A stretch of DNA of 39,014 nucleotides from Candidatus Iainarchaeum sp. (GTDB lineage Archaea > B1Sed10-29 > WALL01 > JAGHAM01). Shown piece by piece: positions 1 to 39,014 of this stretch; the first letter of the stretch is position 1, and every line of letters starts with the position of its first letter. Position numbers and translations under genes: made by a program. Location: positions 1 through 39,014 of the forward strand of contig JAGHAM010000019.1 of assembly GCA_021161465.1 (NCBI GenBank). Direction: 5' to 3'. The notes beneath the pieces are model-generated. The model was not told where the DNA came from and searched no databases. It saw only the letters and a program-made list of their open reading frames with translations.

Positions 1-4
1 AACT

Positions 5-14
5 ATTTATATAA
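5..14 (+). promoter_or_regulatory. TATA box for alba
   Basis: ATTTATATAA lies at 5-14, which predicts a transcript start near base 35. A strong Shine-Dalgarno sequence (AGGAGGT, about 48-54) then precedes the ATG at 60. This is probably the promoter of the alba-KH-aspS run. Confidence 0.6.
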
Positions 15-59
15 GAATTTGCTAAAATATCACACACTATACTAAAAGGAGGTAACAAT

Positions 60-338
60 ATGGCAGAAGACGAGAACACCGTGTACGTTGGGAAGAAAGG
101 CGTGATGAGCTATGTCCTTGCTGTTGTCACGCAGTTTAACAAAGGAGTAAAGCAGGTCCAAATTAAGGCTAGGGGGAGAGCCATATCCCGAGCAGTTGAT
201 GTTGCGGAGATAGTCAGGAACCGTTTTGTAACTGAAGCTCAGGTTAAGGATATAGCAATTTCCACAGAGGAACTAAGCGAGGATAAAGAGAAAGAACCAA
301 CGAAGGTTTCAGCGATTGAAATAACCCTTACAAAGTGA
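60..338 (+). CDS. albA: Alba DNA/RNA-binding chromatin protein
   Basis: Alba is a small basic dimer that coats DNA and RNA in archaea and contributes to chromatin compaction and RNA binding. The 92 residues match the family length. Visible hallmarks are the N-terminal [12 protein letters not shown] segment with the paired lysines, the [19 protein letters not shown] strand-helix and the VRNRF segment. The start is fixed by AGGAGGT six bases upstream of the ATG. The C-terminal third is acidic and lysine-rich (EDKEKEPTK) before the last strand. The gene leads a same-strand run with a KH RNA-binding protein and aspS. The family call is close to certain; which nucleic acid it prefers is not visible. 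Confidence 0.95.
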
Positions 339-351
339 TTGCCAACGGGCG

Positions 352-373
352 CCACCTCCTTTTGATGAGGTGG
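352..373 (+). promoter_or_regulatory. Hairpin that sequesters the ribosome binding site of the KH gene
   Basis: CCACCTC (352-358) is exactly complementary to GAGGTGG (367-373), with an 8-base loop. The 3' arm is the Shine-Dalgarno sequence of the gene starting at 378, four bases downstream. If the 7-bp stem forms, the ribosome site is buried. The 5' arm resembles the anti-Shine-Dalgarno end of 16S rRNA. Confidence 0.6.
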
Positions 374-377
374 AGCT

Positions 378-878
378 ATGCAAGCCCCAATATGCACAAC
401 CTGTGCTAGAAGTGGAGTTCTTTGTCCAGAATGCAGGAAGAAGCTCGAGAATAATGAGATAACCAAACTTGACATCGAGCTAGCTGGGCTGCTGTGCAAG
501 ATGGAGGACAAAGAACTGATTAAAGGGGAGGCGTCATTTGAGAGGACTATAGCAGTGGACAGTTTGTTGCTTGTTCTGACAAAGGGTGATATACCTACTC
601 TGATTGGCAGGGGTGGAAGGGTTGTACGATATCTTAGCCAGAACTTGCGCAAGACAGTTAGAGTAATTAAGGACACTGACTTCAAAACACAAGTTATGGA
701 CCTGATTGCCCCCGCCAGGCTTTTGGGTATTAATATAGTGTACAAGCCGGATGGCGATGAGACACTGATCATTATACCAAAAGAGGATGAATCGAAGCTT
801 GTTGCGGATTTAGGGACTATTGAGAAAGCCGCCTGCTTGCTTCTGGGAAATGATAATCTTAAAATTAAGCTGAAGTGA
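378..878 (+). CDS. KH-domain RNA-binding protein with N-terminal zinc ribbon (archaeal NusA-related)
   Basis: The 166-residue protein opens with a compact zinc ribbon (C6, C9, C16, C19 in CTTC...CPEC). A KH-type RNA-binding fold follows, with the GxxG loop as IGRGGRVVRYL near residue 100. The C-terminal half (ARLLGINIVYKP onward) looks like a second, degenerate KH-like domain. Proteins of this type are annotated as archaeal NusA-like transcription factors and, as I recall, often lie beside aspS. The gene starts 39 bases after alba and ends four bases before aspS, so the three are probably co-transcribed. Its ribosome site sits in a hairpin (352-373), which suggests translational control, possibly by the protein itself. 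The exact function is unproven. Confidence 0.75.
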   Translation: MQAPICTTCARSGVLCPECRKKLENNEITKLDIELAGLLCKMEDKELIKGEASFERTIAVDSLLLVLTKGDIPTLIGRGGRVVRYLSQNLRKTVRVIKDTDFKTQVMDLIAPARLLGINIVYKPDGDETLIIIPKEDESKLVADLGTIEKAACLLLGNDNLKIKLK

Positions 879-882
879 TTAC

Positions 883-2178
883 ATGAGAACACATTATTCT
901 GCTCAACTTGAGCCCACGATGGATGGTAAGCTTGTAAAGGTAGCTGGCTGGGTTAACGACATACGGATTCTTGGGAAGATAGCATTCATAAATCTAAGGG
1001 ACAGGGAGGGCTATATCCAATTAACGTTTCCAAAAAGTAAAGTTGGAGAGCTCTTTGATGAGTTGAAGAAGGTAACCAAGGAAACAGTGGTGTCTGCTGA
1101 GGGTATTGTTAAGGCAAACAAAGAAGCCCCGCGTGGGATTGAGATAATACCTCAAAGCATGAAGATAATATCAAAAGCCAAGGCACCACTCCCCATGGAC
1201 TTCTCTGGCAAGATAAACAGTGAGCTGGAGACCCGCTTGAATGCGCGCTTCATGGACTTGAGGAATCCAAGGGTTGCAGCAGTCTTTAGCATACGTGATT
1301 CCCTGCTTACTGGCGTTCGGGAGTTTATGGATGACAACGATTTCATAGAAGTTCACACACCGAAGATAGTTGCCACTGGAGCAGAGGGGGGCGCAACTTT
1401 ATTCCCGGTAAAATATTTCAATGAGAAAGCATATCTCTCTCAGAGCCCACAGCTGTTCAAACAGGTTTTGATGGCAACAAACTTTGATAGGGTTTATGAA
1501 ATTGGGCCTGCTTTCAGAGCGGAAAAGAGTGATACAACGAGGCATTTAAGCGAGTTTACAAGCTTTGATTTTGAGATGGCTTTTATAGACTCGATGGAAG
1601 ATGTAATGAGCTTAATGGAGCAGATGATTGTAAGCGTAGTGGAACACCTAAACAAAAATGTTTCTGATGAGTTGGATTTGCTCGGAATACTTTTAGATCC
1701 CCCTAAATTGCCATTTAAGCGCATAACCTTTGATGAAGCTAGAAATCTACTTGAGAGGAAAAGCATGGATGTTGGGGAGGACTTGGACACAGAGTCAGAG
1801 AAGGCACTTGGCGAGATAATGGCAAAACGGGGCTATGATTTCTATTTTATAACAGAATTTCATTCGGATGTTAGGCCGTTTTACATAATGGAGAGAGATG
1901 ATGTGCACTGTCATAGTTTCGATCTGGATTACAGGGGAAGTGAGCTTTCGAGTGGTGGCCAAAGGGAGCACAGGTACGAGCACCTCGTTAGAAGAATGAA
2001 GAAACAGAACTTAAACCCGAAGGACTTTGAGTTCTACCTGAACGCATTCAAGTACGGTATGCCACCGCATGGGGGCATGGGGCTTGGTGTTGAGCGCTTT
2101 GTGCAAAAGCTCCTCAACCTTCCGAATGTGCGTGAGGCTGTATTGTTCCCAAGGGACAGGTATAGGCTTGTTCCTTAG
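883..2178 (+). CDS. aspS: Aspartyl-tRNA synthetase, archaeal type
   Basis: This class IIb synthetase joins aspartate to tRNA. At 431 residues it has the archaeal/eukaryotic length and lacks the bacterial insertion domain. The N-terminal OB-fold anticodon domain (residues 1-100, RTHYS...VKVAGWV) is followed by the catalytic core with motif 2 (YEIGPAFRAE) and motif 3 (GMGLGVERF), plus the SSGGQREHR loop. At the two positions I recall as separating tRNA(Asp)-specific from relaxed enzymes (Trp26 and Lys85 in Thermococcus), this protein has Asn25 and Pro83. It may therefore also charge tRNA(Asn); this is inference. Its stop overlaps the stop of the converging gene at 2175. Confidence 0.95.
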   Translation: MRTHYSAQLEPTMDGKLVKVAGWVNDIRILGKIAFINLRDREGYIQLTFPKSKVGELFDELKKVTKETVVSAEGIVKANKEAPRGIEIIPQSMKIISKAKAPLPMDFSGKINSELETRLNARFMDLRNPRVAAVFSIRDSLLTGVREFMDDNDFIEVHTPKIVATGAEGGATLFPVKYFNEKAYLSQSPQLFKQVLMATNFDRVYEIGPAFRAEKSDTTRHLSEFTSFDFEMAFIDSMEDVMSLMEQMIVSVVEHLNKNVSDELDLLGILLDPPKLPFKRITFDEARNLLERKSMDVGEDLDTESEKALGEIMAKRGYDFYFITEFHSDVRPFYIMERDDVHCHSFDLDYRGSELSSGGQREHRYEHLVRRMKKQNLNPKDFEFYLNAFKYGMPPHGGMGLGVERFVQKLLNLPNVREAVLFPRDRYRLVP

Positions 2179-2498
2179 AATTTGATGTGGTCATCCAGAA
2201 TTAGATGCGACATGAAGCTTGTGAATGCAAGCAGGCTTAGCAATACGATATCATCTGCTGGAAATAGAACTGATGAGGCTATGGCAACAGCTGAAGTGTA
2301 AATGAGACCAAACCTTATGGTGTGTGTTACCCCCCTGTGCTTTAGCCATGGCTTAAAAAGCAAATCTACATCTGGCAGGGACGCGCCGAATACATTAACA
2401 AAGAAAGAGGCAATCATGAATCTTTGTGTTGTTCTAAACAGGACTACAAAACCCCATATAAGAAGGCCAAGCGCTATGTGCACTTTATTTGATGCCAT
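2175..2498 (-). CDS. Small membrane metal-dependent hydrolase, YdjM/DUF457 family
   Basis: The 107-residue protein has several hydrophobic segments and the spaced polar motifs of the YdjM/DUF457 membrane hydrolase family: an early His (KVHIALGL), PDVD near residue 42, HRGVTHT, and SHLILDDHIKF at the C terminus. These His/Asp residues probably bind metal. Members are associated with membranes, and their substrates are mostly unknown. It follows apgM by 17 bases with AGGTGA upstream of its ATG, so it is the last gene of the eno-apgM run. Its stop converges on aspS with an overlap of a few bases. Family confidence is good; there is no specific function to assign. Confidence 0.75.
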   Translation of the reverse strand: MASNKVHIALGLLIWGFVVLFRTTQRFMIASFFVNVFGASLPDVDLLFKPWLKHRGVTHTIRFGLIYTSAVAIASSVLFPADDIVLLSLLAFTSFMSHLILDDHIKF

Positions 2499-2515
2499 AG
2501 GGTGTCACCTACAGA

Positions 2516-3724
2516 TTATGCCCCATATTTCTTGCTTTTGTCCATTAGGTCTATAATTATTGGCATGAGAGAAAGCCCGTTTATTCTGTTCAACCCACCT
2601 CTTGATACAGAAACTTCGTCGAAACTTACTACATCATCCGGTCTAACTCCAGGTCCTGCCATCACTAAAGGCACGGGGTCACCAGAATGATCCATGCGTG
2701 AGCATGGAGTTGAGTGGTCACAAGTGAATACTATTAAAGTGTTTCTTAACCTCATGAATTCTTTTATCATACTATCTATCTCTTCTATAATCTTGACCTT
2801 CTCTAATGGATTCCCATCATGACCTGCGATATCTGGTCCTTTAATGTGGACAAACACAAAGTCGTTCTTTTTTAGGGTCTTTAAAGCGGTTCTAGCAAAA
2901 CTAGCATAATTCTCGTTTATGCCACCAGTCGCCCCGGTTGGTATCACTGTTTTCATACCAACAGCTCGAGCAACACCTGAATAAAGCGCGCCTTTAGCTA
3001 TGCCAGTAGCCCTTAAACCATATCTCTTTCTCATACTGGGCATTGGCAAAAAGCTGCCTGCACCTCTTAGAAGAACTGCATTCGCCTTCAACCTACTACC
3101 TTTATTTTTTGGATGGCCTTTCAAGACACTCATTGCCTTATTGGTGAACTCATTGATTGCTAGAGCAGTTCTCCTGGCAGCATCCGAGTCTTTTAGCGGT
3201 TTTGAAGCTAAAATACTCTTCCCTGTTTTGTGCGGGTCAGTATCTGTGACGTTTGGTGACAATTCCTTGCCCCTTAATATGAGAACGAACCTATGTTCAA
3301 CTGTTGCCCTCACTATTGGTTTAACTCCACGCACACTTGTTATCTTTATGTTTTTCAGGACTTTCTCAAATGGTTTAGAATCTCTTCTTCCAGCTCTCCT
3401 GTCAATGATGATGCCATTTTTAACTGTGGCTATGTTGCCTCTGAGGGCAATATCTCCCTCCTTCAATTTTACACCTGCTCCCAGTGCTTCAAATGGCCCC
3501 CTTCCAGAGTAGTATATTTTGGGGTCATAACCGAAAAGTGCCAGGTGAGCTGTATCACTTCCAGGCGGTAACCCAGGTGAAATTACATCCATTAATCCTG
3601 TTATGCCTCTCGAAGCTAGCGAATCAAGATTGGGTGTCTTGGCTGCCTGAAATGGTGTCCTACCTTTGAGTTCCTTGCATGGCCTGTCTCCTGCTCCGTC
3701 AGCGATAATAAGCAAGCACTTCAT
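2516..3724 (-). CDS. apgM: 2,3-bisphosphoglycerate-independent phosphoglycerate mutase, archaeal type
   Basis: The enzyme interconverts 3- and 2-phosphoglycerate in glycolysis and gluconeogenesis. It is a 402-residue alkaline-phosphatase-superfamily protein. The N-terminal metal site is IIADGAGDRP, and the catalytic Ser56 lies in PPGSDTAHLALFGYDP. Later metal ligands are visible in HIKGPDIAGHDG and FTCDHSTPC, and the length is normal for ApgM. I chose the ATG at 3724 rather than an upstream TTG at 3733 because ATGA overlaps the enolase stop, a usual sign of translational coupling. It sits between enolase, which uses its product, and a small membrane protein. Confidence 0.95.
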   Translation of the reverse strand: MKCLLIIADGAGDRPCKELKGRTPFQAAKTPNLDSLASRGITGLMDVISPGLPPGSDTAHLALFGYDPKIYYSGRGPFEALGAGVKLKEGDIALRGNIATVKNGIIIDRRAGRRDSKPFEKVLKNIKITSVRGVKPIVRATVEHRFVLILRGKELSPNVTDTDPHKTGKSILASKPLKDSDAARRTALAINEFTNKAMSVLKGHPKNKGSRLKANAVLLRGAGSFLPMPSMRKRYGLRATGIAKGALYSGVARAVGMKTVIPTGATGGINENYASFARTALKTLKKNDFVFVHIKGPDIAGHDGNPLEKVKIIEEIDSMIKEFMRLRNTLIVFTCDHSTPCSRMDHSGDPVPLVMAGPGVRPDDVVSFDEVSVSRGGLNRINGLSLMPIIIDLMDKSKKYGA

Positions 3725-4977
3725 TGAAACCAACCTACGTAACTAACGCCCTCTCTCTCGATTTCAAGAAGCCTGTTGTACTTTGCTAGCCTCTCTGACC
3801 TGCACGGCGCGCCGCTTTTTATTTGCTCTGCCCCTATACCAACTGCTAAATCTGCTATGAACGGGTCACTGGTTTCCCCGCTCCTATGGCTCACCATAAT
3901 CCTATAATCTGACTGCTGTGCCATCTTGGCTGCCTGGATAGCTTCTGTTAGTGTGCCTATCTGGTTTACCTTCAAGAGTAACGCGTTGCAGGCTCTAACC
4001 TGAATGCCATGCTTTATCCTTTCAACATTTGTCACAAATATATCATCACCAGTTACCTGTATGTCCATTGCATCAGTCATCTTTGCGAATTCTTTGAAGT
4101 CTTCTTCATAGAATGGGTCTTCTATGTTCATTATTGGATAGTTCTGGATTAGCTTCTCATAGAACTTCAAAAGCCCATCCGCGCTAAGAGCTTTTCCATC
4201 TATATGATATTTACCTTTTTTGAATATCTCAGATGCTGCAACATCTAATGATAGGTATGCCTCATCCTCATGACCTGATGCCTTCACAGCTTTCAGTATC
4301 AGCTTTATTGCTTCCTCTGTTTTCGAAATTGGCGGGGCGAAACCACCCTCGTCGCCAACATTTGTGGCTGATTTGCCATATTTCTTCTTAAGCATCTCAC
4401 CAAGCTCGTGGTATACCTCGACACCAACTTCCATGGCTTTAGCAAAAGATTTTGTTTTTGGCGCTAACATGAATTCCTGTACAGCTAGCTTGCTACCGGA
4501 GTGTACTCCCCCATTTATTATATTAAAGAACGGCACGGGTACTTTGAATTCCCATTCATGGCTGATACTCCCTATATGATGATAGAGGCCTATTTGCTTA
4601 GCGTTAGCTGCTGCCCTACAGCAGGCAAGTGAGACAGCGGTTGTAGCATTAGCTCCTAACCTGCTTTTGTTTGGTGTGCCATCAAGTTCTATCAAGATCT
4701 TGTCTATCTCTTCCTGTCCTCTTACATCCATACCGATGAGCTGGGGAGCGATTATTTTATTTATGTTGGCTATGGCTTTGGAAACGCCTTTTCCATTGTA
4801 TTCCTTCCCGCCATCTCTAAGCTCTATCGCTTCATGTTTCCCTGTGGATGCACCTGAGGGAACTCTAGCACTCCCCGCGCCTTTACCAACGTTGACAGTA
4901 CATTCTATTGTTGGGTTGCCCCTCGAATCAAAAACTTGGCGGGCATCCAATCCAATTATCTCATATTTCCTTACCAT
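3721..4977 (-). CDS. eno: Enolase
   Basis: Enolase converts 2-phosphoglycerate to phosphoenolpyruvate with magnesium in the cytoplasm. The 418 residues match the family. The N-terminal ARQVFDSRGNPTIEC signature, the GGVHSGSKLAVQEFM loop, VGDEGGFAPP, the metal Asp/Glu residues in LSLDVAA, NIEDPF and VTGDD, LLKVNQIGTLTEA and the signature VSHRSGETSD are all visible. It is the first gene of a minus-strand run with apgM, so two consecutive glycolytic steps share one transcript. The gene is divergent from the APC permease across a 103-base promoter region. Confidence 0.98.
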   Translation of the reverse strand: MVRKYEIIGLDARQVFDSRGNPTIECTVNVGKGAGSARVPSGASTGKHEAIELRDGGKEYNGKGVSKAIANINKIIAPQLIGMDVRGQEEIDKILIELDGTPNKSRLGANATTAVSLACCRAAANAKQIGLYHHIGSISHEWEFKVPVPFFNIINGGVHSGSKLAVQEFMLAPKTKSFAKAMEVGVEVYHELGEMLKKKYGKSATNVGDEGGFAPPISKTEEAIKLILKAVKASGHEDEAYLSLDVAASEIFKKGKYHIDGKALSADGLLKFYEKLIQNYPIMNIEDPFYEEDFKEFAKMTDAMDIQVTGDDIFVTNVERIKHGIQVRACNALLLKVNQIGTLTEAIQAAKMAQQSDYRIMVSHRSGETSDPFIADLAVGIGAEQIKSGAPCRSERLAKYNRLLEIEREGVSYVGWFQ

Positions 4978-5007
4978 AGTTAGTCACTCATCTATCACAA
5001 GCATTAA

Positions 5008-5020
5008 GCATATAAAAAAT
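5008..5020 (-). promoter_or_regulatory. TATA element for the eno-apgM operon
   Basis: On the minus strand the run ATTTTTTATATGC (5020-5008) lies about 35 bases before the enolase ATG. This predicts a transcript start near 4987 and a leader of about 10 bases. On the plus strand, ATTTAAAG at 5041-5048 may serve the permease. Confidence 0.5.
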
Positions 5021-5080
5021 TATCCCCGAAAGACTAAAGGATTTAAAGCCCTTTTGAGTATTACACTGCAAGGTGGAGTC

Positions 5081-6373
5081 ATGAAGAAGGGTATCGGCCT
5101 GTGGTCAGCTGTTTCCATTGGAGTAGGTGGTATGATAGGTGCAGGCATATTCTCAATTCTAGGGGTTGCAACACAGATTGCAGGTAATGCAGTGTATCTG
5201 TCATTCATCATTGCAGGTTTTGTTGCCTTGCTGAGCACTTACTCCTATGCAAAGCTTGGAGCAAGGTATCCATCAGCTGGAGGCCCAGTGGAATTCCTTA
5301 TTAAAGGATTTGGTGGTGGAGTTTTCAGTGGCGGGTTTAACATACTCCTTTGGATTGGCTATATCTTTGCTTTGTCACTTTATGCAAGGGCGTTTGCCAG
5401 CTATGCCATGACTTTCCTCCCTGCAGGTTCTTCTGGATTATGGTTGTATATTTTTGCTACGGGAATTGTGGTGTTGTTCACTATCGTTAACTTTGTTGGT
5501 GCAAAGGCAGTTGGGTCATCGGAAACCCTGATTGTTGCCATAAAAGTTGGTATCCTATTACTGTTTGCGCTGATTGGTTTATTTTTTATCAATCCCTCAC
5601 ACCTCTCACCCTCGTTGTGGCCTCTTGGTAGCAATATACTCTTCGGGGCCGGGATAGTTTTCCTTGGGTATGAAGGATTTGGATTGATAACCAATGCAGC
5701 TGAGGATATGGATAACCCAGGAAAGACGCTACCTAGGGCGCTATACCTTAGCGTGTTTATCACCATGATAATATATGTGCTGGTTTCTGTGGTTGTCGTT
5801 GGTAGCCTTAAAATCCCTAGTATACTAGCAGCTAAGGACTATGCACTTGCAGAGGCGGCGAGACCTTTCCTAGGCCTAATTGGATTTAAGCTTATGGCAC
5901 TGGCTGCTTTGTTCTCAACGGCATCTGCGATAAATGCCACACTTTATGGCGGTGCGAATGTAAGTTACACGATTGCAAAGGATGGTGGCTTGCCTAAAGT
6001 GTTCGATAGGAAACTCTGGGGTAAGAGCACTGAGGGGTTGTTCATTACATCTGGCCTTGTGATACTGCTTGCGAATTTCCTTGACCTTGGAGGGATAGCT
6101 ATGATAGGTAGTGCGGCTTTCCTGCTGATATATGCTGCAGTAAATCTAGCCCATATGAACCTGTACAAACAGACAGGTGCTAATGTTTATATAATTATTC
6201 TAGCTGCTTTTAGCTGCCTTGTAGCACTTGGGATTCTCATATACTACACTGCGGTATACTCCCAGATGACTTTGATAGTACTACTAATGATTATCACTGC
6301 TACATTCGTTGGAGAGTGGGCATATAGGAAATACTCTCTCAGAGTGCTGAGAGCCAGGTACGTGAAAGGCTAG
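5081..6373 (+). CDS. APC-superfamily amino acid permease
   Basis: The 430-residue polytopic membrane protein probably has 12 helices. The first helix carries the APC signature GVGGMIGAGIFS, whose unwound glycine stretch binds the amino/carboxyl groups of the substrate. Helix 6 has the typical LFGAGIVFLGYEGFG with the following AAEDMDNPGKTLPRAL. The substrate cannot be predicted; an amino acid or polyamine is likely. The reading frame is open far upstream, but I start at the ATG at 5081. It has AGGTGG just before it, and the upstream codons lie antisense inside enolase and encode no recognisable domain. It stands alone in its transcription direction. Confidence 0.9.
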   Translation: MKKGIGLWSAVSIGVGGMIGAGIFSILGVATQIAGNAVYLSFIIAGFVALLSTYSYAKLGARYPSAGGPVEFLIKGFGGGVFSGGFNILLWIGYIFALSLYARAFASYAMTFLPAGSSGLWLYIFATGIVVLFTIVNFVGAKAVGSSETLIVAIKVGILLLFALIGLFFINPSHLSPSLWPLGSNILFGAGIVFLGYEGFGLITNAAEDMDNPGKTLPRALYLSVFITMIIYVLVSVVVVGSLKIPSILAAKDYALAEAARPFLGLIGFKLMALAALFSTASAINATLYGGANVSYTIAKDGGLPKVFDRKLWGKSTEGLFITSGLVILLANFLDLGGIAMIGSAAFLLIYAAVNLAHMNLYKQTGANVYIIILAAFSCLVALGILIYYTAVYSQMTLIVLLMIITATFVGEWAYRKYSLRVLRARYVKG

Positions 6374-6378
6374 TGTGT

Positions 6379-6452
6379 TTATGTGAACTTATGCCTTTTC
6401 TGTATTACTGCTCTGGTAGTTCCAATGGTTATGTAAACTTATATCTCTTCTG
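6379..6452. repeat. Imperfect direct repeat, two copies
   Basis: A 24-base sequence beginning TTATGT at 6379-6402 recurs at 6429-6452 with 20 of 24 bases matching, a period of 50. The second copy overlaps the last codons of the small minus-strand gene ending at 6439. No function is evident. It could mark a shared 3' processing or termination region of the converging genes. Confidence 0.5.
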
Positions 6453-6726
6453 CCCTGCCCACTTTCATGTTCCAGACAAGGGTTCTCCCAAACTTCTTTG
6501 CAGGCTCTATCAGTAGGCTCTTACCCGGCTGCTTAAGGGGGATTATGAAATACTCCTGTTGCTTTCCATTTTCATTTATTAGGATTAATTTTTTCTTCCC
6601 GCTGATTGGTCTCATTGTTCCAGGCTCTCTGTAGTCACAGAGAACATACCTTCCGCGTGAGACCAAAGTCCTAACCTCTGGTCCTTTGTCGGTTTCTGCT
6701 ATGACTTCCTTCGGATAGTTTGCCAT
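6439..6726 (-). CDS. Conserved-looking small soluble protein, unknown
   Basis: I do not recognise this 95-residue protein. It is polar, predicted rich in beta strands (RTLVSRGRYVLCDYREP, KKLILINENGKQQEYFIIPL), with no membrane helix and a single Cys. I start at the ATG at 6726, because a good TATA box (TATAAATA, 6756-6749) is centred about 26 bases upstream, making a leaderless transcript. A TTG further upstream would lie inside that promoter. It is divergent from the aminotransferase, sharing the promoter region, which hints at joint control but not function. Confidence 0.65.
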   Translation of the reverse strand: MANYPKEVIAETDKGPEVRTLVSRGRYVLCDYREPGTMRPISGKKKLILINENGKQQEYFIIPLKQPGKSLLIEPAKKFGRTLVWNMKVGRAEEI

Positions 6727-6748
6727 GGGAAAGATTTCAGCAAAAAGG

Positions 6749-6757
6749 TATTTATAC
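6749..6757. promoter_or_regulatory. Shared bidirectional TATA element
   Basis: TATTTATAC at 6749-6757 reads as TATAAATA on the minus strand. It lies about 26 bases from the minus-strand ATG at 6726 and about 37 bases before the plus-strand ATG at 6790, whose GAGGGA ribosome site is at 6780-6785. One AT-rich core may serve both genes. Confidence 0.5.
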
Positions 6758-6789
6758 AATGCGCACCTAACTCGTTTTGAGGGATTAAT

Positions 6790-7995
6790 ATGCGTCCACC
6801 GTATTCAAGAAGAGCTTCCCAGTTGAAGGCGTCTGACATAAGAGAGTTACTTAAGCTAACAAAGAAACCTAAGATAATCTCCTTTGCCGGCGGACTTCCT
6901 GACCCACAATGCTTCCCATACAAAGAGGTTGATGTGCTTTCGACAGAGGTCATAGAGGAAGACTATGTCAAAGCACTGCAGTATGGAACTACTGAAGGCT
7001 TCAATCGACTTAGAAGGGCGCTGGCTCGGAGAATGAACCAGAAGTTCAGGACGAAGGTACATGCTGATGAGATAATTGTAACCTGCGGCGCGCAGCAGGG
7101 GCTTGACTTGATTTCAAAGGTTTTCATAGATAGGGGCGATATCATACTGGTGGAGAATCCTTCCTACTTAGGCGCGCTTTCAGCTTTCAGGCTTTTCCAA
7201 GCGAAATTTGCAGGAGTTCCTATGGATAATGATGGCCTGAAAACAGACAAACTGGAGAAGGCGCTTAAGAAATTTGAGAAGAAGAGCAAGCGCCCGTTTC
7301 TTTATACTGTACCTTCCTTCCAAAATCCCACTGGAGTTAGCATGACACTTGAAAGGAGGAAGGAGCTTATGGAGTTAGCCTCACGCTATGACCTTGTGAT
7401 AGTTGAGGACAATCCCTATGGTGAGCTAAGGTACAGTGGCAAAGCGATGCCGCCGCTGAAAGCCATGGACAAGGAAGGCAGGGTAGTTTATCTAGGGACC
7501 CTCTCAAAGGTTTTGTCTCCTGGAATGCGGATTGGCTGGGTGGCTGCCTCTGAGGGGATACGGCATAAACTTGTTTTAGCTAAGCAGGCCACCGACCTAT
7601 GCACTAGCACGCTCATTCAGTATATTGCCCATAAGTATATTACAGAAGGACACATGGTCAGGCAAATAAAAAAGATAAATGCAGTTTACAAAAGGAAGAG
7701 GAATATCATGCTAAAAGCAATGGATAGTGAATTCCCTGAAGAAGTTAGTTATACTCGTCCAGACGGAGGAATCTTCATATGGGTGAAATTCCCGAAGAAG
7801 GTGAACTCACGTGAACTCCTTAAGAGGTCAATCAAGAAGGAAAAGGTTGCTTTTGTGCCGGGAGATGCCTTTTTCATAAATGAGGGTGAAGGCCTCGATA
7901 CGGCTAGGTTTAACTTCAGTTATCCAACAGAAGAAAGGATACAGGAAGGCATAGCACGGCTTGGAAGAATATTAAAGAAAGAGTTGCGTGCGTGA
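6790..7995 (+). CDS. PLP-dependent aminotransferase, class I/II (2-aminoadipate/aromatic type)
   Basis: This 401-residue fold-type I aminotransferase transfers amino groups between amino acids and 2-oxo acids using pyridoxal phosphate. Visible features are the N-terminal IISFAGGLPDP substrate loop, the TCGAQQGLDL cofactor-phosphate region near residue 98, the PSFQNPTGVSM segment, EDNPYGELRYSG, and Lys240 in YLGTLSKVLSPGMRIGW, which forms the Schiff base. The overall pattern resembles LysN/2-aminoadipate and aromatic aminotransferases. The exact substrate cannot be told. A ribosome site (GAGGGA) precedes the ATG. Its stop abuts the stop of the converging gene at 7996 with no bases between. Confidence 0.92.
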   Translation: MRPPYSRRASQLKASDIRELLKLTKKPKIISFAGGLPDPQCFPYKEVDVLSTEVIEEDYVKALQYGTTEGFNRLRRALARRMNQKFRTKVHADEIIVTCGAQQGLDLISKVFIDRGDIILVENPSYLGALSAFRLFQAKFAGVPMDNDGLKTDKLEKALKKFEKKSKRPFLYTVPSFQNPTGVSMTLERRKELMELASRYDLVIVEDNPYGELRYSGKAMPPLKAMDKEGRVVYLGTLSKVLSPGMRIGWVAASEGIRHKLVLAKQATDLCTSTLIQYIAHKYITEGHMVRQIKKINAVYKRKRNIMLKAMDSEFPEEVSYTRPDGGIFIWVKFPKKVNSRELLKRSIKKEKVAFVPGDAFFINEGEGLDTARFNFSYPTEERIQEGIARLGRILKKELRA

Positions 7996-8226
7996 TTAAG
8001 CAGTTTCAATCTTAACGCGCCTTAGTTCTCTCTTCCTTGTCTTCCCGTTTATAGCGTCTTTCATTACCAAGTTCGCCAGCTTTTGAAGCTCGTCTTTTAC
8101 CTTTATCAGCTGTGCGGTCTCTCCTTCACCAAATTCTGAGTAAAAGAGAGGCTCTAACTCTTTCAGGTGGTCGTCCATATCCATTATTATCTGGAGTCTT
8201 TTCTTTTGAGTTTGATTAAATAACAT
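7996..8226 (-). CDS. Small charged helical protein, unknown
   Basis: This 76-residue protein is not recognised. It is strongly helical and charged (KKRLQIIMDMDDHLKELEPL, QLIKVKDELQKLANLV) with a basic C terminus (KTRKRELRRVKIE). A short coiled coil or nucleic-acid-linked role is possible but not shown. The ATG at 8226 has GAGGGGGA six bases upstream; a longer reading from a TTG is less likely. A TATA-like TTTAAATATAAA lies near 8300 on the minus strand. Confidence 0.6.
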   Translation of the reverse strand: MLFNQTQKKRLQIIMDMDDHLKELEPLFYSEFGEGETAQLIKVKDELQKLANLVMKDAINGKTRKRELRRVKIETA

Positions 8227-8365
8227 TTGGTCCCCCTCACATTGGAGGATAAACGAATGAACCCCCCTTTGCAATATTCTTTTATTATTGATTCGTTTAT
8301 ATTTAAAGCTTTTGTTGAAAAACAGTAAAACATTTTTATACTATCTAGTGCATAAATTTCTCTAT

Positions 8366-8608
8366 ATGAAATCCATTATGGAAGCAACAATTAGAATTGG
8401 AATAACTCTGGTTGGTTTCCTTTTTCTCCTAGCTGTAGCTGTTTTTGTAACCAAGCCAGATGGTGCTGCTGTCGTTACAGCAAGGGCCATTTCAAACCTT
8501 GGGCCAGGAAACCTTTATGGTTTGCTATTTTCTTTGGTTTTGCTGGCATTGGTTGCTACTTTTGTTATGGGATGGAGAATGCACGAAGAAGCAAGAAAGT
8601 CTGCATAA
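8366..8608 (+). CDS. Small two-helix membrane protein, unknown
   Basis: The 80-residue protein has two hydrophobic segments (IRIGITLVGFLFLLAVAVFV and LYGLLFSLVLLALVATFVM) separated by about 25 polar residues with GPGN, and a short charged tail (RMHEEARKSA). I start at the ATG at 8366 because TTTTTATACT (8333-8342) lies about 26 bases upstream, predicting a leaderless message. The frame is open further upstream but contains the promoter. No family is recognised. Confidence 0.6.
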   Translation: MKSIMEATIRIGITLVGFLFLLAVAVFVTKPDGAAVVTARAISNLGPGNLYGLLFSLVLLALVATFVMGWRMHEEARKSA

Positions 8609-8631
8609 GTTTGTAGTTAGCACTTATAGTC

Positions 8632-9219
8632 CTATTTGACGGGTAGTTCTTTACCCTTCCAGACGACCTCATAGTATCTTTTTAAGAACTCTGTGTGTGG
8701 GTGGTCATGTAGCATGTCTATCATCATTTCAGTTTGATGTCGGTATCTCTCTTTCCTTTCTTCATCCCATTTCTGCATTGATGTAATATTGCTTATCCTA
8801 TCCAGTATCCTTATAGTCTTTTCATCCTCTTTCAGATGTTTTAGAGTATCAAGCAGGTTGGCTCCTTCTGGAACTGTGAGCCTGTGGACACCCTCAGCAA
8901 CTTCTTTCCCAAATTCCTCCTCAAGTTCTTCCTTTGTAATATCTGTGTCCTCAAGGGTATCATGCAGAAGTGCCTTACACACCAGCTCTTCTGTTGGCTT
9001 TTCGGTTATCCGTGCAGCATTGTAAGCTATTGGGAAAAGGTGGTTGTTTGGGTAGCTTAGGTGACCATCCCTGAATTGGCCTGCATGAGCTCTCTCCGCA
9101 AGCTGGATGGCTTTTTTCACTTTCTCCGTGTACAAGCCTTTCTCTTTAAGAAATTTTGTGAGGGGTTTCTTTCTGATTGCTATCCTCAAAGGATACCCGG
9201 GCTCTTCCATAATGTTCAT
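8632..9219 (-). CDS. Stand-alone HD-domain hydrolase of the RelA/SpoT (ppGpp hydrolase) type
   Basis: The 195-residue protein matches the hydrolase domain of RelA/SpoT and the small alarmone hydrolases. Visible are AERAHAGQFRDG (residues 41-52), the metal His60 in HLFP, the HD pair H86-D87 in ALLHDTLEDTDIT with the acidic ED at 90-91, and D140 in LDRISNIT. These are the manganese ligands and the ED pair used to remove pyrophosphate from (p)ppGpp. No synthetase, TGS or ACT domain is attached. The substrate in an archaeon is uncertain; (p)ppGpp, a related magic-spot nucleotide or NADPH are all possible. A TATA-like CCTTAAAC about 26 bases upstream suggests a leaderless start at 9219. Confidence 0.75.
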   Translation of the reverse strand: MNIMEEPGYPLRIAIRKKPLTKFLKEKGLYTEKVKKAIQLAERAHAGQFRDGHLSYPNNHLFPIAYNAARITEKPTEELVCKALLHDTLEDTDITKEELEEEFGKEVAEGVHRLTVPEGANLLDTLKHLKEDEKTIRILDRISNITSMQKWDEERKERYRHQTEMMIDMLHDHPHTEFLKRYYEVVWKGKELPVK

Positions 9220-9308
9220 TATTGTGACTGAGCTTGTTTAAGGCTTTTGCTGACGTAGACCATATGTTTTTAATAGTGATGTGCCTTATTGATTGACTAG
9301 GTGGTAAA

Positions 9309-9725
9309 ATGGATGGGAAGCATATATTATCTATTGTACTAATAATAATAGCTCTTGCTTTGGTCATTGGTACATTTCTACTCCAGTACAAGAGTTTCAA
9401 TGACTCTAATAATTTTGGGCGGGAGATGGCTGAAGGGTCAACCCCAAAGAGCATTAAGACCTGGTGTTCTTTCCACAATATTTCGTTAACAAACTTTGAC
9501 CATATCCCAACAAGTGCAAGGGATGCAGCCAGCTGGGTAGATGTTGAGTTTAACGGAAAAAAAGTAAGCCCGTGTAAATACTTAATGACTGATTCGTCTG
9601 ATATATTCCAACCTGCTGAGGTAGAAAGAATGGAAGACTTCTGCCGGGTAAAAGGCACTGTGGAAAAACCAGAGATGGCTCTCTTTGTGAACGACAGCTA
9701 CTGTGTTTTCGTTGAACATAGCTAA
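9309..9725 (+). CDS. Membrane-anchored extracytoplasmic cysteine-containing protein, unknown
   Basis: This 138-residue protein has one N-terminal hydrophobic segment (ILSIVLIIIALALVIGTFLL) and a soluble domain with four cysteines (TWCSFHN, SPCKYL, DFCRVKG, SYCVFVE). That even number on a probably external domain suggests two disulfides. No family is recognised. The ATG at 9309 has AGGTGG five bases upstream and a T-rich TATA-like stretch near 9265-9273. It is divergent from the HD hydrolase and alone in its direction. It could be a signal-anchored lineage-specific surface protein; that is inference. Confidence 0.6.
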   Translation: MDGKHILSIVLIIIALALVIGTFLLQYKSFNDSNNFGREMAEGSTPKSIKTWCSFHNISLTNFDHIPTSARDAASWVDVEFNGKKVSPCKYLMTDSSDIFQPAEVERMEDFCRVKGTVEKPEMALFVNDSYCVFVEHS

Positions 9726-9913
9726 CAGGTCAAAGAGGCTCTGGCGCGTATAAGCAATGCCCCTTATTGTTCCTCTCAAGAGGGGTGTTCTGATGGAACC
9801 TTGTGTGTGGAACATAAGTGTGTGGAATCAAGGGACATCCACTACATGAGCCAGTAAACAGGTAAATGTATTGATACCCAAACCAAAACAGTCATCTAGA
9901 GAACTAGAGAAAT

Positions 9914-9929
9914 AACTTACGACTAAGTT
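9914..9929 (-). terminator. Hairpin after RNase P RNA
   Basis: AACTTA (9914-9919) and TAAGTT (9924-9929) form a 6-bp stem with a 4-base loop, four bases beyond the 3' end of the RNase P RNA on the minus strand, followed by ATTTCTC. The rest of the 9726-9912 stretch shows nothing I can assign. Confidence 0.4.
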
Positions 9930-9932
9930 TTA

Positions 9933-10217
9933 GGATAGTGGGCCGTAGTCTGCCTTTTGTTTTAGGTGGCATTTGACTAAGCGGCGTATGCGCCTTGCAC
10001 GGTTGGGCCTGCGGGCACGTTTCATTCCCTCAAACACCAGCTCGGTTGACTTCATTGCTTTTCCCCGTGGGCAAAGCCAGGGGAACGGCGAGTGAAGGAT
10101 TACGTTTCTGCTCCCGCATGGGGGCTCGCGCCCCAACATGGCCTACTAAACGCCCGTGGGCAGAACTTCCTCAGTTCGGACCCCGAAGGGGAACCGTTAG
10201 CCACTCACCCACTATCC
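9933..10217 (-). ncRNA. rnpB: RNase P RNA, type A
   Basis: This is the catalytic RNA that trims tRNA 5' ends. The outermost helix P1 is a perfect 10-bp pair between the RNA 5' end (GGATAGTGGG, from 10217) and 3' end (CCCACTATCC, to 9933). Conserved regions read in order on the minus strand: GAGGAAGTTCTGCCC (CR-I), GCAGAAACG, GAGGGAATGAAACG (CR-IV) and ACAAAAGGCAGACTAC (CR-V). TCTGCC in CR-I pairs with GGCAGA in CR-V to make P4. The length of about 285 bases suits an archaeal type-A RNA. A TATA-like CTTAAAAAC lies about 26 bases upstream. Open reading frames across this segment are shadows. Confidence 0.92.
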
Positions 10218-10262
10218 ATCTAATGTTTGGAAAAACAGAGTTTTTAAGTCTTTTGCAGAAAT

Positions 10263-10844
10263 TCATAGGATGCCAAAGTAAAATAGTGCAACCATGGCAT
10301 TTGCGGTTAGGTGCACGAAAATGCCTGGAACTATGTTTTTGTTCTCCCAGATGAAGAAGCCCCCTATCAGCAGGCCATAAAGGAAGGGAGTCACCCTCTC
10401 AGTGTGCATCATGGCGAAGGCGAACGCACTCATCAATACTATTATAACAACCCCTACGCCTTTCTTGTTGTTTTGGAGCATTCCTTCCAGGGTCCAACTG
10501 TTTCTGAAGTTGAGCAGGCCACTTATTATCCAACCCCTGTAAATTATCTCTTCCCCAACGACGAACACAAAAAGCGAGAACAAGAAGAATTGTGGAATAT
10601 TGTAGGTTACAAGGCCGTATTCATGGGTAAACATATGCAGAACCAGAGCAAGTGCTGCAGAACTTGCGACAGGTATCAATACGGTTTTTATTGGTTCCTC
10701 AAAGGATAGATTGAAGTTAAACAGCCATCTTTTTATCAGGTCTTTTTCCTCGGGCTTTATCTTCTCGGATCTCATGAGTATGTAAGCAAGTGGGTAAATA
10801 ACGAGAAAAGCGAACCATAGACTACCCAATACCAAGAGCTCCAT
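10263..10844 (-). CDS. CPBP-family intramembrane metalloprotease
   Basis: This 193-residue polytopic protein belongs to the CAAX/bacteriocin-processing (CPBP, Abi) family of membrane-embedded glutamate-type proteases. Its three catalytic motifs are present: EEIIYRG (Glu98-Glu99), FAMMHTE and FVHLTANA. These place the catalytic Glu pair and metal His residues within the membrane. The substrate is unknown; prenyl-protein processing or peptide clearance are family roles. I start at the ATG at 10844, because a T/A-rich box (TTTTTTAAAGG) centred about 10867 makes this a leaderless start. A TTG 15 bases upstream is the alternative. Confidence 0.85.
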   Translation of the reverse strand: MELLVLGSLWFAFLVIYPLAYILMRSEKIKPEEKDLIKRWLFNFNLSFEEPIKTVLIPVASSAALALVLHMFTHEYGLVTYNIPQFFLFSLFVFVVGEEIIYRGWIISGLLNFRNSWTLEGMLQNNKKGVGVVIIVLMSAFAFAMMHTERVTPFLYGLLIGGFFIWENKNIVPGIFVHLTANAMVALFYFGIL

Positions 10845-10908
10845 ACTGATAATTCTCAAAACCCTTTAAAAAAGCTTTCGCTCGTGCAAAGCTCACACTA
10901 GCTATACA

Positions 10909-10930
10909 AAACCTTCTAGAAAAAAGGTTT
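10909..10930 (-). terminator. rRNA operon terminator candidate
   Basis: AAACCTT (10909-10915) and AAGGTTT (10924-10930) form a 7-bp stem. Read on the minus strand, a run of six T lies within it (10925-10920), directly after the 23S processing stem. Oligo-T runs end archaeal transcripts. Confidence 0.5.
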
Positions 10931-10962
10931 GACGTTGTGTTGCATTTAAGGTAGGTCTAGAG
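10931..10962 (-). other. 23S processing stem, 3' arm, with bulge-helix-bulge
   Basis: The arms flank 23S. The outer 14-bp helix pairs GACGTTGTGTTGCA (14031-14018) with its exact complement (10944-10931). A 4-bp central helix GAGG:CCTT follows, then 3-base bulges TCA and AAA, and an inner 11-bp helix TAGGTCTAGAG:CTCTAGACCTA (14010-14000 with 10962-10952). This is a textbook BHB for the splicing endonuclease. Predicted cuts are between 14012 and 14011 and between 10946 and 10945. Confidence 0.85.
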
Positions 10963-13993
<3,031 letters not shown>

Positions 13994-13999
13994 GCGAAG

Positions 14000-14031
14000 C
14001 TCTAGACCTATGACCTCTGCAACACAACGTC
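14000..14031 (-). other. 23S processing stem, 5' arm
   Basis: This arm pairs with 10931-10962 to form the BHB that releases pre-23S RNA. The helix order from outside is 14 bp, then 4 bp (GAGG, 14017-14014), a bulge TCA (14013-14011) and 11 bp. Confidence 0.85.
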
Positions 14032-14123
14032 ATTGCGCTCCGGAGCACGACGGCGCGCTCGTTGTTCATATCACGATTTTGCTCGCGATACTCATACAAT
14101 AAAAATGAATGGACCCACTGGGA

Positions 14124-14170
14124 TTCCCCGTCCGCAGCTGCGAACCTGGTCGGAATTACTTCCGCATTTA
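14124..14170 (-). other. Second tRNA-Ala intron, in the T loop
   Basis: A 47-base insertion separates TTCAAA from T-CCCAG of the T arm. The join is ambiguous by a few bases (about 57/58 to 60/61); 59/60 matches an intron site known in some Thermoproteales. It contains a hairpin CGGAA-GTAA-TTCCG and the self-complementary GTTCGCAGCTGCGGAC. I could not build a strict BHB from the flanking exons. TTC:GAA pairing beside the T stem allows only a relaxed motif. Confidence 0.75.
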
Positions 14171-14192
14171 TTTGAACCCAGGACCTCTCGCG

Positions 14193-14312
14193 CTCTTGAA
14201 CCGTGCGCTTGAGCGAAGCGAAACGCACAAAGCGTTAACCGATTTTGCGGCCACACCTGGTGCTCTCACGCGTAGCGTGAGACACCTAAAGCGTTAACCG
14301 ATTTTGCGGTTA
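14193..14312 (-). other. Canonical tRNA-Ala intron at 37/38
   Basis: The BHB is complete: anticodon stem CTCGC:GCGAG, central helix CTTG:CAAG, bulges CAT (5') and AGC (3'), outer helix AACCG:CGGTT. Cuts between the second and third bulge bases leave A37 and C38 and remove 120 bases. The intron holds two strong hairpins, one near CTCACGC-TAC-GCGTGAG and one GTGCGTTT...AAGCGCAC. Confidence 0.88.
14229..14309. repeat. 22-base direct repeat inside the tRNA-Ala intron
   Basis: A 22-base sequence (AAAGCGTTAACC followed by GATTTTGCGG) occurs exactly at 14229-14250 and 14288-14309, 59 bases apart. The 37 bases between are mostly a hairpin. The two flanks outside the repeat differ, so it is not a simple duplication of the whole intron. 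Confidence 0.9.
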
Positions 14313-14350
14313 TGCAAGGCGAGCGCTCTTCCAGCTGAGCTATGGGCCCA

Positions 14351-14389
14351 TCCTAACAGACCTGTATATTTCGATTTCTTAGGGTTTTG
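14351..14389 (-). other. 16S processing stem, 3' arm
   Basis: CCCTAAGAA (14384-14376) and ATACAGGTCT (14367-14358) pair with TTCTTAGGG and AGGCCTGTAT upstream of 16S (about 16566-16558 and 16584-16575). This makes 9-bp and 10-bp helices around 16S. The middle (TAAGAGAAA against ATCGAAAT) does not give a strict BHB, unlike the 23S stem. Confidence 0.65.
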
Positions 14390-14678
14390 TAAAGGAGGTG
14401 ATCTAACCGCAGGTTCCCCTACGGTTACCTTGTTACGACTTAACCCTCCTCACAAGGCTCGGATTCGAATTAGCCCAAAGGACTAAACCTCATCCAGGCC
14501 TCACTCGGATGGTTTGACGGGCAGTGTGTGCAAGGAGAAGGGACGTATTCACCGCGCGATAATGACACGCGATTACTAGGGATTCCATCTTCATGAGGGT
14601 GAGTTCCAACCCTCAATCCGAACTACGCAACGGTTTATGGGTTTGGCTTCTCCTTTCGGAGTCGCATCCTATTGTCCG

Positions 14679-15296
14679 TTACATTGTAGGCCGCGTGTAG
14701 CCCAGGAAATTCGGAGCCTCAGCCGTCCTGAAAATCTTCCTACTCGGATGCCATTTAGGATGACACAAAAAAATCATGCTGAGAAAGCACTTAACGTCGT
14801 TTTGCCTATATAAGCTTACGACATGTGAGCCATCCTTCCTATTGTGGCGTCTCGGCTTCAGGTGCATGCTCTGAAGCGAGTTGTAGACAAAGTTGATGAT
14901 ATCATAGGATTCCATCTCAAGACGGATCCTTAGATACCTACCCTTATCTAATTCTAGCCACCCCTCTGCATCGAAGAGACCACCAAGGAAAAAAACTTGC
15001 TTACTATCTGCAACTATTGGTGCAGATTGAAAAGTTTTGTTTCCTCGTTTTATGCCATATCCAACTGTTAAATCTTCCACCAGCTTTTTAGACCTCACAG
15101 CACATTTCCATACATTCGCACTGCGATCAAAAAATACTGACGGTTTATATCCTAAGGATTGGAACGATGTATACAGAAATTTAGCAAAAGGCTTAGTTGC
15201 TGTGAAAGCAAGGACGCGATTTGCATTTCTTTCTACATGTCCATCTCCAAGGATGTAACCAGCTAGATATGCTTTTCTCTCTTCTGCATAGGGCAG
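14679..15296 (-). CDS. LAGLIDADG homing endonuclease in the 16S intron
   Basis: The frame encodes a two-motif LAGLIDADG enzyme of about 205 residues: LAGYILGDG (residues 11-19, catalytic Asp18) and LGGLFDAEG (residues 104-112, catalytic Glu111). Both acidic residues are intact, so it may be active against intron-less 16S genes. No ATG, GTG or TTG precedes the first motif. The first standard start (GTG at 15098) would delete it. I propose CTG at 15296, which has GGTGGGGG six bases upstream. The frame is open from 15362. On linear pre-rRNA it runs through the 3' splice site and stops in the second exon at 14679. In the circular excised intron it would stop five codons past the join. Confidence 0.8.
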   Translation of the reverse strand: MPYAEERKAYLAGYILGDGHVERNANRVLAFTATKPFAKFLYTSFQSLGYKPSVFFDRSANVWKCAVRSKKLVEDLTVGYGIKRGNKTFQSAPIVADSKQVFFLGGLFDAEGWLELDKGRYLRIRLEMESYDIINFVYNSLQSMHLKPRRHNRKDGSHVVSLYRQNDVKCFLSMIFLCHPKWHPSRKIFRTAEAPNFLGYTRPTM

Positions 15297-15383
15297 ATTT
15301 AACCCCCACCAAAAATTACTGATGGAAAGTTTAAATCTGTTTTCAATAGGGGTTTCCGAGATTCATCAGATTTTCGCGGACGT
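14718..15383 (-). other. Archaeal BHB intron in 16S rRNA at the E. coli 1205 position
   Basis: The exons join as GGTCAGTAT|GCTCCGAA, matching the usual archaeal GGTCAGTATGCCCCGAA. The BHB has outer helix CGTCC:GGACG, central helix CAGT:GCTG, and bulges ATA and AGG cut between bases two and three. These give exactly the boundaries 15384|15383 and 14718|14717. The helix continues inward with GAAAATCT:AGATTTTC. Position 1205 is a known intron site in Thermoproteales 16S genes. The length of 666 is a multiple of three. Confidence 0.9.
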
Positions 15384-15479
15384 ATACTGACCTACCGTCG
15401 CCCGCTCCTTCCTCTGGTTTATCACCAGCAGTCCCCCTAGAGTGCACCTCCTCAAACAAGAAGGTTAGCAACTAGGAGC

Positions 15480-15512
<33 letters not shown>

Positions 15513-16181
15513 ACCTCACGGCACGAGCTGACGGTGGCCATGCACTACCTCTCAGCGTGTCAGGTAAGCCCTTCGGACTGACCATCATTCTGCTGTCTTC
15601 CCTGGTGAGTTGTCCGGCGTTGAATCCAATTAAACCGCAGCCTCCACCCCTTGTGGTACTCCCCCGCCAATTCCTTTAAGTTTCAACCTTGCGGTCGTAC
15701 TTCCCAGGCGGCTGGCTTAACAGTTTCCCTCCGGCACAGCATAACCTCGTGGGTTATGCCACACCAAGCCAGCATAATTTACTGCCAGGACTACCCGGGT
15801 CTCTAATCCGGTTTGCTCCCCTGGCCTTCGTCCCTCACCGTCGGGTACGTTCTAGTTGGACGCCTTCGCCACCGGCGGTCCTCCTGGGATTATAAGATTT
15901 TACCCCTACCCCAGGAATACCTCCAACCTCTCCCGTCCCCAAGCCCAAAGGTCTCCCTAGCACTTCCAGACGATTAAATCGCCGGATTTCACCAGGGACT
16001 CTTCAGGCAGGCTACGGACGCTTTAAGCCCAATATACGCGAACACCACTCGAGCTGCTCGTGTTACCGCGGCGGCTGGCACGAGTCTTACCCAGCCCTTA
16101 TTCATGGAGCTTTTTACACTCCACAAAAGACTCCGTGAGGAGTCACTTGGAGTCCCCTTATCACGCTTTCGCGCATTGTAA

Positions 16182-16212
<31 letters not shown>

Positions 16213-16528
16213 ATGGTCCTTGTCTCAGTACCATTCTCCGGGCTCTTGCTCTCACAACCCGTATGGATCTTAGGCTTGGTGAGCCATTACCTCACCAACA
16301 ACCTAATCCACCGCAGACTCATCCTGGAGCGCCCGAAGGCTTTCAAAAATGGGACGTTCCAGTGCCCATTTTCTATAGGATATTAGCCTCAGTTTCCCGA
16401 GATTATCCCCTACTCCAGGGTAGATTATCCACGTGTTACTGAGCCGTACGCCGAGTGCCGAAGCACTTTGACTTGCATGGCTTAGTCGAACTCCAAAAGC
16501 GGTATTCTCCAGCAGGATCAACTGGAAT

Positions 16529-16740
16529 TTTATTGGCGGGTCCACTTTTACATGGTCCCTAAGAATTTCTCTTAATACAGGCCTGCATCGGACCTGAATG
16601 TTTGCGATGCAAACAGTGCTCAGGTCTTCATGACATCACTTAATGATGAGCATAACTAATGATTGTCTTATCCATCGAACTTGCTTACCTACCCAAGTAA
16701 GCAAATCCATCATAGAAGGCGTCTTTTCTCCTTCTCCGCC
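16529..16740 (-). other. rRNA operon 5' leader with hairpins
   Basis: About 210 bases separate the predicted transcript start from 16S. Besides the 16S processing arm it has a long hairpin (GACCTGA 16591-16597 with TCAGGTC 16620-16626, inner GTTTGC:GCAAAC). A second has an 8-bp stem, TTGCTTAC (16681-16688) with GTAAGCAA (16697-16704). No gene is seen. Confidence 0.65.
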
Positions 16741-16760
16741 CAATAATTTTGTAGAAATCT

Positions 16761-16776
16761 CTTTATAAACGTTTCG
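16761..16776 (-). promoter_or_regulatory. rRNA operon promoter (BRE + TATA)
   Basis: Minus-strand CGAAACGTTTATAAAG (16776-16761) combines a purine-rich TFB-recognition element with a strong TATA box. The predicted transcript start is near 16740. It is the best-matching promoter in the window, as expected for rRNA. Confidence 0.7.
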
Positions 16777-16903
16777 GTGCGCGCTCAGAGGTTTGCCTGC
16801 CCAGATGGGATTATAAAGAACAAGCTGCTAGATAATTGGCAGGGAAATGCTTTTTAAAACCATTGGTGTATAGAATAACATATAGGTAGTAGAGGAGTTG
16901 TGT

Positions 16904-17404
16904 ATGGGCGATATCGATAAAAAACCATGGAGAAGAAGGAACCCATTCTTTGATTTGTTTTCGGAGTTTGATAACTTCGATTCATTTTGGGACAATCTGG
17001 CAAAATCCTTAAATGACACCAATCTACAGCCGGGGAAGCCCTTGGTTTATGGCTTCTCCATGAGTGTGGGCCCTAACGGAAGACCAGAAGTTAGAGAGTT
17101 TGGAAACATAAAACCATCTGAGGAGAAGATAAACGTGGAGGATACTAGGGAGCCATTGGTTGATGTTATCGAAAGGGACGATGAGATTGATGTCTTAGCT
17201 GAGCTTCCGGGTGTCAATAAGGAGGATATAAATATCGAAGCCAGTGAAAACAATGTGTCGATTTCAGTTCCAGGTGAGTTTTACAGGCTAATTGAGTTAC
17301 CTTCTAGAGTTAACCCAAAAGAGGTTAACGCTAAATATAAAAATGGTGTTCTAACAGTCACATTAGCAAAAACTAAAGGCAAACCAAACGTCGAAATAAA
17401 GTGA
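16904..17404 (+). CDS. hsp20: Small heat shock protein, Hsp20/alpha-crystallin family
   Basis: This ATP-independent chaperone holds unfolding proteins in large oligomers. In its 166 residues, an aromatic, asparagine/aspartate-rich N-terminal region (FFDLFSEFDNFDSFWDN) is followed by the alpha-crystallin domain from about residue 80 (PLVDVIERDDEIDVLAELPGVNKEDINIE). The conserved A-x-x-x-NGVL type ending is seen as YKNGVLTVTLAKTKGKPNVEIK. I start at the ATG at 16904, with AGAGGAG six bases upstream, not at an upstream TTG. A TATA-like TTTTTAAAACC lies near 16856. It is divergent from the rRNA operon and four bases before a small membrane protein gene. Confidence 0.93.
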   Translation: MGDIDKKPWRRRNPFFDLFSEFDNFDSFWDNLAKSLNDTNLQPGKPLVYGFSMSVGPNGRPEVREFGNIKPSEEKINVEDTREPLVDVIERDDEIDVLAELPGVNKEDINIEASENNVSISVPGEFYRLIELPSRVNPKEVNAKYKNGVLTVTLAKTKGKPNVEIK

Positions 17405-17408
17405 GTGA

Positions 17409-17630
17409 ATGAGCTACGGAGACACGCTCACCAAAAGGATGCTTGCTGGGCAGGTGTCCGGAAGACAAAAGACACCCCAACCTCAAACAAAAAGACAGAG
17501 CCATAGAATGGAGATGCCTTTTTTGTACGCTTTGTTCTTTATGGTTGCGTTCTACTTCCTAACCAAAGACTTGGCTGTTTCTATAATTATTCCACTGGCG
17601 ATGTGGTTGTTCTTAAAATATAAGGGGTGA
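17409..17630 (+). CDS. Small two-helix membrane protein downstream of hsp20
   Basis: The 73-residue protein has a basic, glutamine-rich cytoplasmic-looking N terminus (residues 1-34) and two closely spaced hydrophobic helices (FLYALFFMVAFYFLT and LAVSIIIPLAMWLFL) with a lysine tail. The family is not recognised. It starts four bases after hsp20, so it is very probably co-transcribed with it. A role in membrane stress is only a guess. The 126 bases after it hold no feature I can support. Confidence 0.65.
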   Translation: MSYGDTLTKRMLAGQVSGRQKTPQPQTKRQSHRMEMPFLYALFFMVAFYFLTKDLAVSIIIPLAMWLFLKYKG

Positions 17631-17756
17631 TTTAGTGCTATTGTGTCCTTTCAAATAAATCTCTTGAATAACTCTTTAAATAACCCACTCTTATTTTTTG
17701 CTGGCGGTGTTCGTGAACCATTGTATTATCGGTTTGATCCTTATGCTCTTTTTGTT

Positions 17757-18704
17757 TTAAAGGGAAAAAAGCAAGTCAGGACACCTTAGACCAATAGACA
17801 AGACATCTCTCCTAGTTGTTTTTGTCTTAATCAGGTTATCTATGACTTTCGGATTGCACCTATTGAGTTTTTTCATAACCATATTTATCTTTTCTGGAGG
17901 AAGGTCCCAGAGTTTATCCCTCATGAAAGCTGAAAACCTATAAGCAAATCCAAATTCCTTTTTCAACAGCTTGGCATAGTTTCCACCCGTGCTTAAAGCT
18001 TTCGCAGCTATAATCGAGCTTAGCAAAGCTGGCCTAAGCCCCTCCCCCATGACTGGTGTAGCAGCGCTGAGAGCGTCTCCCACAAAAAGCTTGTTGTCCT
18101 CTTCCGGCTTTTTCATCTCGACAGGGATAACACCAGACTGGACCTGGAGAGGTTTTACACCAGCTCTTTTGTGCAATTCTTTCGCATAGGTTGGGGTTGG
18201 ACTGGTGTGCCAGACACTGATAAATGTTTTCCTCCCATGGGGGTAAATGAAAAAACCATGCTTCATAGAACTGATTTCAACGGTGGGCAGGTCCACGAGC
18301 TGCTTGTCAACCCAAAAACCATAGCAGTAGAAAGCTTTGCTAAACTTCCTCGTGCTGGAGCCCGTGGCAACTATGGTCTTCATTGATTGCACAGGATTAT
18401 CTGTAAATACGGCACCCTCAGATTTAGCCTCCTCCTTTAAAGATTTCATAACTCTAGCCCTATCAAGCAGCAAGAACTTCCCTTTTACTAGTAGCTTGGC
18501 CCCATAAGGGAACTGTTTTATCATCCCTTCTGGATACTTTTCAACTATCACGTTTTTGTCAGGAAGCAGCTTTAAAGTCCTTGGTGGTACAACCCATTCC
18601 GCCTGGGTCACATCACCTTCTTTGACAATCTCTGTCTTGAAACCTCTTCTGGCAAGTTCAGCAGCTGCTTTTAGGCCTGCAGGACCAGCCCCAATTACAA
18701 GCAC
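17757..18704 (-). CDS. FAD-dependent oxidoreductase, geranylgeranyl-reductase superfamily
   Basis: The protein begins with a Rossmann FAD-binding motif (LVIGAGPAGLKAAAELARRG). It ends its second FAD region with LFVGDALSAATPVMGEGLRPAL, the pattern of geranylgeranyl reductase-like flavoproteins, which saturate archaeal lipid chains or related isoprenoids. At about 315 residues it is shorter than typical lipid reductases (about 390-450), and the middle is compact, so the substrate is uncertain. The start is chosen at the GTG at 18704, which shares its G with the stop of the preceding gene (TAGTG) and has AGGGGT six bases upstream. A GTG at 18710 is also possible. It is tightly coupled to the membrane HExxH protein. 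Confidence 0.75.
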   Translation of the reverse strand: MLVIGAGPAGLKAAAELARRGFKTEIVKEGDVTQAEWVVPPRTLKLLPDKNVIVEKYPEGMIKQFPYGAKLLVKGKFLLLDRARVMKSLKEEAKSEGAVFTDNPVQSMKTIVATGSSTRKFSKAFYCYGFWVDKQLVDLPTVEISSMKHGFFIYPHGRKTFISVWHTSPTPTYAKELHKRAGVKPLQVQSGVIPVEMKKPEEDNKLFVGDALSAATPVMGEGLRPALLSSIIAAKALSTGGNYAKLLKKEFGFAYRFSAFMRDKLWDLPPEKINMVMKKLNRCNPKVIDNLIKTKTTRRDVLSIGLRCPDLLFSL

Positions 18705-19252
18705 TACCACACCCCTACCCAGAAGCCAGTGGCAAGGAACAATAGGATGGCCCAAAGCAGCCCAAGACCTTTAACCCGTGAGAAGAACAACATCAGTGAT
18801 GCTAAGAAGGCCATTGGGGCGAATATGGGTATTAAGGTGACCACACAGAATAACCACTTAAGCCAACCTTCCTTAAGCAAAAGCGAATCCAAGTAGAATT
18901 CAAACAGTATCCCCATAGCGTTTCGCGCGTCTTTCTCACTTGGGAAGCAAAACACAGCTATTGAAAATCCTAGCCAGTAAAAGATTAGCATAGTGGCTAA
19001 CCCTAAGCTATCCAGTGCAAACCAATGCTTAAGACCTGTTTGAGCAACCCAGAGTAGCAGAATGGCAGTGAGGCTACCAAACAGGAACGGGGCGAATGAA
19101 ATAAAAAAGCCCCTCCATGGCCCTGTCCTGTGGTGTGTTACACTTCTGAAGCCAATCCGTGTTACCTTTGCTCCAACAAATAAGCATGCCAACATGTGGG
19201 AGAATTCATGGAAAAGCACTCCGGGGAAGAAAGCAAATTCTATCAGGTTCAT
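18704..19252 (-). CDS. Membrane protein with HExxH motif, M50-like putative metalloprotease
   Basis: This 182-residue protein has about four or five hydrophobic segments and a zinc-protease motif HEFSH at residues 15-19, inside the first segment (FPGVLFHEFSHMLACLFVGAK). The layout, with HExxH in the first helix followed by a glycine-containing turn, resembles M50-type site-2 proteases and related DUF families. I do not see a clear NPDG-like second motif. It may therefore be a divergent or non-proteolytic member. The ATG at 19252 lies about 26 bases after an A/T-rich box, consistent with a leaderless start. It overlaps the start of the flavoprotein gene. Confidence 0.6.
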   Translation of the reverse strand: MNLIEFAFFPGVLFHEFSHMLACLFVGAKVTRIGFRSVTHHRTGPWRGFFISFAPFLFGSLTAILLLWVAQTGLKHWFALDSLGLATMLIFYWLGFSIAVFCFPSEKDARNAMGILFEFYLDSLLLKEGWLKWLFCVVTLIPIFAPMAFLASLMLFFSRVKGLGLLWAILLFLATGFWVGVW

Positions 19253-19397
19253 CACAACATCTTTCGGTTAGGAGAAATAAAAAACAATAACCTTTTTATT
19301 CGACAATTAACCCAAAAAAAGGGTTTCAAGGTGGTTATTGTAGGATATCGAATTATGTCGGTTTAGAATATTTAATCTAAAGAATGGTGGTGTTAGA

Positions 19398-21125
19398 ATG
19401 GAAGTAGAGATTTTCAAAAAAACTCCTGAAATGTACAAAGATGCGAATATGCAAAGTTACGAAAAGACCAGAGAGAACTTCAAATGGGAAGATGTTGAAA
19501 AGAACTTCTCCTGGCACAAGACTGGCAAAGTTAACATGGCTTATGAATGCATCGACAGACATGTTGATGAAGGAAGGGGAAATAAGGTTGCCCTGATATA
19601 CGTGAATGGTGAGGAACGAGAAGAGATGACATTCAAGGATATGCAAGCTTTAACGAACAAGTTTGCCAATGTCCTTAAAAATATGGGTGTCAAGAAGGGC
19701 GACAGAGTGTTTATATTCATGCCAAGGAGCCCTCAGTTTTATGTTGCCTTTATGGGAACAATTAAACTTGGTGCTATAGTCGGGCCTTTGTTTGAAGCGT
19801 TCATGAAAGATGCGGTATGTGACAGGCTGCTGGACAGCGGGGCTAAAGTGCTTGTGACTACTCCAGAGCTGGTTGGGAGAGTGCCTAAAGTGGACTTACC
19901 AGAGCTAGAAAAACTAATCATAGTTGGGGACAAAGAGCTTGACGATGATGAGGTCAGTTATGAGGATGAGATGAGCAAGGCATCTGAAGATTTTGATATA
20001 GAGTGGGTTGACAGGGAAACGCCAATGTTACTGCATTATACCTCTGGCTCTACGGGAAAGCCAAAAGGAGTAATCCATGTGCACAATGCAATGATTGGCC
20101 ACTATCTGACAGCAAAATGGGTTCTTGACCTTAAGCCTGATGATGTATATTGGTGCACTGCTGACCCTGGTTGGGTTACGGGAACATCCTATGGAATCTT
20201 TGGGCCGTGGCTCAATGGCGTTGGCAGCTTAATCCGTGGTGGCAGGTTTAGTGTTGATGGATGGTACAAGACTATAGAGGACTATGGTGTTACTGTGTGG
20301 TACAGTGCACCTACAGCATTTAGGCTACTTATGTCGGCTGGCGATGACAAAGTTAAACAGCACAACTTGAGCAGCTTGAGGGCAATTTTCAGTGTCGGTG
20401 AACCTTTGAATCCAGAAGTGATAAGATGGGGGTTGAAGGTATTCAAGCTACCAATTCATGACACCTGGTGGATGACCGAAACAGGGATGCAACTGATATG
20501 CAACTATCTATGTATGGATATAAAGCTTGGTTCCATGGGAAAACCATTCCCCGGTATTGAAGCTGCAATAATAGATGAAGAAGGAAAAGAGCTCCCACCG
20601 AACCAGATTGGACAGCTTGCGATAAAAGCTGGCTGGCCATCAATGACAAGGGGCATATGGAAAAACGAGGAGAAATACCAAAGCTATTTCAAGCTTAAAC
20701 CTTGGTACGTTTCTGGAGACTCCGCCCACATGGATGAAGACGGCTACTTCTGGTTCCATGGCAGGATAGATGATGTGATTATGAGTGCTGGAGAGAGAAT
20801 AGGACCATTTGAAGTTGAATCCAGGCTGGTAGAACACCCAGCAGTTGCAGAAGCGGGCGTTATTGGTAAGCCAGACCCTCTCAGAGGGGAAATAGTCAAA
20901 GCATTTGTAAAGCTAAGGGATGGCTACAAGCCCTCTGACGAGTTGAAGAAAGACATCACAGAATTCGTCAAGACAGGTCTCGCCGCGCATGCAAAACCAA
21001 GAGAGATAGAATTCATTGACAAGCTACCAAAAACCAGAAGCGGGAAGATAATGAGGCGCGTTTTGAAGGCTAAAGAGCTTGGCCTGCCTGTTGGCGATTT
21101 ATCAACCTTGGCGGACGATGAATAA
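19398..21125 (+). CDS. AMP-forming acyl/acetyl-CoA synthetase
   Basis: The 575-residue enzyme activates a carboxylic acid, probably acetate, with ATP to an acyl-adenylate and then the CoA ester. The ANL-superfamily motifs are complete: the P-loop YTSGSTGKPKG (residues 214-224), WWMTETGMQL, WYVSGDSAHMDEDGYFWFHGRIDD, and the catalytic Lys550 in KTRSGKIMRR, the usual site of regulatory acetylation. The tryptophan in TWWMTETG resembles the residue that keeps the acyl pocket small in acetyl-CoA synthetases. The length is closer to the Bacillus AcsA type than to the 650-residue Acs. The start ATG has GGTGGTG upstream. It is monocistronic, with a hairpin right after the stop. Confidence 0.92.
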   Translation: MEVEIFKKTPEMYKDANMQSYEKTRENFKWEDVEKNFSWHKTGKVNMAYECIDRHVDEGRGNKVALIYVNGEEREEMTFKDMQALTNKFANVLKNMGVKKGDRVFIFMPRSPQFYVAFMGTIKLGAIVGPLFEAFMKDAVCDRLLDSGAKVLVTTPELVGRVPKVDLPELEKLIIVGDKELDDDEVSYEDEMSKASEDFDIEWVDRETPMLLHYTSGSTGKPKGVIHVHNAMIGHYLTAKWVLDLKPDDVYWCTADPGWVTGTSYGIFGPWLNGVGSLIRGGRFSVDGWYKTIEDYGVTVWYSAPTAFRLLMSAGDDKVKQHNLSSLRAIFSVGEPLNPEVIRWGLKVFKLPIHDTWWMTETGMQLICNYLCMDIKLGSMGKPFPGIEAAIIDEEGKELPPNQIGQLAIKAGWPSMTRGIWKNEEKYQSYFKLKPWYVSGDSAHMDEDGYFWFHGRIDDVIMSAGERIGPFEVESRLVEHPAVAEAGVIGKPDPLRGEIVKAFVKLRDGYKPSDELKKDITEFVKTGLAAHAKPREIEFIDKLPKTRSGKIMRRVLKAKELGLPVGDLSTLADDE

Positions 21126-21139
21126 GTACAAGCAATACC

Positions 21140-21161
21140 TGGTGCCAGCAACCTGGCACCA
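21140..21161 (+). terminator. Hairpin downstream of the acyl-CoA synthetase
   Basis: TGGTGCCAG (21140-21148) and CTGGCACCA (21153-21161) form a perfect 9-bp stem with a CAAC loop, 14 bases after the stop. No T-run follows directly, so it may stabilise the 3' end rather than terminate. Confidence 0.6.
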
Positions 21162-21283
21162 CCATCACTTATTCTCATCAGACAATCCTTACTGCTTGGT
21201 TTTATACTCGAATGAACAAATACATCACCCTCACTTATTTTTAGCGAACGATAATCTTTTATATATCCATAACCTATTTTTTT

Positions 21284-22081
21284 GTGGTGAGTATTGTGGA
21301 TGGTCTAGGTGCTATCATATCCCTTCTTTTATTCTTTGGTCTTCCAGTGGGATTTTTTGTCTTTATCTATCTCTTAAGTGGAATAAAAGTGATAATGCAA
21401 TATGAGAAGGGAATTAAATTTACTTTGGGTCATTATTCAGGATTGATGCATCCTGGCTTGAATTATGTTATCCCCATATTCCAGAGCTGGATTAAGGTTG
21501 ATACAAGAGTTGTGACTGAGGATATACCTGGTCAGAATGTGATGACAAAGGATAATATCCCCGTAAATATAAACGCTGTCGTTTATTTTAGGGTAGTTGA
21601 CCCAGAGAGGGCAGTGCTTAATGTTGCGGATTACCATTATGCTATTTCGAAGTATGCTCAGACCTCATTGAGAAATGTGACTGGAGAAGTTGAGATGGAT
21701 GAACTCCTGACCAAGAGGCAAGAAATCTCGAAGAGACTTGAGAAAATACTGGATAACGCAGCTAAGGATTGGGGCCTTGATGTAACCATGATAGAGCTCC
21801 AGGACATTGACCTACCGCCTCAGCTTAAACGTGTTATGGCGAGGCAGGCCGAAGCAGAAAGGGAGAAAAGAGCAATCATAATTAGAGCCAAGGGGGAACT
21901 TCAAGCAGCGTATAACCTAGCAGAGGCTGCAAAGAAGTTTGCAATTTCAAAGCCATCTTTGTATTTGAGGACTTTAGAAACCATAAACAAGCTCTCACCT
22001 GAGCAGTCAAACACGGAGATATATGCGATTCCAGTGGAGGTTTTAAGAATGTTTGAGAAACTGGGAGGGAAGGGTGATTGA
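21284..22081 (+). CDS. SPFH-domain (stomatin/prohibitin-like) membrane protein 1
   Basis: The 265-residue protein has one N-terminal membrane segment (IISLLLFFGLPVGFFVFIYLL). The SPFH domain follows (MQYEKGIKFTLGHYSGLMHPGLNYVIPIFQ, DVMTKDN-type loop, VVYFRVVDPERAV), then a charged coiled-coil stretch (QAEAEREKRAIIIRAKGELQAA). Stomatin-like proteins form oligomeric membrane scaffolds. The usual partner, an NfeD-type protease, is not next to it. GTG codons at 21284 and 21287 both fit a TATA box (TTTATATATC) about 26 bases upstream. One base separates it from a close paralogue. Confidence 0.9.
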   Translation: MVSIVDGLGAIISLLLFFGLPVGFFVFIYLLSGIKVIMQYEKGIKFTLGHYSGLMHPGLNYVIPIFQSWIKVDTRVVTEDIPGQNVMTKDNIPVNINAVVYFRVVDPERAVLNVADYHYAISKYAQTSLRNVTGEVEMDELLTKRQEISKRLEKILDNAAKDWGLDVTMIELQDIDLPPQLKRVMARQAEAEREKRAIIIRAKGELQAAYNLAEAAKKFAISKPSLYLRTLETINKLSPEQSNTEIYAIPVEVLRMFEKLGGKGD

Positions 22082-22082
22082 C

Positions 22083-22871
22083 ATGTGGGACATAATATTA
22101 TCACTCATTAGTTTTATTGCATTTATTGTTGGCCCAATTGTCATACTTATACTACTGGCTAGCATTAAGGTGGTCTATGAGTTTGAAAGGGGGGTTAAAT
22201 TCACGCTTGGTAAATATTCCGGGTTGATGAACCCCGGTGTAAATCTAATAATACCTATACTGCAAAGTTGGAGGCGCATTGATTTAAGGGTTCAGACAAT
22301 TGATATCCCACCACAGGATGTAATGACAAAGGATAATGTCCCAGCTTCTGTTGACGCTGTTGTCTATTTTAGGGTTAAGGACCCTGAGAAGGCTGTAATC
22401 AATGTTAGGGAATACACTTATGCTATCTCAAAGTATGCTCAAACATCATTGAGAAAGGTTGCTGGAGAGGTTGAACTTGATGATATGCTTTCAAAGAGAG
22501 AGGAGATAGCTGAGAGGCTGAGAGATATCGTTGACGTTGGAACTGACCCCTGGGGGCTTGATGTAACTACGATTGAACTTCAGGATATAAAGTTACCAGA
22601 AAATCTAAAACGTGCCTTTGCAAGGCAAGCTGAAGCAGAGAGAGAAAAGAGAGCGGCTATAAAGAGAAGCGAAGGTGAGAATGAGGCTGCAAATGACTTG
22701 GTTAAAGCTTCAGAACTGCTTACCAGCAACCCAGGTGCTTTGCATCTCAGGACATTAGCTACCTTAAATGATGTAGCAAGTGACAATACTAATACAGTGA
22801 AGTTCTTTATTCCTGTTGAGGCAGCTGAAACTTACGAGGAAGAATTGAAGGGCATAAAGAAGAGCAAGTAG
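22083..22871 (+). CDS. SPFH-domain (stomatin/prohibitin-like) membrane protein 2
   Basis: This 262-residue tandem paralogue of the preceding gene shares long identical stretches such as KFTLG-YSGLM-PG, DAVVYFRV, YAISKYAQTSLR and ARQAEAEREKR. The two clearly arose by duplication and probably form a hetero-oligomer. The N-terminal helix (IILSLISFIAFIVGPIVILILL) anchors it. The C-terminal region differs more, ending in a lysine-rich tail. The ATG at 22083 follows the upstream stop by one base, with GGAGGGAAGGG before it inside the first gene, so the two are translationally coupled. An upstream in-frame ATG at 22053 is less likely. Confidence 0.9.
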   Translation: MWDIILSLISFIAFIVGPIVILILLASIKVVYEFERGVKFTLGKYSGLMNPGVNLIIPILQSWRRIDLRVQTIDIPPQDVMTKDNVPASVDAVVYFRVKDPEKAVINVREYTYAISKYAQTSLRKVAGEVELDDMLSKREEIAERLRDIVDVGTDPWGLDVTTIELQDIKLPENLKRAFARQAEAEREKRAAIKRSEGENEAANDLVKASELLTSNPGALHLRTLATLNDVASDNTNTVKFFIPVEAAETYEEELKGIKKSK

Positions 22872-23000
22872 TGGGTTCGTGAGAGTCAGAACAAGAGAAG
22901 TATAGAGTATTTGTAATTTTGGTCTGCATTGGGATATTGTTTGATGTAGTTTGTTAGGTTTCTAGTAGTAGCGTTGCCAAGCTCATAGTTAATCGCCGGA

Positions 23001-25142
23001 TTATTTGCGCCTCCTTTTTCCACGCTTTTTTCGGTGTTTTTGATTTCTTATGTGTAATATGGTCCCGATTGCAACCAGGCAAATGAAGATGAGTGAGAGC
23101 GCCAGAACTAACATTAGGTCTTCAATGCCAAACCATGAGGCTGGCCTAGGGGATTCAGGTATCTTAATGGTGGTTTCTTTTGTGTAAGCATTGCCAAGAA
23201 TATCATTCCATTTCAAAATGAGTTTATGCTCTCCTGGTGCGAGAGTCACTCCATGGTTGCTTTCATTTGTCTTATTAACGAATCCAACAGAGAGGTTGAC
23301 TACAGTAGGAGTCGTTATGAAGTTTATGTGTGTGATAAGGCTTCCATTAATCCTCTCAAACTGTAATGAACCAATTTTTGCAATGGCTGCTGGCAAAACT
23401 TTTATTGTATCCGAACTTATACTCACATCTCCGTCTGAAACCACAAATTGAATTGGCTTGTTTCCAGCATTGTTTGCTATAAATCTAAACGAAGCTACAT
23501 TTGTTTTATCCAATTCTAGGTAGGTTGTTTTGGTTTGGTTTTCGAAAATAGCAGATAACTTAATGCGTTTGGATGAGTTTTTCAGCATAACTGCAATGGT
23601 GAAATTCCTACCCGCTATGACAGCATCCGGTTTGATAATCTTTTGTACATAGTCCTCAGATGTGCCTGCAACAAAAAATTTTGCTACTGTAGTATTTCCC
23701 TCTGAGGAGTAAGCTATTACCTCATTTTCCCCCAACATATCTGCCTTGAAAGAGAACGAGGCCCTTGAGTCTATTGTGCTTTTTTCTTTTGTGTAATCTC
23801 CAACTATTATGCCTACTTTGGATGACTCTGGCGCAAACACACTAACGGTTTGCTCACCACCCAGCTCAACAACTGGCTTTTCAACCGAAACAAATATACT
23901 TGGTGAGTGATAACTATTCATGACGCTTAGGGGCACTACCCTCTCCTTTAGATAATTTGAATTTAAAGTCAATGGACAGGTGTATCTCATATTAGTTTGC
24001 AACAGGGGATTCGAGCTTACAATCCAGCTTACAATATTCGTTTTTCCAGGCTCTAAAATCAAATATTTTTCCTGCGAACTAACATTAACTATTCTTAAAG
24101 TTGAAAGGCAAGGCATCAAACTGACATCCACTACTCTGTAGTCATTAGATTCCATAGATAACAGAACAACAGTCTTGTCACCAAACCCTATTGCAGTTGA
24201 AGCTGCTTTTATGTCATAGCTGTCCAACTTTGGACTGACCTCCACAACACCTGCAGTTACGCCTGTTCCATTTGCATTTAGGAGCGAACCACTGGGCCAT
24301 TCTATCCTAGAGTTCATAGTTGCATTTGCCCTAACCTCATTTGATAGCTTTTCTTCAGCTGATGAGTAAAATGATATATGGGTTGCATCTAAGTTGCCTA
24401 CTTCAAGCCATGTTGGATCAACTGGAACCCATTTACCTAAATACACTTCATTCCATGAGTGACCCAGCCACCCAAAAGAACCATAAGCCTTACCCAACAC
24501 ATACCTCGTAGGGTATCCAAGCGAACGTGCAAGGGCAGTAAACAAGTTTGAGTGCTCCACACAGAGCCCTCGTTTATTTCTGAGAACCCACAGTGCGTCT
24601 TTGTCTGCCCCAAGCATACTGTAATCATATTTCACATTATTCGAAACCCATATAGCAAGCTTTGCGATTTTCTCAAAATCCGTTGTAGCGCCCCTGGTTA
24701 TATCCTCTGCTGCTTCCTTAATCTCAGTCGAGTTGCTCTGGGCCTTTTCCGTGGGCAACAGGTATTTGTTTAATTCGGGTGGGATATCATATGATTTTGG
24801 GAGACTCTTTGTAGTTCTTTCAAAGACCTTAACATTCGTGCTGTATGAGTATTCAAAGGGATTGGGCGGATTTTTAACATTTATGACTAGGAACTTATTC
24901 CCGTCAGAATCAGTTACGTTTCCCTCAAGCGTGGTTTCTTGGTATGGTTTTTTCTGTGGGATGGTTAGGTTTATTTCAAGGCTATACCAATTTCCGTTTA
25001 TGACCATTATCTTTCCTTTGTTTGTATAGGTACCACTGAGCTTACTTACAAGCTTTGGGTTTCCTATCTCTTGTGACACAACAAGGGGGACAAGAAATAA
25101 AGAAAACAATAAGGCATAACAAAACACCTGAAACAACTTCAT
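23001..25142 (-). CDS. Secreted/membrane-anchored transglutaminase-like protein
   Basis: This 713-residue protein has an N-terminal signal peptide (FQVFCYALLFSLFLVPLVVSQ) and a C-terminal membrane helix (LMLVLALSLIFICLVAIGTI) with a very basic tail, so the bulk is outside the cell. A transglutaminase-like fold spans about residues 140-260. Its triad is visible: Cys194 in RGLCVEHSNLFTALARSLGYP, His228 in GHSWNEVYLGKW, and Asp242 in VPVDPTW. Archaeal members are thought to act as proteases or to modify surface proteins. The remaining 450 residues look like beta-sandwich repeats. Two ATGs (25151 and 25142) are possible. I prefer 25142, which begins a normal signal peptide and lies about 26 bases from a TATA-like box. 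Confidence 0.85.
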   Translation of the reverse strand: MKLFQVFCYALLFSLFLVPLVVSQEIGNPKLVSKLSGTYTNKGKIMVINGNWYSLEINLTIPQKKPYQETTLEGNVTDSDGNKFLVINVKNPPNPFEYSYSTNVKVFERTTKSLPKSYDIPPELNKYLLPTEKAQSNSTEIKEAAEDITRGATTDFEKIAKLAIWVSNNVKYDYSMLGADKDALWVLRNKRGLCVEHSNLFTALARSLGYPTRYVLGKAYGSFGWLGHSWNEVYLGKWVPVDPTWLEVGNLDATHISFYSSAEEKLSNEVRANATMNSRIEWPSGSLLNANGTGVTAGVVEVSPKLDSYDIKAASTAIGFGDKTVVLLSMESNDYRVVDVSLMPCLSTLRIVNVSSQEKYLILEPGKTNIVSWIVSSNPLLQTNMRYTCPLTLNSNYLKERVVPLSVMNSYHSPSIFVSVEKPVVELGGEQTVSVFAPESSKVGIIVGDYTKEKSTIDSRASFSFKADMLGENEVIAYSSEGNTTVAKFFVAGTSEDYVQKIIKPDAVIAGRNFTIAVMLKNSSKRIKLSAIFENQTKTTYLELDKTNVASFRFIANNAGNKPIQFVVSDGDVSISSDTIKVLPAAIAKIGSLQFERINGSLITHINFITTPTVVNLSVGFVNKTNESNHGVTLAPGEHKLILKWNDILGNAYTKETTIKIPESPRPASWFGIEDLMLVLALSLIFICLVAIGTILHIRNQKHRKKRGKRRRK

Positions 25143-25291
25143 AACTGACATTTATCATAAAAAATATTTAATGATTTGGGTATGGCAGACAGGAAAGACA
25201 AATAGGATAACAACATGTAGGGGATACCAGTTGGTCTAACATGCACTAAAATCGGATGGGTTGTGTTCTTTCTGTTGAATAAAAGAAGGGG

Positions 25292-25312
25292 GTTGGTGGC
25301 TAGGCCACCAAC
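25292..25312 (-). terminator. Terminator hairpin of the thermosome gene
   Basis: GTTGGTGGC (25292-25300) and GCCACCAAC (25304-25312) form a perfect 9-bp stem with a 3-base loop, four bases beyond the thermosome stop. On the minus strand it is followed by a pyrimidine-rich run (CCCCCTTCTTTT). Confidence 0.65.
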
Positions 25313-25316
25313 GGTT

Positions 25317-26972
25317 TTAGTATCCCGGCATGCCTCCAGCTCCAGGCATACCACCTGGCATTCCTCCGCCTTCTTTGCCTTTGCTTGAAGCTGCAATGAT
25401 GTCATCTATCCTCAAAATCATCTCAGCAACTTCACTTGCACTGGCGATAGCCTGTTCCTTTATTCTGGTAGGCTCAAGGACCTTTAGCTTCTCCATATCA
25501 GCTGCCTTTGCTTTGAGCACGTCCACACCGTAGGTCTTGTTGCCCTGTTGATGTTTTGCCTTTAAATCAACAAGAGTATCTATCGGGTCCATTCCAGTAC
25601 TCTCTGCAAGTGTCCTTGGTATTACCTCTATGGCTTTAGCGAAGTTCATTATAGCTAGCTGTTCCCTTCCGCCTATGGTCTTGGCATAGTCTTCCAGTTC
25701 CAGGGATAGTTCAGTCTCTATGCAGCCGCCACCAAGGACAACTTTTCCGTCCTCTAAGGTGGATGCTACGACTCCAATTGCATCATCAATGGACCTTTCC
25801 GCTTCATCGACTACGTGCTCTGTGCCTCCTCTAATAAGAATAGTTACTGCCTTTGGTTCCTTACAATCCTCTATGAAAACCATATTTTCGCCTGCGATTT
25901 TCTTTTCCTCTATTCTGCCTGCCTCTCCGAGATCTGTGCTGCTTAGGTCCTTTATACTTGTGATTACCTTTGCCCCAGTTGCCTTCGACAATTTTTCCAT
26001 GTCTGATTTCTTAACTCTCCTAACTGCAAATATGCCCTCCTTTGCTAGGAAGTGCTGGGCCAAGTCGTCTATTCCCTTCTGGCAGAATATTACATTAGCT
26101 CCTGTTGATTTTATGTGTTCTACCATGTCCTTCAGCATCTTTTCTTCCTGCTCGAGGAACCCTTGCAGTTGCTCTGGTGATGTTATCCTGATTTCAGCGT
26201 TTGTTTCTGTTTCCTTTACTTCCAAAGCCGCGTCCAGCAACCCTATTTTAGCGTTCTTCACTAATTTTGGCATTCCAGAGTGGACTCTTTCCTTGTCTAT
26301 CACAATACCATTTATCAGTTCAGTGTCAAGGACATCTCCACCTTGTTTCTTCTCAACCTTGATGTAGTCTTTGTCAATGATGAGTTTGCCGTTTCTGGTT
26401 TCTGCTACCTGTTTGACTGCCTTTACAACTATTTCAGCGAACTTCTCGCCACCTCTAGCTGCACCCTTTCCAGTAAGGGATATCTTCGCTATTTGCTTAA
26501 GTTTCTCATCATCCTCTGGCGATACCTTAATAGAATTTTTGTTTAGTATCTCTATACATTTGTCAGAGGCCATTGAGTACCCCCTCACTATCAAGCTAGG
26601 GTGTATCTTCTGGTCTAACATTTCTTCTGCATTCTTTAGAAGCTCTCCAGCGATAACAACGGCAGTTGTGGTGCCGTCTCCTACTTCTTCATCCTGTGTC
26701 TTTGCAACCTCCACCATCATCTTCCCAGCTGGATGCTCTATGTTCATCTCATCCAGTATGGTTGCACCGTCGTTTGTTATCACTATATCTCCCAAATCAT
26801 CCACCAACATCTTGTCCATACCTTTTGGACCAAGAGTTGTTCTGATAGCGCTTGCAACCGCGCGAGCTACAGAGATATTCGTTCTTTGTGCATCTCTACC
26901 TAAAAGTCTTTGTGCCCCCTCGGGCAACACAAGTATTGGTTGTCCTCCTAATTGTCCTCCTAATTGAGCCAT
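25317..26972 (-). CDS. thsA: Thermosome subunit (group II chaperonin)
   Basis: This ATP-driven folding chamber subunit is related to eukaryotic CCT. The 551 residues match the family. Visible are the N-terminal [19 protein letters not shown], the nucleotide motif [13 protein letters not shown], the catalytic-loop [15 protein letters not shown] (ATPase Asp), the apical domain in the middle, and a glycine/methionine tail ([17 protein letters not shown]). The start is preceded by AAAGGAGGTAA. Only one subunit gene is present here, so the ring could be homo-oligomeric unless others lie elsewhere. The C-terminal GGM tail projects into the chamber. It is heat-inducible in many archaea. The promoter sits at 27050-27060. 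Confidence 0.98.
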
Positions 26973-27049
26973 TTTAAATTACCTCCTTTAATTTTTTAAG
27001 CATTAATCTCAGAAGAGAAAAACACGCTTGTAGTTTTGTTAAAAACCCT

Positions 27050-27060
27050 CTTTATATACC
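27050..27060 (-). promoter_or_regulatory. TATA box of the thermosome gene
   Basis: Minus-strand GTATATAAAGA with an upstream AAGGGG lies about 80 bases before the ATG. It predicts a transcript start near 27030 and a leader of about 58 bases, longer than for most genes here. Confidence 0.55.
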
Positions 27061-27138
27061 CCTTATTTTTGATGGATATCCAGTTCACAGTTTGACTAAT
27101 GGCAAAGATACTAATAAGGAGGATAACTAAAACTAGTT

Positions 27139-27777
27139 ATGGCAATCGAACCATTCGAAGAGCATAGCTTAGAATATGACAAATGGTTCGTCAAACACAA
27201 ATATACTTATTTGTCGGAGCTTGAGGCAATCAAATCCCTGTTGCCAAATGGTGAAGGTGTAGAAATTGGTGTTGGCACTGGAAGGTTTGCTGGTCCATTG
27301 GGTATCAAAATTGGAGTTGAACCATCGGAGAACATGTCTAAAATCGCTGAGAAACGCGGAGTAAAAATAATCCCAGCAGCCGCAGAGGATATCCCTATCT
27401 CAGATTTGCATTTTGATTACGCCCTGATAGTAACAACTATATGTTTCCTTGATGATGTTGGGAAGGCGCTACGGGAAACGCACCGTATACTAAAGGATGG
27501 TGGTTATATCTTGATCGGCTTTATAGACAGAGACAGTAAAATAGGTAAAGCGTATGAAAAACACAAAGAAGCCAGTGTCTTTTATAGAAACGCTAGGTTC
27601 TTTTCTACAAAGGAAGTGGTTTCACTCCTAGCTAAAGTAGGATTTACCGATTTCCAGTTTGTTCAGACTTTATTTAGAGAGCTAAATTCTATAAATAGTC
27701 TAGAGCCGGTTAAAGAGGGTTATGGGGCTGGTTCTTTCGTTGTTGTTAGGGGGAGAAAACCGAAAACTTCCTACTGA
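27139..27777 (+). CDS. Class I SAM-dependent methyltransferase
   Basis: This 212-residue methyltransferase of the Methyltransf_11 type has motif I VEIGVGTGRFAGPLG (about residues 36-50), the acidic ribose-binding segment IGVEPSENM, motif II AAAEDIPI, and the post-motif FDYALIVTTICFLDD and RILKDGGYILIGFIDRDS strand. The substrate (small molecule, quinone or lipid) cannot be inferred. The last 32 bases overlap the 3' end of the converging transporter gene. The ATG has AAGGAGG 16 bases upstream, too far to be an ideal ribosome site, and ATACTAATAA about 26 bases upstream would allow a leaderless start. Confidence 0.85.
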   Translation: MAIEPFEEHSLEYDKWFVKHKYTYLSELEAIKSLLPNGEGVEIGVGTGRFAGPLGIKIGVEPSENMSKIAEKRGVKIIPAAAEDIPISDLHFDYALIVTTICFLDDVGKALRETHRILKDGGYILIGFIDRDSKIGKAYEKHKEASVFYRNARFFSTKEVVSLLAKVGFTDFQFVQTLFRELNSINSLEPVKEGYGAGSFVVVRGRKPKTSY

Positions 27778-29005
27778 ACGCTACAAACAATAATACCGAG
27801 ACGAATGCAAGAACGCCCCCATAAGCAAACGTGTATACTGGGCTGAACTGCCAGAGGATTCCTGCAATGATGCTTGCTGGCAGAGCCATTATACCTGTAA
27901 CTGTATGGAACGTCCCAAGTGCGGTGGCCCTAAGCTCTTTGGAGGATAAATCAGAGACAAATGCTCTCTGGTTTCCATCTATAGTTGCGTTTACAATGCC
28001 ATACAACGCGAAGAGTGCAATAAACCACACCAGCGAGTTCGAGAAAATGAAACCAAAAGAGGTAACAGCGAAGAACAGGTAACCAAGCACAAGAACGCGC
28101 TTTCTCCCAAATTTATCTGAGAGTACTCCTGCAGGTATAGAAAAAGCAGCGTAGAAGATGTTAAACAAGGCATACAGCATGATTGGAATTATGATTGACA
28201 TCTCTTTGGGGAAGAAATCCTGAACCCTAAGCACGAAAAACATGTATGTGAAATTTCCGAGTGAGAACAGTCCAGAGACCACCAAGAAACGTTTCAATGA
28301 TGGCGTTAGGCCTTTTATGCTTACCACAAAATCAGTTTTAAGAGGTTCTGATTTCTTCTCTTTAACAAAGATAAGTGGGGCTAAAGAAAAGAAGGATAAC
28401 ACAGCGGCTATGAATATTATAAGCTTGAATAGTTCAGCCTGGCTTGTAATCTCAGAGCTGAAGAACCAGAACAACGCCAGCGCTGTTAAGGAACCCATAA
28501 CCGCGCCAGAGGTATCCAAAGCCCTATGGATGCCGAAACCTTCTCCCCTCTTCTTTGGCATAGACTCGGAGATGATTGCATCCCTGGGTGCAGTCCTCAA
28601 TCCCTTTCCTACCCGCTCCAAGCTGGCGAATGCAAGTACAGATTCCCAGGTCCTAGAGAAGGCAAGCAAAAGTTTAAAGAATGCAGAAGTAAGATAACCA
28701 GAGCTGACGAAGATTTTCCTCTTACCTGTTTTGTCTGACAGATAACCGAACAGAACTTTTAGAATACTTGATAGACTATCTCTAATACCACCCACCAGAC
28801 CTATAACCATGCCCGTGCCACCAAGAGACTTTATAAAGAATGGCAGTATTGGCATTATGGTCTCGCTACTCCAGTCATTCAAGAAACTTACCAGACCAAG
28901 CAAAAACACGTTTTTGCTGAAGCCTTTGTCTTTTTTCACTGTGACGCCAGTGGAGGTTGGTATTATGGGGGCTGGCATCCTTGGGAAACCTTTATCCTTT
29001 TTCAT
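27746..29005 (-). CDS. MFS transporter, last gene of the iron operon
   Basis: This transporter of the major facilitator superfamily is about 419 residues long with 12 predicted helices. The MFS loop motif GYLSDKTGKRKIFV is present after helix 2, and a second version (GVLSDKFGRKRVLVLGY) appears in the C-terminal half. The substrate is unknown. It starts about 10 bases after iscU, so it belongs to the feoA-feoB-iscS-iscU run and may carry an iron chelate, a metal or a drug. The ATG at 29005 has TAGGGGTG upstream. The first 31 codons contain a duplicated start region, so a GTG at 28942, just before helix 1, could also be used. Confidence 0.85.
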   Translation of the reverse strand: MKKDKGFPRMPAPIIPTSTGVTVKKDKGFSKNVFLLGLVSFLNDWSSETIMPILPFFIKSLGGTGMVIGLVGGIRDSLSSILKVLFGYLSDKTGKRKIFVSSGYLTSAFFKLLLAFSRTWESVLAFASLERVGKGLRTAPRDAIISESMPKKRGEGFGIHRALDTSGAVMGSLTALALFWFFSSEITSQAELFKLIIFIAAVLSFFSLAPLIFVKEKKSEPLKTDFVVSIKGLTPSLKRFLVVSGLFSLGNFTYMFFVLRVQDFFPKEMSIIIPIMLYALFNIFYAAFSIPAGVLSDKFGRKRVLVLGYLFFAVTSFGFIFSNSLVWFIALFALYGIVNATIDGNQRAFVSDLSSKELRATALGTFHTVTGIMALPASIIAGILWQFSPVYTFAYGGVLAFVSVLLFVAFSRKFSVFSP

Positions 29006-29014
29006 TGTGACACC
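28922..29014 (-). repeat. Tandem duplication of the MFS gene start region
   Basis: A 27-base block at 28988-29014 recurs at 28922-28948 with 22 of 27 bases matching and a 66-base period (22 codons, in frame). It encodes GVTMKKDKGF and GVTVKKDKGF. The upstream copy holds the ATG at 29005, the downstream copy a GTG at 28942. Confidence 0.8.
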
Positions 29015-29015
29015 C

Positions 29016-29393
29016 CTAGTGGTTTCTATAATCATCTACTGCAGCCTTTAGTGCTTTGGTTGCAAGCAGTGAGCAGTGCATCTTTACAGGTGGTAGGCCA
29101 CCAAGCTCTTTTGCGATATCTGTGTCTTTTACTTTCAGCGCGCCTTTTAACTCCTTTCCCTTTATCATTCCAGTCAATACCGAGCTGGTTGCTATGGCTG
29201 CAGCACATCCATATGTAAGGAAGGAAACATCCTTTATTATTTCATTACCTTCATTATCTTTTTCTACTTTTATGTAGAGCTCCATCACATCTCCACAGGT
29301 AGGATTGCCCACTCTCCCAAACCCATCAGGGTTCTCCATCTTTCCATAGTTCCTAGGGTTTCTGAAATGTTCAATCACCTTATCTGTGTACAT
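29016..29393 (-). CDS. iscU: IscU/NifU-type Fe-S cluster scaffold protein
   Basis: The scaffold on which [2Fe-2S] and [4Fe-4S] clusters are built. The 125 residues match IscU. The cluster ligands are Cys33 in NPTCGD (with the conserved Asp35), Cys63 in YGCAAAIATSS, and Cys107 with His106 in KMHCSLLA. The conserved LPPVKMHCS motif near the co-chaperone site (LPPVK) is intact. I start at the ATG at 29393, with GGAGG just before it, rather than a GTG nine bases upstream. It lies nine bases after iscS, its sulfur donor, and just before the MFS gene. Confidence 0.95.
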   Translation of the reverse strand: MYTDKVIEHFRNPRNYGKMENPDGFGRVGNPTCGDVMELYIKVEKDNEGNEIIKDVSFLTYGCAAAIATSSVLTGMIKGKELKGALKVKDTDIAKELGGLPPVKMHCSLLATKALKAAVDDYRNH

Positions 29394-29402
29394 AACCTCC
29401 AC

Positions 29403-30581
29403 CTAACCAAAACACTTATCGTCTATTGGTTTAACTTCTTTAGCAAGTGGCGAGAGCTCACGTAGCTCAGATACAACTTTCTTAACGTTCTCTAGGACAT
29501 AATCCACTTGTTTCTCATCGTTTTGCTTTCCAAGAGTTAGCCTAAGCGAGCCATGAGCTTCTTCAGGTGTCAGGCCTATAGCTGTTAACACATGCGATGG
29601 CCGCAGCTCATGCGAAGAGCATGCAGAGCCAGTGCTTGCCGCGATGCCTTTTTCATCAAGCCTTAAAATTAAGGACTCTCCCTCTATATACTTGAAAGAG
29701 AAATTAATGTTGTTTGGCAATCGATTTTGCCTGGGGCCGTTTAACCAGGAGTCAGTTATCTCAGAAAGCCCTTCTATGAGACATGCCTGTAGCTTAGCTT
29801 GCCTTTCGCCCTCCTTTTGCATATCTTTTTCAGCAAGTTCAACAGCTTTTGCAAACCCAACGATTCCTGCAACGTTTTCTGTTCCAGAACGCATCTTACC
29901 TTCGTGACCTCCCCCATTAAGCAGAGCTTCCACTTTGGTCCCCTCCCTCAAGAGCGCCAAGCCAACACCCTTTGGGCCATATATCTTATGCGAAGACGCA
30001 CTAAGGAAGTCAACATTTTCAAGGTTCAATGGGATTTTACCAAATGCCTGAACAGCATCCGTGTGGAATGGCACATCATGCTCATGTGCTATCTTGCCTA
30101 GCTCTTCTATTGGTTCTATCGTCCCAATTTCATTGTTTGCCGCCATTACAGAAACAAGGATAGTGTCATCTCGTATGGAATTCTCAAGTTCTTCTGCACT
30201 GACAAAACCTTCTTTATCGACTGGCAGGAAAGTTACATCAAAACCTTGTGACTTAAGCCAGTTGGCAGTGCTTATTACACTTGGATGCTCTATAGCAGTT
30301 GTGATTATGTGCTTTCCTTTCTTCAACGCGTAGAAAGCAGTTCCTTTCAGCACCATATTATTTGATTCCGTGCCGCCAGAAGTAAAGACTATCTCACTTG
30401 GTTTTACACCAAGAAACTTCGCAACCTTTGCTCTACTCTCTTCAAGAGCTTCCTTAGCCTCTCTTCCCCACTGATGTAGCGAGGAGGCATTGCCATATTT
30501 CTCAGAAAAAAATGGTTTCATGGCGTCAATTACCTTTGGGTCCACAGGAGTTGTAGCTGCATGATCCATATATATTTTCAT
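29403..30581 (-). CDS. iscS: Cysteine desulfurase
   Basis: This PLP enzyme removes sulfur from cysteine and passes it to IscU. In 392 residues it shows the N-terminal YMDHAATTPVDP, FTSGGTESNN (cofactor phosphate), EHPSV, the PLP lysine in SASSHKIYGPKG, and the persulfide-forming Cys in TGSACSSHELRPSHVL. The lysine is present, unlike the Archaeoglobus enzyme I recall, in which it is replaced. The ATG at 30581 has AGGTGAT upstream; the GTG at 30590 is too close to it. It is 12 bases downstream of feoB, so iron import and cluster synthesis share a transcript. Confidence 0.96.
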   Translation of the reverse strand: MKIYMDHAATTPVDPKVIDAMKPFFSEKYGNASSLHQWGREAKEALEESRAKVAKFLGVKPSEIVFTSGGTESNNMVLKGTAFYALKKGKHIITTAIEHPSVISTANWLKSQGFDVTFLPVDKEGFVSAEELENSIRDDTILVSVMAANNEIGTIEPIEELGKIAHEHDVPFHTDAVQAFGKIPLNLENVDFLSASSHKIYGPKGVGLALLREGTKVEALLNGGGHEGKMRSGTENVAGIVGFAKAVELAEKDMQKEGERQAKLQACLIEGLSEITDSWLNGPRQNRLPNNINFSFKYIEGESLILRLDEKGIAASTGSACSSHELRPSHVLTAIGLTPEEAHGSLRLTLGKQNDEKQVDYVLENVKKVVSELRELSPLAKEVKPIDDKCFG

Positions 30582-30593
30582 TTTTATCACCTA

Positions 30594-32507
30594 CTAAGCT
30601 AAAAGCGGGGCTAAAACCCGCATTAATATACCTCCAACCAGTATGGCAAACACTATCTCAAAAACTGCTATGTACAGTGCTTTCTTCCAGCCAAATTCTC
30701 TCTTCAGGGCAGCGATTGTTGCTATACAGGGTACATAAAGCATTGAGACCAGTGCAAGGGTAAACATCTGTAATTGTGTCAAAGCAGTTGCGAAGTTGGT
30801 TGTACCAAGAACAGATGCCAACATTACCAAGACTAACTCCTTCCGCAAGATGCCAAAGATAAGCAGTATTCCTGCTGCCTGTGGGAGTCCAAGCCACCCA
30901 ACAGTTATAGGGGATATAACAGCTGAAAACTCCCCCAAAACACCAATCTGCCTGAGGAATTCAATCACAAAGCTGCTTGCTATTATCAAAGGGAACGCTA
31001 TCTTTATGAATTCTTTAACACGTGCCCATGAGCTTCGTAGTGCTACTTTAATTGAAGGTAACCTGTATGGCGGCATCTCCATTATCAATCCCACAGGCTC
31101 GCCTGGCATAAATTTGTTCAGCAGTTTTCCGATAAGCAGGATTATGATGAAATCTATGATGTAAAGGGCTACCGCCCACTGGAATCCAAGAAATGCTGCT
31201 ACAAGACCTAAAATTATAACTGTTCTGGCAGCACATGGAACCAAGGTCACAAGGAAGGCTGTTATAAACTTTTCTCTTGGCCGTTCCATTATTCTGCATC
31301 CAAGGCAGGCTGGAACATTACAGCCAAATCCCAGTACCATTGGTATGAATGCCTTTCCATGAAGCCCAATTTTGTGCATCAAGCTGTCTGTCAGGAATGC
31401 AACTCTGGCAAGGTAGCCTGAGTCTTCTACAAAAGAGAGTATGATATAAAACGGTATTATATATGGCAATACTATTGCCACACCAGCTATCAGCCCATCC
31501 ACTGTGCTCCAAACCAAACTAAAAAGAAAGGGGTCTCTTATAGTATTTTTCAAGGGTTCCTGGATAACACTTAATAGGTTCACAAGCCAGTCAGAAAGCC
31601 AGCTGCCAAGATAAAATATAGTGAAAAGTGTTAGGCCCATAGCCAAAAACATTATGATATAGCCTGCAAACTTATTCGTGGTTATTTTATCCAGTTTATC
31701 TGATATCGTTTCTTTGTATTTTGACCTCTTGATTACCTTGCTGGTTATCCTGGCTGCGATGCTGTACCTTTCACTGGATATAACAACATTAGCCGGCTCC
31801 CCATGAATTTTCTCCAGCTCTCTTGAGTATTTTGAAACCAGCTTGAGAATAGATGGCTTTTTCTTCTCAACTATTCTAATGACTTCCTGGTCTCCCTCAA
31901 GCAATTTTATAGCAAACCATCTTGCTGGGAATGCCAAATCCATACCCGAAAGCTTTTTCTCGATTGAGGACACTCTCTCTTCAATCTCCTTGCCATATTG
32001 AATTGGTTTTGGTTTAGCGTGTCTGGTGGCAACCCTAATTGCTGCAGTCGCCATCTTTGAGATTCCTCGCCTCTTTATTGCAACTGTAGGTACAACAGGG
32101 ATGCCAAGCTCTTTGCTTAGTTTTTTGTAATCTATCTCCATCCCTTTCATTTTGGCTTCGTCGTACATATTCAGGGCCATTACCATTGGGAATCCTAACT
32201 CAATCAGCTGCAAGGTAAGGAACAAGTTTCTCTCTAGAATGGTCGAGTCAACTACATTGATTATTGCGTCTGGCCTTTGCTCTGAGAGATAGTTTCGAGA
32301 TATCAACTCCTCCATAGAAAAGGTTGAGAAAGAGTAAATCCCTGGCAAGTCAATCACATCAATATCTTTGTCCAAAAAGAAGAACGTGCCCTCTGCCTTT
32401 TCCACAGTTTTCCCCGGCCAGTTGCCTATGTGCTGGTGCATACCAGTCAATTCATTGAAAATCGCACTTTTTCCAACGTTGGCATTGCCAGCGAGAGCGA
32501 ATTTCAT
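30594..32507 (-). CDS. feoB: Ferrous iron transporter FeoB
   Basis: FeoB is the membrane permease that takes up Fe(II), with an N-terminal GTP-binding domain. Visible are G1 GNANVGKS (residues 7-14), the switch region with T34, G3 DLPG (53-56), G4 NMYD, then a helical spacer and the polytopic membrane part. The membrane part holds paired gate motifs with conserved cysteines (GFGCNVPACLGCR, LVPCAARTVI) and a later YVPCIATIAAL. At 637 residues it is a normal compact FeoB. Its ATG overlaps the stop of feoA by four bases (ATGA). Confidence 0.97.
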   Translation of the reverse strand: MKFALAGNANVGKSAIFNELTGMHQHIGNWPGKTVEKAEGTFFFLDKDIDVIDLPGIYSFSTFSMEELISRNYLSEQRPDAIINVVDSTILERNLFLTLQLIELGFPMVMALNMYDEAKMKGMEIDYKKLSKELGIPVVPTVAIKRRGISKMATAAIRVATRHAKPKPIQYGKEIEERVSSIEKKLSGMDLAFPARWFAIKLLEGDQEVIRIVEKKKPSILKLVSKYSRELEKIHGEPANVVISSERYSIAARITSKVIKRSKYKETISDKLDKITTNKFAGYIIMFLAMGLTLFTIFYLGSWLSDWLVNLLSVIQEPLKNTIRDPFLFSLVWSTVDGLIAGVAIVLPYIIPFYIILSFVEDSGYLARVAFLTDSLMHKIGLHGKAFIPMVLGFGCNVPACLGCRIMERPREKFITAFLVTLVPCAARTVIILGLVAAFLGFQWAVALYIIDFIIILLIGKLLNKFMPGEPVGLIMEMPPYRLPSIKVALRSSWARVKEFIKIAFPLIIASSFVIEFLRQIGVLGEFSAVISPITVGWLGLPQAAGILLIFGILRKELVLVMLASVLGTTNFATALTQLQMFTLALVSMLYVPCIATIAALKREFGWKKALYIAVFEIVFAILVGGILMRVLAPLLA

Positions 32508-32734
32508 ACAATCTCTTCCACAAATATTTTAGACGCAAGCCCCCAACCAACCACAAGCTCAGAGTGCTTGACCTCCAGTCGTATCGGACCTTTAAATGGA
32601 GCATTTCCAAGGACCTTGATTTGTGTTCCAGGAAGCAAACCCATGTCTGACAACCTTTGCTTTGCAGTAACGCCACCGTGTATTTCTCTAACAATTGCTT
32701 TCTTGCCTTTCAAATGAGTTAAGGGAACAAGCAC
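32504..32734 (-). CDS. feoA: FeoA, iron transport accessory protein
   Basis: FeoA is a small SH3-like protein that assists FeoB. The 76-residue reading starts at the GTG at 32734, which has AGGTG five bases upstream. The longer in-frame extension runs through the promoter and is rejected. The fold is recognisable from LVPLTHLKGKKAIVREIHGG, RLSDMGLLPGTQIKVL, GPIRLEVKHSELVVG and LASKIFVEEI. It is the first gene of the feoA-feoB-iscS-iscU-MFS run. Upstream, a palindrome at 32748-32760 sits between its TATA element and predicted transcript start. Confidence 0.92.
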   Translation of the reverse strand: MLVPLTHLKGKKAIVREIHGGVTAKQRLSDMGLLPGTQIKVLGNAPFKGPIRLEVKHSELVVGWGLASKIFVEEIV

Positions 32735-32747
32735 TAAAACACCTAAA

Positions 32748-32760
32748 TTAACAGTGTTAA
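32748..32760. promoter_or_regulatory. Palindromic operator between feoA and the HTH regulator
   Basis: TTAACAGTGTTAA is a perfect 6+1+6 inverted repeat. It lies just downstream of a TATA-like CTTTAAATAC (32761-32770) as read toward feoA, and just upstream of the same element as read toward the regulator. A protein bound here could block both transcripts. This fits an iron-responsive repressor, but the site does not match any consensus I know well. Confidence 0.6.
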
Positions 32761-32770
32761 CTTTAAATAC
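32761..32770. promoter_or_regulatory. Bidirectional TATA element of the iron module
   Basis: CTTTAAATAC lies about 27 bases before the regulator ATG at 32793 (leaderless) and, read as GTATTTAAAG, about 32 bases before the feoA GTG at 32734. One core could load transcription in both directions. Confidence 0.5.
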
Positions 32771-32792
32771 AATTTGGTTTATAATCTTTTCT

Positions 32793-33095
32793 ATGAAACC
32801 CTTCTGCGAGGAGGTAGGTCGTAAGACCTTACCAGCCATAAGGGCGCTAATAGCAAATGAGCTGGCAAAGAAAGGTTTAACCGGTAGAGAAATTTCAAAA
32901 GCTATGGGAGTAACACCGGCATCTGTTACCCATTACCTGCACAAATCGCGTGGCAAACTGTCAGTTAAGGACAAGATACCCAAGACATTAGTTGAAGATT
33001 TTGTTGATAAGCTTGCAAATGGCAAGCTGACAGATGAAGAAAGGGTGGAAGGCCTCTGCTCTATTTGCAAAACAATCAGAGGAGTTGCTAATTAA
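32793..33095 (+). CDS. Helix-turn-helix transcriptional regulator with a cysteine triad (COG2522-like)
   Basis: This 100-residue protein has a helix-turn-helix at about residues 27-50 (GLTGREISKAMGVTPASVTHYLHKSRG). It also has three cysteines: Cys5 near the N terminus (MKPFCEEVGRKTLPAIRALIA) and Cys89/Cys92 in LCSIC. This arrangement recalls the archaeal COG2522-type regulators. The cysteines could bind iron or an Fe-S cluster, and the gene faces feoA across a palindrome. It is therefore a strong candidate for the iron regulator of this module (inference). The ATG at 32793 fits a leaderless message. The next gene, a SufT-like protein, follows after 11 bases. Confidence 0.82.
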   Translation: MKPFCEEVGRKTLPAIRALIANELAKKGLTGREISKAMGVTPASVTHYLHKSRGKLSVKDKIPKTLVEDFVDKLANGKLTDEERVEGLCSICKTIRGVAN

Positions 33096-33106
33096 TCGGT
33101 GGTAAA

Positions 33107-33394
33107 ATGGTAGTGAAGAAAGAAGACATTATAAATGCCCTTGAAAATGTTATGGACCCAGAGATAGGATTGAATGTGGTTGACATGGGGTTAATATATG
33201 GCGTTTCTATTGATGGAAACAAAGTTGAGGTTAAAATGACTTTAACTACACCAGGGTGCCCATTGGCAGCTATGCTTGTGGATAAAGTAGGTGAGGCCGT
33301 TAGTAGTGTGCCTGGTGTGACTAAAACGGAGGTTAAGCTTGTGTGGGATCCGCCATGGACACCGGAGATGATGAAGAACCCTAAGGAGAAATGA
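33107..33394 (+). CDS. MIP18/SufT-like (DUF59) Fe-S assembly protein
   Basis: The 95-residue protein is a single DUF59 domain: DIINALENVMDPEIGLNVVDMGLIYGV, VEVKMTLTTPGCPLAAML with the conserved Cys51, and VKLVWDPPWTPEMM. MIP18/SufT proteins help load or mature Fe-S proteins. ATG at 33107 follows GGTGGTAAA. It is co-transcribed with the cysteine-containing regulator and lies opposite the feo-isc operon, so both sides of the control region serve iron and Fe-S metabolism. Confidence 0.9.
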   Translation: MVVKKEDIINALENVMDPEIGLNVVDMGLIYGVSIDGNKVEVKMTLTTPGCPLAAMLVDKVGEAVSSVPGVTKTEVKLVWDPPWTPEMMKNPKEK

Positions 33395-33451
33395 GTAGGG
33401 ATTAACTCAGTTATAAAAACCTTTAAATATATTTGAATGTAAAAATAATTT

Positions 33452-33597
33452 GGGTGTCGAGCAGTCTCAGGACAGGGGGGTAAGACGCCATTATAAAATT
33501 ATGAAGCACCTCGTTGCCTTAAATACCCGTGCTCATGATTTTGGTGCTTATATGTCCTTGGACAATTCACACCTAGAGTGGGGTTAATCCCCACTCT
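33452..33597 (+). ncRNA. Putative structured non-coding RNA with terminal hairpin
   Basis: The 390 bases between 33395 and 33784 have no gene. A TATA-like TTTAAATATA (33422-33431) predicts a transcript from G33452. The RNA has nested long-range helices: GGGTGT (33452-33457) with ACACCT (33569-33574), AGGACA (33469-33474) with TGTCCT (33553-33558), and AAGCACC (33504-33510) with GGTGCTT (33543-33549). A 9-bp hairpin AGAGTGGGG-TTAAT-CCCCACTCT (33575-33597) with a following T-run ends it. I tested 5S, SRP and tRNA patterns and found no match; an H/ACA guide RNA is a weaker possibility. Confidence 0.55.
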
Positions 33598-33671
33598 TTA
33601 GTTCTTCATTGGTTATCTTAGTATCAAACCACATTTCAATATCTGAGGCTAATCCCCACTCTTTAGTTCTT
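33585..33671 (+). repeat. 22-base direct repeat downstream of the putative RNA
   Basis: A 22-base sequence beginning TAATCCCCACTC occurs exactly at 33585-33606 and 33650-33671. The second copy lies within another stem system: ATCTGAGG (33641-33648) with CCTCAGAT (33704-33711), and GGCTAA (33647-33652) with TTAGCC (33685-33690). This may be a decayed second terminator or RNA copy. Confidence 0.75.
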
Positions 33672-33784
33672 TGAGCATTGCGGCTTAGCCTTAGGGGGTA
33701 CTACCTCAGATTCAATACTTCTTCAATTCTTCATGCATTGCATCCTGGGAAAAGATTATAAACTAAAAAGGAGTATGCCTAACT

Positions 33785-34666
33785 ATGAGAGAATACTTCC
33801 ATGATATAATAAAGCCAGCAGTTAAAGCCTTCAAGCCAGGTGAGGTGGTATTGTCTTTCCTGTTAACCCTTGTCCCAATAGTGAATATATTCACAATCCC
33901 TGGTTATTTCTTTAACTCGGCTGGTTATATTGCCAAGGGAAAAAGTAGGTTGCCTAAAGTCCGCTTAAGCAAGGCATTCTATACAACACTTTATGTCTAC
34001 GCTACTGTGTTCCTTCTAGGGATATTCGGCTGGCTCATTGTCATAGCAATAATGTCACCAGCCTGGCTTCTACTCTTGATTTCAAAGCAGATGGCTTTAT
34101 CCAATCCAATAGTGTCCTTCTTAAACTTAGTTCATTCTTTGTCAAGCTTCACCGCTGTCTTTGTTTTTCTGTTTTTGATTTTTATCTTGCCAATAGTGCT
34201 GGTTAGGCTTACGATTTACAGGTACTTCTCAAGGATTCTTGATTTCAGGCATATCTTAAGGCTTGTACTGAGCAAGGAGTACATGATATCTTTTATTGTT
34301 GTGAGTTTAGTCTCATTATTGCTCCTGAGTACTGGTATGGTTGCATATGGGAAGGTGGCTACTTTTCTTGGAAGCACGCCATATGTGGACGTAAACGGTA
34401 CTCCAGAGCTGGAGCAGGCCATATTAAACCCCATGGAAACACAATGGAACTACACTATCCTAAACCCAATGGAGAAAAAGTTTGACGTAGGCGCTTTTTC
34501 GTTTCTTTATTTCATCGATGCTACGTGCTTTTTTATAGTGATAGCTATTGCTTCAGTGCTTTTTGGCAGGAGCTTTTACATACTTGAAACCGAACATAAG
34601 ATTGACCACATCCCAAAGCATGCAAAGAGTGAAATAAAGCCGTTAAAAACATCAGAGTTAGAATAA
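33785..34666 (+). CDS. Polytopic membrane protein, DUF4013-like
   Basis: The 293-residue protein has about six hydrophobic segments, including SFLLTLVPIVNIFTIPGYFF and a long central pair, in the style of archaeal DUF4013 proteins, whose function is unknown. Between the last helices, an exposed stretch carries an internal repeat (ILNPMETQWNY then ILNPMEKKF). The tail is lysine-rich. I start at the ATG at 33785, about 26 bases after ATTATAAAC (leaderless). An AAGGAG nearby also precedes a 9-codon frame from 33775, which I do not call. Confidence 0.65.
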   Translation: MREYFHDIIKPAVKAFKPGEVVLSFLLTLVPIVNIFTIPGYFFNSAGYIAKGKSRLPKVRLSKAFYTTLYVYATVFLLGIFGWLIVIAIMSPAWLLLLISKQMALSNPIVSFLNLVHSLSSFTAVFVFLFLIFILPIVLVRLTIYRYFSRILDFRHILRLVLSKEYMISFIVVSLVSLLLLSTGMVAYGKVATFLGSTPYVDVNGTPELEQAILNPMETQWNYTILNPMEKKFDVGAFSFLYFIDATCFFIVIAIASVLFGRSFYILETEHKIDHIPKHAKSEIKPLKTSELE

Positions 34667-34667
34667 C

Positions 34668-35048
34668 TCAGCTTTTGCCTTTAAGCCGTATCCTTAGCTT
34701 AGCTTTGTCATTACGGTTTATCCTTAAATTCTTGAGTGTTTTTATCCCAATCTTTTCACTTTCCTCTAGCAAGATGAATCTTGTTTCAGCAAGCACAGAG
34801 ATGCAGTATAAGACAGTCCCAAGTGCTGAAAATGAGAATATAACCGTAAACACTTTAGCTGTATCTGTGGTTGGCCTGAGGTCCCCATACCCTATGGTCG
34901 CTAAAGTTACGCCAGTAAAATAGAAAGAGTCAATCAAGTTCCAATTCTCAAGATAGCTAAATGCAAACGTTCCAATACCAAGGAGAACTCCAAGCAGAGC
35001 TAATGCAGTAACTACCCGCTTCTTCCTAGTGTCCTTCTCCCGAACCAT
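34668..35048 (-). CDS. Minimal two-helix potassium channel
   Basis: The 126-residue protein is a KcsA-like pore. Helix 1 is VVTALALLGVLLGIGTFAFSYL. A pore helix follows, then the selectivity filter TIGYGD (residues 51-56) in TLATIGYGDLRP, and helix 2 (KVFTVIFSFSALGTVLYCISVLAE). There is no RCK, voltage-sensor or ligand-binding domain, only a short basic C-terminal tail. Four copies would form one channel. The signature is unambiguous for potassium selectivity. It converges with the DUF4013-like gene with a one-base gap. Confidence 0.93.
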   Translation of the reverse strand: MVREKDTRKKRVVTALALLGVLLGIGTFAFSYLENWNLIDSFYFTGVTLATIGYGDLRPTTDTAKVFTVIFSFSALGTVLYCISVLAETRFILLEESEKIGIKTLKNLRINRNDKAKLRIRLKGKS

Positions 35049-35126
35049 ACCAAGATCCCACAGCCATTACGTCAATGAAGTTTAAATTAGTTGCGATTCC
35101 GTAGGATCACAATGGTGTGGACATCA

Positions 35127-35351
35127 TCATTTTACTTTCTTTGGTTTTTGCGAATCTGATACCATAGTAAATAAAATCACTGCTGCAAGGCTAGTAGAGG
35201 CAAAAAATATTGTGATGCCAGAACCAAAAAACATAGATTGCCACCAGTTGAAATCATTAAAAAAAGCCATCAAAGCAACAGTTGAGAACACTAAAGCTGA
35301 AGATACGCCTACCCAGAATTTAGCCTCTTCTGGTATCACAAGCTGTTCCAT
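35127..35351 (-). CDS. Small two-helix membrane protein, unknown
   Basis: The 74-residue protein has two hydrophobic segments (WVGVSSALVFSTVALMAFF and MFFGSGITIFFASTSLAAVILF) separated by a tryptophan-rich loop (NDFNWWQS), and a basic tail (SQKPKKVK). No family is recognised. It precedes the potassium channel on the same strand with 78 bases between, and that gap contains a TATA-like ATTTAAACTT for the channel. They may therefore be separate transcripts. A subunit relation is only a guess. Confidence 0.6.
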   Translation of the reverse strand: MEQLVIPEEAKFWVGVSSALVFSTVALMAFFNDFNWWQSMFFGSGITIFFASTSLAAVILFTMVSDSQKPKKVK

Positions 35352-35398
35352 AATTACTAAAAGGTAAAATGCATTAAATAAGTTTTGGTATCAGCCCA

Positions 35399-36298
35399 CT
35401 ACAACTCCATCATCCTATCCAAGGCTCTCTTAGCCTTATTTACAACATCTTCATCTAAAGTTACCTCATATTGACCTGTCTTTAGTGAGGAAAGGATATC
35501 TTCGAGGGTTATTGCCTTCATCCCAGTGCATGTTCCACCGATAGGGTAAAATTCTTTCTCCGGCACTTCCATCCTCAATCTATTTACCATGCCTTCTTCT
35601 GTAGCTATTATGAACTCTTTAGCAGGGTTATCCTTGGCATAGTCAATCATGCCACCTGTGCTACAAACGTGGTCAGCTAAGTCTAATACAGCAATCTTAC
35701 ACTCAGGATGTGCTATGACTTTCGCGTCTGGATGTAACCTCTTTGCATCCTTCAAGGCATCAGGGGATATATGTGCATGCACATTGCAGAACCCTGGCCA
35801 CTTTATAATCTCTTTATCTGAATTCTTTTCAACCCAACTTGCAAGATGCTCGTCGGGGACAAATAGAATCTGTTTAGCTGGGAGCGAATTAACCACTTTT
35901 ATGGCGTTGGCTGAAGTACAGCAAATGTCGCTTTCGGCCTTAACTTCAGCTGATGTATTTACATATGAAACTATTGTTGCTTCTGGAAACTGCTTTTTCT
36001 TCTCCCGTAACGCGCTTGCAGTCGCCATTGCAGCCATTGGGCATTTAGCTGAGAGTTTTGGTATAAGGACTTTTTTCTCTGGATTTAGTATCTTTGCTGA
36101 CTCGGCCATGAAGTCCACACCACAAAACACGATTGTATCAGCATCAGTCTTTGCAGCAGCCTTGGCCAGCTCCAAAGAGTCACCAATTATATCAGCTACT
36201 TGATAGATTTCTGGTCTTTGATAGTTATGGACAAGGCATATAGCATTCTTCTCCGATTTAAGCTTCTTTATTTCGTTTATGATTTTACCAAAATCCAT
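35399..36298 (-). CDS. nadA: Quinolinate synthase A
   Basis: NadA condenses iminoaspartate with dihydroxyacetone phosphate to quinolinate in NAD synthesis, using a [4Fe-4S] cluster. The 299 residues match the archaeal/Thermotoga length. Three cluster cysteines are visible: Cys86 in AKCPMAAM, Cys171 in GFCNVHAHI, and Cys257 in GTCTGMKAITL. The substrate region HNYQRPEIYQVADIIGDSLELA and the STGGM loop are also present. It is an Fe-S enzyme, so it depends on the cluster machinery encoded 6 kb away. No aspartate oxidase/dehydrogenase or nadC lies in the window. TATA-like CTAATTAAAC about 26 bases upstream suggests a leaderless start. Confidence 0.97.
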   Translation of the reverse strand: MDFGKIINEIKKLKSEKNAICLVHNYQRPEIYQVADIIGDSLELAKAAAKTDADTIVFCGVDFMAESAKILNPEKKVLIPKLSAKCPMAAMATASALREKKKQFPEATIVSYVNTSAEVKAESDICCTSANAIKVVNSLPAKQILFVPDEHLASWVEKNSDKEIIKWPGFCNVHAHISPDALKDAKRLHPDAKVIAHPECKIAVLDLADHVCSTGGMIDYAKDNPAKEFIIATEEGMVNRLRMEVPEKEFYPIGGTCTGMKAITLEDILSSLKTGQYEVTLDEDVVNKAKRALDRMMEL

Positions 36299-36351
36299 AC
36301 AGAAGATTTAGATTTTCCTGTTTAATTAGTTATCCTTCCTCAAAATAAAAG

Positions 36352-37101
36352 TCATAACGTCCAATCATCTGAAGAATCCGTCTTTTCCTCTGGCTTTTTT
36401 GATATGCTATTGTCCAGAGATTGTAGGTCATCAAATAAGTCATTAGACTGCAATGTTTTCTCTTGGGTCGTAGCTTCCGGTGTAACTGGTTCATTGGTAG
36501 TTTCAGTTATGGGCTTCTCTACTTTTGCTACATCTTTTATCTGGCTTATGTCCACAGCCATTTTAACGACTTCGGTTGCTGTTTTACCTATCAGCACTGT
36601 GACAGGTTCTTTTCCCTCTCCACCAAAAGAACAAGCAACATCAGGAACTCTTCCGTAGGATAAGCTGACCATTTGCTCGGCAAGCCATTGCATAGACTGG
36701 TTTTCTGATTGCTTAACCTCCGCAGGCTCTTTGGACCTGTCTATAATTACCATCAGTAAGCCTTTAATTTCGCAGTAGTCTGATAAAAGCTTTTGTAACC
36801 CTTTGCTGTATTTTATATCCATAGCAGCTCTTTTCGATGGATCTGTCTTCATTAGTGATATTATCAGTCTGGCTAGGTGGTTTGATGCCCCCAAACCAGG
36901 ATAACCGCATGCCCGCGGTTTGCCATCTACAACAGTTATCCTACCCTTAATGGCCGCAACTTCATCAGGAGTCACCGCAAGTGGGAGAGCATAGGCAACA
37001 TTGGTCCTTATTTCAGGTATTAGGTGGGAAACACTCTCTTCTTTTTCTAGCATACCCACTGCCTGCACAAGATTCCCTAAGACAGCATCTTTGTCGTCCA
37101 T
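36352..37101 (-). CDS. Stand-alone ThiN-domain protein (thiamine-phosphate synthase-like) with acidic tail
   Basis: This 249-residue protein contains a ThiN fold, recognised from LIPEIRTNVAYALP, VAAIKGRITVVDGKPRACGYPGLGASNHLARLIISLM, RAAMDIKYSKGL and PDVACSFGGEGKEPVTVLIGKTATEVV. ThiN joins the pyrimidine and thiazole halves of thiamine, or, when fused to a helix-turn-helix, senses thiamine phosphate. Here neither a ThiD domain nor an HTH is attached, so it could be a free synthase. The last 60 residues are acidic, Ser/Thr/Glu-rich and probably disordered, which is unusual. A TATA box (TTTAAATAAAG) lies 26 bases before the ATG. Confidence 0.8.
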   Translation of the reverse strand: MDDKDAVLGNLVQAVGMLEKEESVSHLIPEIRTNVAYALPLAVTPDEVAAIKGRITVVDGKPRACGYPGLGASNHLARLIISLMKTDPSKRAAMDIKYSKGLQKLLSDYCEIKGLLMVIIDRSKEPAEVKQSENQSMQWLAEQMVSLSYGRVPDVACSFGGEGKEPVTVLIGKTATEVVKMAVDISQIKDVAKVEKPITETTNEPVTPEATTQEKTLQSNDLFDDLQSLDNSISKKPEEKTDSSDDWTL

Positions 37102-37123
37102 GGATAGAAATTAAGGTCACTCT

Positions 37124-37852
37124 TTATTTAAACTTTTCCAATAGCTCTTTCAAAGAATCGATGAACACTAAACTCTTGCCTTCAAAGCCAGCAAATGACT
37201 TTTTTGGTATTATATATTTCCCATTTACTTTCCTTCTGACTACCACAACTTGGGTGCCTTTTGACAACCCTGCCAGGGCGTCTGAGGGCATGTCCCCAAC
37301 CAAAAGGCACTCATTTGGCTTGATGCCTTTCGCCTTAAGCTTATCCAACAAAAGCTGCAGCCTTTGTGACCTATCACGCGAATCCTCTCGCCCATAAATC
37401 AATTCTGTATCAAAGTAATCTATCAAGCCCTCTGTGCTAAGTCTTGAAAGCAATCTATTCTTATTTGAGAAAGAGCTAACTGAGAGTATGAGGCCTTTTT
37501 CGTTTAAATGCTCCAATGACGGCTTAACATCACTATAAAATGTGGAATGGTATCCCTCTTCATCTTCGGCTGCTTCTATCTTTTTCCTTAAACCCAGCAG
37601 TTCTTTATTGCTTAACTTTATTCCCGCGCGTTCATGCGCTTCTTTAATAAAGCTGTCCCAATTCATACGTTTCCAGAACCCAGACAAGGTGAACTCTTTT
37701 TTCCATTGCTCCAGCCCGTTTCTCCCAAGTTTTGAATGCTTCTCCATGCCTTTGATAATCCCCCTATGCAGATGCTCGTAGCTGTCAACGAGAGTCCCAT
37801 CAAAATCAAATATCACAGCCCTTACAGGCCTGGAACCAAACTTCTCTGGCAT
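37124..37852 (-). CDS. HAD-superfamily hydrolase, phosphoglycolate phosphatase-like
   Basis: This 242-residue HAD phosphatase has motif I DFDGT with the nucleophile Asp16 (VIFDFDGTLVDS), a helical cap (residues about 25-100), motif II Ser in ILSVSSFSNKNRL, a motif III Lys region (QLLLDKLKAKGIKP) and motif IV GDMPSD. The pattern fits small-molecule phosphatases such as phosphoglycolate phosphatase, but the substrate is not shown. TATA-like GTTTTTATAC (37883-37874) lies about 26 bases before the ATG at 37852, suggesting a leaderless message. It ends 22 bases before the ThiN gene start, whose own promoter occupies the gap. Confidence 0.88.
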   Translation of the reverse strand: MPEKFGSRPVRAVIFDFDGTLVDSYEHLHRGIIKGMEKHSKLGRNGLEQWKKEFTLSGFWKRMNWDSFIKEAHERAGIKLSNKELLGLRKKIEAAEDEEGYHSTFYSDVKPSLEHLNEKGLILSVSSFSNKNRLLSRLSTEGLIDYFDTELIYGREDSRDRSQRLQLLLDKLKAKGIKPNECLLVGDMPSDALAGLSKGTQVVVVRRKVNGKYIIPKKSFAGFEGKSLVFIDSLKELLEKFK

Positions 37853-37885
37853 AGGATATTTCTTGTTGGTGTTGTATAAAAACAG

Positions 37886-37987
37886 CCATCATTCTCTGCG
37901 CTTTGTTGGAATGCAACTAAAAGTTAGTTGATGGTACTGCATTGAATACCCATCATTACCTCCACAAGGTTTGAATACAACTAAAAG
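37886..37987. repeat. Degenerate 38-base direct repeat, two copies
   Basis: Copies at 37886-37923 and 37950-37987 match at 29 of 38 positions, with a period of 64. The best-kept parts are CCATCATT at the start and CAACTAAAAG at the end (in the pattern GTTnGAATnCAACTAAAAG). The spacing and end recall an archaeal CRISPR unit, but there are only two diverged copies and no cas genes here. Confidence 0.6.
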
Positions 37988-38010
37988 AAGGATGGGCACA
38001 CTTGCTCAAT

Positions 38011-38586
38011 CTAACATAGTTTTTCCACTATGTCCTCTAGCTCATCATTAATATTTGTGTTCAACCCATTCTCGAATATGTCATTGTAGTTGCCTTTAAG
38101 CTCGCTCCTTGAGCGGAAGCTCTTTTTGGACACAACCTTCATCCTTAATGTTTCACAGAACCATTTTGCAACATGGTCCCTGCAGGCATCTATAAACTCT
38201 TGGTCTGTCCCAACTGTGATTACCACTGCTTTTTTCTTGGATAAATCAGGTTCCTTTGTAAAGTAATATGAGGTATATAACACACTGCACTTGTCAATGA
38301 AGTCCTTGAATAATCCAGGTGGCATCGCGAAATAATTCGGGGAAACGAAAACATACCCATCAGCTTCAATCATTTTTTGTATAATCTCGTTCATGTCATC
38401 ATTGTGTCTGCACTTTAAGTGCTTGTTGCAGTACTCAACACAACCCTCACATCTTTGGATGTTTTTCTTCCTCAACAAGATTATCTCGTTTTCCACACCC
38501 TTCTGCTCAAACATCCCTTTCAATCTGTCTGCAATTGCCTCCGAGTTACCCTTTCTTGGGCTACCACAGATGGTCAGTACCTTCAT
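38011..38586 (-). CDS. Iron-sulfur flavoprotein, NADPH-dependent FMN reductase family
   Basis: This 191-residue flavodoxin-like protein has the FMN phosphate loop GSPRKGNSEAIAD (residues 8-20) and a compact cysteine cluster (C46, C49, C53, C59 in CEGCVEYCNKHLKC) typical of the archaeal Isf family, which carries electrons through an Fe-S cluster and FMN. The later SPNYFAMPPGLFKDFIDKC segment lines the flavin. It probably handles redox stress or electron transfer; partners are unknown. The start is uncertain: ATG at 38586, or GTG at 38595 if the message is leaderless (TATA-like GATATTTAAT near 38620). It is divergent from the endonuclease IV-like gene. Confidence 0.88.
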   Translation of the reverse strand: MKVLTICGSPRKGNSEAIADRLKGMFEQKGVENEIILLRKKNIQRCEGCVEYCNKHLKCRHNDDMNEIIQKMIEADGYVFVSPNYFAMPPGLFKDFIDKCSVLYTSYYFTKEPDLSKKKAVVITVGTDQEFIDACRDHVAKWFCETLRMKVVSKKSFRSRSELKGNYNDIFENGLNTNINDELEDIVEKLC

Positions 38587-38677
38587 ATTGCTCACTTAAA
38601 TTCTTGGCGACAAGGAATTAAATATCTTTTGGGTAAACCGAAAAGTTAATGAATAAATCCCAACCAAACAGTTAATC

Positions 38678-39014
38678 ATGAAGATATTGGTAGGTACTGG
38701 CGGCGCGCCAATTAGCTCGAGGGAGCGAAACAATTTCTCTGGTGTTGAAAGAATAAGGGAACTCGGCTTGGATGCTATGGAGGTAGAGTTCACCTATGGT
38801 GTCCGTATGGGCAAGGAAACAGCAGAGCAGCTCGGTGAGCACGCCAGGAAATTTAATGTGAGCCTAAGCGTGCATGGCCCTTACTATATCAACCTGAACT
38901 CAAAAGAAGCTAAAAAAATAAAAGACAGCGAGCAGCGAATTCTTGACACTGCAGAGAAGGCCCATCTATTTGGCGGTGACAAGGTTGTATTCCATCCCGG
39001 CTTTTATTCTGGGA
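38678..39014 (+). CDS. nfo: Endonuclease IV-like AP endonuclease (TIM barrel), cut by window end
   Basis: The first 112 residues are visible and run off the 3' edge. The segments LSVHGPYYINLNS (His66) and KVVFHPGFYSG (His106) are the zinc-ligand strands of endonuclease IV, which cuts DNA at abasic sites. ERIRELGLDAMEVEFTYGV is an early barrel strand. The N-terminal GTGGAPISSRER is typical of archaeal members. The ATG at 38678 lies about 26 bases after a TATA-like GAATAAATC. The C-terminal two thirds are missing, so an isomerase-type relative cannot be fully excluded. Confidence 0.8.
   Translation, partial: MKILVGTGGAPISSRERNNFSGVERIRELGLDAMEVEFTYGVRMGKETAEQLGEHARKFNVSLSVHGPYYINLNSKEAKKIKDSEQRILDTAEKAHLFGGDKVVFHPGFYSG

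Follow-up and report, generated by a model that had tools for sequence, protein, structure and literature searches.

Positions 33415-33606 of the window, which here means the whole 39,014-nucleotide contig (C33) that was analysed, appear to form an independent gene whose product is a small, structured non-coding RNA that most likely acts in trans while bound to protein, a reading to which we assign a probability of roughly two in three. The best reading of the extent of the RNA is from 33452 to about 33600. Few RNA genes have been mapped in uncultured archaea of small genome size, and sequence families tend to miss those that are specific to a lineage. In the present case, the strength of the promoter, the start spacing and the fold, all established by computation, jointly pick out a lineage-specific RNA gene and supply predicted ends for it. 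The gene was previously unrecorded and is strongly promoted, but its kind is not surprising, because structured RNAs without known relatives are to be anticipated in archaea that have been little studied. If it is real and conserved in the genus, it would represent one more unknown stable RNA for an organism whose genome measures about 1 Mb.

The genome is archaeal, 976 kb in size, distributed over 40 contigs and 93% complete, and the window contains its archaeal genes for 16S rRNA, 23S rRNA and RNase P RNA. The phylum comparison set consists of 19 genomes in total, i.e., 18 besides the source genome (G000); the same family is represented by one other genome (G001) and the genus by no second species. 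From the small size of its genomes, the phylum may belong to DPANN and could be Iainarchaeota (Diapherotrites). The RNA locus is flanked by a small SufT-like gene and a DUF4013 gene (Table 1). A preliminary description of this DNA had taken the 390 bases between these two neighbours (33395-33784) to be free of genes, and indeed no ORF of at least 60 aa is present between the SufT-like stop at 33394 and the DUF4013 ATG at 33785. As the extent of the structured element, however, the 390 bases hold only for about 33415-33606. The remainder, tested as 33598-33747, folds barely better than its shuffled versions (z -1.2, with 29 of 200 shuffles equally good), and for this reason, together with the absence of a promoter, a second RNA there was rejected.

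Table 1. Features of the RNA locus and its surroundings, with examples of interrupted tRNA genes elsewhere in the genome
Feature	Position	Strand	Remarks
SufT-like FeS-assembly gene (PF01883), small	stop at 33394		upstream neighbour of RNA locus
BRE/TATA promoter AAAAACCTTTAAATAT	33415-33430	+	scored by a model that left out the RNA locus
Rod-shaped RNA body, eight stacked helices	33452-33574	+	folding; helices checked base by base
Closing helix, 5' arm GGGUGU	33452-33457	+	partner ACACCU, 33569-33574
Second long-range helix, 5' arm AGGACA	33469-33474	+	partner UGUCCU, 33553-33558
Inner helix, 5' arm AAAUUAUG	33496-33503	+	partner CAUGAUUU, 33534-33541
Perfect GC-rich hairpin (9 bp), terminator-like or protective of the 3' end	33575-33597	+	abuts rod
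T-rich tail TTAGTTCTT, in which the RNA probably ends	33598-33606	+	8 T in the 12 bases around
Separate DUF4013 promoter	33748-33763	+	30 nt before ATG 33785; 84th-91st percentile
DUF4013 membrane-protein gene	ATG 33785	+	downstream neighbour of RNA locus
Intron-bearing tRNA loci, examples	C2:~9610, C12:~4299, C12:~8706, C13:~4910, C35:~57807

The promoter is among the strongest in the genome. It was scored with a 16-base model that was derived by expectation-maximisation from 301 upstream regions, using neutral seeds and leaving out the RNA locus, and that converged to an archaeal BRE/TATA motif (AAAAAnnTTTATATA-like). Under this model, the site at 33414/33415 outscores 96% of the best ORF-upstream sites, and only 27 of the 1.95 million positions in the genome reach its score. 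Counted from the first base of the TATA core, the first G (G33452) lies about 30 nt downstream, compared with 29 for the SRP RNA and 32 for the RNase P RNA. The earlier claim of a TATA box set before a G that begins a helix was confirmed. Independent archaeal RNA genes in general have a BRE/TATA of their own some 25-30 nt ahead of the 5' end, and the RNA locus conforms to this. The predicted transcription start from this spacing is G33452, with which the closing helix begins. Strong promoters without an ORF after them include those of 16S, 5S, RNase P, tRNA-Met, tRNA-Cys and tRNA-Leu as well as the RNA locus, in a list that came from an earlier model seeded with this very site, the unbiased rank being the 27 of 1.95 million. 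More strong promoters with folded sequence and no called ORF were observed on C23 (- strand, 6202), C4 (+, 42825), C8 (+, 7930) and C29 (-, 28296). These four loci are without an Rfam match at the gathering cut-off and are candidate orphan RNA genes.

The RNA body is a rod whose first four helices are GGGUGU/ACACCU, GAG/UUC, GUCU/GGAC and AGGACA/UGUCCU, while the last four are GUAAG/CUUAU, CGCCA/UGGUG, AAAUUAUG/CAUGAUUU and GCAC/GUGC; in DNA letters, the further-in helices include CGCCA/TGGTG and AAATTATG/CATGATTT. The helices form one continuous rod with a mean pair probability of 0.94 over the pairs of the minimum-energy fold, and the three nested long-range helices that had been noticed before are parts of it. 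The rod is still present in the fold computed at 70 C. Dinucleotide-shuffled versions of 33450-33600 fold at -39.0 +/- 4.0 kcal/mol, whereas the native sequence reaches -60.5 kcal/mol (z -5.3), and none of 200 shuffles is as good. The rod without the terminal hairpin (33452-33574) has a z of -3.7, again with 0 of 200 shuffles. The opposite strand of 33450-33600 has a weaker fold, at -48.3 kcal/mol (z -3.6). Part of the difference comes from seven G-U pairs that favour the fold on the + strand only, and the structure thus suits an RNA made from the + strand better than it suits a DNA palindrome. In a comparison of 989 intergenic windows across the genome, 33450-33600 ranks about 11th by fold, and the windows that outrank it mostly overlap intron-bearing tRNA loci. 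In a cruder, GC-matched intergenic scan, the rod ranks no higher than the top 4%, against a background that is full of rRNA and tRNA.

The final hairpin of the preliminary description is perfect in all 9 bp. It has the sequence AGAGUGGGG-UUAAU-CCCCACUCU, with arms at 33575-33583 and 33589-33597, and perfect 9-bp GC-rich hairpins outside ORFs are found at only six distinct places in the whole genome. The tail that follows has no T run longer than 3; long T runs after ORFs are not enriched in the source genome. The 3' end of the RNA is probably located at about 33597-33606. Two further members of the six hairpins are also in the window, at 21140-21161, just past the end of an ORF, and at 25292-25312. 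There is also a 28-nt direct repeat (93%) between 33579-33606 and 33644-33671, at a spacing of 65, by which the 3' half of the hairpin and the tail occur once again downstream, inside a second, weak hairpin at 33641-33711.

Searches of the phylum's 18 other genomes with the DNA sequence, and with a covariance model of limited power for distant relatives because a single sequence went into it, returned no homologue of the RNA. By these sequence comparisons, the RNA is likely missing elsewhere in the 18 genomes. In G001 and G009, the SufT-like gene leads straight into an overlapping ORF, which leaves no space for the RNA at that place. Searches of phage and plasmid collections returned short chance matches only, and viral contigs contained no exact match to the core; with the locus present as a single copy in the genome, mobile or viral DNA was rejected as an explanation. 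The failure to find a homologue in the 18 genomes means that there is no sign of long-term conservation, which counts against an independent RNA gene. Together with the lack of homologues in the phage, plasmid and viral collections, it would suit a chance or decaying fold, such as gene debris, that happens to lie behind a fortuitous promoter, and the adjoining direct repeat, as a local rearrangement, points in the same direction. Such an origin is nevertheless unlikely, as a top promoter, an exact start spacing, a strand-biased fold with a z of -5.3 and a rare perfect hairpin would all have to coincide.

DUF4013 is the next gene downstream and on the same strand, and the intervening hairpin could be a terminator, as might be expected of a structured leader, either a 5' UTR or a riboswitch-like element acting in cis. 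However, DUF4013 carries its own BRE/TATA 30 nt ahead of its ATG, which argues that the RNA is not its leader. Moreover, about 190 nt without special folding separate the hairpin from DUF4013, and an Rfam riboswitch match is absent. A leader is thus improbable. The strong promoter could also serve a gene for a small protein, since a frame stays open through the rod, starting either from a TTG (33450-33587, 45 codons) or from an ATG (33500-33587, 28 codons). However, a stop-free frame of 56 codons is not rare, with a chance of about 7% per frame for random codons by our own estimate, and the start would fall inside the closing helix. The product has no Pfam match and no relative in phages or in the 18 genomes of the phylum, and a coding role is quite unlikely. 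Small ORFs on both strands were rejected for want of Pfam matches and relatives.

The RNA does not correspond to a known family. The Rfam 15 covariance models gave no match in the region at gathering cut-offs, and up to E = 10 there were only three matches, far below cut-off and none on the rod, in agreement with the earlier comparison by eye. A missed SRP, RNase P or 5S RNA was rejected, as all three are located elsewhere in the genome: the SRP RNA (RF01857) at C2:15166-15435, the RNase P RNA (RF00373) at 9934-10216 of the window and the 5S RNA at a site recognised by eye. In this genome, the SRP and RNase P RNAs are similar to the orphan RNA in promoter type and start spacing, but it matches neither.

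Since introns break up so many of the tRNA genes here, the possibility of a disrupted tRNA was put to a direct test. Spliced alignment to the tRNAs of relatives scored 11-13, compared with 10-13 for shuffles and 34 for a positive control, and a tRNA, whether intact or intron-interrupted, was rejected. ARAGORN, used without a positive control on 9,452 single-intron excisions per strand, found no tRNA either. The intron-containing pre-tRNAs of this genome are likewise long, folded and missed by standard finders, but the orphan RNA differs from them in having no tRNA exons, its spliced alignment being at the level of shuffles. A box C/D guide was rejected since the C box RUGAUGA and the D box CUGA are both absent from 33452-33600. 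Antisense pairing of the apical region with mRNA starts was also rejected, the best duplex (-29.8 kcal/mol) falling within the range of shuffles (-25.1 to -30.5 kcal/mol), and the neighbouring genes were low in the ranking.

An atypical H/ACA pseudouridylation guide would be made up of the closing helix, a pocket formed by CGAGCAGUCUC/UGGACAAUUC, AGGACA/UGUCCU as the upper helix and an AGA box at 33575. In archaeal H/ACA RNAs, the ACA/ANA box is found 14-16 nt from the target site, and a kink-turn or kink-loop with sheared G-A pairs is located 5-6 nt above the pocket (PMC7991803). The orphan RNA resembles these guides in its single hairpin and in the pocket-sized weak zone between two helices, with an ANA 16 nt below, a pocket-to-box distance inside the archaeal range; however, the kink-turn or kink-loop (PMC7991803) is missing, and the loop found there sets GGGGG against A and contains no opposed GA dinucleotides. 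Furthermore, both pocket strands pair with one another, and the best rRNA target score is at the level of chance (8.2, compared with a mean of 8.3 for shuffled guides, 57% of which are as good or better). The box geometry is itself frequent by chance, with 0.85 such candidates per shuffle. An H/ACA guide is therefore very unlikely.

An independent structured RNA gene fits the evidence better than a leader, a guide RNA, a coding gene or debris. The preliminary description had proposed an independent stable RNA of about 120-150 bases, a reading that is now well supported, if not proved, for about 125-155 bases by the promoter, the spacing, the fold, the strand bias, the hairpin with its tail and the lack of an Rfam family, all of them read from the DNA. 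For its transcription, ends, protein binding and function, we infer the following pathway. Binding of TBP/TFB to the strong BRE/TATA (33415-33430) would be followed by initiation by RNA polymerase at or adjoining G33452. The transcript would fold into an extended, imperfect rod that its 5' end closes (GGGUGU/ACACCU), behind which the 9-bp hairpin may mark or protect the 3' end, ahead of the T-rich tail. The RNA would then work in trans in a protein-bound form, either as an RNP scaffold or as a protein-binding regulator. This last role is a best guess, arrived at by exclusion only, because signals of a guide, of coding and of antisense pairing were not found and the RNA does not lead into the next gene.

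Among known systems, archaeal orphan intergenic sRNAs, structured small RNAs of unknown function, are a close parallel as a general kind. The predicted RNA described here is like them in its own archaeal promoter, its intergenic position, its compact, stable fold and its lack of both an ORF of at least 60 aa and an Rfam match. It differs in that it would form one continuous rod closed by its own 5' end and that no sequence relative was found. A bolder and rather unlikely proposal is that it is the first example of a new class of stable RNAs in archaea, rod-shaped, protein-bound and made at housekeeping level, perhaps with a role in RNA processing in a lineage with intron-riddled tRNA genes.

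Only 8 tRNAs are found by Rfam in the source genome (6 by ARAGORN), compared with 13-44 in the 18 relatives. Spliced alignment to the tRNAs of relatives revealed many more tRNA genes, each interrupted once or twice by an intron (Table 1), the intron borders being those of a simple alignment of which splice motifs are not part. Their insertion sites are the anticodon loop and, in a great many cases, the T loop, where they follow GTTC. Near-identical T-loop introns are present in different isotypes (Ser and Lys; Phe and Leu), which looks like intron spread and suggests that the introns are mobile. Large-scale transposition of tRNA introns was reportedly described in Thermoproteales by Fujishima and colleagues in 2010. 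In the window, a tRNA-Ala(GGC) gene with two introns, which interrupt its anticodon loop and its T loop, is located between 16S and 23S at 14110-14349 (- strand) and is missed by both ARAGORN and Rfam. The adjacent 16S rRNA gene at 14393-16528 (- strand) spans 2136 bases, compared with 1478 model positions, and thus probably carries one or more introns.
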